A stretch of 64,000 nt of DNA from Paenibacillus thiaminolyticus (lineage in GTDB: Bacteria; Bacillota; Bacilli; Paenibacillales; Paenibacillaceae): the NCBI RefSeq assembly GCF_007066085.1, contig NZ_CP041405.1, positions 992,001-1,056,000 of the forward strand, written 5' to 3'. Positions within the stretch are counted from its first letter, which is position 1, and the number at the start of each line of letters is the position of its first letter. The notes beneath the pieces are model-generated. The model saw only the letters and a list, made by a program, of their open reading frames with translations, made no database searches and was not told where the DNA came from. The position numbers were made by a program, and so were the translations under genes. This document shows, one piece after another, positions 1 to 64,000 of this stretch.

Positions 1-487
1 TTACCCGGGTCTGTCCCAGTCCGTCAATGCTTGCCCGGAAGACCGTGTAAAGAAATGCCGGAATGACACCGAAGCCGAGCGCGATAAGATACTCCTTCGC
101 GACCCGATGAACTTCCGTCTCCAAACTCATGGCGGACAGAATCGGCTCCAGAACGAACGAGCCGGACAGAACGACGACAGCACCTACGATGACAGACAGA
201 TACGCTGCCTGGGTCACGCTCGGCGCCACTTCCCCCTTCCGTCCTGCCCCCATATGATGGGCAATGATCGGAGTGACGGCGAGGAAGATCCCGCTAATGC
301 CAGTGTAGACGGGAGCCCAGATGCTGCCGCCGATCGCGACGCCGGCCAGATGGGTCGCGCTATATTTGCCGGACATGACCGTATCGAAAAAGGACATGAG
401 CTGCATGGCGACCTGTGTAACGAAGATCGGCAATAAAATATGCAGCAGTTGAACGATTTTTTGTTGCAGCGTAAACGTTTGCTTCAT
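1..487 (-). CDS. MATE family efflux transporter, N-terminal part (cut by window edge)
   Basis: Reading the minus strand from ATG at 487 gives about 162 codons that run off the left edge. The protein starts MKQTFTLQQKIVQLLHILLP and continues with the typical MATE pattern: an amphipathic start, a first membrane helix ending in QVAMQLMSFFDTVMSGKYS, then GGSIWAPVYTGISGIFLAVTP with further hydrophobic spans. MATE proteins are twelve-helix inner-membrane antiporters that export drugs or metabolites using Na+ or H+; the substrate cannot be predicted. Only about a third of the usual 440-460 residues is visible. It is divergent from the recombinase gene at 678. Confidence 0.85.
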   Translation of the reverse strand, partial: MKQTFTLQQKIVQLLHILLPIFVTQVAMQLMSFFDTVMSGKYSATHLAGVAIGGSIWAPVYTGISGIFLAVTPIIAHHMGAGRKGEVAPSVTQAAYLSVIVGAVVVLSGSFVLEPILSAMSLETEVHRVAKEYLIALGFGVIPAFLYTVFRASIDGLGQTRV

Positions 488-621
488 GATGTTGCCTGCT
501 CCCTATCTTTCAAATTGTGTCAGTTCGCATCAGGCCGATACAGGCCGCTCTGCCCCGGCGACAAGGAGATGATTGCATGCGCGTAGAACACCTCACCCAT
601 TGTAACATCAAACGGAATCTT

Positions 622-650
622 TTGCTTGGGAACGCAGGTTCGGTTACAAT
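622..650 (+). promoter_or_regulatory. Predicted SigA promoter of the xerS-like gene
   Basis: TTGCTT at 622-627 and TACAAT at 645-650 are separated by 17 nt. They lie just upstream of the AAAGGAG ribosome binding site and the start at 678. Inferred from consensus match only. Confidence 0.55.
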
Positions 651-677
651 ATAGACGAGGAAAGGAGTGCTCGACCG

Positions 678-1763
678 ATGATGACGATTCAGAAAGCGAA
701 GGATCGGGCGGCCCTGAATGCCAAGCTGCCTGGCTTGCCATGGTACATCCAGCAATTTATCGAATACAAGCTGCCGGATCTGTCCCCTTCTTCGCTGCTG
801 GAATATGTGCGGGATTACGAGATTTTTTTGGGATGGATCGTGGCAGAGCGCCTGACCGAAGTGGAGCAGACACGGGATGTGACGCTTGCCGATCTGGAAC
901 AGCTGCGGATGGAGCATATTACGTCCTTCCGCATTTATTTAACGACATACAAAGAAGCGTCCAATTCGAGAGTGACGGTATCCCGTAAGCTCTCCTCGCT
1001 TCGCTCGCTATTTCACTATTTGAGCCAGATTGCGGAGGACGAGCAATTTTACCCGCTGTTGAAGCGGAATGTCATGGCGAAGATCGAGATCAAGCGCGTA
1101 CATAAGCCGAAGGATACGGCAGCGAAGCTGAAGGGCAAGCTGCTGGAGGAGCAGGAACTGGACGAATTCGTCGAATATGTCCGAACCGGCTACGCTCATG
1201 ACGTCGCCGACAATAAGCAGGCATCCCATGCCCATGCTCTCAATGCGGTGCGCGATGCTGCGATTGTCAGCCTGATCCTGAACTCCGGGCTGCGGGTAAG
1301 CGAAGTCGTCAACTTGAATATGGACGATGTCGATATGAACCGGAAGCTGGTCAACGTCTACCGCAAAGGCCATAATGACGACACCTTCAAGACGCCGGTC
1401 TATTTCCGCGACAGCGCCAAGCAGCATCTGCAGGATTATATTGACCTCAGATCCGAGCGCTATGCAGCCCCGAAGAAGGAACGCGCCTTCTTCCTCGCCA
1501 TCAAGAACGGGGAGACAGAAGGCAAACGGATGACGAAGCGGGCCATGCAGCAGATGATCCTCAAATACGCGAAGCGGTTCGGCAAGCCGGCCCTCACCGT
1601 TCATAAGCTGCGCCACTCCTTCGCGACGGACTATTATTTGCATAATGATATTTACAAGACAAAGGAGCAGCTCGGCCATGCTTCGACGGAGACGACCGAG
1701 ATCTACGCCCATCTGACGGACAAGACGATGTCCGAGGCGATCGAGCGCCGGGGAGAGGATTAG
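678..1763 (+). CDS. xerS: Tyrosine recombinase, XerS-like
   Basis: 361 aa tyrosine site-specific recombinase. The N-terminal SAM-like core-binding domain covers roughly residues 15-125 and the catalytic domain 150-355. The catalytic set is visible: Arg206 in LNSGLRVSEVV, Lys230, His309 and Arg312 in VHKLRHSFA, His334 in QLGHAS and the nucleophile Tyr343 in TTEIYAHL. Length and the long insertion between the domains fit XerS, the single-subunit chromosome dimer resolvase known from streptococci and common in Paenibacillaceae, rather than the shorter XerC/XerD of about 300 aa. AAAGGAG precedes the tandem ATGs at 678 and 681, so the exact start is uncertain by one codon. No dif-like site is seen beside it. 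The gene stands alone between a MATE gene and a convergent operon. Confidence 0.85.
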   Translation: MMTIQKAKDRAALNAKLPGLPWYIQQFIEYKLPDLSPSSLLEYVRDYEIFLGWIVAERLTEVEQTRDVTLADLEQLRMEHITSFRIYLTTYKEASNSRVTVSRKLSSLRSLFHYLSQIAEDEQFYPLLKRNVMAKIEIKRVHKPKDTAAKLKGKLLEEQELDEFVEYVRTGYAHDVADNKQASHAHALNAVRDAAIVSLILNSGLRVSEVVNLNMDDVDMNRKLVNVYRKGHNDDTFKTPVYFRDSAKQHLQDYIDLRSERYAAPKKERAFFLAIKNGETEGKRMTKRAMQQMILKYAKRFGKPALTVHKLRHSFATDYYLHNDIYKTKEQLGHASTETTEIYAHLTDKTMSEAIERRGED

Positions 1764-1821
1764 GGGCAGCGCTCTGGTGCGAGCTGGCTATCAGCGGCAA
1801 TCCCTCCTCTCCGCATGCAAA

Positions 1822-1857
1822 CGCCGCCCCTCCCGTGTAGCTACGGGAGGGGCGGCG
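1822..1857. terminator. Strong convergent hairpin terminator
   Basis: A perfect 15-bp GC-rich stem (1822-1836 with 1843-1857) with a 6-nt loop lies between the stop of the xerS-like gene and the stop of the minus-strand DUF4247 gene 5 bp away. No long T tract follows on either side, so it may act as a bidirectional barrier rather than a textbook terminator. Confidence 0.6.
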
Positions 1858-1861
1858 CTGC

Positions 1862-2611
1862 TTACCTTCGCCGGAAAATGCTGCCTGAGCGGCTCCGCGT
1901 CTTCGGCGGTTTATACTTCTTCACCCTCGGCGGCGTGTACTTGGACGAATTATCGTACTCCTTTTTGTTCCTTGTGATCGAGCCCCGCGTATCGCTGTCC
2001 GACGGCGTACGCTTGAAGATGCTCCCCCCGCTGCCGACCGTCGAGTCGTTGCTGTTCGTGCCACGGCGGAAGATTGAACCCTTCCGTTCGACGGTAAGCG
2101 GAGGAATCTTCTTCTTCTCCTCGGTCGTCGGCGTCCGGTACGGCTTCGATGGCTTGTAATCCCCACGATCCGCATATCCCCGGTAGCCCCCCGCTCCTCG
2201 GAGCGAGTCGAACAGCGTATCCAGCAGACGATATTGGATGTACATCTCCAGGAAGCTGCGATCGTAATTGTTCTTTACATATTCTTTGGAATCGACCTCA
2301 ATCAGGCTGTCATCCGGATTCGCCGGATCCTGCTGGATCTGAATCAGCTGATCGCGGTAGACCAGGAACATTCGCTCGGTACTCGTTTCCGATATTTGCT
2401 CCGGCCTGCGCTGTTCCGCAATCGCCTCGGCCGCCTCCGGCACCGGCGTATTCTCCGCGCGATAGATATAGGAAGTGCTGCTTCCGTCCCTCGCCACCGA
2501 TTCCAGCGGATACGACGCGGACAGATCGATCTGTCCGCAAGCCGCCAGCAGCGGGAAGAGAAGGCTGGCGATAATGATCCATTTGACGGTGTTCCAACCC
2601 CGTGTATTCAT
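1862..2611 (-). CDS. DUF4247 family lipoprotein
   Basis: 249 aa exported lipoprotein: hydrophobic signal WIIIASLLFPLLAAC with lipobox LAAC at about residue 24, then a globular segment of about 110 residues matching the DUF4247 pattern (mixed acidic segment ending in SFLEMYIQYRLLDTLF). The tail of about 100 residues is low complexity, rich in Ser, Arg, Lys and Thr, and repeats the tetrapeptide SIFR/SIFK three times. I chose ATG 2611 because GAGGAG lies 7 nt upstream; an ATG at 2626 overlaps the preceding stop (ATGA) but lacks a site. Function unknown. DUF4247 genes are known to occur with PspA, DUF350 and DUF4178 genes, as here, which suggests membrane stress or envelope maintenance. Confidence 0.8.
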   Translation of the reverse strand: MNTRGWNTVKWIIIASLLFPLLAACGQIDLSASYPLESVARDGSSTSYIYRAENTPVPEAAEAIAEQRRPEQISETSTERMFLVYRDQLIQIQQDPANPDDSLIEVDSKEYVKNNYDRSFLEMYIQYRLLDTLFDSLRGAGGYRGYADRGDYKPSKPYRTPTTEEKKKIPPLTVERKGSIFRRGTNSNDSTVGSGGSIFKRTPSDSDTRGSITRNKKEYDNSSKYTPPRVKKYKPPKTRSRSGSIFRRR

Positions 2612-2622
2612 GGCGGATCTCC

Positions 2623-3129
2623 TCATGATCGGCGGATGATGCGCACATCCGCCGCGATGACCGCTTCGCCTTCATACAACTGGAAGCGGCCGTCCTGCCA
2701 TTCGATGCGGAGCAGCTTCCGGTCGTCGGACTGGTATTGCCATACATATTGCTCTCCAGCTGTGCCGAACGGCGTCTGCCCCGTGCAGATCACTCTGCCG
2801 TCATATTGATCCTCTAGATAGAACCATCTTCCGTCCAGTTCGATCTCCGTCGGAACCTCCTCCACCGAATCGAGCCGTCCGTCAATCACTTGATACAGGC
2901 TGTAATAAGGCTGTTCCCGTTCTTCTATATGCAAGTACCGGATGTTCGCCCCGTCACGCAAGGTAACCCAGGCACCCGGGCGAACCCGCCAATCGGTACG
3001 TCCGATGATCTCATAGCTGATTAGAGATACTTCGCAAATATCTCCCGGTTCCAACATGGACGGTTTTTTTTCGGGCTGCGGCGCCTCGGGCTTAGCCATT
3101 ATGTTTTTGATCCGTTTCCACAAGCTCAC
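2623..3129 (-). CDS. DUF4178 domain protein
   Basis: 168 aa, no signal peptide or membrane span. After a basic start and a linker, residues 25-165 form the beta-rich DUF4178 domain (GDICEVSLISYEIIGRT, then WVTLRDGANIRYLHIEE, then WFYLEDQYDGRVICTG). The start is GTG at 3129, supported by AAGGAG 7 nt upstream. The stop overlaps an in-frame ATG of the DUF4247 reading frame, so the two are translated together. The biochemical role is unknown. In known genomic contexts DUF4178 genes accompany PspA, DUF350 membrane proteins and polyamine-synthase-like enzymes; only the first two partners are present here. Confidence 0.8.
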   Translation of the reverse strand: MSLWKRIKNIMAKPEAPQPEKKPSMLEPGDICEVSLISYEIIGRTDWRVRPGAWVTLRDGANIRYLHIEEREQPYYSLYQVIDGRLDSVEEVPTEIELDGRWFYLEDQYDGRVICTGQTPFGTAGEQYVWQYQSDDRKLLRIEWQDGRFQLYEGEAVIAADVRIIRRS

Positions 3130-3159
3130 CGTATCTCTCCTTCCGTTCCCGTCTGTCCG

Positions 3160-3564
3160 TTACAAACAGGCGGCGATGATGAGCGCGCCTACAACATGCA
3201 TCGAACCGGCTACCAGGGCATATGACATCTGCCCCTGCTTCGTGCCTTCCTCCAGATTCATGCCGAACCCGCTCCGGAACAGCAGACGGAGGATGAACTC
3301 CAGAATGAGGAGGATGACGAAGGAGACGGCCGACATGAACAGCGCTTCGGCCAGGTTGTAGGCAACCTTAATCGAGCTCGACAGGATGAATCCTTGCGAG
3401 AACAGCTTCATGACGAAGCGGGTCGTCACCGCAACGTTCCCTGCCCGCATTTCCTGAATATCATTGTAACCCGTGAACAGCGAATCCACGAACATGAGCA
3501 AGAACAGGAGCAAAGCTCCCGTTGCCGTCCATAGCGCAATCCCGGCAATATTGTCGAGAATCAT
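3160..3564 (-). CDS. DUF350 family membrane protein
   Basis: 134 aa, nearly all hydrophobic, with four predicted membrane helices (about residues 8-28, 48-70, 78-98 and 115-133) and a short charged loop GMNLEEGTKQGQ. This matches the YjfL/DUF350 (UPF0719) family of small inner-membrane proteins. The ribosome binding site AAGGGGAG lies about 11 nt before ATG 3564. It sits between pspA and the DUF4178 gene on the same strand. The molecular activity of the family is not established; the operon suggests that it forms a membrane unit with PspA. Confidence 0.8.
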   Translation of the reverse strand: MILDNIAGIALWTATGALLLFLLMFVDSLFTGYNDIQEMRAGNVAVTTRFVMKLFSQGFILSSSIKVAYNLAEALFMSAVSFVILLILEFILRLLFRSGFGMNLEEGTKQGQMSYALVAGSMHVVGALIIAACL

Positions 3565-3620
3565 GTTAATACTGCACTCCCCTTACCGTTCGATGAGATT
3601 TCTGCACCTATCTGGTTAAG

Positions 3621-3651
3621 AAGGACGCTTGCCCTGGCGGCAAGCGTCCTT
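3621..3651 (-). terminator. Intercistronic hairpin after pspA
   Basis: A perfect 13-bp stem (3621-3633 with 3639-3651) with a 5-nt loop lies directly downstream of the pspA stop and 57 bp before the DUF350 gene. Only a short T-rich stretch follows on the minus strand, so partial termination or mRNA stabilisation is likely, which would make pspA more abundant than the three downstream products. Confidence 0.55.
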
Positions 3652-3655
3652 ACTC

Positions 3656-4330
3656 TTACTCAGCGGATTTATCGTATTTTTTCATGATGGCCGCGAGTTC
3701 GTCTTCAACGTCCTTGTTCTTGCCAAGCTTGGCGAACTCGTCGTCAAGCGATTTGGAAGAACCGTTCATCTCGTTCGAGGCTTCGGCCTGAGCTTCCATT
3801 GCCAGCATTTTGTCTTCCATCCGTTTCAACCCGGACATCGCCGTATCGGAGCCGAACCCGGCCATCGCCTTGTTGATTTCCGTCTGTGCCTTCGCCGCAT
3901 TGTAGCGTGCGACCAGCGTCTCGCGCTTGCTCTTCATGTCGGAATACTGCTTCCGCATCTCGTCCAGCTTCGCGCGAAGGTTGTCGGCGGAAGCCTTATT
4001 CTGCTCGTAGCTCGCCTTGAACTCATTCATTTTCTCTTCGGCCGCTTTTTTCTCTTCCAGCGCCCGGCGGGCAAGATCCAGATTATCGGCCTGCACGGCG
4101 ATATGCGCCTGCTCCTCCCGCTTCTTCACCAGTGCGGCTTGCTCCTCGTACGATTGCTTGAAGCGCTTCTCAATCGCGATCTGCTGAGCTACCGCACGTT
4201 CTGCTTCCTCCAGATCCTGTTGCATGTCCCGCAAGTATTGATCGGTCATCTTGATAGGATCTTCGGCTTTCTCGATTAGCGCATAAATGTTGGACATGGT
4301 TACATCACGCAAGCGTTTGAATAATGACAT
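3656..4330 (-). CDS. pspA: PspA/IM30 family membrane-stress protein
   Basis: 224 aa, almost entirely alpha-helical and charged, with an amphipathic N-terminus (MSLFKRLRDVTMSNIYALIE) followed by long coiled-coil heptads to about residue 190. This is the PspA/Vipp1/IM30 architecture, an ESCRT-III-like protein that polymerises on the inner face of stressed membranes. I start at ATG 4330 because GGAGG precedes it by 8 nt and it matches the family N-terminus; the reading frame stays open 31 codons further upstream. It is the first gene of the PspA-DUF350-DUF4178-DUF4247 group. No PspF or PspC partner is present, consistent with Gram-positive systems. Confidence 0.9.
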   Translation of the reverse strand: MSLFKRLRDVTMSNIYALIEKAEDPIKMTDQYLRDMQQDLEEAERAVAQQIAIEKRFKQSYEEQAALVKKREEQAHIAVQADNLDLARRALEEKKAAEEKMNEFKASYEQNKASADNLRAKLDEMRKQYSDMKSKRETLVARYNAAKAQTEINKAMAGFGSDTAMSGLKRMEDKMLAMEAQAEASNEMNGSSKSLDDEFAKLGKNKDVEDELAAIMKKYDKSAE

Positions 4331-4525
4331 GGACAGTTCCTCCCTATGCAGTCTTATCCTCAGTGTATCCTGGAAACCTTGGATTCCTGGGCAAATTGTT
4401 AATCCGTGTTTATACCCATACATACGAATGGAATCCGGCGTTGTTTCACTTTTTTTTGCTCTTCCTATTTTATCATGCTGAGGAGGAGAAGGATAGCTGT
4501 CACAGCAGGTCTCTGTATACAGAGA

Positions 4526-4555
4526 ATGCCGGGGCCGTCACAGCGACCCCGGCAT
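4526..4555 (-). terminator. Terminator of the pyrK-pyrD-lpdD-like operon
   Basis: A 9-bp GC-rich stem (4526-4534 with 4547-4555) just downstream of the minus-strand gene ending at 4567. The T tract is weak. Confidence 0.55.
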
Positions 4556-4566
4556 AATAATCGGAC

Positions 4567-4920
4567 TTACCGGCGAACCCGGTCCAATTCGATAGTGAAT
4601 CTCCGCCACGCCTGCTCTACGACCTTCGCGATATCTTCCTTCCGCAGATCGTCGTAATGAATGCCAGCGGCGACGGTTACAGTCGTATCCAGCGCTTCCG
4701 CTGCTCGGAGGGCCATGGCCGCGCTGAGCTCGTCCTCACGATGCCCGGGAACGGTATGTGTGGCAACATTCCACTGTCCCGCTTCCTTCCACGAGGTCGA
4801 TACGGCGCCGATATGCGCATCTCCTCCGCTTACTAGGAACAACCAATCCCGCCCTTGCCGAATGCCCTCGACCCGGATATCGGCTCCGGGCGGAGCCGTT
4901 TCATTATAGGTCCCGCTCAC
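4567..4920 (-). CDS. LpdD-like (prenylated-flavin chaperone-like) domain protein
   Basis: 117 aa single-domain protein. The pattern [19 protein letters not shown], then [23 protein letters not shown], then [23 protein letters not shown] matches the small proteins related to subunit D of gallate decarboxylase (LpdD), thought to help prenylated-flavin UbiD-type enzymes. No ubiD or ubiX gene is in the window. The GTG start overlaps the pyrD stop (GTGA), so it is translationally coupled to pyrimidine synthesis genes, which is an unexpected partner. A role in flavin handling for the FMN/FAD-dependent PyrD-PyrK complex is only a guess. Family assignment is from memory of the motif pattern. Confidence 0.6.
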
Positions 4921-5852
4921 GAAATAATTCCCCTGATTTCATCCAAACTGTTAATATTCTCTTTTTCCATAAAGGCCGTCAGACCGTTCAGCAGATCTTC
5001 CCCTGCCCGCAGATTCATGAAATTGTACGTACCGATCTGAACCACTGCGGCTCCCGCCATTATAAACTCAATGATATCTTCCGAAGAGGAAATGCCGCCC
5101 ATTCCCATTACCGGAATCGTGACCGCCTGCGCCACTTGATGCACCATGCGGAGCGCAATCGGCTTGATAGCCGGACCGGATAGCCCCGCATACGTATTTT
5201 GGAACACGCTGCGCCGCTCGTAGATGTCAATTTTCATCGCGGAAAATGTATTGACGAGCGACACGCATTCCGCTCCCTCCTCTTGGCACATGACCGCCAT
5301 GCCGACCACATTCTCCGCATTCGGCGACAGCTTGACCGCCAGCGGCAGGGAAGTCACCTGCCGTACTTCCCGAATCACTTCCCGGGCGACCTCGGTCCGA
5401 ATCCCGAAGGCCATGCCGCCCTCCTTCACATTGGGGCAGGATATATTCAACTCAATCATATCTACCGCGGGCCGGTTCAATTTGCGGCGGTCCTCGGCAT
5501 CCTTCGTAATCTTCAATGCGCCGAGCACATAATCCTCGATAGTGCTCCCGCCAAGATTAGCGATTTTGACTGGTTCTATCTTCTCCCAGAACTTCATCTC
5601 TTCCTGAAGAAACGCATCGACGCCCGGATTTTCCAAGCCGACACTATTCAGAATCCCGCTTGCCGTCTCCCATATACGGGTTCCCTCATTACCAGGACGC
5701 GGATGCAAGGTGAGTCCTTTGGAGGCGATGCCGCCAAGCTGATTGATATCATAGTATTGGGCATACTCCTGCCCGAAGCCGAATGTGCCGGAAGCCATGA
5801 CAAGCGGGTTTTTGAACTCGATTCCCGCCACATTACACGCTAAGCTTCTCAT
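4917..5852 (-). CDS. pyrD: Dihydroorotate dehydrogenase B (NAD+), catalytic subunit
   Basis: 311 aa FMN-binding TIM barrel that oxidises dihydroorotate to orotate, the fourth step of pyrimidine synthesis. Class 1B features are visible: [12 protein letters not shown] near the N-terminus, the catalytic Cys139 in [15 protein letters not shown] for substrate and FMN binding, and [26 protein letters not shown] for the FMN phosphate. GGAGG lies 10 nt before ATG 5852. The start overlaps the end of pyrK by 20 bp, as expected for a 1B enzyme, which needs PyrK for electron transfer to NAD+. The rest of the pyr operon is not in this window, so the pair is apparently separated from pyrR/pyrB/pyrC and others, unlike in Bacillus subtilis. 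Confidence 0.95.
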
Positions 5853-6534
5853 GCCACGTCACCTCCTGTGCCTGAAATACCGGTCCGTCTGAGCAGACCT
5901 TGCGGTTGCCGCTTGCCGTTCGCACGGAGCAGCCGTAGCAGGCTCCAATGCCGCAAGCCATTCTTTTCTCCAGAGACACGTACAGCTTCGTATCTAATCC
6001 TTCCGCCATGCGGGCTGCCGCCTCCATCATTCCTAGCGGTCCGCATACAAAGATATTGTCGTATTTCTTCATATCGACATCAAGCAGCAGATTCGCATCG
6101 ACCCGGACGACAAGCTCACTCGCATAGGGAGCAAATGCTTCCGTCATATAGGACGCTCCCCGAAATCCGAGATAAATATCCGGCTTGTCCAATTGTCTCG
6201 CCGTGTACAGAAGGGGCGCAATGCCGATGCCTCCGCCGACTAGCGCGGTCTTCCCGTCAACTTCCGGGAACCCGTTGCCGAACGGCCCCTCCAACTGAAT
6301 CGAATCGCCAGGGCGAAGACTTGCGAATCGGGCTGTTCCTTCGCCTCCGACTTTGTACAGAAACTGGATGGAGTCCGGCTCCAAATTGTAGATACTGATC
6401 GGACGGGACAGAACCGGATAATGGGTCCATGCCCTTAACATATAGAATTGCCCCATCCGGCCTTCAAAAGTGCCCTCTACTGTCATGAGATAAACATCTT
6501 GAGCTATCTGATTGTTGGTAAGAATCTTATGCAC
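5833..6534 (-). CDS. pyrK: Dihydroorotate dehydrogenase B, electron transfer subunit
   Basis: 233 aa from GTG 6534, chosen because AAAGGAG lies 7 nt upstream and the product then begins [17 protein letters not shown], like known PyrK proteins; the open frame extends 51 codons further but without a site. Domains in order: FAD-binding barrel (RPISIYN near residue 46), NAD-binding fold ([19 protein letters not shown]) and a C-terminal [2Fe-2S] motif with four cysteines in [12 protein letters not shown] and KVCSDG. It passes electrons from PyrD FMN through FAD and the cluster to NAD+. Divergent from the polysaccharide deacetylase gene, with about 145 bp between. Confidence 0.93.
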
Positions 6535-6679
6535 GTGTCTGCTCCTTTGTTCACCTTTAGCAATTCTACTATGCCTGTAACGGCGCCATTCATCTGTGAT
6601 GCAGGTCACGTTGGGCATAAATCCCCCTGACAAAGGACATAACAAGAAGACAGGTGGAATCGGGAAAGGAGGAAGATTA

Positions 6680-7783
6680 TTGCGCACAAAACAGATATGC
6701 TGTCTGCTGGTGTGCCTGGTAGGAGTAACCGGCTGCTTTCCGCGTTCGCATCAGGCTGCTCCGGATCCGCAGCTGAACACGTTGGACACGAACCAGCCAT
6801 CAGCGGAGTTAACATCGCGACAGCCGCCCCATGAAGCGGTGGAACGACCTGAGACCGGCAAGGGCACGATATCCTTCGTCCTGGAGGACAAACCGCATCC
6901 GCTGCCGCATCAGCCCCTGCCCTTGCCCAAGTTCCACTTGACGACGAAGGACCCGGCCCACACGGAATCCGTCAATGAAGGCGTCCGTTCTGACACCATG
7001 GGACGGAAGGCCGTGGAAAAGAAATCCGTCATGAAGCCAAAGGAGCCGCGGAGCCCGGAGCCAGCCCAGTCTGCATCTCAGAATACGAAATCCGGAATAA
7101 GCCAGCGCAATTTGAGCTTGGCTCAGCTTAGAATGAAATACCCGCACATTTTCAAGCTTCATGGATCCAAGCGCGGACTCCGCCGAGTCGCCCTTACCTT
7201 CGATGATGTTCCCGATAACCGAATAACCCCGCTTGTACTGGATATTTTGCGGGAACATAACATTCGTGCGACCTTCTTTCTCGTCGGCTCTCGGGCGAAA
7301 GCCCATCCCGAGTTGGTTCGGCGCATTGTCCGGGAAGGCCATATTATCGGCAATCATTCTTACAGCCATCCGTTAATGACGAAGCTGACGCTGCCTGCCT
7401 TCGAGCAGCAAGTGAAGGATGCGGAACGGGCAATTGAAGAAATTATCGGTTACAAGCCAAGGTTCTATCGCCCTCCCTTCGGAGAGATCAATGAAGAGCA
7501 ATTGAAATGGGCCGGGGATCACGGCTATCTCGTCGTCAATTGGGACGTCGATTCCAACGACTGGCGGGGCTTGAACGCTAAGGAAGTATACAATAACGTA
7601 ATGAGCGCGGTCAGGCCCGGTTCAATCGTGCTTCATCATGCCGGAGGAAGCAAGCAGAATGGTTACTTGCAGGGAACACTCAAAGCCCTACCGTCCATCA
7701 TTAAGCAATTGAAGCAGCAGCGGTACCACTTTGTCACCGTGCCGGAGCTGCTCCAGGACCGCAAGGACAAAAAAGACAATTGA
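6680..7783 (+). CDS. Polysaccharide deacetylase lipoprotein (NodB domain)
   Basis: 367 aa if started at TTG 6680, which has AAAGGAGG 7 nt upstream; then the product begins LRTKQICCLLVCLVGVTGC, a short lipoprotein signal with lipobox VTGC. The in-frame ATG at 6596 would place the signal peptide internally. Residues 20-165 are a proline- and charge-rich linker; the NodB domain occupies about 170-360. Motifs: TFDD (metal Asp), HSYSH (metal His), RPPFGE, WDVDSNDWRG and the closing VLHHAGG. These carbohydrate esterase family 4 enzymes remove N-acetyl groups from peptidoglycan or other amino-sugar polymers, here presumably at the outer face of the membrane. The polymer substrate cannot be decided. 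Confidence 0.88.
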   Translation: MRTKQICCLLVCLVGVTGCFPRSHQAAPDPQLNTLDTNQPSAELTSRQPPHEAVERPETGKGTISFVLEDKPHPLPHQPLPLPKFHLTTKDPAHTESVNEGVRSDTMGRKAVEKKSVMKPKEPRSPEPAQSASQNTKSGISQRNLSLAQLRMKYPHIFKLHGSKRGLRRVALTFDDVPDNRITPLVLDILREHNIRATFFLVGSRAKAHPELVRRIVREGHIIGNHSYSHPLMTKLTLPAFEQQVKDAERAIEEIIGYKPRFYRPPFGEINEEQLKWAGDHGYLVVNWDVDSNDWRGLNAKEVYNNVMSAVRPGSIVLHHAGGSKQNGYLQGTLKALPSIIKQLKQQRYHFVTVPELLQDRKDKKDN

Positions 7784-7802
7784 AACTGTCTTACACGCAA
7801 AA

Positions 7803-7830
7803 CAACCCCTGCCGCTATGGACAGGGGTTG
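7803..7830. terminator. Convergent hairpin terminator
   Basis: A 9-bp stem (7803-7811 with 7822-7830) lies between the stop of the deacetylase (plus) and of the LysM/3D gene (minus), and could serve both. Confidence 0.6.
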
Positions 7831-7848
7831 AACCTATACTGATATCAA

Positions 7849-8682
7849 TTAAGACATAATGTACACTTCAACATTTTGAATGCCGAAGGTACTGCCGATC
7901 TGCTTGCTCACCGGAACGAAAATATCAATCTTGTTGCCATTGATGGCACCGCCGATATCGCGGGCTTCCGCGATGAATCCGCCTTGCGGCAGATGCTTGA
8001 ACTGATAACCGGTGATGAACAGCTTCGTTCCCAATGGTATGGCCTTCGGGTCGACGGCTACTGTCCCCAGCTTCAATGGGTTGCCGAAGTAATCGACAGC
8101 GCCCCATTTTCCGTTTTCACTCGCATGGGCCGTATACGCGGTGGCCTTCATGTTCACTTTCTTTTTATATGTCATCTCCTTGCCGGAGACCGTAATTACG
8201 TTCTTCTTCGCCGTTGCCGCAACCGGCTTCGCTTTCTCCTCGGTCTGCGGCTTCGATGCCGGCTTCGCTTTCTCCTCGGTTTGCGGTTTCGCTTTCTCCT
8301 CCGTCTGCGGCATCGCTGCCGGCGCAGCGGCCTCTTTCGCAGCTTTTGCTGGCTTGTCCTCAGATGCTTCAGCCTTGTCCGCTGCCGATGCGTCCTTATC
8401 CCTATCGGCTTCAATCAATTCCGCGTTCTCTGATTCCACCGCCAGACCTTGCAGGGTCTTTTTCGGAAGCTCCAGCTTCAGCCCTCCATAGATATTTAAA
8501 GGATCGATGTTGGCGTTCGCCTTCATCAATTCATCCAGATCAATCTGATGCTTCTTCGCAAGCGTATAGAAGGTATCTCCTTCCTGAGCAGTGTAGGGCT
8601 CGGCATAAACTGGCATCATTTGAAATACCAGATTCAATCCCAGCAGTGCCGTTGTAAGCTTTAATATCGTTTTTTTCCGCAT
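7849..8682 (-). CDS. LysM and 3D domain cell-wall protein (YocH-like)
   Basis: 277 aa exported protein. Residues 1-27 are a signal peptide (MRKKTILKLTTALLGLNLVF, cleavage near VYA-EP). A LysM peptidoglycan-binding domain spans about 28-75 (YTAQEGDTFYTLAKKHQIDLDELMKAN). A low-complexity linker of Ala/Lys/Glu/Pro repeats QTEEKAKP three times. The C-terminal 3D domain (about 180-277) shows the conserved acidic residues in VAVDPKAIPLGTKLFI and AEARDIGGAINGNKIDIFV. Such proteins (YocH, YabE type) are muralytic enzymes resembling lytic transglycosylase folds. ATG 8682 follows GGGGGA, and the gene lies behind a c-di-AMP riboswitch, which ties its expression to turgor and cell-wall signalling. Confidence 0.92.
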   Translation of the reverse strand: MRKKTILKLTTALLGLNLVFQMMPVYAEPYTAQEGDTFYTLAKKHQIDLDELMKANANIDPLNIYGGLKLELPKKTLQGLAVESENAELIEADRDKDASAADKAEASEDKPAKAAKEAAAPAAMPQTEEKAKPQTEEKAKPASKPQTEEKAKPVAATAKKNVITVSGKEMTYKKKVNMKATAYTAHASENGKWGAVDYFGNPLKLGTVAVDPKAIPLGTKLFITGYQFKHLPQGGFIAEARDIGGAINGNKIDIFVPVSKQIGSTFGIQNVEVYIMS

Positions 8683-8707
8683 ATAGTATATGTTCCCCCT
8701 TAAGATA

Positions 8708-8848
8708 GCCTGCGAGGTTAGTTGTCGGATTCGGGTCAAGGAGTACCCTACATGCCGGCGATTCGCCAGCTCTGATTCACCCCAAGGCGCTCATCCCGTT
8801 ATGAATGAACACCGGTCAATCATCCCCCGTACTATGTTCGGCTCGAAT
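8708..8848 (-). promoter_or_regulatory. c-di-AMP riboswitch (ydaO/yuaA class)
   Basis: The minus-strand leader carries the conserved blocks of the ydaO aptamer in order: GGGGGAT near 8827, GGGGTGAATC at 8774-8783, a variable hairpin, CCGAATCCGACAACTAACC near the 3' side and CTAACCTCG at 8713-8721, followed within about 30 nt by the ribosome binding site of the LysM/3D gene. This class binds cyclic di-AMP and normally turns genes off; ydaO aptamers are known in front of cell-wall hydrolase and potassium transport genes. No separate terminator is seen between aptamer and start, so control may act on translation or through an alternative fold including the ribosome binding site. Boundaries are approximate. 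Confidence 0.85.
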
Positions 8849-8851
8849 TGC

Positions 8852-8872
8852 ATCATATCACAATTTTGTAAC
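8852..8872 (-). promoter_or_regulatory. Promoter region (-10 TATGAT) with upstream TTACAAAATTGTGA element
   Basis: TATGAT (8852-8857, minus) sits just upstream of the aptamer and could be its -10 box. Instead of a good -35 box it has a TTACAAAATTGTGA element at 8858-8871, one of three related elements in this region, suggesting an activator-dependent promoter. Inferred. Confidence 0.35.
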
Positions 8873-8982
8873 CTATGCGCAGTCAGTTAATGGTAAATAC
8901 GAAATAAAATGCCTCTTAATCCTGTAAAATGGGCCGAAATAACGTATGAAATCGCTTTATCCAGTCCCCAAAGCATTAGGTA

Positions 8983-9037
8983 TGTAACAAAATTGTAACC
9001 AGCGACTCCTACTATATCATAGATTACAAATTTGTAA
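8983..9037. promoter_or_regulatory. Two further TGTAA-type operator candidates
   Basis: TGTAACAAAATTGTAAC at 8983-8999 equals the WalR (YycF) consensus of two TGTWAH hexamers spaced by 5 nt. TTACAAATTTGTAA at 9024-9037 is a perfect 14-bp palindrome of the same type. WalR is known to control yocH-type autolysins in Bacillus; binding here is inferred. The rest of the stretch from 8873 to 9100 shows no gene. Confidence 0.35.
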
Positions 9038-9100
9038 ACAGTTTGGACTCTTCCTATTATTGGACATGTCCAAACTACTGGTATCATGCAACTCTGAGCA

Positions 9101-9295
9101 ATATCCCCGTCTGTCAGGGAGCTTGTTGCCTTTGGGGCACTAACCCTGTCGGTCAGGTGTCTCACTGCCTTTTCGTCACTATCCCCATCCGTCAGGTGTC
9201 TTGCTGCCTTTTGGTCAATATCCCTGTCCGTCAGGTGTTTTGTTGCCTTTCGGTCACTTTCCCTATCCTTCAGGTGGCTCCCGCTTTTGGAGCTG
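9101..9295. repeat. 39-bp tandem repeat, about five units
   Basis: Units start at 9101, 9140, 9179, 9218 and 9257, each 39 bp, with the core TCCGTCAGGTGTC and CTGCCTTTTGGTCA; similarity between neighbours is high but not perfect and the first and last units are the most diverged. They fall between the LysM/3D riboswitch region and the amino-acid transporter operon. The unit length is a multiple of three and both strands are open here. On the minus strand a TTG-initiated frame of 144 codons (8887-9321) would encode 13-residue repeats of the type KAxxHLTDxDxDx, but it has no ribosome binding site. I treat it as a repeat, with coding capacity unproven. Confidence 0.8.
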
Positions 9296-9418
9296 TCGGG
9301 GATATTGCTTATAAGGGGCAAGGGGCAGCTTTATGTTTCAGAGGTGAAAAGCGGATAAGTACGGGGCTTCTTTTTCGCATAGTAAGGAACGCACGTCAAC
9401 AGTCGGCAGCAGAAACAG

Positions 9419-9443
9419 AACCAGCCGGGATTCCCGGCTGGTT
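9419..9443 (-). terminator. Hairpin terminator of the amino-acid ABC operon
   Basis: A perfect 12-bp inverted repeat (9419-9430 with 9432-9443) lies about 65 bp beyond the stop of the ATPase gene; a moderately T-rich stretch follows on the minus strand. Confidence 0.5.
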
Positions 9444-9508
9444 GCGGCCTCGGAGCGGTAAATCAATAACCGTCTCCATCGATTTATAATTGTGTCCGTC
9501 GAATTCGT

Positions 9509-10231
9509 TTAGAGAACTTGTCCAAGGAATTCTTGCGTGCGGGGGTGCTGGGGCGCCGAGAACAATTGCTGCGGCGGTCCCTGCTCGACGATATGCCCGC
9601 CATCCATGAACACGATGCGATCTCCGACTTCGCGCGCAAAACCCATCTCATGCGTTACGATCACCATCGTCATACCGTCTCGGGCGAGCGACTTCATTAC
9701 TTCCAGCACTTCACCGACCATCTCGGGATCCAGGGCGGATGTCGGCTCGTCGAACAGCATGACATGCGGCTCCATCGCCAGCGCCCGCGCAATCGCAATC
9801 CGCTGCTTCTGTCCGCCGGACAGCTGGTCAGGGTAAGCGGATGCCTTGTCGGCCAATCCGACCTTCTTCAAGAGCTCCATTGCGATCGCCTCCGCTTCCG
9901 CCTTGCTTCTCCCTTTTACTTTAATCGGGGCCAGCGTAATGTTGTCCATTACCGACATATGAGGGAACAGGTTGAAGGATTGAAAGACCATGCCCATTTT
10001 GGCTCGCGTCGCGTTAATATCATGCTTTTTGTCGTTGATTTTCATGCCTTCGAACAAAATATCGCCTGCCGTCGGCGTCTCCAACAGATTAAGACAGCGC
10101 AGGAAGGTGCTCTTGCCCGAGCCGCTCGGACCGATCACAACGACGACTTCCCCTTGCTCGATCTTCATGTTCAGGCCGTTCAAAATGTTCAGCTCTCCGT
10201 ACGATTTATGCAGGTCACGAATTTCGATCAT
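9509..10231 (-). CDS. Polar amino acid ABC transporter, ATP-binding protein
   Basis: 240 aa nucleotide-binding subunit. Walker [10 protein letters not shown] at about 33-41, Q-loop [10 protein letters not shown], signature LSGGQKQR, Walker [13 protein letters not shown] and H-loop VTHEM are all intact. It belongs to the GlnQ/HisP/TcyC family of polar amino acid importers. The start overlaps the permease stop by 17 bp. Together with the permease and the binding protein upstream it forms a complete importer. Glutamine, cystine or arginine are possible substrates; the sequence alone does not decide. Confidence 0.93.
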
Positions 10232-10877
10232 TCTTCAACTTCCTTTCCAGCAGACCGATTGCCTTCGACAGCGGAATCGTCAGCACGAGGTACATCATGG
10301 CCGCTCCAAGTAACGGCCCCATAGCCGTATACGTCTTGCTGCGGATAATATCCGTCTGGAACATAATGTCCGCGATTCCGATCAGACTGACAATCGAGCT
10401 CTCCTTGATAATGGTGACGAACTCGTTCCCAATTGCGGGAATAACCGTACGGAATGCCTGCGGTAAAATAATATATCTCATCGTCATGCCCTTGGACATG
10501 CCAAGCGAACGTGCGGCTTCCGCCTGCCCCTTATCGACCGCCTGAATACCCGATCGGAAAATTTCCGCCAAGTAAGCCGAGCTGTTAATCGATACGGCAA
10601 TTGCGCCGGAAGTGAACTTGCTGAATTCGATGCCGAACTGAGCCAGTCCGAAATGAATAATAAACAATTGCACCAGCAGCGGAGTGCCGCGAAGAAGCTC
10701 AATATAGACGACTGCGAACCAGTTCAACGGCTTGAACGGCCCGATCCGCATCAATACAATAATTATGCCAAGCACGAAGCCGGCGAGCACCGCCACCAGC
10801 GATAGCAGCACCGTAATTTGGGCTCCGGACAAATAATCCCATTTATAGTCCCATAGCATAGAGAGCCAGTCCAACAA
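10215..10877 (-). CDS. Polar amino acid ABC transporter, permease
   Basis: 220 aa inner-membrane permease of the HisMQ/GlnP type with about five membrane helices. The EAA loop that contacts the ATPase is visible as [23 protein letters not shown] (about residues 140-162), and the N-terminal block [21 protein letters not shown] is typical of the family. A single permease gene suggests a homodimeric channel. It lies between the ATPase (overlap 17 bp) and the binding-protein gene (93 bp away, with a hairpin between). Confidence 0.93.
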
Positions 10878-10922
10878 CAGCCTCTTCCCCTTTCCAATCT
10901 CTGCCTGTCATGTAATAGAACG

Positions 10923-10951
10923 AAAAAGAGCGGCTTACGCCGCCTCTTTTT
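10923..10951 (-). terminator. Attenuating hairpin between binding-protein and permease genes
   Basis: AAAAAGAGCGGC (10923-10934) pairs with GCCGCCTCTTTTT (one bulge) around a TTAC loop. Runs of A and T on both sides make it a good terminator on either strand. Its place after the substrate-binding protein gene would give the usual excess of binding protein over membrane components. Confidence 0.65.
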
Positions 10952-10969
10952 CCCCGTGTGAATCGGGCC

Positions 10970-11758
10970 TTATTGCTCTTCCGCCATCTGGGTCGCCTTC
11001 GTAATGAACTCGTCCAGCTTGCCCTCCGATTTCAGGCGGGCAATCGTCTTGTTCGCAGCTTCGACCATCTTCGGACTGCCTTTGCGGAAGCCGATGACAT
11101 AGCCATCGCTCGCCGGCTGCAGCACCGCATCCGACATCTCCAGTTCAGGACGGTTCGAGGCATAAGCCTTCGCGACCGGCTTCTCAACGATGACCGCTTC
11201 TACCCGGTTCGACTCGAGCGCCAAGACGAGATCACTTACCTTGGCAAGCAATTCAGGCTGCGCTTCCGGAATCTGTGAAATGACATTCTCGAAAGTCGAG
11301 CCTTTCTGAATCCCGATCTTCATCCCTTTCAAATCTTCCGGCGTCTTGTACTTGTCCTTGTCCGCGGCACGCACGATGACACCTGCCTCAGCCAGGTAGT
11401 ATGGATCGGAGAAGTCTACCGCCTTGGCCCGATCCGGAGTTGGATCCATACCGGAGATAACCATGTCCAGCTTGTCCGTATTTAAAGCTCCGATTAGCGA
11501 TTCGAACTTCATATCTTCAACCTTTAATTCAACGCCCAGATCCTTCGCAATCTCGTTCGCCAAGTCGATGTCGAAGCCGACAATTTCATCCTTGCCGTTT
11601 ATCGTCTTGTGGAATTCGAATGGAGGATAATCGGCGCTGACGCCGACGACGAGCGTCTTCTTGCTCATAATATTGTCGTAACTATCTCCTTTGGCTCCGC
11701 AGCCAACCAGAATGGCCATTAATAGCGAACATACCGCTACGATCTTCATTGTTCTCAC
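10970..11758 (-). CDS. Polar amino acid ABC transporter, substrate-binding lipoprotein
   Basis: 262 aa lipoprotein: signal MKIVAVCSLLMAILVGCG with lipobox LVGC, mature part starting at Cys20 or so. The periplasmic-binding fold type 2 (SBP_bac_3) shows LVVGVSADYPPFEF, GFDIDLANEIAKDLGV and the ligand-binding segment DMVISGMDPTPDRAKAVDFSDPYY (split by a basic residue, Arg, which usually grips the carboxylate). First gene of the importer operon. GTG 11758 and an ATG three codons later are both possible starts. Its promoter is predicted at 11825-11853. Confidence 0.93.
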   Translation of the reverse strand: MRTMKIVAVCSLLMAILVGCGAKGDSYDNIMSKKTLVVGVSADYPPFEFHKTINGKDEIVGFDIDLANEIAKDLGVELKVEDMKFESLIGALNTDKLDMVISGMDPTPDRAKAVDFSDPYYLAEAGVIVRAADKDKYKTPEDLKGMKIGIQKGSTFENVISQIPEAQPELLAKVSDLVLALESNRVEAVIVEKPVAKAYASNRPELEMSDAVLQPASDGYVIGFRKGSPKMVEAANKTIARLKSEGKLDEFITKATQMAEEQ

Positions 11759-11824
11759 TATACTTCATCCCCACTTCTCTGATTATCCTTCCTTCCCATG
11801 ATAGGAGGATTTCGGTCGTTCCCA

Positions 11825-11853
11825 ATTATACATGATGATGTATAGATATACAA
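11825..11853 (-). promoter_or_regulatory. Promoter of the amino-acid ABC operon with overlapping palindrome
   Basis: On the minus strand TTGTAT (11848-11853) and TATAAT (11825-11830, preceded by TG) are spaced 17 nt. The palindrome TGTATA-GA-TATACA (11839-11852) overlaps the -35 box and could be an operator. Beyond it, 11860-12210 is AT-rich with no gene seen. Confidence 0.55.
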
Positions 11854-12212
11854 TGGTTCAGAACAAAAAAAGATGCTGGAATAGCTGATTTTACGGGGGA
11901 ATTCACCAATTAAAGAAATAAATGCCGATCAATTGTGCAGGGAACTGATTTATTACTAAAATGTGCAAATTTTCGGTTTTTCATCCAAATACCTGAGTAA
12001 AACCGGCAAATTCATATTTATTCTTCAATTCTGCTATTGACATCCTATTTTTGGCACAAATTCAATAGGCAAGCGTCCGTTTTCTCAGGCTAGAAAAGCA
12101 TCATCCTTTCCTGTGCCATTTTCGATCTATTTCTTGGAATATTCAACCTATTCCGAAGCTTATGCGGCCGAACGACTTAATATGTATAATTATGTATATA
12201 ATTACGCATACA

Positions 12213-12254
12213 ACGGCAGGAAGAACATGTCTTTGAACACGAGCTTCCCGCCGT
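12213..12254 (-). terminator. Hairpin downstream of the Cache-domain kinase
   Basis: An 11-bp arm pair with one mismatch (12213-12223 with 12244-12254), 7 bp beyond the stop of the kinase; a very AT-rich tail follows on the minus strand. Confidence 0.45.
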
Positions 12255-12260
12255 TCAACT

Positions 12261-14120
12261 TCACGGAGCAGGATCTGAGATCTCCGGAATAAGTGGGAAA
12301 CGGATATGTATAAGTGTTTTGCCCGGATCGGAAGAGATCTCCATGCTTCCCTGATGGCGATCTACGATTCGGAAGCAGATGGACAGCCCCAAGCCGGTTC
12401 CGCCCGCTTTCGTCGTCAGGAAGGGAGTCCCCGCCGACTGCAAAACCGTCGCGTCAAAGCCAGGCCCTTCATCTTCGACCTCAAGATGTATCGCATGGTC
12501 ATCATGCCAGGTCCGAACCGTCAGCGTCTGATTCGCTTCCATCGCCTCCAGCCCGTTGCGAATCAGATTATGCAGCAGCTGGCGAATTTCTTTTTCATCC
12601 ATCTCGAAATCAGGCACCGGATTCAGCTCAAGCCGAATCTCCTGACAATCTGTTGTCGCGGACGCTTGCACGAGCGGATAAATATGACTGATAACATCGT
12701 TCAATGATTGCTTGCGGAATTCGACGACTTTGTGCTGCGCCAACGTCAAGTATTCCGTAATGATGGAGTTCGCACGCTCGATTTCTTCCATCATCGTGTC
12801 GAAATAAACATGCTCCTTCACATGCTCCGGCTTGCTGCGGAGCAGCTGCAGAAATCCTTTGACCGTCGTCAACGGATTGCGTATCTCATGGCTGATGGCC
12901 GCCGCCATCTCACCCACAACCTTCAAGGCGCCCATTCGCTTCAACTCCTGCTCGAGCTGTACTTGCTTGTGGAGCGAATCGGTCACCCGGTTCATATGCT
13001 CGCCAAGCAACCGGAATTCATTATGCTGATCGTGCTCCACCCGCACATTATAATCCCCCTTGGCAAGTCGGGACGAGGCATCGACCAGACTGCGCAAAGG
13101 CCGGTGAATGAGGCGGCGGATCCACATATGCAAAAGCAGTGCGACGACAACTGCAGCCAACGTAAAGGTGCAGAACGTCACCCAAGTGACGTGATAAAGA
13201 ACGGAGTCGATAACCGTTGCCGGGAGCATAATCATCGCAATCCAGTCCGTCTCTTTCAAGCCAACTGTATACACGATCATTTTACGATCCTGATACCTTG
13301 TCATCGATGACGTCTCGGCGGTCTGATCGATATCTTTTTTGACCTGCTCGAATATTGGAATCAGATCTTCATCGAAATCCCGGTACAGATTGGCGAAGAT
13401 GCTATGCTGTTCGTCCGGGTCATAGAGCAGATCTCCGTCTCTCGTAACGAGCAAGGTCTTGCTGTCCGGATGGAAGCTGAGGCTAGATCCGACCTGCTGC
13501 AAATCATTGTAATGGATATCGATGCCGGCCACACCCACCAGCAGCCCCTCCTGATCGTAGACCGGCGTACTGATAGACAGCAGGGGCTGATGTGTAAACG
13601 GATCAATAAAAGGGGCGGTAATATGCGTACCGCCGCTCTTCGCGGCCCCATGATAGTAATCGAAGCGCGAATCGCTCTCATAGACGTGCGACGATGCATC
13701 TAACTCCTGACCGCTCTTTATTTGGAGAGGCATTCCATTCTCATCATAACCATACCAGACGAAGTACTGTCCCTGGTTACGATAGGTCGACTGTGCTGTG
13801 AACCAATAGCCATTGACGAATTGGTTGGGACTTCCTGCGAAGAGCCTCGTCGCGCTCCTGACGTCGGAAGACACGTCATCCGACAGCCGGTAAAGCTCGC
13901 GGATAATGCGAGAAAACGTTTCCACCGATTTCTTGTGATGAAGGAGTGCCGAATCCACCTCATTCGCAGCCAGCTTCACCTGATTCAAATAATTCTCTGT
14001 CATATTCCGCTGAATGATCGATTGTACCGCTCGGTGGGAGAAAAATGAAATGACAGCAAGTGCGGCAATAACGGTCACAAAGATGCGGACCATCATCTGC
14101 CGGTGGATCGTCCGTAACAT
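12261..14120 (-). CDS. Sensor histidine kinase with extracellular Cache domain (sporulation-kinase-like)
   Basis: 619 aa. Membrane helix at about 10-28, extracellular double-Cache sensor at 30-305 (ending in VGVAGIDIHYNDL, then YTVGLKETDWIAMIM), second helix 312-332, HAMP 333-385, HisKA with phospho-accepting His411 in SHEIRNPLTTVKGFLQLL, and HATPase to 610 with N box LLHNLIRNGLEAM, G1 DEGPGF and G2 GGTGLGLSI. The HisKA sequence HEIRNPLTTVKGF is the kind found in the Bacillus sporulation kinases KinB/C/D and their relatives, and no response regulator gene is adjacent, as for those orphan kinases. A role in the phosphorelay is therefore plausible but not shown. Small organic ligands are typical for Cache sensors. 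Confidence 0.88.
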   Translation of the reverse strand: MLRTIHRQMMVRIFVTVIAALAVISFFSHRAVQSIIQRNMTENYLNQVKLAANEVDSALLHHKKSVETFSRIIRELYRLSDDVSSDVRSATRLFAGSPNQFVNGYWFTAQSTYRNQGQYFVWYGYDENGMPLQIKSGQELDASSHVYESDSRFDYYHGAAKSGGTHITAPFIDPFTHQPLLSISTPVYDQEGLLVGVAGIDIHYNDLQQVGSSLSFHPDSKTLLVTRDGDLLYDPDEQHSIFANLYRDFDEDLIPIFEQVKKDIDQTAETSSMTRYQDRKMIVYTVGLKETDWIAMIMLPATVIDSVLYHVTWVTFCTFTLAAVVVALLLHMWIRRLIHRPLRSLVDASSRLAKGDYNVRVEHDQHNEFRLLGEHMNRVTDSLHKQVQLEQELKRMGALKVVGEMAAAISHEIRNPLTTVKGFLQLLRSKPEHVKEHVYFDTMMEEIERANSIITEYLTLAQHKVVEFRKQSLNDVISHIYPLVQASATTDCQEIRLELNPVPDFEMDEKEIRQLLHNLIRNGLEAMEANQTLTVRTWHDDHAIHLEVEDEGPGFDATVLQSAGTPFLTTKAGGTGLGLSICFRIVDRHQGSMEISSDPGKTLIHIRFPLIPEISDPAP

Positions 14121-14306
14121 AACAGCCTCCGTTTGGCCCGGCGGCTCTCACTGCATCGCCAGAGCCCAGTCTCTAATACTAACGGATTTCAATCTTGGAC
14201 AATGACATAAAACGATGGCTTGCGACATTTCCTACGATCAAGTTCGATCCCATTATAGTATGTTTTATCGATCATAGATATCATATCTTCCATTTTCCAT
14301 AAAAAA

Positions 14307-14340
14307 AGACTTTTGTATACGTTCATATATACAAAAGTCT
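14307..14340 (-). terminator. Rho-independent terminator of the lipoprotein/regulator/kinase operon
   Basis: Perfect 13-bp stem (14307-14319 with 14328-14340), 8-nt loop, followed on the minus strand by seven T. A partial copy of the arm (ACACAAAAGTCAT) lies between it and the kinase stop. Confidence 0.85.
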
Positions 14341-14366
14341 TGTTCATTTACACAAAAGTCATAGGA

Positions 14367-15812
14367 TTACTGCTTCTCTTCCTCCGGTTCGCTTGCGGCG
14401 GGCTGATGAATCGGCAGCGTCACAATCACCGTCGTACCCACATCCGGCTTGCTCTCGATCGTCATGTCGCCATGATGCGCCTTCACTAGCTCATACGTTA
14501 TGGCTAAGCCCAATCCCGTGCCGCCATGGCTCGGGTTCACCTGATAGAACTTATCCATGACTTTGGCCAAATGCTCCTTGCTGATGCCGATCCCCTGATC
14601 CACGATGCGAACGACCACGTTGTTCTCGTCCCATGTCGAATGGACCGTAATTACTGATTCATTCGGAGAGAACTTCACCGCATTGTCAATCAGATTGAGA
14701 AAGACTTGCTTCAGCCGGTTCGCATCGCCAGAGATAGGCTGCTCCCCGCCGCGGGAACGAACCTCAATATGAATCTGCTTCTGCTCGGCCTTCATTTTTA
14801 CCTGCAAAACCGTGTCTTCCAATATGCCTGATAAATAGACTGGCGACCAATTGAATTGCAGCTTATTCTCCTGCAGCTTCGAGAAGTCAAGCAGTTCCTC
14901 GACCAGCCCGATAAGCCGATCGGTCTCCTTCAGGATGACGTTCATCCCCAGCTTGCTCTCTTCTTCCTCGAACTGTCCAGAGAGAAGCGTCTCGCTCCAC
15001 CCCTTAATCCCGGTTAGCGGCGTGCGCAGCTCATGCGAGATCGAGGAGACGAAGTCATTCTTAAGCTGATTGCTGCGGACGATCTCATGGGCCATGAAAT
15101 TGAGCGTCCGGGCCAGCTCGCCGATCTCATACTGGTACTCTTCCTTGATCCGAACATCGAATCGTCCCTTCGCCATCTGGGCAGAGGCGCTCGTAATCTC
15201 ATTGATCGGCTTCACGATGGAATTCGCCAGGCCGATGCTGATAATGAGCACGACGATGAGAACTGCGATCGCAATGACAACAGACAGCAGCACGATGCTG
15301 TTAATGCGCGCATTGACCAAGTCCAGCGAAGTGACCAGACGGACGATATAGACGATATCTCCCTTCGCATAGATCGGAGACGCGATCGACATCACCGCCT
15401 CTCCCGTTCCCGGCTGCTTGCCGATCCACTTCCCTACCGTCCCGCTCTGGGCACTGATGAAGTCGGCCGTGGCGACCGGCTTGTCCACCCGGAAGTAGCT
15501 GGACGATATCAGCACCTCGCCTTGCGGACTCAGAATCTGCACTTCCGCCTTCTTCATATTGTACTGCTTCAGCAGCACGGGGAGCCAGCTTCGGTCTTGC
15601 GTATTGACCCCCGCATTGCCTTGTTGGTAGAACGATGTCGTGACACTCAAATGAGACGACATATGGCTAGAAATCGAATCATAATAATAGGAACGGACAG
15701 CGATAAGAAATATCGCCTCCAAAATAAGCATCGTCAAGAACACGACGATAAAATAGTGCATTACTACGGAACGCCGTATTCCCGGCTTTAGCATGAAGAG
15801 GAGCCTTTCCAT
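14367..15812 (-). CDS. Two-component sensor histidine kinase (ResE/WalK-like)
   Basis: 481 aa. Two membrane helices (about 18-38 and 172-195) enclose an extracellular domain of about 130 residues; then HAMP (196-250), HisKA with His260 in SSISHELRTPLTGIKGW, and HATPase with N box VFLNLIDNAVKFSPN, G1 DQGIGI and G2 GGTGLGLAITYEL. No PAS domain, so it is simpler than WalK. The start overlaps the response regulator stop by 25 bp (alternative ATG 15794 overlaps by 7), indicating coupled translation of a cognate pair. The extracellular signal is unknown; the lipoprotein gene at the head of the operon may help to sense it. Confidence 0.9.
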   Translation of the reverse strand: MERLLFMLKPGIRRSVVMHYFIVVFLTMLILEAIFLIAVRSYYYDSISSHMSSHLSVTTSFYQQGNAGVNTQDRSWLPVLLKQYNMKKAEVQILSPQGEVLISSSYFRVDKPVATADFISAQSGTVGKWIGKQPGTGEAVMSIASPIYAKGDIVYIVRLVTSLDLVNARINSIVLLSVVIAIAVLIVVLIISIGLANSIVKPINEITSASAQMAKGRFDVRIKEEYQYEIGELARTLNFMAHEIVRSNQLKNDFVSSISHELRTPLTGIKGWSETLLSGQFEEEESKLGMNVILKETDRLIGLVEELLDFSKLQENKLQFNWSPVYLSGILEDTVLQVKMKAEQKQIHIEVRSRGGEQPISGDANRLKQVFLNLIDNAVKFSPNESVITVHSTWDENNVVVRIVDQGIGISKEHLAKVMDKFYQVNPSHGGTGLGLAITYELVKAHHGDMTIESKPDVGTTVIVTLPIHQPAASEPEEEKQ

Positions 15813-16489
15813 TTATATCCATGTCCCCAGACTGTTTCTAAATATTTCGGCGACGAAGGTTCATCCTCGATTTTTTGCCGCAGGCGGCGGATATTAACAT
15901 CGACAATCTTCGGATCGCCCATATAATCTTTGCCCCATACATAATCAAGCAGCACATCGCGGCTTAATGTCATATCTTCCTTCTCCATGAAGAACTGAAC
16001 CAGCGAGAACTCCGTCGGAGTCAAATCAATTGATTGGTTATGCTTCGTGAACCGCTTCGCGATCAGATCGAGCGTGAACGGCCCCGAATGATAGACGACT
16101 TTCTGTGATGGCTGCTGATAGGCGTTGACCCGGCGCAGAAGAGACTGAATGCGGGCCACCAGCTCCGTCGGACTGAACGGCTTGCTCACATGATCGTCGG
16201 CACCGACCGACAACGCGTATACCTTATCCTGCTCCTGAACCTTGGCTGTGAGGAAAATAATGCCCATCCGCTCATTGAACTGGCGGACACGGCGGCATAC
16301 CTCGAAGCCGTCAATGCCCGGAACCATCACGTCGAGCAGCGCAATATCAATCGTATTGTCGTTAACTAGGATCTGATAGGCATCGTTGCCGTTGGCGGCC
16401 TCCACCACATCGAATCCGTTGCGCTTCAGGTTGATGACAATAAAGCTGCGAATGGATTCTTCATCTTCCAGAATGAGTATCTTCGTCAT
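15788..16489 (-). CDS. OmpR/PhoB family response regulator
   Basis: 233 aa from ATG 16489 (AAGGAG 10 nt upstream; another ATG at 16516 is possible). Receiver domain with acidic pocket EDEES, phospho-acceptor Asp53 in ALLDVMVPG, Thr in FLTAK and Lys in VSKPFSP. The C-terminal winged helix (about 135-230) shows LTPTEFSLVQFFM and DVNIRRLRQKIEDEP, the DNA recognition helix region. It acts with the histidine kinase encoded immediately downstream. Targets are not evident. Confidence 0.93.
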   Translation of the reverse strand: MTKILILEDEESIRSFIVINLKRNGFDVVEAANGNDAYQILVNDNTIDIALLDVMVPGIDGFEVCRRVRQFNERMGIIFLTAKVQEQDKVYALSVGADDHVSKPFSPTELVARIQSLLRRVNAYQQPSQKVVYHSGPFTLDLIAKRFTKHNQSIDLTPTEFSLVQFFMEKEDMTLSRDVLLDYVWGKDYMGDPKIVDVNIRRLRQKIEDEPSSPKYLETVWGHGYKWKGSSSC

Positions 16490-16508
16490 CTCTTCCCGTC
16501 TCCTTCTT

Positions 16509-17795
16509 TCATTCATTGCTTTCCCGGTTCATATCCGGAATCTTCGGGGTGCCTCTGTTCAGCATCAGCGGCTCCTTGCTGAAGACGCCGATAATGGTAT
16601 CTCCATACGAACTGAGATAGGTCCACTTCTCCTTGTACGTCTCCCACATTTCCGGGTTGAAAAACTTAATCTCGGCCAGTGTCTCATTCGTATGCATGTC
16701 CATAAACCGGATATATTCATCCTTCTTCGACTTCGTATCAATCGTTACCCGGCCATACCACGAATTCGGCAGCTTCAGCTGGAACCGCTCCTCATAGTCG
16801 CGGTACTGCTTCTCGACCAGCTTCAATCCGTTCTTCTCGTCCCATTGATAGTAGCTCGTGAAATACGGAATAACGTATGACTCATAAATATCCCAGCCCG
16901 GCGGCATCTCAGGAATCGCGATCTCGATAATGCCATCTCCATTCATGTCACCGCTGGCTATATTATACGGCTTGATCGCCATCTCTTCCGGCAGAATCGA
17001 GATGAGCTGATTATCCTCTGTCAACTTGATAATATCCGTCACGCCGTAATTGGCGCCAGCCACCGCGTCAAGCACAATTCCTTTTTGGTTCTTGCTGATA
17101 TTGCCTGAAATCATGTTCGTATACATATTCACGTCTTTGTCCAGCGACACTTCATTCTGCTTGGCCATCTTCCCGTCCTTGAAATCGTACATGGCCAGCA
17201 CCGGCGGCATGTCGCGGCGGTTATTGACGATGTATAACTGGTTCTTCCCGTCCCCGACCAGATCATCGATGACGAACTGGGAATAGGGCTGCTCGAATAT
17301 TTTGACGATGCCGTCCTGCGTGAACGTGTAGACGACCAATCCTTTGTTCAGATCCTTGTCGCTGCCTCCATAGCCGACGACGAGATCCAGCTTGTTGTCA
17401 TGGGTCAAGTCCACGAGCTCGACCCGATCTAGGCTGACCCCTACCCCGTCGAACTCGACCACCTTGTTCCACGTCTCTCCATCGCTATGGAAGACGAGTC
17501 CGTGCAGGCGCACATCCTTGTCCGGCGTCTCGTAAAACACAATTGCCGTATCCGCCCGCCCGTCATTGTTCAGATCGGCAAGCCGTATGGCGCTAGCATC
17601 CTCGGCATTGGCTGGCCGTAACATTTCCGCCTCTTTCGGCATTTGCGAGGAAATAATGGTCATTATCTTTGCTTTATCCTCAGGAAGCCGGGGCATGCTC
17701 ATTAATGACTTCGGATCCTCCAGCCAATCGCATCCGCTGAGCAGGATGCAGGCCAGGAGAAGAAGTGACACGCTCCGTATCCACCGCATTGTCAT
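16509..17795 (-). CDS. Lipoprotein with VCBS/FG-GAP-like repeats, first gene of a two-component operon
   Basis: About 428 aa from ATG 17795 (GTG 17807 and another ATG at 17789 are alternatives). Signal with lipobox LLSGC and the mature start at Cys near residue 22. The chain carries segments of the beta-propeller calcium-loop type, DLNNDGRADTAIVF and DMNGDGIIEIAIPE, with weaker copies DLTHDNKLDLVVGYG and DLVGDGKNQLYIV between them, so an extracellular propeller fold is likely. It is transcribed ahead of the response regulator, 20 bp away. The conserved link suggests an accessory sensor that feeds the kinase; this is inference. I do not recognise a named family member. Confidence 0.7.
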   Translation of the reverse strand: MTMRWIRSVSLLLLACILLSGCDWLEDPKSLMSMPRLPEDKAKIMTIISSQMPKEAEMLRPANAEDASAIRLADLNNDGRADTAIVFYETPDKDVRLHGLVFHSDGETWNKVVEFDGVGVSLDRVELVDLTHDNKLDLVVGYGGSDKDLNKGLVVYTFTQDGIVKIFEQPYSQFVIDDLVGDGKNQLYIVNNRRDMPPVLAMYDFKDGKMAKQNEVSLDKDVNMYTNMISGNISKNQKGIVLDAVAGANYGVTDIIKLTEDNQLISILPEEMAIKPYNIASGDMNGDGIIEIAIPEMPPGWDIYESYVIPYFTSYYQWDEKNGLKLVEKQYRDYEERFQLKLPNSWYGRVTIDTKSKKDEYIRFMDMHTNETLAEIKFFNPEMWETYKEKWTYLSSYGDTIIGVFSKEPLMLNRGTPKIPDMNRESNE

Positions 17796-17877
17796 TCCGC
17801 TTATCACTCTTTCATCAGTTCGATTTATCCTGATTATATTTTAACAGATTACATCCTCCATCATTATAAAAAAAAAC

Positions 17878-17895
17878 TGTCACCGAAAGGTGACA
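17878..17895 (-). terminator. Terminator of the DUF3298 gene
   Basis: TGTCACC (17878-17884) pairs with GGTGACA (17889-17895) around a GAAA tetraloop. On the minus strand the stem is followed by GTTTTTTTTTT-like sequence, a good rho-independent terminator for the gene ending at 17916. Confidence 0.8.
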
Positions 17896-17915
17896 ATACC
17901 ATGACAAACCCCGTG

Positions 17916-18557
17916 CTAGTACCAGAGCGCGTCGATCATTCCATTCTCTGCCTTGATATCCTGCAACGTATAGATGGATATCGGAAAATATTGAAAACCA
18001 TATGCGTATGGAGCCAGCTCATACAGGCCGAAGAACAGGACAAGCGCTTTGTCCGTCATATAAAAATCTTGATCCGGCCGAATCTCGGTGAACGGCTCCA
18101 ATACGGGAATGCCGCGTGCCTTAATCTGGGCGGCTACCTGCTCCGACAACACCTTCACATACGGGGCTCCCGGCTTGAACAGATCCGCCAGCTTCAGCTC
18201 CCGCCCGTTCCTGACATCCATCGTCATCCCGGCCTGATAGGTCATCCCGTGCGCAGCATGATCTGTATATCCGTATACGAGGAGAGTGAGGCTAATATAA
18301 TGGCGCTCATTCAGCTTGATCTCGTAGGAGCCCGTTACCTCCGTGTCCGGCGCTTCGCCGTAGCCGGTCATTCGAATGAGCCGGACCGCCTGGCGGTGTA
18401 TCGCCTTATTCATGCGGGATACCGCTTGTTCGTCCCCGTCACGGCCGCGAATCTGAGGCACATAGACGGTCAGCTTCGGTCTGCGGATGACATACGTATC
18501 CACCTGAACAGGCAGCGGGTACATTGATGTGGCATCCGCTTCCGTTGATGTGCGCAT
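17916..18557 (-). CDS. DUF4163/DUF3298 domain protein
   Basis: 213 aa without an obvious signal peptide. An N-terminal DUF4163-like part (YVIRRPKLTVYVPQIRG, then INKAIHRQ-like helix and NERHYISLTLLVYGYTDHAAHGMT) is followed by the DUF3298 part (GRELKLADLFKPGAPYVKVLSEQVAAQI and DQDFYMTDKALVLFFGLYELAPYAYG), the arrangement seen in RsiV-type lysozyme-binding proteins and in PdaC. Here the membrane anchor is missing, so the protein may be cytosolic or a truncated relative. GAGGGG lies 6 nt before ATG 18557. Monocistronic, ended by a strong terminator. Function unknown. Confidence 0.8.
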   Translation of the reverse strand: MRTSTEADATSMYPLPVQVDTYVIRRPKLTVYVPQIRGRDGDEQAVSRMNKAIHRQAVRLIRMTGYGEAPDTEVTGSYEIKLNERHYISLTLLVYGYTDHAAHGMTYQAGMTMDVRNGRELKLADLFKPGAPYVKVLSEQVAAQIKARGIPVLEPFTEIRPDQDFYMTDKALVLFFGLYELAPYAYGFQYFPISIYTLQDIKAENGMIDALWY

Positions 18558-18649
18558 TCCTATCCCCTCGCTTCATCATTGGTCATAAGCCCAATATATG
18601 CGAGGAGCGGCGCAGCGTGACATTCGCCTAACCGGCATTCCGCATTGCA

Positions 18650-19378
18650 TTAATGTATGAGCGCTTTCTCCGATTGGAGCAGGCGGCGCCCCTTCACGTC
18701 GACCGCGATCCGCCCTTCCTTCATTCCCCAGATGCGGGTCGCATATTTCTCGGCCAGCTCCGCCTGATGGAAGACGGCGATCACGATCTTCCGCTCCCGC
18801 TGGCACAAGCTGCGGAATGTCTCCAGCACCGACTCAGCGGCCTTCGGATCCAGCCCGAGCACCGGCTCGTCCGCCAAGAGAACGTTGGCCCCGTGCACGA
18901 GCGCACGCGCAATGGCGACACGCTGGCGCTCCCCGCCGCTGAGCTTGCTCGACTGGTCATGCGCCTTGTCCAGCAAGCCGAGCATCTCGAGCGTGTCCAT
19001 CGCCCCCATATAATCGTCTGATCGAACAATGCCCAGAGCCATCCGCCAGAGCGGCGTCTGATGGAAGCGGCCGATGAGCACGTTTTTCAGCACTTTTCGA
19101 TTCAGATTAAGGACCGGATTCTGTTCCAGGTAAGCAAATTCGCGCATTACCTTGCGCTTGCCGTTGACCTGATTCTCGAAAATATTAACCCCATCGACGT
19201 TATACTTGCCGCTCGTCCAGCTCTCGCGCATCGCGATGCATTTGAGCAGCGTCGATTTCCCGCTGCCGCTTGCACCGATAACGCCGACGAATTCGCCAGG
19301 CTCGAGCTCGAAGCTCAATCGATCCAAGATAGGCGGGGCCGGCGGATACCGTTTGACCAGACGTTCTACTTTAATCAT
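18650..19378 (-). CDS. PhnC-like ABC transporter ATP-binding protein, orphan
   Basis: 242 aa ATPase: Walker A GASGSGKST at about 36-44, signature LSGGERQR, Walker B NVLLADEPVLGLD. Spacing and wording (CIAMRESWTSGKYNVDG, VLKNVLIGRFHQTPLWR, ALGIV) resemble PhnC, the ATPase of phosphonate importers. No binding protein (PhnD) or permease (PhnE) gene is in the neighbourhood, and the H-loop reads VFHQAELA. It may serve membrane parts encoded elsewhere or have a different job. GAGAGGAG lies 9 nt before ATG 19378. Confidence 0.8.
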   Translation of the reverse strand: MIKVERLVKRYPPAPPILDRLSFELEPGEFVGVIGASGSGKSTLLKCIAMRESWTSGKYNVDGVNIFENQVNGKRKVMREFAYLEQNPVLNLNRKVLKNVLIGRFHQTPLWRMALGIVRSDDYMGAMDTLEMLGLLDKAHDQSSKLSGGERQRVAIARALVHGANVLLADEPVLGLDPKAAESVLETFRSLCQRERKIVIAVFHQAELAEKYATRIWGMKEGRIAVDVKGRRLLQSEKALIH

Positions 19379-19495
19379 GGCATTGACTCCTCTCTATCCG
19401 CTGAAGACATTCCGTTGTGATTTCTTTCAGGTTGTTCTCCAAAATCCGCTTGCGATGCTTTTGAACATATATTTATAAGTGTAGGAAGATGCGAC

Positions 19496-20677
19496 CTAAC
19501 TTGCAAGCGTTTTTGCCTGCCGCTTGAAGATCAAGCCGAGCAGAGAGAAGCCGATGTACCAGAGGCCGAGCAGGTAGAACATACTGCCCATGGACACATA
19601 TTGCAGCCCCAAGCCGGCCAGGTTCGGCCCGATAATGCTGCCCAGGCTGAAGTGAACGGATGCGATCACATTGGCGGAGGGCAGATAAGCCTTCGGCAAA
19701 ATATCCGCGGCATAGGCCAAGCCAAGCGAGAAAAAGGAGCCGACCAAGCCGCCGATGAGCACAAATAGAATCAAGATCCCCCAGACGCTCGTTCCGACGA
19801 ACGGAACGAGAAGGAATCCCGCTCCTCCGGTCAGACCGCAAGCCATCAAGACCTTTTTGCGGTCGATCTTGTCGCTCAGTATGCCGAGCGGAAGCTGCAG
19901 GATAAGGCCGCCGATGCCGAAGAACGGCAGCAGGTACGAGATCCAGTGCTCCTCCAGGCCGATGCGCAGCGCATAGATCGGGAAGTTGCTGTTCATCGAT
20001 GCTTCCATATAGCCGTACAAAAACGCCGGCAGCAGCGCGAACCACGCCCATTGATAAGAGCGGGCATACCGCTTCTCGGGACGAGCGCCCTCATGCAAGC
20101 CTTCCACCGGCTGATTCGGCAGCACGAACAGGACGAGCCCGATGACGACAAGGAACAGCGCGCCCATCACCAGGAACGGTGCGGAATCATGCACGCGGAG
20201 CAGATTAATGCCGAGCGGACCGAAGCTGAAGCCAAGTCCGTAGGCCATCCCGTACAGCGAAATATTCCGTCCGCGCCGATGAGCCGGGCTAACGGAGACC
20301 GCCCACAGCTGAGTCGCGTAATGCAGCGCGCTATCCCCCAGGCCGACAATCATCCGGAGTACGAACCAGACATAGATGTTGTGCAGCAGCGGGAACAGTA
20401 CGATCGCTGCCGTTACGACAATCAGTCCGCCGAGAAGCATTCGCTTGTACCCCACCCGGAGCAGGATCCGTTCGACGGCGAACATCATGGCGAAGACGCC
20501 GACGTACAACGCCGTCGCATTCAGCGCATTCAGATCGGAAGGGACGCCCATCCGCTCCAGGAAGATGGTTAAGAGCGGGAGCAGCATCCCTTGACTCAAC
20601 CCGGTAAATGTGACAACAATAATGAGAATGAAAAATTGCATGCTTGGAGAATTCGTAGTGAAACGCCTTGCTGACAT
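19496..20677 (-). CDS. Major facilitator superfamily transporter
   Basis: 393 aa from ATG 20677, where GGAGGAAAGTCC precedes the start; the open frame extends 22 codons upstream without a site. Twelve hydrophobic segments are readable, with the MFS loop between helices 2 and 3 as ERILLRVGYKRMLLGG and its repeat in the second half as GILSDKIDRKKVLMACG. Likely a proton-coupled exporter of small molecules; substrate unknown. Divergent from an ArsR-type regulator gene, which probably controls it. Confidence 0.88.
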   Translation of the reverse strand: MSARRFTTNSPSMQFFILIIVVTFTGLSQGMLLPLLTIFLERMGVPSDLNALNATALYVGVFAMMFAVERILLRVGYKRMLLGGLIVVTAAIVLFPLLHNIYVWFVLRMIVGLGDSALHYATQLWAVSVSPAHRRGRNISLYGMAYGLGFSFGPLGINLLRVHDSAPFLVMGALFLVVIGLVLFVLPNQPVEGLHEGARPEKRYARSYQWAWFALLPAFLYGYMEASMNSNFPIYALRIGLEEHWISYLLPFFGIGGLILQLPLGILSDKIDRKKVLMACGLTGGAGFLLVPFVGTSVWGILILFVLIGGLVGSFFSLGLAYAADILPKAYLPSANVIASVHFSLGSIIGPNLAGLGLQYVSMGSMFYLLGLWYIGFSLLGLIFKRQAKTLAS

Positions 20678-20769
20678 GGACTTTCCTCCACAATTACTAT
20701 GATTTGAACGCCTGAAGCGGCGGCACGCGGCCGCCCCCTGCAAGCTTCATTGGACACCAACATTTCAAC

Positions 20770-20798
20770 ATTATAGTAGACAATAGGATACAACACAA
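20770..20798 (-). promoter_or_regulatory. Predicted promoter of the MFS transporter
   Basis: On the minus strand TTGTGT (20793-20798) and TATAAT (20770-20775) are spaced 17 nt, in the 170-bp gap shared with the divergent regulator gene. Confidence 0.55.
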
Positions 20799-20847
20799 TT
20801 CATAATGATAGAGTAACGCAATGTTATCCAAGGGGGCTCCGTAAGGC

Positions 20848-21759
20848 ATGACCTACCATGTTCGTATCGACTATTCATCGGTATATGAACTTATTGGAAG
20901 CTTTATGTTGTTCGTTCACCGCAAGTGGATCCGCAACGTAGAGAACGGAATGGAATGGGCGCGCAGCATCGAGCAGCAGCTCCCTCCGCAGTGGAATGCG
21001 TACAGCGAGAAGATCCGGAAGCATTCGTTAAGCGACTTCGACATGCTCTACGCGCTGGCGCTGGAGCGGAATCATAACGATATTCCTTCCTATCTCGAGC
21101 AACTGGAGCAGCTGACTCCGGCCGAATGGGACCGAGTCGGTCTGGAGAACGGCCTGCGCCTGGGCTCCTTCCGGCTGGAACGCTGCCTGGAGCTATATGT
21201 ACCGGCGCTCCGGTTCTGGTATGAACACTATATCCGTCACTCACTTCCGGAATGGGAACCGATCCTTCTGCATGACGCGGAAGAGAAGCGGCGGTTATTG
21301 GACAAAATAAAGCCGCAGGATCTCATCGAGCTGGCCACGAACGGCGTCGTCATTCCGGAGCACGAGTCGCTTGACGAAGTGATTCTTGCCCCGATGTGGC
21401 ACTATCGCCCGATTAATAACAACTGTACGTTCCGTAGCCGGATTCTCATCCTGTACCCGGTGGACAAGCCGGAACCGGATCTGATGGTCCCGTCGCACAA
21501 CCTGCGCCGCATGACCGAAGCATTGGCCGACGAGAAGCGGCTGCGCATCTTGCGGCTGGTCGGCCAGAAGCCGTATACGTTCGAGGAAATCCAGGAATAC
21601 ATTCCGCTGTCGACGGGAGCGCTCAAGCATCATCTGGCGGTCCTGCGCTCCGCAGGCTATATCCGGACGTACTGGAACGGCAAAGTGCAGCGCATCTCGC
21701 TACGCCCGGAAGGGCTGGCGGATTTATCCGCTTTTCTCGAAGCCTACATACATTCATGA
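20848..21759 (+). CDS. ArsR-family transcriptional regulator
   Basis: 303 aa. The C-terminal 80 residues form a winged helix of ArsR type: EALADEKRLRILRLVGQKPY, then TFEEIQEYIPLSTGALKHHL (recognition helix) and VLRSAGYIRTYWNGKVQRISL. The N-terminal 210 residues are a mixed helix/strand domain (starting MTYHVRIDYSSVYELIGSFM) found with this type of regulator in Bacillales and of unknown ligand. GGGGG precedes ATG 20848. Divergence from the MFS gene suggests autoregulated control of that exporter. Confidence 0.85.
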   Translation: MTYHVRIDYSSVYELIGSFMLFVHRKWIRNVENGMEWARSIEQQLPPQWNAYSEKIRKHSLSDFDMLYALALERNHNDIPSYLEQLEQLTPAEWDRVGLENGLRLGSFRLERCLELYVPALRFWYEHYIRHSLPEWEPILLHDAEEKRRLLDKIKPQDLIELATNGVVIPEHESLDEVILAPMWHYRPINNNCTFRSRILILYPVDKPEPDLMVPSHNLRRMTEALADEKRLRILRLVGQKPYTFEEIQEYIPLSTGALKHHLAVLRSAGYIRTYWNGKVQRISLRPEGLADLSAFLEAYIHS

Positions 21760-21824
21760 CAGCAAGCCTGATTGCAGCCTCTTGCGCTGTTGCGGCTCTG
21801 ATAGCGTCAAGGAGGTGATTCGGC

Positions 21825-22574
21825 ATGACCGTAATGCCGAGACAGACAATATTATTCGATCTGGACGATACGCTCGTCCATTGCAACAAATATTTTGACA
21901 TCGTCATTCAACAATTTCTCGATTCGATGATGACGTGGTTCGCCCCGTGGAAGCTGCCGGCCGAGGACATTCGCGCCGTGCAGGTCCGAATCGATATCGC
22001 CGGCGTGCAGGACAACGGCTTTCATAGCGAGCACTTCCCGCGCTCGTTCATCCAAACTTACGAGCACTTCTGCACACTGACCGGCCGCGCCCCGGCCGCC
22101 GACGAGTCCGAGCTGCTCTGGAAGCTCGGAATGAGCGTCTACGAGTTCGAGATCGAGCCTTATCCCGGCATGATCGATACGCTTGACCGGCTGCGGGATG
22201 ACGGACATGAGCTCTTCCTGTATACCGGCGGGGAACCCGTCATACAAGGGCGCAAAATTGAGCAAATGAAGCTGTCGGACTACTTCGGAGATCGGATATT
22301 CATCCGCCGGCACAAGACAGCGGATGCATTGTCCTCCATTGTGCAGGAACAGGGCTTCCGGACGGAGAGCACCTGGATGATCGGCAATTCACTGCGTACT
22401 GACGTGATTCCCGCCCTGCTGTCCGGCCTGAATGCGATCTACTTGAAGCAGGCGAACGAATGGGCATTTAACATCGTCGACATCGATGCCGAGCCGAATG
22501 GCGCCTTCGAGACGATCCAGCAGCTAACCGACGTGCCTCGCGTCATTCGCAACTGGATATTGACCCTGCGGTAA
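21825..22574 (+). CDS. HAD family hydrolase
   Basis: 249 aa cytosolic phosphatase-like protein. Motif I is ILFDLDDTLVH (nucleophile and acid Asp), motif II lies in FLYTGGEP (Thr), and motifs III/IV in RHKTADAL and WMIGNSLRTDVIPALLSG (Asn-Asp pair, with Asn in place of the usual first Asp). The cap is alpha-helical (subfamily I). AAGGAGGTGATT precedes ATG 21825. It follows the regulator gene by 65 bp and could be cotranscribed with it. Substrate unknown. Confidence 0.87.
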   Translation: MTVMPRQTILFDLDDTLVHCNKYFDIVIQQFLDSMMTWFAPWKLPAEDIRAVQVRIDIAGVQDNGFHSEHFPRSFIQTYEHFCTLTGRAPAADESELLWKLGMSVYEFEIEPYPGMIDTLDRLRDDGHELFLYTGGEPVIQGRKIEQMKLSDYFGDRIFIRRHKTADALSSIVQEQGFRTESTWMIGNSLRTDVIPALLSGLNAIYLKQANEWAFNIVDIDAEPNGAFETIQQLTDVPRVIRNWILTLR

Positions 22575-22581
22575 TAGGACA

Positions 22582-22605
22582 GGCCGGCTCCCCAGAGCCG
22601 GCCTT
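22582..22605. terminator. Terminator between HAD hydrolase and topB
   Basis: A 9-bp GC-rich stem (22582-22590 with 22597-22605) 8 bp after the HAD stop, followed by TCTGTTAT on the plus strand. Confidence 0.6.
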
Positions 22606-22692
22606 CTGTTATACTGGGCATAACGATGCCCCTAGGCCGGCATGACATCCCCTCGTCCTGCCAGCGCATGCCGCATGGCATGGCACCCAAGG

Positions 22693-24981
22693 TTATGCCT
22701 CTGTCGCCAACTCCCCGGTCTCCACACTCGCCAGGACAATCCGGGCTTGCGTCTCGGAGCCATCCGGCAAGATCAGCTTCATCTTCGCGGTCTTGCCCTT
22801 CTCGATCAGCGCCTTCACCTGCGTGTCGCTCAGCTTGCGGCCGAAGCTCTCCTTCCAGATGACGAAGCCGCAGCCCTGCTTGTAATTCGAGCAACCGTAC
22901 CCTTTGCGCCCCATAAAAATCATGCCTCCGCAGCCGGCGCGCGGACAAGTCCCGACGATGGCCGGCCCCTCGCTCCGCTGCGGCTCCGCAGCCTTAGCCG
23001 CTGCTCCCCGCTGCGGAGATAGCCGGCTCCCGGCCGCTGCCGAATTGCCCTCCGCAGGTTCCGCCGCAGTGGACGCTTGTCCGGCCGCGCCCTTGCGCCG
23101 GCGCGTGCTCCCCTGCTTCGGCTCGGCGCTCTCGAAGGAGGTCTTCGCCGCCCGCGCCTGCAGCCTCACCTTGTCTACAATCATCGTTGCGAATTTTTTG
23201 ACATTTTCCATAAATTGCACATCAGAAGCCGCGCCCCGGGATATTTCCGTCAACCGGCGCTCCCATTGCCCAGTCATCTCCGGCGAGGTCAGCAGATCAA
23301 TGCCGGCTCCCCGGATAAGCTCGACTGCCGTACGGCCTTTTTGCGTCACCTGAATCGTCTTGCCCTTCATCTCAATATAGCCCACTTTTTTGAGACGTTC
23401 GATCGTGGCAGCGCGAGTGGCCGGCGTCCCCAAGCCGGAATCCTTCATCGCATCGCGCAGCTGCTCGTCTTCAATCTGCTTGCCCGCGCTCTCCATCGCC
23501 TTAAGGAGCGTCCCCTCCGTATATGGCTTGGGCGGTTGAGTTTCCTTGTCCTTGACGATGGCTTGGACGCAATGAACCGCCTCGTTCGGATTCACCCGGA
23601 ACGGCTCCTCGACCTCGATCTCTTCCGCTTCCTCCTCACCCTTGCGCTTCCCTCTTCCGGACTTGGGCTTCTCCTTCTTCATATCGGCATAAATAGCTTT
23701 CCAGCCAATATGGAGCAGCTCCTTGACCGAGGTTTTGAATGTCTCTTGCTCGACCTCCGTCATCACCGTATGGACCTTGTATTCCGCAGCCGGATAGAAC
23801 TGGGACAGGAAGCGGCGCACGATAAGATCGTACAGCTTCTGTTCATCGGGAGACAGGCCCGATGCCTTCCGCTGGGTCGGCAGAATCGCATGGTGATCCT
23901 CCACCTTGGCCGGATTGCATATGTACTTGTTCCCTTTATGAACGAGAGTCCGGTTCGCACCCTTCACCCACTCGTCATAGGCTGTGCCCTGGAGCACGGA
24001 CAGCGCCTTGTGCATCTCCGGAATGTTCTGCTCCGTCACATAGTTCGAATTCGTCCGCGGATAAGAGATGACTTTATGCTTCTCGTACAGCGACTGGGCG
24101 ATATCCAACGTTTTCTTCGCCGAGAACGAGTAGCGGCTGTTCGCCTCCCGCTGCAGCAAGGTCAGATCATACAGCCGCAAAGGATATTCCTTCGTCTCCT
24201 TCGCCTGATAAGAGGCGATCCGTCCCGGCTTCCCCCGCACCTTCGCAGCCAAGGCCTCAGCTTGCGCCCGGTCGGTGATCCGATCGCCCTGCCACAGCCC
24301 CAGGTATGTGCCATCCCGTTGCGAGAAATGGCCTTCTACCTCGAAATAAGTCAAAGAAGTAAAGGCTTCAATCTGCTTATGCCGTTCGTAGATTAACGCC
24401 AAGACAGGCGTCTGCACTCTGCCTACGGACAGCAGCACGTTATGCTTCGTCGTGAACGCGCGCGACCCATTCATGCCAATCAGCCAATCCGCTTCGCTGC
24501 GGGCGCTCGCCGCTCTGGTCAGATTGTCATATTCCGATCCGTCCTTCAGCTCGGCGAAGCCCCGCCGAATCGTCTCCGGGGTCAGATCGGATATCCAGAG
24601 CCGCTTCACCGGATGCTTTAATTTCAAATAACGCTGGATGAGCGAAAAGATATATTGTCCTTCCCTTCCCGCGTCGCAAGCGTTAACCAGCAGATTGCAG
24701 CGCTTGGCCAGTTCGGCGATGACCTTCAGTTGATCCTTCGTCTTGCGATAAGCGATCAGCTTGAAGTCGCCGGGAATAATCGGAAGGTCGTTAATGCTCC
24801 ATCTCTTATACTTCAGATCATAGGCTTCCGGCTCGGCGAGTCCGACCAAATGACCGATCGCCCACGTAATGATGTACGTCTCCCCTTCCAGATAGGTACG
24901 GTGATTTTTCGCTTTCGGTTCTATGGCGGCAGCGATATTCCGTCCCATATCCGGCTTCTCCGCAATAATCAGCGTCTTCAT
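22693..24981 (-). CDS. topB: DNA topoisomerase III
   Basis: 762 aa type IA topoisomerase that relaxes or decatenates DNA by single-strand passage. TOPRIM domain at about 1-135 (LIIAEKPDMGRNIA with the conserved Glu8, and ACDAGREG with its acidic metal ligands), then the cleavage-strand domain with active Tyr307 in VISYPRTNSNYVTE. The C-terminal region has a lysine/glutamate linker (KKEKPKSGRGKRKGEEE), an alanine-rich linker and a final zinc-ribbon-like module with four Cys in CPRAGCGG and YGCSNYKQGCGF, followed by SDTQVKALIEKGKT. Longer than E. coli TopB because of this tail. Monocistronic, convergent with the HAD gene. Confidence 0.95.
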   Translation of the reverse strand: MKTLIIAEKPDMGRNIAAAIEPKAKNHRTYLEGETYIITWAIGHLVGLAEPEAYDLKYKRWSINDLPIIPGDFKLIAYRKTKDQLKVIAELAKRCNLLVNACDAGREGQYIFSLIQRYLKLKHPVKRLWISDLTPETIRRGFAELKDGSEYDNLTRAASARSEADWLIGMNGSRAFTTKHNVLLSVGRVQTPVLALIYERHKQIEAFTSLTYFEVEGHFSQRDGTYLGLWQGDRITDRAQAEALAAKVRGKPGRIASYQAKETKEYPLRLYDLTLLQREANSRYSFSAKKTLDIAQSLYEKHKVISYPRTNSNYVTEQNIPEMHKALSVLQGTAYDEWVKGANRTLVHKGNKYICNPAKVEDHHAILPTQRKASGLSPDEQKLYDLIVRRFLSQFYPAAEYKVHTVMTEVEQETFKTSVKELLHIGWKAIYADMKKEKPKSGRGKRKGEEEAEEIEVEEPFRVNPNEAVHCVQAIVKDKETQPPKPYTEGTLLKAMESAGKQIEDEQLRDAMKDSGLGTPATRAATIERLKKVGYIEMKGKTIQVTQKGRTAVELIRGAGIDLLTSPEMTGQWERRLTEISRGAASDVQFMENVKKFATMIVDKVRLQARAAKTSFESAEPKQGSTRRRKGAAGQASTAAEPAEGNSAAAGSRLSPQRGAAAKAAEPQRSEGPAIVGTCPRAGCGGMIFMGRKGYGCSNYKQGCGFVIWKESFGRKLSDTQVKALIEKGKTAKMKLILPDGSETQARIVLASVETGELATEA

Positions 24982-25069
24982 CTGCTCCCCCCGTCTCTCT
25001 GGCGAACGACAGAAAGCCGCGCTATGGATAGCGCAGCTTCTTGCAGCGTTCTCTTCTATTTATTATTCC

Positions 25070-26563
25070 TCATTCCGGGCGGGATGACAAGTGATTCGCG
25101 AGATACGCATCAACTTCGCGGGCGGCTTCCCGTCCTTCGTGAATGGCCCAGACGACCAGACTCTGTCCGCGCCGCATATCTCCGGCGGCAAATACATTGC
25201 TAAGCTTCGTCCCGTATTTGCCCTTGACCGCCTTCACATTGGTATGGCGATCGGTGTCAAGATCAAGCTGATCGATGAGCATTGCCTCCGGGCCGTCGAA
25301 GCCGACCGCAATGATAACAAGCTGCGCCGGATAGACCCGCTCCGTTCCCGGAATCGGCCGATACGTCTTCCGCCCCTGCTCATCGACGATCCGCTCAATC
25401 TGAACCGTGTGCAGCTCCTTCACGCGCCCTTCCTCGTCGCCCACGAAGCGCGTCGTCATGATGGAAAATTCACGCGGATCGCGTCCGTACAACGCCTTCG
25501 CTTCCTGATGCGCATAATCGAGCGTATACACATTCGGGAACTGCGGCCAAGGATTGGACGCCTCGTCGCGCACGGCCGGAGCCTGCGGACGCGTGCCGAA
25601 TTGCGTGATGCTGCGGCAGCCGTGGCGCAGCGCGGTCGCTACGCAGTCGGTTCCCGTATCGCCGCCGCCGATGACGATGACATCCTTGCCGGCCGCCGAC
25701 ACGTAGCTGCCGTCCTCTAGGCCGGAGTTCAAATAGCTCTTAATTGTCCCGTTCAAATAGTCCATCGCATAGTGAATGCCTTCCAGTTCGCTGCCCTCGA
25801 TGACGAACTCGCGCGGCTTCGTCGCCCCGGTGCACAGCACGACGGCATCATGCTGATCGACTAGCTCGCGGGCCGGAATATCGGTTCCGATCTCGATATT
25901 CGTCACGAAGCGGATCCCTTCCTCGGCGAGCAGCCGCACCCGCCGCTCCACCACTTCCTTGTCGAGCTTCATCGTCGGGATGCCGTACGTAAGCAGACCG
26001 CCGATGCGATCGTCGCGCTCGTAGACCGTGACGGAATGCCCGGCCTGATTGAGCTGATCCGCGCAAGCCAGTCCCGCCGGTCCCGATCCGACGACCGCGA
26101 CCCGCTTGCCTGTCCGGCGTACCGGAGGCTTCGCCGTCACCCAGCCTTCACGGAAGCCGCGTTCGATGATCTCTTCCTCGATCGACTTGATCGTGACCGG
26201 ATCGCCGATGAGACCGACGGTACACGCTCCTTCGCAGGGCGCCGGACACACTCTTCCCGTGAATTCGGGGAAGTTATTCGTGGCATGCAACCGTTCGAGC
26301 GCTTCCTGCCACAGCCCGCGGTACACCAGATGATTCCATTCCGGAATCAGATTGTTCACCGGGCAGCCAGAGGTGCCGGAAGCCAGTTCCATCCCCGTAT
26401 GGCAATAGGGCGTGCCGCAATCCATACAGCGGGATGCCTGGGTCCGCATCTCCTCTTCGGTCAGGTGAAGATGGAATTCCTTCCAATCCAGCACCCGTTC
26501 AGCCGGGTCCCGTTCGGCTTGTATTTGTCGAGAATATTCCATAAATCCGGTCGGCGTTGACAT
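25070..26563 (-). CDS. gltD: Glutamate synthase (NADPH) small subunit
   Basis: 497 aa from ATG 26563 (GGAGGAGTCAGC directly upstream; the open frame runs 16 codons further). The N-terminal domain has the four-cysteine [4Fe-4S] sets in SRCMDCGTPYCH and CPVNNLIPEWN plus CPAPCEGACTVGL. Then an FAD-binding fold (VAVVGSGPAGLACADQLN) and a NADPH-binding fold (DVIVIGGGDTGTDCVATALRHG). GltD supplies electrons from NADPH to the large subunit GltB for making glutamate from glutamine and 2-oxoglutarate. The large subunit gene is not adjacent in this window. A GltD-like subunit of another enzyme cannot be excluded, but size and motifs fit GltD well. Confidence 0.9.
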   Translation of the reverse strand: MSTPTGFMEYSRQIQAERDPAERVLDWKEFHLHLTEEEMRTQASRCMDCGTPYCHTGMELASGTSGCPVNNLIPEWNHLVYRGLWQEALERLHATNNFPEFTGRVCPAPCEGACTVGLIGDPVTIKSIEEEIIERGFREGWVTAKPPVRRTGKRVAVVGSGPAGLACADQLNQAGHSVTVYERDDRIGGLLTYGIPTMKLDKEVVERRVRLLAEEGIRFVTNIEIGTDIPARELVDQHDAVVLCTGATKPREFVIEGSELEGIHYAMDYLNGTIKSYLNSGLEDGSYVSAAGKDVIVIGGGDTGTDCVATALRHGCRSITQFGTRPQAPAVRDEASNPWPQFPNVYTLDYAHQEAKALYGRDPREFSIMTTRFVGDEEGRVKELHTVQIERIVDEQGRKTYRPIPGTERVYPAQLVIIAVGFDGPEAMLIDQLDLDTDRHTNVKAVKGKYGTKLSNVFAAGDMRRGQSLVVWAIHEGREAAREVDAYLANHLSSRPE

Positions 26564-26775
26564 GCTGACTCCTCCATCCGTTCGCGTAGCAATCACGAAG
26601 CCTGTTCGCAATTGTGCCGATTGATGACATGTCCGGACATCGGACGTTCCGGCATGTGTGTGCCAATGATCGTACCTTAAACGATGTCCCGGAACATATG
26701 GAGTCTATCACGAATGATTTGCATTTCAATACATATGGAAATGGCTCACTGCCCGTGCGCGGGGCTGGCCTCCCG

Positions 26776-27264
26776 TCACGATTCCTTCCGGACATAGGTC
26801 TGGAAGCGGTGCGGATACCGGTTCTTCTCGTCGACCGGTCCGTCGGCTTCCCCCGCCAGCTCCCAAGCCGACTCGTCATACGGCGGAAAATACTCGTCGC
26901 CCTCGAATTCAGCCTCAATCCGCGTCAGCAGCAGCTTGTCCGCATAAGGAAGGAACTCGCGGTAAATCTGGGCGCCGCCCATCACCATAATTTCTTCATC
27001 CGCCGCCAGCGGCAGCACGGACTCGATGTGATGCATTACCTCCGCATCGGGCACCGTCCAGTCCGGGTTGCGGGTCAGCACAATATTGCGCCGGTTCGGC
27101 AGCGCCTTCCCCAGCGATTCATACGTCTTGCGCCCCATGACAACCGTCTTCCCCTGCGTCATCGCCTTGAAATAAGCCATATCGCTCGGCAGCCGCCAGG
27201 GCATTCCGTTGTCCTTGCCAATGAGACGGTGCTTGTCCATCGCCCAAATCATCGTTATCGGCAT
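26776..27264 (-). CDS. folA: Dihydrofolate reductase
   Basis: 162 aa, the usual length. Signature MIWAMDKHRLIGKDNGMPWRLPSDMAYFK includes the Met-Pro-Trp segment and the catalytic Asp in PSDM; the NADPH-binding parts are TVVMGRKTYESLG and IMVMGGAQIYREFL. It regenerates tetrahydrofolate consumed by thymidylate synthase. AAAGGAGG precedes ATG 27264. Located 103 bp downstream of thyA on the same strand, a classic functional pair. Confidence 0.95.
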   Translation of the reverse strand: MPITMIWAMDKHRLIGKDNGMPWRLPSDMAYFKAMTQGKTVVMGRKTYESLGKALPNRRNIVLTRNPDWTVPDAEVMHHIESVLPLAADEEIMVMGGAQIYREFLPYADKLLLTRIEAEFEGDEYFPPYDESAWELAGEADGPVDEKNRYPHRFQTYVRKES

Positions 27265-27367
27265 AGAGGTGCGCCTCCTTTCTCTCTAGTATTCAATAAT
27301 AAATTGTAAACGGCTATCTCTAAGCCTACCGTCTATGTTAGCCATCCCTGACATGCAAGCAGGACAC

Positions 27368-28162
27368 TTAGACAGCAACCGGCGCCTTAATCGTCGGATG
27401 ATGCTGATAATCTACAAATTCGAAATCGTCGAACCGGTAATCAAAAATGGAGTCCGGCTTGCGCTTGATGACGAGCCTCGGAAGCGGAAGCGGCTCGCGC
27501 TCCAACTGGGTCTTCACCTGCTCCATATGGTTCGAATAAATATGAACGTCGCCGCCGCTCCAGATGAATTCTCCGACCTCCAGGCCGCATTGCTGGGCCA
27601 CCATATGAGTGAGCAGCGAATAGCTGGCGATATTAAACGGCAGTCCCAGGAATGTATCGACCGATCGCATGTTGAGCAGACAGCTCAGCTTGCCGCCGGC
27701 GACATAAAATTGGAATGAATAATGGCATGGCGGCAGCTTCATCTGATCGACCTCGCCGACATTCCAGGCGGAGACGAGCAATCGGCGCGAATCCGGGTTT
27801 GTCTTAATCTGCTCGATCACATTCGCAATCTGGTCGATCACGCGTCCGTCCTTAGTCTCCCAGGCACGCCACTGCGATCCGTACACCGGTCCCAGGTCGC
27901 CATTCTCATCCGCCCATTCGTCCCAGATGCGGACGCCGTTTTCCTTTAAATAACGAATATTGGTATCCCCGCTCAAAAACCAGAGCAGCTCATGTACGAT
28001 GGATTTCAGGTGCAGCCGCTTCGTCGTGACAAGCGGAAAGCCTTCAGCCAGATCGAAGTGAAGCTGACGTCCGAACACGGACAAGGTGCCTGTTCCAGTC
28101 CGGTCCTCCTTCTTCACTCCGTGCTCCAAAATATCCTGTAACAACGCCAAATATGACTTCAT
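27368..28162 (-). CDS. thyA: Thymidylate synthase
   Basis: 264 aa from ATG 28162, the same length as E. coli ThyA; 20 extra codons upstream are open but lack the family N-terminus. Catalytic Cys is in [15 protein letters not shown], and the N-terminal [26 protein letters not shown] is canonical. It converts dUMP and methylene-tetrahydrofolate to dTMP and dihydrofolate, with the latter recycled by the dihydrofolate reductase encoded next to it. Divergent from the nnr gene. Confidence 0.96.
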
Positions 28163-28330
28163 TTCAACCACTCTCTTTCTACCGTACTGATGTGTATCTT
28201 TCATAGTGTACCATCCTCTCATATCGCGGGCAATCCGTTCACGAACTCAAGCCTCGCATTAATAGATGATCAAGATCGTGAAAACAAAAGGATAATGGAG
28301 ATATGGGAGACAATGAAAACGACGCTGAAA

Positions 28331-28339
28331 TGATATAAT
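28331..28339 (+). promoter_or_regulatory. Extended -10 promoter element of nnr
   Basis: TGATATAAT, an extended -10 box (TG-N-TATAAT), 42 bp upstream of the nnr start. No convincing -35 box is seen, which is usual for extended -10 promoters. Confidence 0.4.
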
Positions 28340-28380
28340 GGAAGAAAATGCATTCGAAGGAAAGAGAGAAGGTGAGGTTC

Positions 28381-29922
28381 ATGTATATCGTAACTTCTGC
28401 AGAAATGCGCACTCTCGATGAGTACGCCATTCATACCATCGGCATTCCCGCAGCGGTGCTTATGGAAAACGCGGGCAGAGCCGTTGCGGAGGAGATTGCC
28501 AAGTTATTGTCCGAGCTGGGAGATCTGGAAGCGAGCAAGCCGTGGCTTATCCTTATCGGCAAAGGCAACAACGGCGGCGACGGCATGGTCGCCGCGCGGC
28601 ATCTGCGGGAACTGGGCGTGGAAGCCGAGATGCTGTATGCGGCGGATCCGGCGAAGCTGACATCCGACGCCGCGATCCAGCGGGATATTGCCGCCAGGAT
28701 GGGCATCGCCGCTTCTGTCTATGGGACGGACAGCATCCGGTGGGAGCGGTATGCGGGGATAGTCGATGCGCTCCTTGGCACGGGAACGGCGGGAGCTCCG
28801 CGCGAGCCGTACGCCTCGCTAATCCGGGAAGCGAATGCCAGCGGACTGCCGATGGTCGCCATCGATATTCCGAGCGGCTTGGATGCGGATACAGGGGAAG
28901 TGAATGTTCCTTGCATTGACGCGGATTTGACCGTGGCCCTCGCCTTTCTCAAGCGCGGGCTGACGCAATATCCGGGTGCGGAACGGGCAGGTCGCGTCGT
29001 CGTCCGTTCTATCGGCATCCCGGCGGAGCTTGCGGACAGGGAGGGCATTCGGACCTTGTGGACGAATGAGGAGCTGTTCCTGCGGCGCTTCGGGCTGAGG
29101 CTGCCGCTGGCGCGCAAGGCGGATACGCATAAGGGCATCTACGGCCATGTGCTGGTCGCGGCCGGTACCCGCCAATATAGCGGCGCCGGGCTGCTGGCTG
29201 CCGCCGCGGCGATCCGCTCCGGGGCCGGACTCGTGAGCTGGGCGCTGCCGGAGCGGATGCTGGACCCGATGATCGGGCGACTCCCGGAAGTCATGCTGCA
29301 CGGCATGCCCGACGACGAACGCGGCGACTGGGCGGCTGTACCGCCCGAGGCGGTGCTGCGGCTGGCCGCCGGCAAGACGGCGCTGGCCATCGGCCCGGGA
29401 ATGGGCCGCTTCGCCGGCGACGCCGCATGGCTGCGCGCGATCTGGACGGGCGCGCCATGCCCGCTCGTCGTCGATGCGGATGCGCTCAACATGATCGCGG
29501 ATGCGGGCGGCCTCGGAGCATGGCCGCAGCGTGACGGCGCTGCGATCCTCACGCCGCATCCGGGCGAGATGGCGCGCCTGACGGGCCTCACCGCGCGCGA
29601 AGTGCAGCGCGACCGCATCGGCCTGGCGCGCCGCTATGCCGTGCAGCACGGCGTGACGCTCGTGCTGAAGGGCGCCCGCACCGTAACCGCCACCCCCGCC
29701 GGGGACGTGTACGTGAACCCGTCCGGCAACCCGGGGATGGCTACGGGAGGTGCGGGCGACGCGCTGGCAGGCCTGATCGCAGGCCTGCTCGCGCAAGACT
29801 TCGACGCCGGCCTCGCCGCGGCCCTGGGCGTCTATCTTCACGGCCTTGCCGGCGACCGCGCCGCCGCAAGCCGACCCTCCCCCGGCTCGATGATCGCCGG
29901 GGATATCATCAATTGCCTGTAG
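28381..29922 (+). CDS. nnr: Bifunctional NAD(P)H-hydrate epimerase / ADP-dependent hydrate dehydratase
   Basis: 513 aa fusion from ATG 28381 (GGTGAGG upstream; an in-frame ATG 11 codons earlier is less likely). N-terminal YjeF_N epimerase domain (about 1-215) with KGNNGGDGMVAARHL and IDIPSGLDADTGEV. The C-terminal carbohydrate-kinase-like dehydratase (about 225-513) shows HKGIYGHVLVAAGT, AIGPGMG, ILTPHPGEMARL and the nucleotide-binding GNPGMATGGAGDALAG. The enzyme repairs hydrated NADH and NADPH. Base composition becomes markedly more GC-rich in the second half. The stop overlaps that of hutI on the opposite strand by 14 bp. Confidence 0.94.
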   Translation: MYIVTSAEMRTLDEYAIHTIGIPAAVLMENAGRAVAEEIAKLLSELGDLEASKPWLILIGKGNNGGDGMVAARHLRELGVEAEMLYAADPAKLTSDAAIQRDIAARMGIAASVYGTDSIRWERYAGIVDALLGTGTAGAPREPYASLIREANASGLPMVAIDIPSGLDADTGEVNVPCIDADLTVALAFLKRGLTQYPGAERAGRVVVRSIGIPAELADREGIRTLWTNEELFLRRFGLRLPLARKADTHKGIYGHVLVAAGTRQYSGAGLLAAAAAIRSGAGLVSWALPERMLDPMIGRLPEVMLHGMPDDERGDWAAVPPEAVLRLAAGKTALAIGPGMGRFAGDAAWLRAIWTGAPCPLVVDADALNMIADAGGLGAWPQRDGAAILTPHPGEMARLTGLTAREVQRDRIGLARRYAVQHGVTLVLKGARTVTATPAGDVYVNPSGNPGMATGGAGDALAGLIAGLLAQDFDAGLAAALGVYLHGLAGDRAAASRPSPGSMIAGDIINCL

Positions 29923-31183
29923 ACACGACCACGTTCCCGCGCTTGAATACAGTATGAACATGATTGATTCCGAAATGATACGGCAAGTAGGCCAGGTTAG
30001 CCGCCTTGAAAATAACGAGGTCCGCCTGCTTGCCGGCTTCCAGGCTCCCTACGGTATCCGCTCTCCCGATGGCATGAGCCGCATTGATGGTCACGGCCGT
30101 CAATACTTCCTCAGGGGTCATGCCCAAGTTCAGACAGCCCAAGGTCATGACAAGCTGGAGCGCTTCCGTAGGCGAGCTTCCCGGATTATAGTCCGTGGAC
30201 AGGGCTACCGCGAGCCCCATCTCGATCATGGTCCGCGCCCGGGCGTGATGTGTCAGCCGCAGATTGAAGGAAGTGGCAGGGAGACAGACGGCCACGACGC
30301 CGGCCTGCCGCATCGCCTCCAAGCCTTCATCCGAAGCCGCAATCAGATGCTCGGCCGAAATGCAGCCCAGCTTGCCTGCCAATTGAGCTCCTCCGATCGG
30401 CTCGATTTCATCCGCATGAATTTTGAGGCCGAAGCCCAATTCCTTGGCGGCAAGCAGGATTTGCTCCGATTCGTCCACAGAAAAAACGCCGTGCTCGCAG
30501 AACACATCGCAAAATTCGGCCAGCCCTTGCCGCTTCACCTCCGGCAGCATCTGCTCGATGACCAGCCGCACAAATTCTCCGGATCGGCCTTTATATTCTT
30601 CCGGCACGACATGGGCTCCCATAAACGTAGATACTAAATCAACGGGATGCTCCCGGTTCAACCGGTGAGTGACCCGAAGCTGCTTCAGTTCGTCCTCCAG
30701 CGTCAGCCCGTAGCCGCTCTTCGCCTCCGCCGTCGTCACGCCGAAGGAGAGCATTATATCCAGGCTCGCTTTCGCCTTCGCATACAGTTCCTCTTCCGTT
30801 GCCTGACGCGTGGCTCGAACGGTGCTCAGAATCCCGCCGCCCTGAGCTAATATTTCCAAATAGGACATGCCCTTCAGCTTCAATGCCAGCTCATGCTCGC
30901 GCGAGCCGCCGTGAACGAGGTGGGTGTGCGGATCGATAAGCCCCGGCGTAACCAGCAAGCCCTGGGCATCATGCTTGCGCTCTATTGCCAATCCGCTGAT
31001 GTCCGCCATCACTTCGTCTTCCGGTCCCGCCGCCACGATGAGTCCGTCCCGGATCGCTACAGCTCCCTTGCGCACGGCCCCCACCTCTGACATTTCACGG
31101 CCTGTGCGCGGCCCCCGCCTCCCTTGCATCGTGATAAGCGTTCCAATGTTATGGATCAACAGATCAATTCGATTATGTTCCAT
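29909..31183 (-). CDS. hutI: Imidazolonepropionase
   Basis: 424 aa amidohydrolase that opens the imidazolone ring in step three of histidine breakdown. The metal site is visible in PGLIDPHTHLVHGG, further ligands in KIHADEIEPIGGA and the aspartate in ALSTDYNPGSSP. GAGAGGGGG precedes ATG 31183. Last hut gene in the window-encoded operon; the terminal genes for formiminoglutamate breakdown (hutG or hutF) and a histidine permease are not seen here. Confidence 0.95.
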   Translation of the reverse strand: MEHNRIDLLIHNIGTLITMQGRRGPRTGREMSEVGAVRKGAVAIRDGLIVAAGPEDEVMADISGLAIERKHDAQGLLVTPGLIDPHTHLVHGGSREHELALKLKGMSYLEILAQGGGILSTVRATRQATEEELYAKAKASLDIMLSFGVTTAEAKSGYGLTLEDELKQLRVTHRLNREHPVDLVSTFMGAHVVPEEYKGRSGEFVRLVIEQMLPEVKRQGLAEFCDVFCEHGVFSVDESEQILLAAKELGFGLKIHADEIEPIGGAQLAGKLGCISAEHLIAASDEGLEAMRQAGVVAVCLPATSFNLRLTHHARARTMIEMGLAVALSTDYNPGSSPTEALQLVMTLGCLNLGMTPEEVLTAVTINAAHAIGRADTVGSLEAGKQADLVIFKAANLAYLPYHFGINHVHTVFKRGNVVVSTGN

Positions 31184-31202
31184 CAGGCTCCCCCTCTCGA
31201 AG

Positions 31203-31228
31203 GCAGCAAGCCCGGCCGGGCTTGCTGC
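31203..31228 (-). repeat. Perfect 26-bp palindrome between hutU and hutI
   Basis: GCAGCAAGCCCGG (31203-31215) is followed directly by its reverse complement (31216-31228). No T tract, so it is more likely an mRNA hairpin that stabilises or separates the two cistrons than a terminator. Confidence 0.6.
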
Positions 31229-31237
31229 GCATCATTG

Positions 31238-32902
31238 TTATATGCCAAGCATCGGTACGCGAACTCCGCAATTCTTCGCCGTCTTAATCGCAAGTTCATA
31301 ACCGGCGTCGGCATGACGGATAATGCCCATGCCCGGGTCTGTATTCAAGACGCGGGACAGCTTCTCGTCCGCTTCTGCTGAACCATCTGCGACGACGACC
31401 ATGCCCGCATGCAGGGAGTACCCCATGCCTACGCCGCCGCCGTGGTGGACAGATACCCAGCTCGCGCCGGAAGCCGTATTCACCAGCGCGTTCAATATCG
31501 CCCAGTCGGCGACCACATCGCTGCCGTCCTTCATGGACTCCGTCTCCCGGTTAGGCGATGCGACGGATCCGCAGTCCAGATGATCACGGCCAATGACGAT
31601 TGGGGCAGAAATATCTCCATTGCGCACCATCTCGTTGATAGCCAAGCCCATCTTGGCCCGTTCCCCATAGCCCAACCAGCAAATACGCGCAGGCAGGCCC
31701 TGGAACGCGACCTTCTCCCTGGCCATCTTGATCCAGTTGCACAGATGGGTGTTTTGCGGGAACAGCTTCAATACAAGCTCATCCGTCTTATAAATATCAT
31801 CCGGATTGCCGGATAGCGCCGCCCAGCGGAACGGCCCCTTCCCCTCGCAGAAGAGCGGGCGAATATAAGCCGGAACGAAGCCAGGGAATTGAAATGCTTC
31901 GGTTACCCCTTCATCGAAGGCCACTTGGCGGATATTATTGCCGTAATCGAATACAATCGCGCCCAAGTTCTGAAGATCGAGCATCGCCTGGACATGGGCG
32001 GCCATCGATTTTTTGGACAGCTTCACATATTGCGCCGGATCGGCCGCACGCAGTTCGGCAGCCGCTTCCAGTGAATAGCCTGCCGGTACATAGCCGTTAA
32101 GCGGATCATGGGCCGACGTCTGATCCGTGACGAAATCGGGTCTGATCCCCCGCCGCACCATTTCTGGGAACACCTCCGCCGCATTGCCCGCCAGGCCGAT
32201 CGAGAGCGCTCTTCCCTCCGCCTGCGCATCACTCGCCAGCTTCAACGCTTCATCGAGATCGTGAACCATAATATCGCAGTATTTCGTATCGATTCTGCGC
32301 TGGATCCGGGACGGATCGACCTCCACTCCAATCATGACGCCGTCGTTCATCGTGACGGCGAGCGGCTGGGCTCCTCCCATGCCGCCGAGGCCCGCCGTTA
32401 ACGTCAGCGTTCCTCTAAGGGTGCCTCCATTATGCTGGCGGGCCGCCTCGGCGAAGGTCTCATACGTTCCTTGCAAAATGCCCTGCGTCCCAATATAAAT
32501 CCAGCTTCCGGCCGTCATTTGCCCGTACATCATCAGTCCCTGCTTATCAAGCTCGTGGAATGTGTCCCAATTGGCATAGGCAGGCACGATAACCGAATTG
32601 GAGATGAGGACCCGCGGCGCGTGCGTGTGCGTCCGGAACACGCCGACCGGCTTGCCGGATTGCACAAGCAGCGTTTCATCCGCTTCCAGGTTCGTGAGAC
32701 ATTCCACGATTTTGTCGAAGCATTCCCAGTTGCGCGCCGCCTTGCCGATGCCGCCATATACGACCAGATCTTCCGGACGCTCGGCCACATCGGGATCCAG
32801 ATTATTCATAAGCATCCGCAGGACCGCCTCCTGCTGCCAGCCTTTCGCAGTCAATTCCGTTCCATGTGCCGCCCTGATGATACGTTTGGTAGGTTGCTTC
32901 AC
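31238..32902 (-). CDS. hutU: Urocanate hydratase
   Basis: 554 aa from GTG 32902, where AAAGGAG lies 9 nt upstream and the length then equals known urocanases; the frame is open 14 codons further. Tight NAD+ binding uses the glycine-rich [13 protein letters not shown]; the C-terminal third has the conserved [13 protein letters not shown] and the family block [19 protein letters not shown]. It converts urocanate to imidazolone propionate. Third gene of hutH-hutP-hutU-hutI. Confidence 0.96.
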
Positions 32903-33054
32903 AAATAGCCACTCCTTTGTGATAGATTCGACAAACAATATCAAAGCCCGCTTTCCACCTCTTCAAAACATCTCTAAAGAAGGGCGTCTGACACTAGCCC
33001 AGCTTGCGCGCATAGCAGCATGACATGAAGGAGTATCGCAAGATGACGCTGCAT

Positions 33055-33531
33055 TTAAATATGGTTGTACCCGAACCCGAGCACATCGTGCTCGAATCCT
33101 TTTTTGGGGGCGCCAATCGTGCCGTATACGCAGACGCTTAACCATTCCTCGGAATATCCCGATATTTCGACTCTCCCTCTCGTGATGCAGAACGTTAACC
33201 CTACGGTCCGCAAAATATCTCCGAATTGGACCGTCCCTCTTCCAATCCCCTGCAGCGCTTCGATGATGGCATGGTATAAAGAATGAACTTCCCGATAAGA
33301 GTTCGGATCAATCACCTTGTTCGCTTTGGCGCTCGTTTCAATCGCCGTCACGACTTTGACCAATTCCATCGCGCCGACCTTGCCGATCGTATACCGGTAT
33401 CCCCTTTTTCTCATCTCCTCCTCAATTTCCGCGCCCGCTTCTTCGTTATGGAGCATGACCAAAAGCGAAGTCAGCTTGCCCATCGTATAATTGCCGCAGT
33501 CGAACCGATTTCCTTCATTCCGGTTACTCAT
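33055..33531 (-). CDS. hutP: Hut operon positive regulatory protein HutP
   Basis: 158 aa from ATG 33531 (GGGAGG 6 nt upstream); the open frame reaches further into the hutH region without a site. HutP is an L-histidine- and Mg2+-activated RNA-binding protein that prevents termination in the hut leader. Conserved segments: GKLTSLLVMLHNEEAGAEIEEEM, YTIGKVGAMELVKVVTAIETSAK, then HSLYHAIIEALQGIGRG with the two histidines expected to bind the metal, and VYGTIGAPKKGFEHDVLGFGYNHI. In Bacillus subtilis hutP is the first gene, before the terminator. Here it is second, behind hutH and behind the leader terminator, so its own synthesis depends on antitermination. Confidence 0.93.
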   Translation of the reverse strand: MSNRNEGNRFDCGNYTMGKLTSLLVMLHNEEAGAEIEEEMRKRGYRYTIGKVGAMELVKVVTAIETSAKANKVIDPNSYREVHSLYHAIIEALQGIGRGTVQFGDILRTVGLTFCITRGRVEISGYSEEWLSVCVYGTIGAPKKGFEHDVLGFGYNHI

Positions 33532-33657
33532 TGCCAACCTCCCTTCTTGCACAGCAATCCCATGTCTTTGAAAAAGTGATATACAGCCAGGGATACAGCA
33601 AAGTGGAGCCAAAGCGAGACAGAAAGCAGCGCTGTATAGCCTTGACACCATGTCCAT

Positions 33658-35211
33658 CTACCGAAGCTTGATTACATCCCCAATGCTCGCGGCGGCATCA
33701 GTCTGCCTCATCCACTCCGCCACCTTGTGAAAATCATCCGCAAGCACGCGATCCTTCTCCACGGCCGGGACAAGCGTGCGGCATTGGTCATAGAGCCATT
33801 TCGTCCCCAGCCCAAGCAGCCGCGGGTCGCGGAAATCAGCCGCTTGCGCCCCGCACAGCAGCTCAATGGCGAGCACTGCGTAAGCGTTCTCAATGATCTG
33901 CTTCGCTTTGCGCGCGGCGATGGTTCCCATGCTGACGTGATCCTCTTGGTTGCCCGAGGACGGAATGGAATCGACACTGGCGGGATGAGCCAGCGCCTTA
34001 TTCTCGGACACGACGGACGCCGCTGCGTACTGCGCGATCATGAAGCCAGATTCAAGCCCCCCATTACTCGTCAGAAAAGCCGGAAGCTGCTCATTCAAAT
34101 GAGGATTGACGAGCCTTTCGATTCGCCGTTCGGCAATGTTGGCCAGCTCCGCTGCGCTGACGGACAGATGGTCCATTGCCAGTGCAACCGGCTGCCCATG
34201 GAAATTCCCGCCCGAGATCACTCGCCCCTCATCCACAAAAATTAGAGGATTATCGGTCGCCGAATTGATTTCAATTTCCAGCTTGCCGGCAATATAGGCC
34301 AGCGCATCCCGGCTTGCCCCATGGACCTGCGGCGCGCAGCGCAAGGAATAGGCATCCTGCACCCTCCGCTCCCCTTGACTCGTCATTAACTTGCTTCCAG
34401 AGGTTAGCCGGATTACATTTTCGGCGGATTGGCGCTGTCCTTGATGCGGGCGAATGAGGTGGGTCAACGGATCGAAGGCGTCCCGGACGGCGAACAGCGC
34501 TTCACAAGTCAATGCAAGCGTGCAATCGGCCCAGTTCGCCAGATTCATGGCATCGTAACAGGCCAACGCGCCTACGGCCGTCATCGCCTGCGTCCCGTTG
34601 ATAAGGGCTAATCCCTCTTTCGCCTCCAGCGTGACGGGAACGAGACCGGCAAGCTGCATCGCCTGGCCGCCCGGCATTCGTGTGCCCTGATAATAAGCTT
34701 CTCCCTCGCCGACCAGCACGAGCGCCAAATGGGACAACGGCGCCAAATCGCCGCTTGCGCCGAGCGAGCCTTTTTCCGGGATGACCGGTGTTACCCCGTG
34801 ATTCAGCATGCCGACCATCAATTGCACCACTTCCGGACGGATGCCGGAGTAGCCAAGCGCAAGCGCATTGACACGCAGCAGCATAATCGCTCGCGCGATC
34901 TCGATCGAGAACGGGGCGCCGATTCCGCACGCATGGCTTCGAATGAGATTCAACTGCAGCGCTTTGACATCTTCGCCGGAAATATACGTATCGCAAAACT
35001 TCCCGAAGCCGGTTGTCAAGCCGTACACCACTTTTTTCTCGCGAAGCAATGTTTCAACATAAGCCCTGCTCTTCTCCATGCTGCGGATGCTCTCTTCGCA
35101 CAGCTCCACCTTCGCATCGAAGCGGGCAACCTGAACGACCTGCCTAATCGTTAATGCCCCGCCGCCCACATACACGGCGTGATGATCTTCCTTATGATCC
35201 ATTACCTGCAT
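33658..35211 (-). CDS. hutH: Histidine ammonia-lyase
   Basis: 517 aa. The Ala-Ser-Gly triad that cyclises to the MIO cofactor is at 152-154 in GSLGASGDLAPLSHLAL; VVYGLTTGFGKF near residue 62 and GNFHGQPVALAMDHL are further family blocks. It removes ammonia from histidine to give urocanate, the first step of the pathway. Start at ATG 35211 with AGGTG upstream (an ATG three codons on is possible). First gene of the hut operon, preceded by a 226-nt leader with a terminator and HutP-type binding motifs. Confidence 0.96.
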   Translation of the reverse strand: MQVMDHKEDHHAVYVGGGALTIRQVVQVARFDAKVELCEESIRSMEKSRAYVETLLREKKVVYGLTTGFGKFCDTYISGEDVKALQLNLIRSHACGIGAPFSIEIARAIMLLRVNALALGYSGIRPEVVQLMVGMLNHGVTPVIPEKGSLGASGDLAPLSHLALVLVGEGEAYYQGTRMPGGQAMQLAGLVPVTLEAKEGLALINGTQAMTAVGALACYDAMNLANWADCTLALTCEALFAVRDAFDPLTHLIRPHQGQRQSAENVIRLTSGSKLMTSQGERRVQDAYSLRCAPQVHGASRDALAYIAGKLEIEINSATDNPLIFVDEGRVISGGNFHGQPVALAMDHLSVSAAELANIAERRIERLVNPHLNEQLPAFLTSNGGLESGFMIAQYAAASVVSENKALAHPASVDSIPSSGNQEDHVSMGTIAARKAKQIIENAYAVLAIELLCGAQAADFRDPRLLGLGTKWLYDQCRTLVPAVEKDRVLADDFHKVAEWMRQTDAAASIGDVIKLR

Positions 35212-35255
35212 ATCCGCACCTGCTTTACTATAAATAGTAGTTTCGGTAACGGCTT

Positions 35256-35272
35256 CTAATGACTATTCGCTA
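35256..35272 (-). promoter_or_regulatory. HutP-type RNA site II: three UAG triplets at 4-nt spacing
   Basis: On the minus strand three UAG triplets (35270-35272, 35263-35265 and 35256-35258) are spaced by 4 nt each. The 10-nt string TAGTCATTAG is repeated exactly in site I. HutP of Bacillus subtilis is known to contact tandem NAG triplets with this spacing. Confidence 0.65.
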
Positions 35273-35340
35273 AAGGCCATTGCTTCATCCTATTCTTTCA
35301 CTCGTTTCCGCCAACTCAAATATACACGTTCACGACCTCT

Positions 35341-35405
35341 AAAAAACAAAAAGAATGCAGTTCGATAAGGAAACCGAGTACTTCCCTCATTCAAAGCTAC
35401 ATTCT
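35341..35405 (-). terminator. hut leader terminator (antitermination target)
   Basis: On the minus strand AGAATGTAG (35397-35405) pairs with CTGCATTCT (35352-35360), extended inward by a long imperfect stem to a loop around 35374-35381, and followed by TTTTGTTTTTTT-like sequence at 35341-35351. It lies between the predicted promoter and hutH, so transcription would stop here unless HutP binds. Confidence 0.8.
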
Positions 35406-35420
35406 GTTCACTAATGACTA
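35397..35420 (-). promoter_or_regulatory. HutP-type RNA site I: four NAG triplets at 4-nt spacing
   Basis: Reading the transcript, triplets UAG (35418-35420), UAG (35411-35413), CAG (35404-35406) and UAG (35397-35399) are each separated by exactly 4 nt. The last two lie in the 5' arm of the terminator stem, so a protein bound here would block stem formation. Confidence 0.7.
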
Positions 35421-35436
35421 TATAGAGCTTACATTT

Positions 35437-35465
35437 AATTTACAACGTTGGAGAAGGTTAGTCAA
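35437..35465 (-). promoter_or_regulatory. Promoter of the hut operon
   Basis: TTGACT (35460-35465) and TAAATT (35437-35442), minus strand, 17-nt spacing, just upstream of site I. Confidence 0.6.
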
Positions 35466-35520
35466 TAACGAGTTATGGAGCCAGGAGAAGTGCATTCGTC
35501 TTTTCCCATTGCCATATAAT

Positions 35521-35553
35521 AAAAAAATCCCCCGCAGCATCACGCTGCGAGGG
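35521..35553 (-). terminator. Terminator of the pdh operon
   Basis: CCC-CGCAGC (35530-35538) pairs with GCTGCG-A-GGG (35544-35553, one bulge) around a 5-nt loop; seven T follow on the minus strand at 35521-35527. It lies about 85 bp beyond the stop of the last pdh gene. Confidence 0.85.
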
Positions 35554-35637
35554 CACAAAGCAAATCAATATCGAATAGAACCGTAACAGAAAGATAACAG
35601 AACGCTCCTGGAGCAGGAGTACTGCATGATTAAAACA

Positions 35638-37056
35638 TTACTTCGCTACTGTGTGAATCGGATGTCCAAGCACGACTTCCGCAGCTTCCATCACGATTTC
35701 GCCAAGCGTTGGGTGAGCATGGATCGTCAGCGCCAGATCTTCCAGCGTTGCCGCCATTTCCACAGCCAAGCCCATTTCCGCGATCAGGTTGGACGCTTCC
35801 GCGCCGACGATTTGGGAACCGATCACGACGCCGGTATCCGCATCAGCTACGATTTTGACGAAGCCTTCCGCGTTGCCGCCGAGGGACAGTGCGCGTCCGT
35901 TCGCCGCATATGGGAACTTGCCTGCTTTGACGTTGTGGCCTTTTTCCTTCGCTTCCGATTCAGACAAGCCCACGCTTGCGCATTCCGGATCGGTGAAGCA
36001 TACGGCAGGAATGCACTTGTAATCGACGACGCTTGGCATGCCCGCGATGGCTTCCGCCGCAACCTTGCCTTCGTAAGAAGCTTTATGCGCCAGAGCTGGA
36101 CCGGCAACGATATCGCCAATTGCGAAGATGTGAGGAATGCTTGTGCGTCCTTGGTGGTCGACTTCAACCAGGCCGCGGTCAGTCATTTTGACGCCGATCA
36201 TATCAAGACCAAGCTCGCCATCGGTGTTCGGACGGCGGCCAACCGTTACGAGCAGGTATTCTGCAGTAACTTCTTTGGTTTCGCCTTTCACCGTGAACTT
36301 CACGGTAACGTCTTTATCCGTTTGCGCAGCGCTCTCCGCTTTCGCGCCCGTGAAGATTTCCACATTGGATTTCTTCATGTTCTTCGCGACAAGCTGGGTC
36401 ATATCTTTATCGAAGCCTGGCAGCACCATGTCTGCGCCCTCGATAATCGTTACTTTCGTGCCGAACTTGGAGTACATTTGGCCAAGCTCTGCGCCGATGT
36501 AGCCGCCGCCGATGACGATCATCGATTTCGGAATGTCTTGCAGCTCGAGAGCTTCCGTCGAAGACAGAATGCGTCCGCCGAACGGGAAAGCCTTCAATTC
36601 GATTGGACGGGAGCCGGTTGCGATAATGCAGTTCTTGAATTTGTAGCGCGGCGCTTCTTGGTCGTTGAATACGCGCGCTTCATTTTCATTGATGAACATG
36701 CACTCGCCGTTGAATACTTGCACTTTGTTCGCCTTCAGCAGCGCGCCAACGCCGCCGGTCAGCTTTTTCACGACGCCGCCCTTGAATTCTTGCACTTTTT
36801 TGAAGTCGACTTTTACATTTTCCGCCGTGATGCCGATCGCGGAGGCATGCTGAGTCACTTCATACTGATGCGCTGCGCTGATCAATGCTTTGGAAGGAAT
36901 ACAACCGCGGTTCAGACATACGCCGCCGACAGTCGATTTATCTACGATAAGCACGCTTTGGCCGAGTTGGGCAGCGCGAATCGCTGCCACATAACCGCCC
37001 GGGCCTGCTCCAATAACCAGAGTATCAATGTTCAAAGATGCGTCTCCTACTACCAT
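35638..37056 (-). CDS. pdhD: Dihydrolipoyl dehydrogenase (E3)
   Basis: 472 aa flavoprotein that reoxidises the lipoyl groups of E2 with NAD+. FAD fold [21 protein letters not shown], redox-active disulfide in [15 protein letters not shown] (Cys pair five residues apart), NAD fold [21 protein letters not shown], and the C-terminal catalytic His-Glu in [14 protein letters not shown]. The N-terminus [16 protein letters not shown] matches that of B. subtilis PdhD, supporting ATG 37056, with GGAGG at the end of the E2 gene as its site. Last gene of pdhABCD. Confidence 0.96.
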
Positions 37057-37062
37057 GTCCGG

Positions 37063-38334
37063 TTACACCTCCATGACAAGCAGCTCTGGATTAGCAAGCA
37101 GCTGCTTGATATAGTTCATAAAGTTTTGTGCCGTTGCGCCGTCGATGAGACGGTGGTCGAAGCTGAGAGACAAGGCCATCACTGGCGCTGCCACGATTTC
37201 GCCGTTCTTCACGACAGGTTTTTCCGTAATGCGTCCGGTACCCAAAATCGCAACTTCAGGGAAGTTGATGATTGGAGTGAAGAACATGCCGCCTGCGGAA
37301 CCGATGTTCGTAATCGTGATCGTGCTGCCTTTCAATTCATTCGGCCCAAGCTTGCCTTCGCGACCGCGGGCAGCCAGATCCTTGATGCTGTCGGCGATCA
37401 TCCAGATGCTGCGGCGATCCGCATCATTGATAACCGGAACGATCAGACCGTTGTCTGTATCTGTAGCGATACCGATGTTGTAGTACTTTTTGTACACAAT
37501 CTCGTTATTCGCTTCGTCGATCATCGCGTTCATAGCCGGGAATTGACGGCAAGCCGCCACGAGCGCTTTGACGATGAACGGGAGGTATGTTACTTTCGTG
37601 CCTTTCTTCTCCATCATTGGCTTCAAGCGGGTACGGAATGCAACCAGCTCCGCAACGTCCACTTCATCCATGATGGTAACATGCGGCGCCGTGTAAGCCG
37701 ATTTGACCATCGCATTGGAGATGGCTTTGCGGATGCCCTTGAATGGCACGCGCTCTTCTTCGGCTTCGCGTCCGGTAGCTGCTGCTGGAGCGGCAGGCGC
37801 TGCTTTGGCTTCGGCAGCGGCTTGAGGCGCTTCTGCCTTCGCGACAGGCGCTCCGCCATTGGCGAATGCTTCCACATCTTCGCGCGTAATTTTTCCGTTC
37901 TTGCCGGTTGGAGGAACTTCGCCGATGTTCACGCCCAATTCACGCGCCAGCTTGCGCACGCTTGGCGTAGCCAGCACTTCATGGTTAGGCGCTGCTGCTG
38001 TGCCTTCCGCTTTTGGAGCTTCCGCTGCAGGCGCTGCTGCTGCCGGTTCTTCCTTAGCCTCTTCGGCAGGTTCCGCTTGTTCCGGAATATCTCCTTCGGC
38101 GTCGATGATAGCCACGACTTCGCCCATATGGCATACTTGGCCATCCTTCGCCAGCACTTCAAGCACCGTACCGTTTACCGGACAAGGCACTTCAACGACA
38201 GCTTTATCATTTTGAACTTCCATGATGATGTCGTCGTCGGTAACTTTGTCACCCGGTTTGATGTGCATTTTAATAATTTCGCCTTCATGCAGCCCTTCCC
38301 CCAGCTCTGGGAAGCGATATTCAAATTTAGCCAC
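37063..38334 (-). CDS. pdhC: Dihydrolipoamide acetyltransferase, E2 of pyruvate dehydrogenase
   Basis: 423 aa from GTG 38334, with AAGGAGG 8 nt upstream; ATG 38352 would place that site inside the gene. Domains in order: one lipoyl domain (about 1-76, lipoyl Lys in VQNDKAVVEVP), an Ala/Pro/Glu-rich linker, the E1/E3-binding domain (about 125-160, TPSVRKLARELGVNI), a second linker, and the acyltransferase core (190-423) with the active His in LSFDHRLIDGATAQNFM. It transfers acetyl groups to CoA. Six bp before pdhD. Confidence 0.96.
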   Translation of the reverse strand: MAKFEYRFPELGEGLHEGEIIKMHIKPGDKVTDDDIIMEVQNDKAVVEVPCPVNGTVLEVLAKDGQVCHMGEVVAIIDAEGDIPEQAEPAEEAKEEPAAAAPAAEAPKAEGTAAAPNHEVLATPSVRKLARELGVNIGEVPPTGKNGKITREDVEAFANGGAPVAKAEAPQAAAEAKAAPAAPAAATGREAEEERVPFKGIRKAISNAMVKSAYTAPHVTIMDEVDVAELVAFRTRLKPMMEKKGTKVTYLPFIVKALVAACRQFPAMNAMIDEANNEIVYKKYYNIGIATDTDNGLIVPVINDADRRSIWMIADSIKDLAARGREGKLGPNELKGSTITITNIGSAGGMFFTPIINFPEVAILGTGRITEKPVVKNGEIVAAPVMALSLSFDHRLIDGATAQNFMNYIKQLLANPELLVMEV

Positions 38335-38369
38335 AAGAACAACCTCCTTCAAATCTGTTCGGTTCTAAC

Positions 38370-39347
38370 TTAGAAGTCCAATACTTTTTTGGCGCCAGCT
38401 ACGATGCGGGCAGGCGTTGGCAGCCAAGTATCCTCGATTTGGGCAAACGGATAGACCGTGTCCGGACCGGTTACGCGCAGCACAGGCGCTTCCAGATGAA
38501 GAATCGCCTTTTCATTGATTTGGGCAATGACTTCTGCAGCGACACCGGAAGTTTTTTGCGCCTCTTGAACGATGATAGCGCGGTTCGTCTTCTTGATCGA
38601 AGCCACGATTGTATCGATATCCAAAGGAACCAACGAGCGCAGGTCGATGACTTCCGCTTGAATGCCTTCTTTCTCCAGTTCAGCGGCTGCTTTCATCGCC
38701 GTATGAACCATCAAGCCGTAAGCGATGATCGTTACGTCCTTGCCTTCGCGGACGATTTTTGCTTCGCCGAGCGGAACAGTATAGTCCTCTTCAGGCACCT
38801 CTTCGCGGTAAGCATGGTATAGGTTCAAGTGCTCCATGAAGAACACTGGGTCATTGTCGCGGATCGCCGAGATAAGCAATCCTTTCGCATCATATGGATT
38901 CGAAGGAATAACTACTTTAATGCCCGGCGTCTGTACGAGCAAGCCTTCGAGCGAGTCCGTATGCAGTTCTGCCGCTTTTACCCCGCCGCCGAACGGCGTA
39001 CGGAATACGATTGGCGCGTTGTAGCGTCCGCCGGAGCGGTAGCGCATGCGCGCTGCTTGAACACAGATTTGGTCAAGAGCTTCATAGATAAAGCCGACGA
39101 ACTGGATTTCCGCGATAGGGCGGAAGCCTTGGATGCCGAGACCGACAGCCATCCCGCCGATTGCGGACTCTGCCAGCGGCGTATCGAAGACACGCTCATC
39201 GCCAAACTCTTTTTGCAGACCTTCCGTCGCACGGAACACGCCGCCGACATGGCCGACGTCTTCCCCAAATACCAACACGTTCGGATCCCGCTTCAATTCC
39301 ACGCGCATTGCGTCGCGAATCGCTTCTTTCATATTCATTTGTGCCAT
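38370..39347 (-). CDS. pdhB: Pyruvate dehydrogenase E1 component, beta subunit
   Basis: 325 aa transketolase-type subunit. Conserved segments: [19 protein letters not shown] (thiamine-diphosphate Glu region), [24 protein letters not shown] and [23 protein letters not shown]. With the alpha subunit it decarboxylates pyruvate and acetylates the lipoyl group of E2. Second gene of the operon, 35 bp before the E2 start. Confidence 0.96.
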
Positions 39348-39473
39348 TGCATCGTATCCTCCTTACGTTATCACACAGCCTGATTCGGTCTGGTTCGCAT
39401 TCTCATGCGATGCTGACTTCTATCGATAACCGGATGTCTTCCCTGCTTACCCGGTTCATTGTCATTCTGCTAT

Positions 39474-40622
<1,149 letters not shown>

Positions 40623-40660
40623 AAGAAAACGCGAAAAAAGTGAACATTTTGTTTTGGTGT

Positions 40661-40723
40661 TGTTATAACAGGGGTGATTTCAGACTATAACAGGCTGTTA
40701 CAAAATTGTGAACTTAAGCACAA
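40661..40723. promoter_or_regulatory. Palindrome cluster between pdhA and the esterase gene
   Basis: Three inverted repeats lie close together: TGTTATAACA (40661-40670), TAACAGGCTGTTA (40688-40700) and TTGTGAACTTAAGCACAA (40706-40723). The last has the TTGTG/CACAA ends of Rex (redox-sensing) operators but not the full consensus. They are 40-100 bp upstream of the pdh -35 box and could be operators for either divergent gene. The remainder of this 338-bp gap, 40724-40860, shows no further element. Confidence 0.35.
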
Positions 40724-40879
40724 AGCGGTACTCTGCCCAAGGGGCCTGACGTCTATTTCCTCAACGAGCGGATCGCTGCATTTCTACTTCAAGGTCCAAA
40801 CCTCTAGATAGAAGAACATTTTGGCCAATTAGAAATATTATTCACCAATAAAAGCTAAATTTTGCACAAGGCGGTGTAA

Positions 40880-41611
40880 ATGATGTCCGATTCATCCATT
40901 CTCAAACGAACGATCCACAAGCATGTCATTCCAAGCAGCCTGCTGAGCGCAGATCGCCATGTTCGCGTCTACCTGCCGCCAGGCTACCAAGAGATGCTGA
41001 GCTATCCGGTCGTCTACTGCCAGGATGGCGAAGATTTCTTCAACTTCGGCCGCATCGCGACCTATGCGAACAAACTCATTATTGAAGAGGATATGGAGCC
41101 CTTCATCATCGTCGGCGTCGACGTGGACAAAAAAATACGTACATCTGAATATTCCCCGGACGGGGAACGTTTTGAATCATATACCCGAGCGTTCGTCGAA
41201 GAGATTGTTCCCTTCATCGAGCAGCATTATCCGGTACGGACCGATTGGACCGAGACCGTCTTGGCGGGCGACTCGCTGGGCGGCACCGTTTCTCTTCATC
41301 TGGCGCTTCTCTATCCCGAACGCTTCCGCCAGGTTATCTCGCTGTCAGGTGCGTACTATCCCTACTCGCAAGAGCTGATTGCCCGAGAAATGGACTTGTC
41401 CTGGCTGCACTTGTTCATGATCGTCGGACTGCAGGAGACCGCTTTCAAGACGGATCGGGGCGTGTTCGATTTTGTCGCCTTGAACCGGTCAGCTAAGCAG
41501 CTTCTGGAGGACAGAGGCGCCCATATCCAGTACAGCGAACATGACGGCCAGCATCAGTGGGGCTTCTGGCAGCAGCATATCCCGGACGCACTCCGCTTTT
41601 TCCTTGAATAG
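40880..41611 (+). CDS. Esterase family alpha/beta hydrolase (enterochelin-esterase-like)
   Basis: 243 aa cytosolic protein of the D-esterase family. Nucleophile Ser in AGDSLGGTVSLHLALLYPERF (about residue 132), acidic residue probably in the GLQETAFKTDRG region and catalytic His in EHDGQHQWGFW. The front part RHVRVYLPPGYQEMLSYPVVYCQDGEDFF is typical of the family that includes siderophore and acetyl-xylan esterases. No siderophore genes lie nearby, so the substrate is unknown. Tandem ATGs at 880 and 883 of this kilobase leave the start uncertain by one codon. Confidence 0.85.
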   Translation: MMSDSSILKRTIHKHVIPSSLLSADRHVRVYLPPGYQEMLSYPVVYCQDGEDFFNFGRIATYANKLIIEEDMEPFIIVGVDVDKKIRTSEYSPDGERFESYTRAFVEEIVPFIEQHYPVRTDWTETVLAGDSLGGTVSLHLALLYPERFRQVISLSGAYYPYSQELIAREMDLSWLHLFMIVGLQETAFKTDRGVFDFVALNRSAKQLLEDRGAHIQYSEHDGQHQWGFWQQHIPDALRFFLE

Positions 41612-41646
41612 TCCCTTGGCCTGTAATGTTAAAAAAAGGACACCTA

Positions 41647-41685
41647 AAAAAGTAGTGGCATACAGAAGGGTATGTCACTACTTTT
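41647..41685. terminator. Bidirectional terminator shared by the esterase and phosphatase genes
   Basis: A 15-bp stem with one G-T pair (41647-41661 with 41671-41685), A-rich before and T-rich within the 3' arm. The stop codon of the minus-strand phosphatase (41678-41680) lies inside the stem. Confidence 0.75.
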
Positions 41686-42175
41686 GTGCCGCTTTGCCAT
41701 GATCCAGGCCTTGCTCCTGAACGATCTTGTCCAATAGCCGGATGCAGCCTGCCTGAATCAGCCGGTATACTTCATCAAAATTACCGGTATAGTACGGATC
41801 AGGCACGTCTTCAGCCTGCTCCTCCGGAAGCACAGTCATAAAGCGCATAACCTGAGCTTGTCTTGCTTCCGCCCCTTCCCATGCCAATACATTCTGTTCA
41901 TTGCTTCTGTCCATGCATACAATATATGTAAAATCATTGAAATCCCCAGGTCTTACTTGTCTGCCCAGCATGCCTTCATATGAAATGCGGCGTTCATCCA
42001 GTATCGTTCGCGTGCCTTGGTGGGGCGGCTTGCCAATATGCCAATCTCCCGTACCTGCGGAATCGGCGGTAATCGCGTGTTCCAGGCCCGCTTGCTTCAC
42101 TTCATGTCGAAATATCGCCTCTGCCATCGGTGAACGGCAAATGTTGCCGAGACAGACGAACAATACGTTCACCAC
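41678..42175 (-). CDS. Low molecular weight protein-tyrosine phosphatase
   Basis: 165 aa from GTG 42175 (AAAGGAGG 9 nt upstream; a second GTG follows directly). The active-site loop Cys8-x5-Arg14-Ser is seen in FVCLGNICRSPMAEA and the general acid Asp in VPDPYY. Such enzymes remove phosphate from tyrosine or arginine residues of proteins; YwlE of B. subtilis, a relative, is an arginine phosphatase, and which specificity applies here cannot be told. Stop codon within a terminator stem. Confidence 0.93.
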   Translation of the reverse strand: MVNVLFVCLGNICRSPMAEAIFRHEVKQAGLEHAITADSAGTGDWHIGKPPHQGTRTILDERRISYEGMLGRQVRPGDFNDFTYIVCMDRSNEQNVLAWEGAEARQAQVMRFMTVLPEEQAEDVPDPYYTGNFDEVYRLIQAGCIRLLDKIVQEQGLDHGKAAQK

Positions 42176-42380
42176 TGCGGTACACCTCCTTTCAGCCTCG
42201 GGTGGGTTAGGGCTCTTCACCTGTAAATATACCTATCTCGACAAGAAATAACAAGCCCGTGTTCCAAGAAGGCAGGTTAGGGATTGGTCTCTGGGCGGCA
42301 ATCGGATATACTTAAAACGCGCACATCATCTATAATTCGGGACTTTCCGCGTGAGAAGGTCTCATAAAGGAAGGATAGTC

Positions 42381-43043
42381 ATGTACATAGCCCCTCCTGT
42401 TCCCTGCCCTCGGCATGTCGTAATTTGCGCCGGCGGCATGCTCGATGCCTCCCTGCTCTCCGTGTGTAATGAGGCGGATGTCGTAATCGGCGCAGATCGG
42501 GGTGCATTGGCATTGGCCAATCATGGAATCTGCCCGGACGTAGCGATTGGGGATTTCGATTCCGTCACAGAGGACGAACGGAACCAAATACGACGGTGCA
42601 GCAAGCACTATCAAGATTTTGACGCGATCGACAAAGATTACACCGACACCGAGCTGGCCTTCCATACGGCGCTCGCATGGAGGCCCGCGCAGATTACGCT
42701 GTTGGGCGCAACCGGTACAAGATTGGATCATACGCTTGGCAATATCCATCTGCTGCGGGTCGGACTTGACCAAGGCATCCAATGCCAAATTGTTGACGCC
42801 CACAATATTGTCCGGCTGACCAATTCCGAGCTGACTCTGCCGCAGCAGCCCTACCCTTATATATCGCTGCTCCCGCTCAGCATGACCGTTACCGGCATTA
42901 CGCTCAAGGGCTTCGCCTATCCTCTGGTAGATGCCACCCTGCATATCGGGCAATCGCTCGCGATCAGCAACCAGTTCGCCGCCGAGGAAGGAACCGTCAC
43001 TATTCGGGACGGCTACCTGCTCGTCATCTGCAGCCGCGACTAA
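42381..43043 (+). CDS. thiN: Thiamine pyrophosphokinase
   Basis: 220 aa from ATG 42381 (AAGGAAGG upstream; the frame is open 10 codons further). Catalytic domain (about 15-130) with VVIGADRGALALANHGICPDVAIGDFDSV and QDFDAIDKDYTDTELAF, followed by GATGTRLDHTLGNIHLL; the C-terminal thiamine-binding domain (about 140-215) contains YISLLPLSMTVTGITLKGFAYPL. It makes thiamine diphosphate, the cofactor of pyruvate dehydrogenase and other enzymes. No TPP riboswitch is seen upstream. Confidence 0.93.
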   Translation: MYIAPPVPCPRHVVICAGGMLDASLLSVCNEADVVIGADRGALALANHGICPDVAIGDFDSVTEDERNQIRRCSKHYQDFDAIDKDYTDTELAFHTALAWRPAQITLLGATGTRLDHTLGNIHLLRVGLDQGIQCQIVDAHNIVRLTNSELTLPQQPYPYISLLPLSMTVTGITLKGFAYPLVDATLHIGQSLAISNQFAAEEGTVTIRDGYLLVICSRD

Positions 43044-43122
43044 GCGGGAACAAGCATTCAGTGATGCCGGCTGGCGCGGCCTCACTGAGAGGAGACAACC
43101 GCATGCCCGCGCAAGCCGATAC

Positions 43123-43166
43123 AGGGACGGCAGCAGGTCTGGAAAATACAGGCCGCCGCCGTCCCT
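43123..43166 (-). terminator. Hairpin between thiN and the chromate transporter gene
   Basis: A 9-bp stem (43123-43131 with 43158-43166) enclosing a 26-nt G+C-rich loop, 9 bp beyond the minus-strand stop. No T tract, so weakly supported. Confidence 0.35.
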
Positions 43167-43174
43167 TGCTGCAC

Positions 43175-44374
43175 CTATAGCAGGACCGCACCGCATAAGG
43201 CCGATACGAGCACGACCGACCATGGCGGGAGCTTCCATGCCATCAGCAGCAGAGAGCCGATCAGGACAATCACAAAGTGGGCCGGGCCCTGTACAGAAGT
43301 CGTCCATACCGGATGGTACAGCGCCGCCAGCAGGAGCCCGACCACGGCGGCATTGATTCCGCCAAGGGCAGCTCTTACGCCGCTCCATGTCCGCAGCCGC
43401 TCGGCGAAGGGCAGCGCCGCCGCGATAAGCAAATATCCGGGCAGGAAGATGAAGACGAGCGCCACGATGCCATAAAGTGCACCAAGCCAGCCCGGCGCCA
43501 GCGAGGCGCCGACGAAGCCCGAGAAGGTGAACAACGGCCCGGGAACGGCCTGTGCGGCTCCGTATCCTGCCAGCAAGGCGGACTCGTCCATGATGCCGCT
43601 GCCGCTCAACTCCTCAGCCAGCAGCGGAAGCATCACATGACCGCCTCCGAACACGAGCGAACCGGTGCGGAACATCATGTCCGCCAGCTTGGTGGCCGGG
43701 AACGGCAGCGCCGCCGCAAGCCACGGAAGCAGGATACAGCCGGCCCCGAACAAGATCAGCATCATCATCGAGAAGCCGCGCGGCAGCACGAGGGCCGACA
43801 CTTCGCCGCTTCCCGACGCTTCCGCCTGTTGCTGGGAAGGCTTGCCCAGCAGCAGCCAGCCTGCGGCAGCGGACAGCCCAATGATCGCGAGCTGGCCATA
43901 CGTGCCGGGTATTGTTAATGCGCCGATGGCCGCCGCCGCCGCAATCGTCTTGCGCAGCGGGTCCGGCGTCAGCTGCGCCGACATGCCGCGCAAGGCGTGA
44001 ATAATGACCGGAATCGCCACCAGCTTCAACCCCTGCAGCCAGCCGGGAACTTCCCCCGGCAGCCAGCCGATGCCGAACGCGAATAATATCAATAGGCAGG
44101 CCGATGGCAGCGTGAAGCCAGCCCATGCCGCAATTCCGCCCAGCCAGCCGGCTCGCCTTATCCCTATCGCCATGCCTAATTGGCTGCTTGAAGGACCGGG
44201 CAGCAGCTGGCTCAACGCGTTCATATCCGCGAATTGCTCATCTCTTACCCATCGCAGCCTACCGACATACGTATCCCGGAAATAACCGATATGCGCAGCG
44301 GGACCTCCGAACGAAGTGAGCCCTAATTTTAACGCCGTCCAAAACACTTCCCATAGCCGTCCGTGACTTGACAT
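43175..44374 (-). CDS. chrA: Chromate transporter, ChrA family
   Basis: 399 aa from ATG 44374, where CAGGAGG lies 6 nt upstream; in-frame ATGs further up lack a site. Two homologous halves of about six helices each: the first starts FWTALKLGLTSFGGPAAHIGYF with QLLPGPSSSQLGMAIG, the second has FRTGSLVFGGGHVMLPLLAEEL and AVPGPLFTFSGFVGA. This is the two-domain long-chain type. Known members export chromate or related oxyanions; many in soil bacteria have untested substrates. Confidence 0.92.
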   Translation of the reverse strand: MSSHGRLWEVFWTALKLGLTSFGGPAAHIGYFRDTYVGRLRWVRDEQFADMNALSQLLPGPSSSQLGMAIGIRRAGWLGGIAAWAGFTLPSACLLILFAFGIGWLPGEVPGWLQGLKLVAIPVIIHALRGMSAQLTPDPLRKTIAAAAAIGALTIPGTYGQLAIIGLSAAAGWLLLGKPSQQQAEASGSGEVSALVLPRGFSMMMLILFGAGCILLPWLAAALPFPATKLADMMFRTGSLVFGGGHVMLPLLAEELSGSGIMDESALLAGYGAAQAVPGPLFTFSGFVGASLAPGWLGALYGIVALVFIFLPGYLLIAAALPFAERLRTWSGVRAALGGINAAVVGLLLAALYHPVWTTSVQGPAHFVIVLIGSLLLMAWKLPPWSVVLVSALCGAVLL

Positions 44375-44525
44375 CGCTGCCTCCTGATTCATTGAGATGT
44401 TACGCTGCCGCTCCGATCGATAAGGAATATGGAGCGGCGGCAAGACCAGACCTCCGTCTGATTCCTTATTGATATCACGCACTGTACGAATGGCGCAACC
44501 GCTTTACAAATATTTAACATGGCGG

Positions 44526-45530
44526 TTACGGCCCGTTCGGACACGGCCGCGGGAAGTATCCTTGGGCCGCAGCCTCTTTCTCGCTCGCGAAGGTCTCAAC
44601 GATGGCGTCTCGCGCCCCGCACCGGGAACGGTAATAAATACGGATGCCGTCACGAACCGCTCCATAGACGACGGGACGCTTGACCAAGCGCCCTCCGCCG
44701 AACGCATAGTTGTTATAGTAGTGTATGCCCATCGGAAGCCCTTGAATAAATGCGATAATCCCGATATCATCAACCGTGTTGTTCCAATCTTCCTGCCCGA
44801 TCAATGGAAGCGTAAACGTATACGTGATCCCCAGCTTGCGGGCATGCGTATTGTGAAGATTGATGTAATGGGCCAGATCCGACTGAAGCGTGTTCACGAT
44901 AGTCGTCCGTCGCACCTGCTCGAACTGGCCGGCATCCGCCAGGAGTGGAATGCGCTGACCCGTTGCTTCATTGACCCGCTCCCGCTTGCCCTCGTACCAT
45001 CGAGCTGTTGTCGCGTCGAACGCATGGACGTAATCATCCAGGGTGAACGACACGCTGTTCCCCGACGCATCCGCATGAGCATACGGCTTCTTCGAATGCC
45101 ACAGCGGCTTGGATTCCAGCTCGCCGTCGCTAGTGCGAACCTCGCCGAAAGCATGAATCCAATAGCCGTCATAATCCATCACGGCGATGACGGGAATATG
45201 TCCGAGCAGCACCTGCTGTCCGACGGCATCTCCGGACACATCGAAATTCGTGAACAGCGTCTCGTAAAATTGCTCCAAAGCCCGTTCTTTATTGGCGCGG
45301 AAATGTTTGAACGAGTCATAACCCGCCTCAAATTGCTGATATTCATTCATGTGAAGCGCAAACGCCGCGTCCTGCACCGCAGCATGGACAGCACCGTCAT
45401 ACATGCGCGTCAGCTCCAGTGCGCCAGCTTGGTCTGCGATCCGCCAATCCTGCAGCAGCATCGCCGGAAAGAAAATGGCAATGAAAAACAGCGCCAGACC
45501 GATGAAAAAACTGGAATTAATAGTCTTCAT
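44526..45530 (-). CDS. Exported single-span protein of the Tad-like locus (334 aa)
   Basis: Not recognised. Starts MKTINSSFFIGLALFFIAIFF, a single hydrophobic helix with two positive or polar residues in front, then a long extracytoplasmic helix-rich segment (RIADQAGALELTRMYDGAVHAAVQDAAFALHMNEY) and a C-terminal globular part of about 200 residues ending in a Cys pair (RSRCGARD, then RPCPNG). No prepilin-type Gly-x4-Glu cleavage site is evident. ATG 45530 chosen for GAGGAA upstream; it overlaps the preceding gene by 14 bp. As last gene of the operon, with three smaller proteins of the same plan before it, it may be a minor pilin-like or TadG/TadE-like component. Confidence 0.6.
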   Translation of the reverse strand: MKTINSSFFIGLALFFIAIFFPAMLLQDWRIADQAGALELTRMYDGAVHAAVQDAAFALHMNEYQQFEAGYDSFKHFRANKERALEQFYETLFTNFDVSGDAVGQQVLLGHIPVIAVMDYDGYWIHAFGEVRTSDGELESKPLWHSKKPYAHADASGNSVSFTLDDYVHAFDATTARWYEGKRERVNEATGQRIPLLADAGQFEQVRRTTIVNTLQSDLAHYINLHNTHARKLGITYTFTLPLIGQEDWNNTVDDIGIIAFIQGLPMGIHYYNNYAFGGGRLVKRPVVYGAVRDGIRIYYRSRCGARDAIVETFASEKEAAAQGYFPRPCPNGP

Positions 45531-46071
45531 TCCGCACCATTCCTCCGTACGGGATGTAGATGCGCGCCATGTCATCAGGATGTGTGCGGGTCAGGAAGCT
45601 GCGAACGAGGGCAGCATTGGTTTCATTCACATTTTTGACGACGACGCGAAAAATATCTCCCGTCTTCAAATAATAGACCCGGTCCGGATCAGTTGCCTGT
45701 GCCGATGTGTCCGGGAACAGGACGCGGTTCAAATCATCCGTATAATAAAAATCATAATACACCTCGAAGCGCGCCTGGAAGGTTCCTGCATCCGCCGGAT
45801 CCGTATGGATAGGATTATATTTTTTGATGCCGTGCTCCATCTCGAGATCGAATACATGTCCGCTTTGCGAGAGCTGCACGTTCAGGTCATTGACCATAGC
45901 CGGCGTAATAAATCCTTTGTCGCGAACGGCATCGACAAATCCGGTAACGGACGAATAGGCAAGCGTATAAGCAAGCTGCTCCTGCTGATGATACGAAGCG
46001 CCAAGCGGATACAGGAACATTAAGTAACATGCAATGACTGCGGCGAACAACGTTATGATCCCTTTGGCCAT
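45517..46071 (-). CDS. Exported single-span protein of the Tad-like locus (184 aa)
   Basis: Not recognised. MAKGIITLFAAVIACYLMFLYPLGASYHQQEQL shows one N-terminal membrane helix, followed by an amphipathic helix resembling that of the 334-aa protein (LAYTLAYSSVTGFVDAVRDKG) and a C-terminal part with DIFRVVVKNVNETN. GGAG lies about 10 nt before ATG 46071; an in-frame ATG 22 codons upstream has no site. The plan fits a TadE-like pseudopilin. Overlap of 14 bp with the next gene indicates coupled translation. Confidence 0.6.
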   Translation of the reverse strand: MAKGIITLFAAVIACYLMFLYPLGASYHQQEQLAYTLAYSSVTGFVDAVRDKGFITPAMVNDLNVQLSQSGHVFDLEMEHGIKKYNPIHTDPADAGTFQARFEVYYDFYYTDDLNRVLFPDTSAQATDPDRVYYLKTGDIFRVVVKNVNETNAALVRSFLTRTHPDDMARIYIPYGGMVRNEDY

Positions 46072-46088
46072 ACCGGGCTCACTCCTTC

Positions 46089-46472
46089 CTATAGCGGATC
46101 GAAAATCACCTGCTCCAGGCTGCCGTCGGAATGCCATACCTCCTTCATACGATACAAACCGTTCAGCCGGATTCCCGAAGCGTCTATACGGTCCCAGCCC
46201 ACATCTCGCCCATATTCTGTCAAGCCTACTTGAATCACGGCATCTATCGCGTGAATATGATAGATCGATTGCAGCACGGTAGCTCCCGTGACCGTATAGG
46301 TTGCCGGAATTTGCAGCCGGGGCGCGAGATTCGGATTCCGTTCATCGAGAACGCGATCCGCTTCGTCCAGCAGAAGCTTGCGGGCCGTTACCGCATCATG
46401 CGAGATCGAGAGCGCCGCCATAAAAAGGATAAAGGCAACCAAAAGGGATATCATGTGAGCGGCATTTTTCAT
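46089..46472 (-). CDS. Exported single-span protein of the Tad-like locus (127 aa)
   Basis: Not recognised. MKNAAHMISLLVAFILFMAALSISHDAVTARKLLLDEADRV: one membrane helix at about 7-23, then a charged helix and a compact C-terminal domain of about 80 residues (TVTGATVLQSIYHIHAIDAVIQVG). GGGGGAG lies before ATG 46472. The phrase TVTGATVLQSI resembles TTVSGSQVVNAIRKF of the 157-aa protein upstream, so the two may share a fold. A pseudopilin-like role is inferred from position only. Confidence 0.6.
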   Translation of the reverse strand: MKNAAHMISLLVAFILFMAALSISHDAVTARKLLLDEADRVLDERNPNLAPRLQIPATYTVTGATVLQSIYHIHAIDAVIQVGLTEYGRDVGWDRIDASGIRLNGLYRMKEVWHSDGSLEQVIFDPL

Positions 46473-46576
46473 ATATAATCTCCCCCCGTCCACAGTTCCG
46501 GCCCGAATGGAAGCCATGAAGGACAGGACGCAACTTTGAACCAGAGTTCTGGCGGCCTGTTGGCTGAATTCTCCAC

Positions 46577-47050
46577 TTACTGCTGCTCGAACACGATGCC
46601 GCGTGTCACATTGCTCTGGTCCACAATGACACGGGCTTTAAATTTGCCGCTCGGATTTACATAGCTTTCCAGCGACTCCAGGGTCGCCAGCTCCAGGCTT
46701 TCGTTGCGCTTCGCGCTGGAGACGGTCCCGTTGTCAAGCACATCTGACCCGTAGTAGGTCCCTTCCGTAATTCCATTCGACTTGTTTTTGCCTGTGATGA
46801 CGCGAACGCCGAACTGATCCTGCTTATAAAATTTGCGGATGGCGTTCACGACCTGAGAACCGCTTACCGTTGTGTTGTCATAGACGGTGAACGATGCTTT
46901 GCTGAGCTCCGTCTGTATAGACGAGAACTCATTTTGTGCCGTCTTCGTCGCCTCTTGGGCGCTGACGAACAGTAGTACGACAATCGTTATCAACGCAATG
47001 GTCAAAAAGATTCCCGCCGCTACCTTCAGCGCGGATTGAGCATTATTCAT
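46577..47050 (-). CDS. Exported single-span protein of the Tad-like locus (157 aa)
   Basis: Not recognised. MNNAQSALKVAAGIFLTIALITIVVLLF gives one N-terminal membrane helix, then an amphipathic helix (AQEATKTAQNEFSSIQTELSKASF) and a soluble part (SGSQVVNAIRKFYKQDQFGVRVITG). The layout is that of a pilin-like protein but no Glu5 is present after a possible Gly cleavage site, so processing by a prepilin peptidase is doubtful. First of four such genes after the TadB/C-like gene; the 89-bp gap upstream leaves room for its own ribosome binding site. Confidence 0.6.
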   Translation of the reverse strand: MNNAQSALKVAAGIFLTIALITIVVLLFVSAQEATKTAQNEFSSIQTELSKASFTVYDNTTVSGSQVVNAIRKFYKQDQFGVRVITGKNKSNGITEGTYYGSDVLDNGTVSSAKRNESLELATLESLESYVNPSGKFKARVIVDQSNVTRGIVFEQQ

Positions 47051-47139
47051 GGCAAATCATCTGCTCCTTTTCCGGATTTTTGTTCTATTGGGTTCTGATT
47101 GGCATGTCTGGCTTGGATAGGCCGCTTACTGAGCGGAGG

Positions 47140-49152
47140 CTACAGCTGACGAATTTGCTCAAAAGACGAGCGCATTTGCTCCGCGCTCATCCAGACGAGC
47201 GGTATGACCAAGTATAGAAAGACGAGGGCATACATCGGCGCGAATCCGAACCATTGTCCCCATACCGCTTTGGCATCGATGCTCTTCTCATAATGCTGTT
47301 TGATCATTTCCTGCTCATAGAGCCAGTCCTGTTCTACGTCATCGAAGGCTTGATAAAGCGGAATCAGATCGAAGGCCAGTTCGATTTTTTCGACGAAGCG
47401 GACAAAGTCCGGGTAAGGAGCATCCCGCTTCAGCTGCTGCAGCGCCGCTTCCGCCCCGCTCTCCCAATTCATGAGACATGCATGCAGCGGCTTCCTGAAA
47501 TAAATAGAGCTGCGCCCCATCCAGCCCACGATCTGTTCAGCCGTCATGCGGTCGAAGGCTCTCAGCAGCAAGGTCAGCGACTGGAACTGGCTAATCTCCG
47601 TCCTCATGTCGATATGCTGCAGCCGGCTCCGGACGTGAAGCAGGACGACCGGGCAGGCATAGGCGGCAAGACTCGCAGCAAGGATCAGCAGCACCTCCCA
47701 CCATTGGATGCAGCTCCCTTGCAGCCGATCAGCATAGTTCGCGAAGTAGTTGATTAGCTGCCTGGATTTCCGTTCGCTTGCCACCGAGGGGTGATCCAGG
47801 AGTTGTGCCTTCCACGTCTCAAGCGCTTGCTGGGACGGCTGCCCGGCAGTGCTGCCAACCATGGCCGGCAGCTCCAGCCCGAGCGCCGTCATCTGCCGCT
47901 GCAGCTGATTCCACGCCCCGGAAGCGGCTGTAGACTGCAATAGGAACAGCAGACAGACCCCGCAGCACAGCACGACCGCACCCAAAGCCCAGCGCCGGGC
48001 ATAGAATTGATCGACCGGCATGTCGTCGTTCGCCTCTCTCAGCAGCCGCTGAATCCGCCGAATCGATGCGGGAGATGTGCGGGCCATCAGTCGCCGTACG
48101 AGAAGCTTGACGGCAGGGCGGGTCCAGATACGGGACTCCCATGTCCGACGGGCTCCCACCTCGCCCCGGCCTGGCTGCCAATGCAGTTGCAGCAGCAGCC
48201 TGTGGCAGATGAAGACTGTGATGAACACCGTCAGCTGAAGCAGCCAGCCGAGCTTGCTCTCGTAAAATTGCTCCATCAGCGGGAAATAGGCCTTTGCCCA
48301 GCGGGCAAGCGGGTCAGCGAACAACACGGGCATGATCGCGATGGCCTGAAGCCCGCTCAGAAAATATTCCAGCCGGGAGCGCATCGTAAATTCCAGATGG
48401 ATCTCCCTCACGAGCATCGAGATGCCTTGCAAATAGGAGGACCCTTGCCGCTGAGGCGGATCCCCGTATTCGGCCACGAAGCGCGATAATCCAGCGAACA
48501 GCTTGAAGTAACGGTTCGGAGCCGCCTCCTCATACGCGGCCAGGGCCGCTTCCGGCTCCTGTTCATCCATCATGTCAAGCATTCGCTTCATGTGGGGCTC
48601 CAGCATCGGGTGGCTGCCGTCCGCCGCCTCGGCGATCGCGGCATCGGCCATGCGATGGCGGTGATAGGCTTGCCTCACACTGGCGAAGGCCTCCGCCCCG
48701 AGCTTCAGCAGCTTACGTTCGGCGCGTTGGACTATCGCATCCCGGTACAGCCCTTCCGCGACGCTCAATACGAGCAGGAGCATGAGCCATGACAGCACAT
48801 CCTGATCGAACGAGAGGAATACGATCGCCGCTAACGCAGCCGTCGCGGCGCTGCCGAGCAAGACAGCTGACGTCTTCCGGCGCAGCAGCCATTCATCATA
48901 CGAATAGAATAGGCTTAGCCGCTGCCGGATTGCGCGGGCCCGGCTCTTCAGCAGCGGCGTCTTTACAGCCATCATATAGAACCGCTGCAGCCCTGCATGC
49001 CATGCCGCCTTCATATGTGCGCCCCAAGAATTACTTCGCTGCCGGTATAGATAAGCTTGTCCCGTTTCCAGCCTTCTGCTGATCCTCCAGAGCAGAACAC
49101 CGATGGCTACCGAGACGGCGGCCAGCCCCATCAGCACAGTACTAACCGGCAA
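47140..49152 (-). CDS. Double-length TadB/TadC-like (type II secretion F domain) membrane protein
   Basis: 670 aa, about twice the length of TadB or TadC. The first half has helices near 5-22, 95-112, 115-133 and 265-310 around a cytosolic segment with MADAAIAEAADGSHPMLEPHMKRMLDMMDEQEP; the second half starts near 350 and repeats the plan with helices at about 395-413, 500-522 and 645-663. This suggests that TadB and TadC, normally two platform proteins, are fused. TTG 49152 is chosen since GGAGG lies 8 nt upstream; it overlaps the ATPase gene by 11 bp. Platform proteins couple the hexameric ATPase to pilus assembly. Similarity of the halves is judged by topology, not by alignment. Confidence 0.65.
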   Translation of the reverse strand: MPVSTVLMGLAAVSVAIGVLLWRISRRLETGQAYLYRQRSNSWGAHMKAAWHAGLQRFYMMAVKTPLLKSRARAIRQRLSLFYSYDEWLLRRKTSAVLLGSAATAALAAIVFLSFDQDVLSWLMLLLVLSVAEGLYRDAIVQRAERKLLKLGAEAFASVRQAYHRHRMADAAIAEAADGSHPMLEPHMKRMLDMMDEQEPEAALAAYEEAAPNRYFKLFAGLSRFVAEYGDPPQRQGSSYLQGISMLVREIHLEFTMRSRLEYFLSGLQAIAIMPVLFADPLARWAKAYFPLMEQFYESKLGWLLQLTVFITVFICHRLLLQLHWQPGRGEVGARRTWESRIWTRPAVKLLVRRLMARTSPASIRRIQRLLREANDDMPVDQFYARRWALGAVVLCCGVCLLFLLQSTAASGAWNQLQRQMTALGLELPAMVGSTAGQPSQQALETWKAQLLDHPSVASERKSRQLINYFANYADRLQGSCIQWWEVLLILAASLAAYACPVVLLHVRSRLQHIDMRTEISQFQSLTLLLRAFDRMTAEQIVGWMGRSSIYFRKPLHACLMNWESGAEAALQQLKRDAPYPDFVRFVEKIELAFDLIPLYQAFDDVEQDWLYEQEMIKQHYEKSIDAKAVWGQWFGFAPMYALVFLYLVIPLVWMSAEQMRSSFEQIRQL

Positions 49153-51022
49153 TCGCCATCCCTCCTTCTTCAGTCAGCCATTCGCGGAATCTCCGCTTGT
49201 CCTCGGCCGTCATTTCCCGCTCCATTGCTTCCGCCTGCCGATCGGATAGCGGATGAACCAACCAGTACCGGCCTTGCCGGTATTCGACGATATTGCGGTA
49301 TTCGAACGCGCGCGTTCGGCCAAGCCGGCGGTGCAACTGCTCGGAGGACAGAATGTAGCGCTCCCAAGATACACCTCCGCCCCCGCTCTCTGCGGCCGGC
49401 GGCATCTCCCCCGGCTCCGGATCCGCCATTGGGATGCACTCGGTGATCCGCTCAATATACCGCTTCCCGTCCGCGTCCCGGGCCAGATGCACATCAAAAT
49501 GGATCACGCCGCTAACCTGCTGCTCCGCAATCGCTTCGTTGTGGAACATTCCGCTTTTAAGCAGCGAGTTGCGAAGCGCGAAAATAAGATCCGTAAATGT
49601 TTTGGCGTGATGCGTGAAGACGGTGAACAAGCTGGCGACCTGCGCCATTTGAATCATCCAGGCCGCGATCGGGTCGGTAGCAACTTCACCGAGTATATGC
49701 ACCGTGCCATCCGTTTTCTTCTGCACGTCCAGCCCGGCCTGACCGGAAATGCGCTCGGTCTCCCTGAGCGAGACAATATTCCGGTGCGGGTACAGTCGCC
49801 GCAAATGGAGCTCGAACGCCTGCTCCTGCACGCGAAGCGGATAGAAAGGGTAGATGGACTGGACTAATGCCATCAAAAGCGTCGTCTTCCCCGATCCTTG
49901 CGCACCGGTAACAGCCGTCACCCGCGCTCCCTTCATTAAATAAGTAAGCAGAGCGATCGGCAGCTCGGCGTTATTATCCGTAATTAGCTGCGAAAGCGTG
50001 ACCCGGCTCGTATCGAATTTGCGGATAAAGAAGCACCATGATTCCGCAAAGGGCGGGCGAAGAACGACAACCCGCGAGCCGTCCTTCATATGATTGACCC
50101 GGTAGCCATCCGCTTCGGTCAACGGGCCGGGCGATTGATATTTGTAAATGTTGTGGCACACCCTGCGCAGCTCTGCGTCGCTGCCGAAGGAAAGAAACGC
50201 AAAACGAATCGATATCCCTTTATAAAAAATCCATACGCTGTCGCAGGCTCTGATCTCCTCTTTGTCCCCCGATTCCGGCTGCACCAAAGCGGCGTACGGC
50301 GTGCCGGCCAACACCTCAGGGACCCCGTTAATGCCGCCGGATACGCCGTCAATGCGCATATCGCGCATCTCATCAATGACCGAGAACCCTTTATACCGCT
50401 GATACAGACGTTGAGCTACAATCCGTATCCGGTCCCGGTGTCCGAACGGCAGACGCTCCATTCGAAACGCCGCGTCGACATCCCCGCTCGTGACGACATA
50501 GCCTGATTCGTCCTCCGCAGATGGAGTAACTTTTAATTCATCCCACTTGTATGTCCGTATCAGTTCATCCAATGCTTCGTACCCGTAGCGTTGCTTGTAT
50601 GCATACAGGAGCAAATCAAACTTGTCCTGTACAGTCAGCAGAGCCGGACTGTTGAACGAGATAAGCCGCTCTAGCTCATCTGCCGCAAGCTTGATATGCT
50701 GTTCGATAATGTCGACAATCCACTCTTTAATATATTCCTTGGCCGCAGGCTCGCCGTTGTTGCATGCTTTCAACGCCTTTTTGAGCGCCAGCCGGCGCGC
50801 TGTCTCGCGCCGGAACTCCTCTTCATTCGCATGGACATCCATCAGAATGTCAGAGGTCCACGTTATGAAATACTGCTTCACGACAGCGTCCAACCTCTCC
50901 CATGTCCAATCCTGCGGCTTGCCCGCACTGGCCGCCTTACTTCCCTTGCTGCGCAGGCGCAGCCCCAACCCGATAAGCGTGCCCGCAGCAATGGCCGCGA
51001 TGAGAATTCCGTTCCAGAACAT
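49142..51022 (-). CDS. TadA/CpaF family secretion ATPase
   Basis: 626 aa. An N-terminal membrane helix (FWNGILIAAIAAGTLIGLGL) is unusual for CpaF. A helical domain (about 40-160) precedes the N-domain and the RecA-like ATPase core (about 350-530): Walker A GAQGSGKTT with Lys379, Walker B-like VHILGEV at about 441-447, where the usual family wording REVRGGEA is changed to GEVATDPIA, and a His box with VFTHHAKTF near 470. It should power pilus or pseudopilus assembly with the TadB/C-like protein encoded just downstream. The extra 100 C-terminal residues are charged and of unknown role. Confidence 0.85.
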   Translation of the reverse strand: MFWNGILIAAIAAGTLIGLGLRLRSKGSKAASAGKPQDWTWERLDAVVKQYFITWTSDILMDVHANEEEFRRETARRLALKKALKACNNGEPAAKEYIKEWIVDIIEQHIKLAADELERLISFNSPALLTVQDKFDLLLYAYKQRYGYEALDELIRTYKWDELKVTPSAEDESGYVVTSGDVDAAFRMERLPFGHRDRIRIVAQRLYQRYKGFSVIDEMRDMRIDGVSGGINGVPEVLAGTPYAALVQPESGDKEEIRACDSVWIFYKGISIRFAFLSFGSDAELRRVCHNIYKYQSPGPLTEADGYRVNHMKDGSRVVVLRPPFAESWCFFIRKFDTSRVTLSQLITDNNAELPIALLTYLMKGARVTAVTGAQGSGKTTLLMALVQSIYPFYPLRVQEQAFELHLRRLYPHRNIVSLRETERISGQAGLDVQKKTDGTVHILGEVATDPIAAWMIQMAQVASLFTVFTHHAKTFTDLIFALRNSLLKSGMFHNEAIAEQQVSGVIHFDVHLARDADGKRYIERITECIPMADPEPGEMPPAAESGGGGVSWERYILSSEQLHRRLGRTRAFEYRNIVEYRQGRYWLVHPLSDRQAEAMEREMTAEDKRRFREWLTEEGGMAIAG

Positions 51023-51026
51023 GCGC

Positions 51027-51851
51027 TCACCCCGCTTTACCTGGATCGGAACGCGCTATCGCGCCTGACTCCGCCATGAGCCATTCCGCCAGCTTCTTGT
51101 GATGATGGGCGAATCCATTCCGCTGCTTGCGCTGCGGCTTCATGAGCTGCTGAATATACCAGGCAAGCAGCTTGCCCTCGTCTGCGGCGTTCCGGAAACC
51201 GGCGGAGTACGGAATCATGAACACGGGTGCCTCCGGCCTGTATTGACGCCGAATCCGGATATCATTTTGCCGGATATCGTCATCATACATGCCTAATATA
51301 TAGGCAGAGACGGGAGAGCCCTGATCGCGGAAGGCGGCATCCAGTGAAGAACGCTGTTGGCTGGCAATGAGCAGCGTCCCATGGGCCCGCGCCCCGACAG
51401 ACTGCGCCATATCGTCATCTTCTCCGCCTGCATCCCATAGCACGATATCGTACCGTTTCTCCGTCTGCCTCATTATCCTCTGTATCCAGTGGCGCAGCTT
51501 GGCTCTGCCAGTCGATCGTTCATTTTCGTCGTCAAAACCCGGGAGCATATCGAGATTGCGCATGACGGGAATCGTGAAGGACACGAGGAGATCATCCTCC
51601 GCCTGTTGATGCTCCAGCATGCGAAGCAGGTTGCTCCAACCGTTCGGAGTGGTGCGATAATGAATCGAAGACGCGGCCTCCGGCTTCGGCAGGAGCGCCT
51701 CCAGGCCTCTGCCCCGCCGCTCGGCATGAATGAGCAGCACGCGCAGCTGGCAGCGCCAGGCGAGCGTCATTCCCAAGCATGCCGTCAAGGAAGTGCCTCC
51801 GCACATTCCCCGTCCTGCCGAACGTATCATCCAATGCTTGCATAGCGGCAT
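51027..51851 (-). CDS. ParA/CpaE-like protein with degenerate P-loop (second of two)
   Basis: 274 aa. The N-terminus IRSAGRGMCGGTSLTACLGMTLAWRCQLRVLLIHAE has the shape of a ParA/MinD deviant Walker A followed by the second strand, but the usual lysines are absent. Further ParA-like segments: FTIPVMRNLDMLPGFDDEN (switch-like) and YDIVLWDAGGEDDDMAQSVGARAHGTLLIASQQ, matching the Walker B and following strand. In Tad systems CpaE/TadZ proteins of this fold place the apparatus at the pole. ATP binding is doubtful here. Starts 7 bp after the gene before it and ends 4 bp before the ATPase gene. Confidence 0.6.
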   Translation of the reverse strand: MPLCKHWMIRSAGRGMCGGTSLTACLGMTLAWRCQLRVLLIHAERRGRGLEALLPKPEAASSIHYRTTPNGWSNLLRMLEHQQAEDDLLVSFTIPVMRNLDMLPGFDDENERSTGRAKLRHWIQRIMRQTEKRYDIVLWDAGGEDDDMAQSVGARAHGTLLIASQQRSSLDAAFRDQGSPVSAYILGMYDDDIRQNDIRIRRQYRPEAPVFMIPYSAGFRNAADEGKLLAWYIQQLMKPQRKQRNGFAHHHKKLAEWLMAESGAIARSDPGKAG

Positions 51852-51858
51852 TTTTGCA

Positions 51859-52572
51859 TTACCATCCTTTCGTCGTGTCCTTCAGGCATTTTCTCCATTC
51901 TTTGTCTGCCAGCGGACCTGCGATCCGTTCCGCCAACCCGCGCCATGCTCTTTTCGTTCCGCGCGCATAGGCCTGAAGGCACATCGTTCCCGCATGCTCC
52001 TGATCCATCTTCGCCGTCCAATCCCGTTCGTCTTCGGGAATGACTACCGCATCCTCCGACCAGCACTGCTCGAATCCCGGCTGATACAGTTCTTTCACGA
52101 ATTCGAGCTCGGACTCCGGCTCCAGGGAACGGAACAGCACCGGAATGAATGCGAGCGGTTCCCCTTCCTGATTGCGCTGGAAGGCAGCCAGCCATTCTTT
52201 GTTCTTCGCGATGTGATAGCTCTCGACAGTCTGGCAGAGGAAGCGGCAATCCGCTTCCGACCATTGCGCGGGAGCAAAAAATGCAGCTGAATCCGTATCG
52301 ATGAGGATATCATCATAGCTCGGCGGCGCCTCCTCTTTCCGCTCCAGTCTCTGGAACGCGTCCTTCCAATTCAAGCATCCGGTCAATATGTCGAACCCAT
52401 TCCAATTGAGCGGACTCATGGTCGGGTCCGGTCCGGCAACCCGGTACGCGCTCCATTGCGCCTGGGTCCCGTCAATCAACAGTACTTTTCGCTGCAACCG
52501 GGCAAGCAATGTGCATACCGCAAATAGATGCTCACTCTTATCCACGCTTCCGATAAATACCGCGCTAGACAT
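51859..52572 (-). CDS. ParA-like protein with degenerate P-loop (first of two)
   Basis: 237 aa from ATG 52572 (GGGGGA upstream). SSAVFIGSVDKSEHLFAVCTLLARLQRKVLLIDGTQ has the strand-loop-helix-strand order of SIMIBI ATPases, but the loop GSVDKSEH lacks the GKT consensus. PSYDDILIDTDSAAFFAPAQWSEADCRFLCQTVE resembles the Walker B region. The rest (ELEFVKELYQPGFEQCWSEDAVVIPED) is not recognised. Its position between the CpaB-like gene and the second ParA-like gene supports a structural or regulatory role in the same apparatus. Confidence 0.55.
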   Translation of the reverse strand: MSSAVFIGSVDKSEHLFAVCTLLARLQRKVLLIDGTQAQWSAYRVAGPDPTMSPLNWNGFDILTGCLNWKDAFQRLERKEEAPPSYDDILIDTDSAAFFAPAQWSEADCRFLCQTVESYHIAKNKEWLAAFQRNQEGEPLAFIPVLFRSLEPESELEFVKELYQPGFEQCWSEDAVVIPEDERDWTAKMDQEHAGTMCLQAYARGTKRAWRGLAERIAGPLADKEWRKCLKDTTKGW

Positions 52573-52592
52573 TCGTATTCCCCCTATCTTCT

Positions 52593-53816
52593 TCACTTCC
52601 GCTTCTCCCGTTGGCGGCGGTCAGGCTCGGAAAAGATCGATTCGTGCTCCGTCGCATTTTCTGTATGATTTCCGGAGCCGCCTGTTCCTTGCTGCGACTC
52701 CTCCTCCGGAATGGAATGAACCGGTTCATCCGGCGACGGGGGCTGCGCAGGCCTTCTGTCCGGCTCCTTCTCTGTTCCCGCGCTTCCGGGAACCGTATCC
52801 GGCAGTGGCCGCGGCGTGTCCTGGGTCAACCGTTCTGTCGACGTGCCGCCCTTCGGACCGACGAACGGCGAATTCCTTACCGCCTCCGGCGCTCTTCCCG
52901 TCAGCGGAGACGCTCCGGCGGGATGAGCGGGAACGGGGTAACCGGCCGCTTCTTGCGTCACTTGTTCAGGTCTCATTCTTACCCCGCCGGAAGTGTCCCG
53001 CTCGGCGGCCTTGTCGGCCCATGCGTTTTCCATCTGTTCCCGAAGACGGGACATTAACGCCGTCTTCGCCTCCTTCGCGATATTCGGGTTCGATTGCATG
53101 AGCTTCAGCACCTGTTCATTGGGCGGATAATTGACTGCCGCATCCTTTTGCAGATGAGGTTCGATATACCGTAATGCATAAATCTGACCTCCATGCAAAT
53201 AAGCGTCCACACAGGCGCTGGAGAACGACAACCGTTCGCGTTCATCCATCTGCAGCCAGATCGTGGGCTCCTGCAGTTCATGAACCGCCTTGCGAGACAG
53301 GATGACATAATCTTGGCCATCCGGGAACCGGATGCGCACATCAATCGCATCGCGCTTGCTCAACAACAATGGCAGTTGAATGACCGCCGTCTCCACCCAG
53401 CGCATATCATCCGCCAGCCGCGCCTCTTCATACAGCATCGAGGCGAGCACCGGAGTTTTGGCAGATACATCGATTTTCAGCACTTTGCCGACGGCGTCAT
53501 CCACCTCGCCCACCTGGCCTGCCGGAGCAGCCGATTCCGCGATCTCCCTCCGCTTCAGATCGGCCATGCTGATTCGGGTCCCGGCTTTGAGCGGCCGCTC
53601 GAATGCCCATATCGTCGCCTGCTGCTTCTCCCGTTCCGCCGCCAGCCGCTCCAGCCGATCGAATTCCTGCTTATATTCGGCTTCCACTGAAGACCGCAGC
53701 GCGAATAATTGGCGGTCGGACCACCACAGGCAGAACCCGAACAAGATGCCTGCTGCCGCCGCACCGCATAGAGCGGACCACGCCATTTGCTTCCTTCTCC
53801 GTGTCCATCGTCTCAA
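52593..53816 (-). CDS. CpaB/RcpC-like SAF domain protein
   Basis: 407 aa from TTG 53816, whose ribosome binding site GGAGAGG sits in the kinase gene and which overlaps the kinase stop by 4 nt (TTGA); the open frame reaches 82 codons further into the kinase gene. Residues 1-35: basic start and one membrane helix (WSALCGAAAAGILFGFCLWW). A coiled-coil segment follows, then a SAF domain at about 75-125 (RPLKAGTRISMADLKRREIAES, VGKVLKIDVSAKTPVLASML), the hallmark of CpaB/FlgA/RcpC. The C-terminal 130 residues are Pro, Ser, Glu and Gly-rich and look disordered. In Tad systems CpaB works with a secretin; no secretin is expected in a Gram-positive. Confidence 0.7.
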   Translation of the reverse strand: MRRWTRRRKQMAWSALCGAAAAGILFGFCLWWSDRQLFALRSSVEAEYKQEFDRLERLAAEREKQQATIWAFERPLKAGTRISMADLKRREIAESAAPAGQVGEVDDAVGKVLKIDVSAKTPVLASMLYEEARLADDMRWVETAVIQLPLLLSKRDAIDVRIRFPDGQDYVILSRKAVHELQEPTIWLQMDERERLSFSSACVDAYLHGGQIYALRYIEPHLQKDAAVNYPPNEQVLKLMQSNPNIAKEAKTALMSRLREQMENAWADKAAERDTSGGVRMRPEQVTQEAAGYPVPAHPAGASPLTGRAPEAVRNSPFVGPKGGTSTERLTQDTPRPLPDTVPGSAGTEKEPDRRPAQPPSPDEPVHSIPEEESQQGTGGSGNHTENATEHESIFSEPDRRQREKRK

Positions 53817-55366
53817 CTTCGCACCTCTCCTTTGCCAAGCTTCATCTCCTTCATCCATCTTCCGAACCGATTCAGCCATCTCCTGCCGGTACGGCCCGAC
53901 CCTACGAGCTCTTCCGTCCAGCGCAAGGCATCCTCGCTCCACTCGAATGGATTCGGCTGATGCGGCAGCTTCGCCACACCTCTGCAACGCCCGCGGAGCC
54001 AAGCCGGCCGCCAGGCAGGATAGGCATCCGCATGTGAGATGGCTGCAATCCAATGCGTGCATTGGTTCGCTTCGAACCTTCGGGCCGCCTCGCGCAGCTC
54101 TTCCCGGCGCCAGGGAGACGCGCTGCCGACGAGCACGGGAATCTGAGCCCGCTCGAACTCCTCTATCCGGCGTCCCGTTGCATCCGCTCCCGTATCAAGC
54201 ACGACATATTCGTACCGGCCAAGCAAATACGGCAGCAGATTGCCCTGCGTCCAGCGGTAGCAGGTCACGCCATGAAGCCGAACTCCTTCGGCATCATCTC
54301 CCGCCGTCTTCCGGCTGTCCATCGCATCCGGCTCTTCGCCTTCATAATCCGCATCCAAGGCGCGAATGACCGCACCGTCCGCCTCATCCCGGGCATCAAC
54401 GTAGGCTGCCCTGCCCAATTCCCCGGCAGACAGGTGATACGCGCACATGAGCGCCGCATGCGTCGCTCCGATTCCGGAGGAAGTGCCGTGAAAAGCAATC
54501 ACTACGCCGGCGCCAGTCCTCCCGGCAGCATAAGGAGAAGCGTTGATGCCCACTGTGGAAGGAGTGTCCCCCGCAGCGAACGGCCTTAATACTTCGAGCA
54601 ATTCCTGTGCCGATTGATAGCGATGTTCGGGACGGATGGCCAGCAGCTTGACGAGAACCGGAAGGAAGCCGGCCAGAACATCATCGGCCAAACATTGCGG
54701 CGGAATCGGAATCTCTCCCTTCCAGCGGCCATCTGACATCATATAGGCCAGCAGAGCGCCTATCCCATACAGATCAGTGCGGGCATCGCTCTGCTTGCCC
54801 TCGTACTGCTCCGGCGCGGCGAACCCGACTGTGCCAAGCTTCACTGTATCGTGATCCTTGTCTGCATCGACGTTGCGGGCGATTCCGAAATCAATCAGCT
54901 TCACCTGGCCCTGCCGGCTCAGCATAATGTTCGACGGCTTCATATCGCGAAAGACAATTGGCGGATGCCGGCTGTGCAAATAAGACAAGGCTTCGCAAAT
55001 CGGCACCGCGTAGCCGATTGCCTCGGTGAACGTAACAGGCCGCTCCCGCATTCGTTCTCCCAATGTCACCCCCTCGATATATTCCATGACGAGATAGGCT
55101 CTTCCCGACGCGTCGGGCGGATAAAAGTCAACAATCAAGGGAAGATGCGGGTGGCGCAAAGCCGTCAGCAGCCTTGCTTCATGCACGAGCTGCTCCATAT
55201 CCCTGGCCACGGGCTTGGAAACCTTAATCGCCCACTGCTTCGAAGCCAGCCTCTCGTCTTCCGCCAAATAGACGGAACTCATCCCCCCGCTTCCGAGCAA
55301 TCGGACAATGCGGTACCTGCCGTGCAGCAGTTGACCCGGCTGCAGGCTATATCCATGTTCCAGCAA
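53813..55366 (-). CDS. Ser/Thr protein kinase fused to a ParA/CpaE-like domain
   Basis: 517 aa from TTG 55366 (GGGGGG upstream); the in-frame ATG at 55414 lies inside the upstream terminator stem and is rejected. Kinase domain at about 15-265: glycine loop LLGSGGMSSVYLAED, Lys48 in WAIKVSKP, catalytic loop FRDMKPSNIM (Phe instead of His, common in bacteria), DFGIAR and AAPEQ. No membrane helix or PASTA repeat. From about 285 a ParA/CpaE-like domain begins (VVIAFHGTSSGIGATHAALMCAYHL, VDARDEADGAVIRAL, YEYVVLDTGADATG) without the P-loop lysines. First gene of the Tad-like operon, so it probably gates or signals assembly by phosphorylation. Confidence 0.8.
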   Translation of the reverse strand: MLEHGYSLQPGQLLHGRYRIVRLLGSGGMSSVYLAEDERLASKQWAIKVSKPVARDMEQLVHEARLLTALRHPHLPLIVDFYPPDASGRAYLVMEYIEGVTLGERMRERPVTFTEAIGYAVPICEALSYLHSRHPPIVFRDMKPSNIMLSRQGQVKLIDFGIARNVDADKDHDTVKLGTVGFAAPEQYEGKQSDARTDLYGIGALLAYMMSDGRWKGEIPIPPQCLADDVLAGFLPVLVKLLAIRPEHRYQSAQELLEVLRPFAAGDTPSTVGINASPYAAGRTGAGVVIAFHGTSSGIGATHAALMCAYHLSAGELGRAAYVDARDEADGAVIRALDADYEGEEPDAMDSRKTAGDDAEGVRLHGVTCYRWTQGNLLPYLLGRYEYVVLDTGADATGRRIEEFERAQIPVLVGSASPWRREELREAARRFEANQCTHWIAAISHADAYPAWRPAWLRGRCRGVAKLPHQPNPFEWSEDALRWTEELVGSGRTGRRWLNRFGRWMKEMKLGKGEVRS

Positions 55367-55386
55367 TGCAATCCCCCCCAGACAAC

Positions 55387-55434
55387 GCAAAAAAGCACCC
55401 TGAAAACGAACCATCGTTCGTAATCAGGGTGCTT
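55387..55434 (-). terminator. Terminator between the methyltransferase gene and the Tad-like operon
   Basis: An 11-bp stem (55393-55403 with 55424-55434), with an inner stem formed by ACGAAC and GTTCGT, followed on the minus strand by six T at 55387-55392. It separates the operon starting at 55366 from the genes upstream and decides against a start inside the stem. Confidence 0.85.
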
Positions 55435-55534
55435 CCCTGTGTGCACGCTATGTTTTGATGCTAGTGTATAAGATTTGTAGCGGCTTGTCCAGCCTTATTT
55501 CGAAAAAGATCGTGCCACTGTACATTTAGTATCA

Positions 55535-56623
55535 TTAATATTTCATCATATAAAGTGTAATCTCGTCCCGATTATGGAACAACTGCTTCGCCCGGATAAT
55601 TTGGGCATGCTCGGCATACATGGCAGTTACATCGCGAATCGTCTGCAGCGGCTTTTTGTGCATCAATTTTACGGTGACGAGGATCGTTCCCCCCGCAATC
55701 ACGCCGTCCAGCAAGCGGATAACCATCTCTGCCGTCGCTTTGGGGCTCCAGCTCATATCGCAGACGAGCAGATCGAACTCATTCGGCTCCACCGGGACAT
55801 CGGCAGCATTCCGCTTCACATACGTCAACTGCGGGTGCCCTATCAAGCTCGGATGCATTTTGGCCGGGTCGATCGCGGTAACATGCACTCCCCGCTCCAG
55901 CAAGAGGCTCGTCCAGCCTCCCGGCGCGGCGCCGACGTCCAGTGCATGCCGATAAGCAGAGTAATCGAGACCGAATGTCCGTTCCGCTTCCAGCAGCTTG
56001 AACTTGGCGCGGGAGATTTGCCCTTCCTCCCTCTGGAACCGCATCGCTCCGCCGGGCCAATCGGATCCCGCTTCCGCGGAATTCATCATTCCTGCATAGA
56101 TTGCATCCTCGCTAATCACAACAGATACGATAATATCCGGTTCGGCCAGTACTGTCTCTCCTCCAATCCGTTCGATTACGGAGAGGAACGCCTCCCGGAT
56201 CGCCTTATCTTCCTCTGTCCTCGCCCCGCCGGACCGAACATGGACGGCGACCCGCATGCCGCTGCCGGCTTGGAGACCGGAGCCTGCGGTCAACTTCTCC
56301 AGCCACAAGGCGCACATCGCTTCCAGTTCTTCTGCCGGACCATTCGCGAGCCCCTCCTCGCGCTTGAGCGCCAGGTGCACCGGCTGAATATGCCGGCCGA
56401 AGATCGGCGGCTCCTGCTGCCATCGTTCCATCGCTTCAGCGGAACCGGCTGGAAGCTCCATCAAGGCCATCTCGCCGGGAACGAGCATGCGGCTCTTCAA
56501 CTGACCGAAGCTTCTGCGCAGCTCCTCCTGCGCATACGGGATATAACCGTGATTGGAGGTGACAATCCAATGGGATGACGGTGTATAATGTGACTCCAGA
56601 ATCAATTCTTGTACGGATTCCAC
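55535..56623 (-). CDS. FtsJ-like SAM-dependent methyltransferase (RlmM-like)
   Basis: 362 aa from GTG 56623 (GGAGG 9 nt upstream). The N-terminal 190 residues resemble a THUMP-like RNA-binding part (WIVTSNHGYIPYAQEELRRSFG, then MRVAVHVRSGGARTEED). The C-terminal RrmJ/FtsJ fold starts with SRAKFKLLEAERTFGLDYSAYRHALDVGAAPGGWTSLLLERG, the SAM-binding loop, and continues with FDLLVCDMSWSPKATAEMV and a Lys in LVTVKLMHKKP, fitting the K-D-K-E tetrad of 2'-O-methyltransferases. E. coli RlmM methylates 23S rRNA; the target here is inferred. Confidence 0.82.
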   Translation of the reverse strand: MESVQELILESHYTPSSHWIVTSNHGYIPYAQEELRRSFGQLKSRMLVPGEMALMELPAGSAEAMERWQQEPPIFGRHIQPVHLALKREEGLANGPAEELEAMCALWLEKLTAGSGLQAGSGMRVAVHVRSGGARTEEDKAIREAFLSVIERIGGETVLAEPDIIVSVVISEDAIYAGMMNSAEAGSDWPGGAMRFQREEGQISRAKFKLLEAERTFGLDYSAYRHALDVGAAPGGWTSLLLERGVHVTAIDPAKMHPSLIGHPQLTYVKRNAADVPVEPNEFDLLVCDMSWSPKATAEMVIRLLDGVIAGGTILVTVKLMHKKPLQTIRDVTAMYAEHAQIIRAKQLFHNRDEITLYMMKY

Positions 56624-56706
56624 GTGGGCAAACCTCCAGCTTTGTTGCGAATATCAATCGCTATATTGAACATCATTGCAAACATATAATTTCAAAAAGA
56701 CAACGC

Positions 56707-57471
56707 TCACGGAACCCGTATCCATGGTCGATCATTCGTCCAGTCCACCTGGACAGGCATATCGAAGGTCTCCGAGAGCAGCTCCGGAGTCATCACCTCG
56801 CGCTTCAGCCCGGACGCGACCATCCGCCCCTCATGCAGCAGCGCTACATGCGTGAACAGCGGGATAATTTCCTCCGAATGATGCGTCACATAGACAATCC
56901 CGAGATCGCGTCCCGAGAGCAGCGCCATATCTTCAAGCAGCTTCTCCCGCTCATAAATATCGAGGCCGGAGCACGGCTCGTCCATAATAAGCAGCTCGGG
57001 ATCGCCCATCAATGCGCGGGCAAGCATAATTTTCTTGCGTTCCCCTTGCGAGCAGACGGCAAGCGGCTGATCCGCCAGACGGCCAAGATGGAATTCCTCC
57101 AGCAATTGCTGGGCCCGCTCCTTCACTTCCTTCGGAATCTCCTGATAGAAGCGCAGCCAAGCGAAGGCACCGGTCGCCACCACTTCCCACACCGGGTCGC
57201 GCAGCGTTAATTTTTCGACGAGCGATTGACTAATATATCCGATCCGTTGTCTCACTTCTCTTACATCGCACTGACCATATGTATGACCAAGTACGCGGAC
57301 GGTTCCGCTGGAAGGAAATTGGTAGGCGGTTATCAGTTCAAGCAGCGTCGTCTTCCCGGATCCGTTCCGTCCCAGCAACACCCAGTGCTCCCCAGGGTTT
57401 ACGCTCCAGTTCACGTCATCTAAAATGGTTCGCTCTTCTCTCTGGAACCTGATCTGTTCTAGCTGTATCAC
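56707..57471 (-). CDS. ABC transporter ATP-binding protein (YlmA-like)
   Basis: 254 aa. Walker A GRNGSGKTT at about 34-42, Q-loop GYISQSL, Walker B LLIMDEPCSGLD and H-loop VTHHSEEI; the signature reads CSQGERKK instead of LSGGQ. Length and wording fit the YlmA/ModF-type family with no dedicated permease gene. GTG start overlapping the thioredoxin-like stop (GTGA), with GGGGG just upstream, so translation is coupled. Function unknown. Confidence 0.85.
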   Translation of the reverse strand: MIQLEQIRFQREERTILDDVNWSVNPGEHWVLLGRNGSGKTTLLELITAYQFPSSGTVRVLGHTYGQCDVREVRQRIGYISQSLVEKLTLRDPVWEVVATGAFAWLRFYQEIPKEVKERAQQLLEEFHLGRLADQPLAVCSQGERKKIMLARALMGDPELLIMDEPCSGLDIYEREKLLEDMALLSGRDLGIVYVTHHSEEIIPLFTHVALLHEGRMVASGLKREVMTPELLSETFDMPVQVDWTNDRPWIRVP

Positions 57472-57815
57472 AGCAATCCCCCGCCTTTCAATCGTTCATA
57501 CATATAAGTTACCGAATGAAATGCATAAATCTTCTCCGGCCCGCTCTCCCGTTCCGCCGTGTCTTCTCCCCAGAGCAGAAGACAAGGGACGCTCTCGATG
57601 CGATGCGCCTGCACCAGTTCGGCGGCATCCAGCACATTGACCGAAGCGATCGCAAGCTGTGAATAAGATTGCTCCAGTAGAGCCAGCATCCGTTCAGCAA
57701 GCCGGCACGTCCCGCAAAAGGGGCTGTACACATAGAGTGCCCGCCGGCTTCCTGCAGCCGTGACCGGACGACCTGGCATAAAGTGCTGAAGCTCTTGCCC
57801 GCGGACCGGGTTCAC
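57468..57815 (-). CDS. Thioredoxin-like protein
   Basis: 115 aa cytosolic protein: a 25-residue lead, then the fold starting ALYVYSPFCGTCRLAERMLALLE with the redox motif CGTC, and the cis-Pro segment RIESVPCLLLWGED. The CxxC is intact, so disulfide reductase activity is possible. The GTG start overlaps the stop of the receiver-domain gene (GTGA) and the stop overlaps the next start, giving three translationally coupled genes. Confidence 0.85.
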   Translation of the reverse strand: MNPVRGQELQHFMPGRPVTAAGSRRALYVYSPFCGTCRLAERMLALLEQSYSQLAIASVNVLDAAELVQAHRIESVPCLLLWGEDTAERESGPEKIYAFHSVTYMYERLKGGGLL

Positions 57816-58153
57816 TGCTTCTCCATCCTAACCCGCTCCAGCGTATCCCAGCCCATGGGCCCGTTATGAAGCTTCACGGAGTCCGGCTTATGCTTATACA
57901 GCTGCTGGTACATCCGTTGTCTCCCTTCCGGGCAGGAAGTATGGAGATAGATTTCCTCCTGCGGATAAAGTCCGCGGCGCACCATTTCCAACACAAGCTC
58001 CGTTCCCGTGGGCTCGTCCGGCCCCAGATCATGATCTAGCGATAAAATACCGACGTGCTCCTCTTCCAGAAGCAGGAGACATTCCTCCATATTCCGCGCC
58101 AGCACGAATCCGTCCGGACAGCGCCGCCAGTCGTCCAGGTAGACATGAATCAT
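57812..58153 (-). CDS. Cyclic-phosphate-processing receiver domain protein
   Basis: 113 aa stand-alone receiver-like domain: MIHVYLDDWRRCPDGFVLARNMEECLLLLEEE, then ILSLDHDLGPDEPTGTELVLEMVRRG and IYLHTSCPEGRQRMYQQL. This wording (LDDxRxxPxGFxLAR, LSLDHDLG, IHxHSxNPxG) is that of the cpREC family, proposed in comparative genomics to take part in removing cyclic phosphates from RNA or nucleotides. It lies between endonuclease IV and a thioredoxin-like gene. Experimental function is lacking to my knowledge. Confidence 0.75.
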   Translation of the reverse strand: MIHVYLDDWRRCPDGFVLARNMEECLLLLEEEHVGILSLDHDLGPDEPTGTELVLEMVRRGLYPQEEIYLHTSCPEGRQRMYQQLYKHKPDSVKLHNGPMGWDTLERVRMEKQ

Positions 58154-58182
58154 CGCATTCCCTCTTTCCCTTCACCATGAAA

Positions 58183-59103
58183 TCATTTGTTGCCGGCCCG
58201 AACTGCCTGCTTCAGCCTGTTCCACTCGGGAACATGTCCGTATTGTTCGCTGCCTGGCGTCTCCAGAATGAGCGGCTTGCCGCAGATCCCTTCAGCCATC
58301 GCCAGTCGGGCCAGATCCTCAATGCCGATATGCCCGTCTCCCAGATTAGCGTGACGATCTTGGCGCGAAGCATAGACTTCTCTTGAATCGTTCAAATGAA
58401 TGACCTGCATATGCGGCCAATAACCAAGCTCATGCCCTTTGGCAACGAATTCATCGGTCTTGGACGGATCCCACAAGCCGCTGACGAACGCATGACAGGT
58501 ATCGAAGCAATAGCCGATTTTGTCGGAATAGCGGCTTAACTGCCTGATCTGGATAAGCTCCTCCAGCGTTACTCCGAGGCCGCCATGACTGCCCGCCTGA
58601 TTCTCTAGCAGAAGCCGGGCGCGCCCGTTCCAGACGGCAAGCACCGTATCGATCGTACGAATAATGTTCCCGTAGGTGCGCAGCAGAAGCTGATCACCGT
58701 CGGACTTGCCTTTAAACATACCGAAATGGACGACCGCTCCAATCGATCCGCAGGCTTCCGCAATCATCAAATCATTCAACAGCGATTGCACCGTCGCTTG
58801 GAACCGCTCTGGCGCCAGTTCGGCATCGACCGCCAGATTCGTCGGATACGGCGTATGAACGACGGTCTGAATCCCGTGACGTTCACATATCTCCCGAGCC
58901 GCCTCCGCCTCATCCTCGTAGCCGAGCTTGACGGACAAGCCCCTTGGGTTCTTACTGAAATATTGATAGCAGCCAAGGCCAAACGCCTCCTGCAATCGGA
59001 CCGCGTCACGCGCGGCATGGCTATACCCGCCTCGCAGCGACAAATGACAACCGTATTGCAGCGCAAAGCTGCCGTCTCCCCTCCCTGGGAGACTAGGATT
59101 CAT
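58183..59103 (-). CDS. nfo: Endonuclease IV (AP endonuclease, Nfo family)
   Basis: About 306 aa from ATG 59103, which overlaps the stop of the Fpg-family gene by 11 bp; the start is uncertain since a purine-rich GGGAGGGGAG lies slightly further inside. TIM barrel with trinuclear zinc ligands recognisable in YGCHLSL, TVVHTPY, AVVHFGMF, LLENQAG, CFDTCHAF, VIHLNDS, RHANLGDGHIG and ILETPG. The enzyme cuts DNA at abasic sites, the natural step after a glycosylase such as the one encoded just upstream. Confidence 0.9.
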   Translation of the reverse strand: MNPSLPGRGDGSFALQYGCHLSLRGGYSHAARDAVRLQEAFGLGCYQYFSKNPRGLSVKLGYEDEAEAAREICERHGIQTVVHTPYPTNLAVDAELAPERFQATVQSLLNDLMIAEACGSIGAVVHFGMFKGKSDGDQLLLRTYGNIIRTIDTVLAVWNGRARLLLENQAGSHGGLGVTLEELIQIRQLSRYSDKIGYCFDTCHAFVSGLWDPSKTDEFVAKGHELGYWPHMQVIHLNDSREVYASRQDRHANLGDGHIGIEDLARLAMAEGICGKPLILETPGSEQYGHVPEWNRLKQAVRAGNK

Positions 59104-59938
59104 CCACTGGCGGCAGCGGCTGGCACTGCGGACAGAAATACGCGGGCTTCCGCTGGATCTGCATTTCTTCAATCGGCGTGCCACAGCGCGGGCAAGGCTC
59201 CCCTGTCTTGCCTGCAATTCCCCATGAGACTGAAGCCGTACTGCCGTCAGCTGCCGCTCCGCTCCCATCCTGCCGCTCGATCGCTTCCTGAAGCACATGA
59301 ATCATTGATAAATACAACCGGTCAAGCTCTTCTTCCTGCAGCTGATCAACACGCACAGAAGGGCGAAGCCCGGCGGCGAACGCGATGTCATCCGCATACC
59401 GGCTGTCAATTCCGGCCAGCAGCGCGGGATTCATCAAGGCCGCCTTCAAAGTCGACCGCCGCTTGGCGAACCGTTGGCGGAACCGTTCCGCCGTCAAGTG
59501 GCGGGACAATGGATCAGGACCATGCTCCCGCTGCTGTTGATCCAGCTCTTTCGCCGTCAGCAGCAACAGCTGAAGCGACCGCGACTTGACCACGGTCACC
59601 GCCACGCTGTCCAAGCGGAGCGAAAATGAAGGCTTGCTTGCGCTTGCGGCCGTTTTCAGTTCCTCGTCCTCCGCACCGGCTTCGAGCCTGTCAATATGAA
59701 GATCATCCTCCTGGCCCAACCGCAGCACTAGGCGCTGACCATTATCCAGATGAAAAATAAGATCCGTCCCTCTTCGTTCCACAAATAAAATTTGTCGGCC
59801 AAGAGCCTGATCATGCATACGTTCCATTTCCACGTTCAGCCCGGATTGGCGCTGCATATCCAATGTGCGGATACGTTGGCCTACCGTATGCTGATCCAAC
59901 CATCTCCGGTAACCTTCGATCTCGGGAATTCCCGGCAT
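59093..59938 (-). CDS. Divergent Fpg/Nei family DNA glycosylase-like protein
   Basis: 281 aa. N-terminus MPGIPEIEGYRRWLDQHTVGQ keeps Pro2, the glycosylase nucleophile, but has Gly3 where the catalytic Glu3 (MPELPE) normally stands. The beta-sandwich lysine of RRxKYL is replaced (VERRGTDLIF), and the helix-two-turn-helix asparagine block reads AGIDSRYADDIAF instead of GIGNIYADE. The C-terminal zinc finger with four Cys (CPRCGTPIEEMQIQRKPAYFCPQC) is intact, as is its Arg. DNA binding at lesions is likely; full bifunctional activity is doubtful. Followed by nfo with an 11-bp overlap. Confidence 0.82.
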   Translation of the reverse strand: MPGIPEIEGYRRWLDQHTVGQRIRTLDMQRQSGLNVEMERMHDQALGRQILFVERRGTDLIFHLDNGQRLVLRLGQEDDLHIDRLEAGAEDEELKTAASASKPSFSLRLDSVAVTVVKSRSLQLLLLTAKELDQQQREHGPDPLSRHLTAERFRQRFAKRRSTLKAALMNPALLAGIDSRYADDIAFAAGLRPSVRVDQLQEEELDRLYLSMIHVLQEAIERQDGSGAAADGSTASVSWGIAGKTGEPCPRCGTPIEEMQIQRKPAYFCPQCQPLPPVDES

Positions 59939-59985
59939 CGAGCATCTTCCTTCCTATGTCTATAAATTAATGGCGTTAATGCCGC

Positions 59986-60816
59986 TTATTCGTTAACATG
60001 CGCTTGTTCCATGAACCACTGCCGCAGCTCCTCCAGCGTAGCGCATATCATATCGGGATTGACTCCCGAGCGTTTCTGATAATCCTCGAGGTTGGCCGCT
60101 GTTGTAAGGCCTGTCAATACAAGCGCCGTCCGGCACCCCGCCTGCTGACCTGCCAGCATATCAGTCATCATATTATCGCCGATGACGATGGCTTCCTCCG
60201 CGCGGCAGCCCAGCCGTTCCAGTGCGGCGTCCATGATGATGCGGCTCGGCTTCCCGATCACGACGGGTTCAACTCCGGAGGCAGCCTGGATCGCCGCCCC
60301 GATCGACCCGGCTCCAGGGGAGAATCCCCGGTCGGAAGGCAGCATCAGATCCGGATTCGTCAGAATCGAGAGCGCTCCCTTGCGCACTGCGGCTGCGGCC
60401 GCTTCCAGCTTCGCATAACTCACGCTCCGGTCAATTCCCTGAACGACGATATCGATCTCTTCATTCCATACGGCCTCTACATCCGCCGTCCACGTAATTC
60501 CGGCATCCGTCAACGCTTGCTCCAGGCCCCGTTCCCCGATCATAAATACGCGGCGGCCCTGATATTTCTTCTGAATATACGATGCAGCAGCTTGTGCAGA
60601 CGTGAGCACATCCTGACTTTTCGCATTGATTCCGAGCCCATTCAGCATGTCAGCAACTTCTTCCGGCGTACGCGACGAGTTGTTCGTCACGAACTGATAC
60701 GGAATTCGGAGCTGCTGTAATGTCGAGACCAGCGCATCCGCTCCTTCAATCATCGTCGATCCGTGATACATCGTTCCATCCAGATCAATGCAGGCATACC
60801 ATTTCGTGTCCATCAT
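59986..60816 (-). CDS. HAD-IIA family phosphatase (NagD/AraL-like)
   Basis: 276 aa. Motif I ACIDLDGTMYHG, motif II QFVTNNSSRTPEEVA, motif III Lys in VIGKPSRIIMDAAL and motif IV VIGDNMMTDMLAGQQAG, with a large C2-type cap between (GERGLEQALTDAGI). Members dephosphorylate nucleoside monophosphates, sugar phosphates or aromatic phosphates, often as damage-control enzymes. GGGGAAGC precedes tandem ATGs. Part of the minus-strand gene run from rnz to nfo. Confidence 0.88.
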   Translation of the reverse strand: MMDTKWYACIDLDGTMYHGSTMIEGADALVSTLQQLRIPYQFVTNNSSRTPEEVADMLNGLGINAKSQDVLTSAQAAASYIQKKYQGRRVFMIGERGLEQALTDAGITWTADVEAVWNEEIDIVVQGIDRSVSYAKLEAAAAAVRKGALSILTNPDLMLPSDRGFSPGAGSIGAAIQAASGVEPVVIGKPSRIIMDAALERLGCRAEEAIVIGDNMMTDMLAGQQAGCRTALVLTGLTTAANLEDYQKRSGVNPDMICATLEELRQWFMEQAHVNE

Positions 60817-60861
60817 GATGCTTCCCCATTCCTTTCTTCGCTTGCCGTAACATGTCTAGGC

Positions 60862-61947
60862 CTACCGCTCCCGGTCGGCACGGATGACATGATCCACCCA
60901 CTGCTCAACCGCATTGCCGTCTGCCAAGGTCGGAACGATATCCGACCAGCGTTCATCTCCGGACAATCGCAAAATGAAATGATGAAGCGCCGCAAAGTGG
61001 CTGTCCTGAAACACGCCCATCGTGGCCTTTTCGTCCGGGAGCAAATACAGGCTGTCCGGTTCAGGGAGCGCCGGATGCTGTCCGTTCAATAAATGAAGGG
61101 CCGGCATCTTGTCCCGTTCCAGGTCGCAGGTTATGCTCCCCTTCGTACCGACGATGTCTATCCGGAACGCCTCAGCGCCATAAGCAATCCGGGATACTTC
61201 CACCATCCCATGGACGCCGCTCTCTGTCTTATAGGTCATGACGCCCCAATCATCGACATGGACCGGGACACGCTCTTCTGAGCCGGCCGTCTTCGGCCGC
61301 TCCGGCACAAACGTATGTACATGACCATCCACGCTCGCGAAATCACCGAACCAGTGACGGATCAGATCAAGCGCATGCACGCCGATATCCGTAATGGCTC
61401 CTCCGCCGGACAAAGAGTCGCTCAGCCTCCAACTGAAAGGCCTTGATTCGCTCAAATATCCGGAACGCAGATAAGCGATTTTGCATTGCAGAACTTCGCC
61501 GACCAGCCCCGCCTCCAGCCAGGACCGGATGCGCATGACAGCCGGGTGATAACGAAATACAAATGCGAGCTGCTGCGGGTGCTGTGCGGGTATCTCCCCT
61601 ACCAACTCTTTCGTCGCCTGCGCATTGTCCGTTACCGGCTTCTCGCAATATACAGCCTGCCGGCGGGCGACCGCGGTTCTGACTTGATCTGCGTGCAGCG
61701 CATTCGGTGTGCAAATGCTAACCGCATCAGAGCCTTCGATCTGAAGCGCCTCTTCCAACGAATTCGTAATATGGGCAAATCCGATGCGGCGTGCCTGGAC
61801 GCCCACCTCTTCGGGCCGTCTGGTGACCAACGCGTGGAGATATAGCTCCACGGGCAGCGGCTTCACAATCGGCAGCGTTCTCAATGCAATCATATGGGTT
61901 TTGGCGATCGTGCCGAACCCTACTATAGAGAAACCAAGCTTCTGCAT
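60862..61947 (-). CDS. Gfo/Idh/MocA family oxidoreductase
   Basis: 361 aa from ATG 61947, placing the Rossmann start MQKLGFSIVGFGTIAKTHMIAL at the N-terminus; the open frame extends 82 codons upstream without family sequence. The NAD(P) fold is followed by SIC-TPNALHADQVRTA and the signature catalytic segment YCEKPVTDNAQATKELV (Lys), then the C-terminal beta-sheet domain with SLSGGGAITDIGVHALDLIRHWFG. Sugar or polyol dehydrogenase activity is likely; substrate unknown. Confidence 0.88.
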   Translation of the reverse strand: MQKLGFSIVGFGTIAKTHMIALRTLPIVKPLPVELYLHALVTRRPEEVGVQARRIGFAHITNSLEEALQIEGSDAVSICTPNALHADQVRTAVARRQAVYCEKPVTDNAQATKELVGEIPAQHPQQLAFVFRYHPAVMRIRSWLEAGLVGEVLQCKIAYLRSGYLSESRPFSWRLSDSLSGGGAITDIGVHALDLIRHWFGDFASVDGHVHTFVPERPKTAGSEERVPVHVDDWGVMTYKTESGVHGMVEVSRIAYGAEAFRIDIVGTKGSITCDLERDKMPALHLLNGQHPALPEPDSLYLLPDEKATMGVFQDSHFAALHHFILRLSGDERWSDIVPTLADGNAVEQWVDHVIRADRER

Positions 61948-62235
61948 GGAGGATTCCACCTTTCCTAATTCCCGCCTTCGCTCACGATAGGTTGCCGGGA
62001 AATACTCAACTTTGATCCATTGTAAAGAACCGCCACTCCGCTTGCAAGGCTGGATATTAGAATGACCCGTCCATTTTCGACGGTACGCCGCGTCGATCGA
62101 CGTCGAAATTCCCTCTAAGTCTCCCGTTCCGCCCCGTATGGTGCACCCATTGTCAACTTGTGCGCTTTCCCGGAAAATAATACCCCGAAGCATCCGGGCT
62201 TCGCCAAACAGTCGGCACTCCGATTACAGGCTTCG

Positions 62236-63177
62236 CTAGCGGCTATTGTCCGGTTCCATCGCGAGCGGAACGGCAAGCAGGTCGTCGGCGAGCACTGTGG
62301 AGGGAAAGATCGCCCTCGCCTCGGCCAGCAAATGAGCCAACGTCTCCTCTTCTTTGTAGCGCGAGCTGAAGTGGTTCAACACCAGCTTGCCCGCGTCGGC
62401 CTTCATGGCGATAGCGGCTGCATCCGCGGCGGTGCTGTGGCCGTATTCATGCGCATTGCCGCGCTTATCTTCCATGAACGTAGCTTCATGAACAAGGACA
62501 TCCGCCCCTTCCGCCAACCGTACCGCATTCTCGCACGGCCGCGTATCGCCTAATATCGCGACCACCTTCCCCGGTATCGGTTCTCCCAGGACGGCCGCAG
62601 CCGCAATGCGCCGCCCGTCCGGCAGCGTGACATCCTCCCCGCGCTTAAGCTTGCCATAGATCGGTCCGGGTGGAATCCCCATCTGCTCAAGCACCTCAAT
62701 GCGCAGCTTGCCCGGACGGGCCAGCTCCTCAACCCGGTAGCCATAGGAAGGCACACGGTGATCCAACGGAAGTCCGGTGACCCGGAAGCTGTCGTCGGAC
62801 CAGATTAAGCCCGGCCCGATCTCCTGGATATGCAGCGCATAGGGCAAATGCGTATCACTTACTCGAAACGCGGTCTCCATGAATTCGCTCAGCCCTGCCG
62901 GTCCGAACACGGTCAACGGGTCAACTCCGCCCTGATAAGCTCTGCTGGACAACAGCCCCGGCAACCCGAATAAATGATCCCCGTGCAAATGCGTAATAAA
63001 AATAAATTCGCACTTGCCAAGCTTCAATGGAGAACGAAGAACTTGATGCTGCGTCCCTTCGCCGCAATCGAACATCCAGAACGTTCCCCGTTCTTCCTGC
63101 AAGCGAAGCACGAGGCTGCTTACATTGCGCCGGGTAGTCGGCATGCCAGCCCCAGTGCCGAGAAAATAAAGATCCAT
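62236..63177 (-). CDS. rnz: Ribonuclease Z
   Basis: 313 aa metallo-beta-lactamase fold enzyme that trims 3' ends of tRNA precursors. FLGTGAGMPTTRRNVSSLVLRL at the N-terminus, the zinc motif THLHGDHLFGLPGLL, the flexible exosite arm (about 150-190) and the C-terminal HEATFMEDKRGNAHEYGHSTAADAA and LNHFSSRY blocks are all present. GGGGGAG precedes ATG 63177. First gene of a minus-strand run. Confidence 0.95.
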   Translation of the reverse strand: MDLYFLGTGAGMPTTRRNVSSLVLRLQEERGTFWMFDCGEGTQHQVLRSPLKLGKCEFIFITHLHGDHLFGLPGLLSSRAYQGGVDPLTVFGPAGLSEFMETAFRVSDTHLPYALHIQEIGPGLIWSDDSFRVTGLPLDHRVPSYGYRVEELARPGKLRIEVLEQMGIPPGPIYGKLKRGEDVTLPDGRRIAAAAVLGEPIPGKVVAILGDTRPCENAVRLAEGADVLVHEATFMEDKRGNAHEYGHSTAADAAAIAMKADAGKLVLNHFSSRYKEEETLAHLLAEARAIFPSTVLADDLLAVPLAMEPDNSR

Positions 63178-63284
63178 GGCCTTGTCTCCCCCTTTACTTC
63201 ATGATATAAAATAATTTCGGTTACTGATAGTGCATTCGTAGTAAGCTATACCCAACTGCGCTTCGTTCGATTCCGCCCCTGCCC

Positions 63285-63332
63285 CTACAAAACAAAACCT
63301 CCGCACCAGCCTATAGAGAAAGCGGTGCGGAG
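63285..63332 (-). terminator. Terminator of metH
   Basis: Perfect 9-bp stem (63299-63307 with 63324-63332), 16-nt loop, followed on the minus strand by GTTTTGTTTTG. It ends transcription from metH before rnz. Confidence 0.8.
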
Positions 63333-63374
63333 TTGCTGTTGTGTGACCCATTATGCTGAAAGGTTCCTTACGCC

Positions 63375-64000
63375 TTATGCCTTATCCACGTTGAAGTACG
63401 TTCCTTGCGGATGAGCGAATACCATCGCGGTGACGGAGGCTTCCGGCTCCATCATGAAGCCTTCCGTTAAGTGCACGCCGATATCCTCCGGCTGCATGAG
63501 GCGGAACAGCGGCTCCTGATCCTCCAGGTTCGGACAGGCCGGATAACCGAACGACACCCGAATGCCCTGGTATCTGGCGCCGAACCGTTCCTTCATCGTC
63601 ATCTCGGCAGGATCGGGGATACCCCATACTTCCCGCATCATGTGGTGAATCCGCTCAGCCAGACCTTCCGCCAGCTCCAACGCCACCGACTGCAGGGCGT
63701 GGGAACGCAGATACTCGCCTTGGTGCTTGAACTCATCAGACCGTTCGCGGACTCCCTTCCCGGCCGTTACGACCAGGAAGCCGACATAATCCATGACGCC
63801 GCTCTCCTTCGATCGCAGGAAATCAGCCAGACACATATAAGGATCGACCTGCTGCCGCGGGAACGTGAAGGTATGGAGCACTTCATCCTGCCGCTCCGGA
63901 TTATAAATATGAATGGAATCCCCTTCCGACTGCGCCGGGAAGAAACGATACATCGCGTTGGCTTGCAGCACGCCGCTCTCCGCTTCCTCGCGCAAAATCC
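63375..64000 (-). CDS. metH: Methionine synthase, cobalamin-dependent, C-terminal part (cut by window edge)
   Basis: The frame is open to the right edge; about 208 codons are visible. They form the reactivation domain that binds S-adenosylmethionine: LQANAMYRFFPAQSEGDSIHIY, then DPYMCLADFLRSKESGVMDYVGFLVVTAG, the Ala/Glu-rich helix LELAEGLAERIHHMMREVWG, and the binding motif in RVSFGYPACPNLEDQ, which holds the conserved Arg and GYPACP. This domain restores oxidised cob(II)alamin. The homocysteine, folate and cobalamin domains must lie to the right of the window. Confidence 0.93.
   Translation of the reverse strand, partial: ILREEAESGVLQANAMYRFFPAQSEGDSIHIYNPERQDEVLHTFTFPRQQVDPYMCLADFLRSKESGVMDYVGFLVVTAGKGVRERSDEFKHQGEYLRSHALQSVALELAEGLAERIHHMMREVWGIPDPAEMTMKERFGARYQGIRVSFGYPACPNLEDQEPLFRLMQPEDIGVHLTEGFMMEPEASVTAMVFAHPQGTYFNVDKA

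Follow-up and report, generated by a model that had tools for sequence, protein, structure and literature searches.

A probable tandem HutP-responsive leader in the hut operon of Paenibacillus thiaminolyticus

The hut leader of Paenibacillus thiaminolyticus contains two clusters of NAG triplets, one overlapping an intrinsic terminator and the other lying shortly before hutH, and it is probably best explained as a tandem HutP-responsive leader. HutP antitermination is likely at the first cluster, and translational control at the second is plausible as a reasoned guess. The arrangement, with two sites in one leader and hutP behind hutH, appears to be a new one within the already known system of HutP antitermination.

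HutP is, to our knowledge, a classic antiterminator that is known mainly from one site in Bacillus subtilis. This hut site lies between hutP and hutH and its NAG triplets are spaced by 4 nt. A paper by Oda et al. (2004) has "hut antiterminator RNA" in its title, and a stem similar to the one described here (P1) may therefore have been suggested earlier for B. subtilis. The passages on hut in two papers describe L-histidine-activated HutP, NAG clusters and a terminator (PMC7430163, PMC8934654), and those of the latter have HutP binding directly to the sequence repeats of the terminator loop (PMC8934654). In B. subtilis as reviewed in such passages, the second NAG cluster lies about 20 nt from the first. 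In the literature covered, with the main HutP papers outside that coverage, no report was found of HutP sites in Paenibacillus or of HutP acting on translation.

Hut operon and its leader

The window, i.e., the whole stretch of 64,000 nucleotides that was analysed, belongs to a host genome of 6.61 Mb in a single contig. On the minus strand, on which all window features described here lie, a predicted leader of approximately 220 nt from the promoter is followed by hutH, hutP, hutU and hutI. The histidine ammonia-lyase gene hutH (33658..35211) matches PF00221 at 1.9e-204, the urocanase gene hutU (31238..32944, the ORF as listed) has a profile match, and the imidazolonepropionase gene hutI (29909..31183) belongs to the amidohydrolase families; since the imidazolonepropionase-specific model scores below its cut-off, the last name leans also on the operon. 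The HutP that an earlier note on this DNA had claimed to be encoded here was located 3' of hutH (33055..33531; PF09021, 4.5e-25) and is the single PF09021 match in the whole host genome. Its open frame extends to 33657, and its start is probably at 33531, judging from the ribosome site and from ATGAGTAAC / TGAGTAAC common to the type-A relatives introduced below. Relatives of the HutP family with solved structures are 1wmq and 4ok9. In the 200-aa frame of the window HutP, His125, His129 and His190 line up with histidines in the 1wmq stretches YREsHALYHA and GLEHE, which we take to be the metal and ligand binders of B. subtilis HutP. Among the named records matched by the window HutP, Paenibacillus sp. 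2.1 and P. dendritiformis are very similar and have the same hut operon. Located 5' of the hut promoter is a pyridine-nucleotide-disulphide oxidoreductase gene, interpreted as dihydrolipoyl dehydrogenase, with its terminator at 35553-35529, and elsewhere in the window there is a c-di-AMP riboswitch (RF00379; 8692-8853, minus, 56 bits).

The predicted promoter, TTGACT-17-TAAATT, was found in a promoter scan at 35437..35465, where the earlier note had placed it. All 10 leaders of the window's type (type A) have TTGACT-17/18-TAA..T, and their promoters end 6-7 nt 5' of the first arm of P1. Putative HutP cluster 1 (35397..35420) reads UAG-UCAU-UAG-UGAA-CAG-AAUG-UAG, four NAG triplets in register with 4-nt spacers (TAG 35420-35418, TAG 35413-35411, CAG 35406-35404, TAG 35399-35397), found in this form in 10/10 type-A leaders. 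Intrinsic terminator 1 (35341..35404; stem 35404-35353, T-rich tail to 35341) sits 5' of hutH, and its 5' arm overlaps or adjoins cluster 1. The rho-independent terminator claimed before hutH was borne out by folding (-20.8 kcal/mol, z -4.4, with 0/200 shuffles equally stable); it is missing from the output of the consensus terminator scan of the window, perhaps owing to an interruption in its stem. Among the type-A leaders automatic detection likewise missed 2 of 10 terminators (L205 and L108), in which a stem (L205) or a stem and T-run (L108) are visible by eye.

Putative cluster 2 (35256..35272), UAG-CGAA-UAG-UCAU-UAG, consists of three triplets with 4-nt spacers (TAG 35272-35270, 35265-35263 and 35258-35256). 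It is situated 124 nt downstream of cluster 1 (35397 to 35272) and 68 nt past the T-run, and ends 44 nt before the hutH start codon. The coordinates given earlier for both sets of triplets were right, four at exact 4-nt spacing over the 5' arm of the terminator and three beyond it, and the sequence said to be common to the two clusters, TAGTCATTAG, is present in each. That two clusters frame a terminator holds as a description of the layout, but not as a role of cluster 2 in that termination decision, which it cannot join from a position 68 nt past the T-run. As no T-run lies between this cluster and hutH, a second terminator there was rejected.

Chance must be considered for such short motifs. 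The chain of four NAG triplets is unremarkable by itself, since shuffles give it 1.00 times per 64-kb window; three UAG triplets are expected 0.09 times. Across the whole genome (6.6 Mb) there are 10 sites with UAG-N4-UAG-N4-UAG, of which one tandem repeat contains 7, and nine with UAG-N4-UAG-N4-NAG-N4-NAG, of which that same repeat contains 6. What lifts the leader above chance is that the clusters co-locate in the leader of an operon encoding HutP and that both are conserved at exact spacing in all 10 Paenibacillus type-A leaders. Three UAGs with 4-6 nt spacers, at most 100 nt before the terminator end, accompany 63/189 terminators near hutP or hutH vs 6/826 elsewhere (non-redundant terminators of the same loci, "elsewhere" being the other terminators of those loci). 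Five of the six latter cases are themselves elements of the kind called E1 below and the sixth is in L214; in this comparison the terminators of four wrongly oriented loci (L129, L130, L137, L140) shift true hut terminators to the control side. An earlier control (exact NAG triple 25/875, three UAGs 11/875) was superseded, as most of its matches were hut elements missed by position filters. Chance as the sole cause is rejected on conservation, though cluster 1 alone is not improbable. Coincidence and another triplet-binding protein such as TRAP are very unlikely sources of the clusters, given their conservation and their enrichment before hut terminators. TRAP sites comprise about 11 GAG/UAG repeats at 2-3 nt spacing, unlike the four and three repeats at 4 nt found here.

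Further HutP targets were sought in the host genome. Strict patterns gave only the hut leader, the tandem repeat and a few scattered matches, and the covariance model R1, with an E-value limit of 10 and with 150 of the 2137 first-look candidates scored, gave the hut leader only, a match obtained by construction, the window being part of the model. At the gathering score no Rfam family covers the leader; a sub-threshold NsiR1 match falls on the upstream terminator only, and no other Rfam leader was found.

HutP-type elements in related loci

Genomes with a HutP match made up 257/398 of the phylum sample, 49/398 of the class, 47/392 of the order, 38/394 of the window's family, 21/104 of a related family and 5/19 of the genus, in sets that overlap. 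From these sets and the named records 115 loci (L numbers) were taken, without the phylum-sample loci L077-L106. In 85 loci hutP precedes hutH (type B), which is the order in most Bacilli examined, in 12 hutH precedes hutP, and 18 are without assigned order. Among the last stand the four wrongly oriented loci, each with hutP, a NAG cluster, a terminator-like stretch and a hutH match, which are outside the counts given. Ten of the 12 loci with hutH first are Paenibacillus leaders like that of the window, i.e., type A. The remaining two are L223, in the leader of which a terminator was sought and none found, and L136, which is kept outside the 10 as its hutH start is beyond the fetched stretch.

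Many PF09021 proteins of the phylum-sample genomes score far above the HutP of Bacilli. In the 30 loci L077-L106 (99 kb; other classes of the phylum, probably Clostridia) three UAGs were found 0 times and a triple with two UAGs once, and the idea that HutP-family proteins of these classes use the same sites was rejected, the lone R1 match (14.6 bits, E 0.6) being taken as chance. The PF09021 proteins of these loci probably have a different function.

Two elements recur in the Bacilli. The first, E1, combines a cluster with a terminator and stands where the operon begins; a strict pattern detected it in 10/10 type-A, 18/85 type-B and 5/18 unassigned-order loci; these counts exclude L234 (out of register) and the minus-strand matches L116 and L118. 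In total the strict pattern has 40 matches, namely 10 type-A leaders, four between hutH and hutP, 19 in type B, five in unassigned-order loci, and L116 and L118 on the minus strand. In L210 the element is found 3 kb past hutP, ahead of another gene, and in L048 and L215 it precedes a gene resembling (by eye) an ABC solute-binding lipoprotein, ahead of hutP. As hutP often stands behind a HutP element, its control would be one of positive feedback.

The second element, E2, is a NAG cluster with a terminator between hutP and hutH. It was found in 77/85 type-B and 4/18 unassigned-order loci by a loose pattern, which asks for three NAGs with spacers of 4-6 and 4-8 nt next to a hairpin that ends in a T-rich tail, and at 54/94 E2 terminators (42/76 non-redundant) by the stricter pattern of three UAGs. 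In L048, L053 and L072 E2 is still before hutH, although hutP is about 3 kb distant. In many Bacilli E2 reads GCCCAUAG-N4-UAG-N4-UAGGGGGCU with its own terminator, and this also holds for two loci in which HutP shares 93-94% identity with the B. subtilis protein. The exact 4-nt NAG spacing is relaxed in many type-B relatives; it was present in 27/94 E2 terminators vs 25/875 in the earlier control, the matches of which were mostly hut elements. A second NAG triple at exact 4-nt spacing, from the stem to 40 nt beyond, occurs in 0/81 E2 elements, and a B. subtilis-like second cluster of that form inside E2 was rejected.

Two further occurrences may be mentioned. In L118 an E1-like element (4547-4593, minus) lies on the strand opposite hutP, with no frame of at least 150 aa following it there between 2500 and 4550. 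The hutP 5' UTR of the B. subtilis-like loci L141 (1952-1998, minus) and L143 (1417-1463), whose HutP is 93-94% identical, has CAG-UUAC-UAG-UUAU-CAG directly after a TTGACT-17-TAATAT promoter, with no visible terminator and an R1 score of 15 bits (E about 0.5). These NAGs may be what is left of an E1, or they may serve autoregulation.

Predicted closing stem of the first element

Cluster 1 would be enclosed by a short predicted stem, P1, formed by AAGCU (35426..35430) at the predicted transcript 5' end and AGCUU (35394..35398), which overlaps the fourth NAG and the 5' arm of the terminator. Because of this overlap P1 and terminator 1 are mutually exclusive. The stem covaries in E1 elements: type A has AAGCU/AGCUU, and CUCAGC/GCUGAG, AAGCGC/GUGCUU and AAGUAC/GUGCUU are found elsewhere. 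The flanks of E1 pair better than permuted ones, which were as good in 0/1000 cases (25 distinct pairs; only L234 and L116 left out). Those of E2 do so as well (0/2000, 65 distinct pairs), with triplets picked by score from the loose pattern without a control of their own and in some cases clearly out of register.

Alignment A1 has 28 sequences, without L234 and L116 (out of register or unlike the others), L049 and L050 (register lost at the first triplet), L118 (minus strand) and exact duplicates. E1 was split into two alignments, the P1 registers of which differ by one base, and the split favours the stem. In the two register groups 83.9% and 86.1% of cells are paired, and the covariation score exceeds 500/500 and 499/500 shuffles; because related loci were used and had been grouped by register, these figures are indicators, not probabilities. 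Pairs with two-sided change number two per register group, a count reached by 238 and 234 of 500 shuffles, and some slid versions have three. In the second group a slide of +2 gives six two-sided cells vs five, and 16/500 shuffles reach the paired-cell share. The window P1 around cluster 1 is weak taken alone (-3.6 kcal/mol, no better than shuffles), and no obvious P1 was seen at E2 in L052 and its kin. The stem suggests that HutP binding also builds an antiterminator.

Second cluster and origin of the leader

By sequence comparison, cluster 2 is the counterpart of the hutP-hutH intergenic E2, and the window leader accordingly reads as E1 joined to E2 without hutP between them. When the hutH leaders of the two types are compared, the second half of the terminator (3' arm and T-run) is gone in type A and the remainder lines up. 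Type B has UUUAG..UAG..UAGAAGCCG and then GCCGGUACC..GGUAUGGGCUUUUU, type A continuing with GCCG(C/U)UACC..GUAAAGCAGGUGCGG. Written out to the start codon, type-B Paenibacilli have, with variations, ..UUUAG..UAG..UAGAAGCCGGUACC-loop-GGUAUGGGCUUUUU..GUAAAGCAGGUG-start, and type-A leaders ..UUUAG-N4-UAG-N4-UAGAAGCCG(C/U)UACC..GUAAAGC(A/G)GGUGCGGA-start.

Two alternative pairings are predicted in this region. A putative stem around cluster 2, P1', joins AUGGC (35276..35280) to GCCGU (35249..35253), four bases of which are also in a putative Shine-Dalgarno-sequestering hairpin (35214..35252), where CCGUUACC (35252-35245) pairs with GGUGCGG (35220-35214). P1' has 86.7% of its cells paired without covariation, a share that 63/500 shuffles reach, and at least four pairs in every type-A leader; folded alone, the region pairs its own UAGs. 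For the hairpin, CCG(C/U)UACC can form seven standard pairs with GGUGCGG in 9/9 distinct rows representing all 10 leaders, among which two-sided change was sought and none found, so that it shows no covariation. It is only mildly stable (z -1.8, 13/200 shuffles as stable); for leaders of the window's genus, the mean pairing probability between the GCCG-UACC stretch and the ribosome site is no more than 0.36-0.48. The ribosome site GC(A/G)GGTG is followed by three bases that read CGG, pairing with CCG, in 10/10 type-A leaders and vary in the 10 type-B leaders compared.

Between the two type-A groups cluster 2 and its tail are 79% identical, vs 22% for the spacer and 59% for hutH fourfold sites (computed without L045), and the element is therefore probably maintained by selection. 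The hutH frame of L045 ends after 64 codons, with similarity spanning residues 56-517, and looks broken in that assembly. From T-run to cluster 2 the 10 leaders measure 16-317 nt; the longest spacer (L205, 317 nt vs 16-81 nt in the other nine) is an apparent insertion, with both clusters intact.

Of the genes behind the leader, hutH and hutP have different nearest kin. Outside type A the window hutH is nearest to type-B Paenibacillus (71-78% in 20 loci, 67% in L056), and is 55-60% identical to L207, L208, L234 and seven Bacillaceae loci. The window HutP has 65-70% to L056, L207, L208 and L234, 58-72% to eight Bacillaceae and 54-64% to the type-B Paenibacillus group; hutU does not separate these groups. 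In a HutP tree (without L206, L040, L041 and L207, which have stops in the translated stretch) the seven type-A proteins form one group (99/93) adjoining L234 and L208, with weak surrounding forks (84/76, 87/47). Between hutH and hutP of L041-L045 there is a third HutP-type element with promoter, three UAGs and a terminator-like stretch; the promoter is TTGATATTGACA-like, with TATAAT, in four of them. It is intact by eye in 5/5 of these related type-A loci (f6) and by pattern in 4/5, and in five loci of the window's genus its in-register UAGs are lost, i.e., vestiges do decay here. As the simplest history we infer that the hutP between E1 and E2 disappeared, and that another hutP with its own element was gained behind hutH.

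Proposed mechanism and alternatives

In the proposed mechanism the transcript from the promoter at 35465-35437 would, without histidine, fold the terminator and stop near 35341. HutP loaded with histidine and metal would bind the NAGs of cluster 1, whereupon P1 (AAGCU/AGCUU) would close at the predicted RNA 5' end and take the 5' arm from the terminator, allowing hutH-hutP-hutU-hutI to be transcribed; read-through would yield more HutP. The view of the leader as one of HutP antitermination, already taken in the earlier note, gains support from hutP in the operon, from the aligned histidines and from the alignment of related leaders, in which the triplet spacing is kept throughout type A. Cluster 2 would be what was once the antiterminator between hutP and hutH in a type-B operon, and would have come to adjoin cluster 1 through the loss of hutP between them, a hutP of another lineage having come to stand behind hutH. 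The surviving 5' arm of E2, GCCG(C/U)UACC, would now pair with GGUGCGG at the hutH ribosome site, and HutP on cluster 2 would close P1' (UGGC or CGGC with GCCG), releasing the ribosome site and raising hutH translation. Tentatively, then, a terminator under HutP control may have lost its 3' half with the removal of hutP and had its 5' half reused to hide the hutH ribosome site, one protein lifting first a transcriptional and then a translational block.

In the main rival to translational control, cluster 2 serves to dock the same HutP hexamer by its second RNA-binding face; the intervening RNA would loop out and the complex would be steadied, with no translational regulation. Both the shared TAGTCATTAG and the variable spacer would suit it, as a looped spacer would tolerate any length. 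We consider this rather unlikely, however, as cluster 2 is transcribed only once RNA polymerase is past the terminator and matches a stand-alone element that had its own terminator. Moreover, the conserved block does not stop at the UAGs but includes the pairing tail and reaches the start codon, and with no second exact triple in the E2 elements (0/81), a second cluster of this kind is not a general feature of E2.

The loss of the terminator half could also mean that cluster 2 survives as a functionless relic of the hutP-hutH terminator, but three in-register UAGs in 10/10 leaders and an identity well above that of fourfold sites and spacer (79% vs 59% and 22%) make this improbable, the more so as the corresponding element ahead of hutP has degenerated in the window's genus. 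The direction of an effect is not readable from sequence, and HutP on cluster 2 might instead lower hutH translation as a brake at high HutP. Such a brake is quite improbable: cluster 2 ends 44 nt before the start codon, which the usual ribosome footprint does not reach, and closure of P1' would free, not hide, the ribosome site.

Comparison with known systems

The window leader is a variant and not the B. subtilis layout, because its second cluster is 124 nt downstream of the first and beyond the terminator. Two B. subtilis-type loci (HutP 93-94% identical to 1wmq) share the same closed-cluster plan, with AGCCC-AUAG-N4-UAG-ACGA-UAG-GGGGCU before hutH. In contrast to B. subtilis, hutP of the window is behind hutH, with the terminator at the operon start, so that hutP itself would be antiterminated, and a further cluster, lacking a terminator, is present at the hutH ribosome site. 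Type-B Paenibacillus operons (E1-hutP-E2-hutH) have both elements, their motifs and their order in common with the window, whereas they retain hutP between E1 and E2 and a terminator in E2.

In the B. subtilis trp leader, which combines a terminator with a Shine-Dalgarno hairpin, the oligomeric amino-acid-binding protein TRAP acts on NAG-like triplets. The likeness lies in the triplet-wrapping oligomer and in this pair of structures; the differences are the opposite sign (TRAP shuts off), another protein and about 11 repeats at 2-3 nt. BglG/LicT sites are bulged helices recognised by an unrelated protein, and the HutP triplets are taken as single-stranded in the loop. The resemblance of P1, as proposed, is to a protein-stabilised stem that excludes a terminator, and the difference is that HutP sites are loop triplets. 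Such protein-stabilised antiterminator stems of BglG/LicT are contrasted with HutP in the relevant passages of PMC8934654.

The comparison yields dozens of predicted natural HutP sites with a covarying closing stem and suggests that many operons put hutP itself under HutP control. It also offers a possible case of a transcriptional element converted into a translational one. If this is true, a terminator has evolved into a translational switch that would be the activating mirror image of TRAP.
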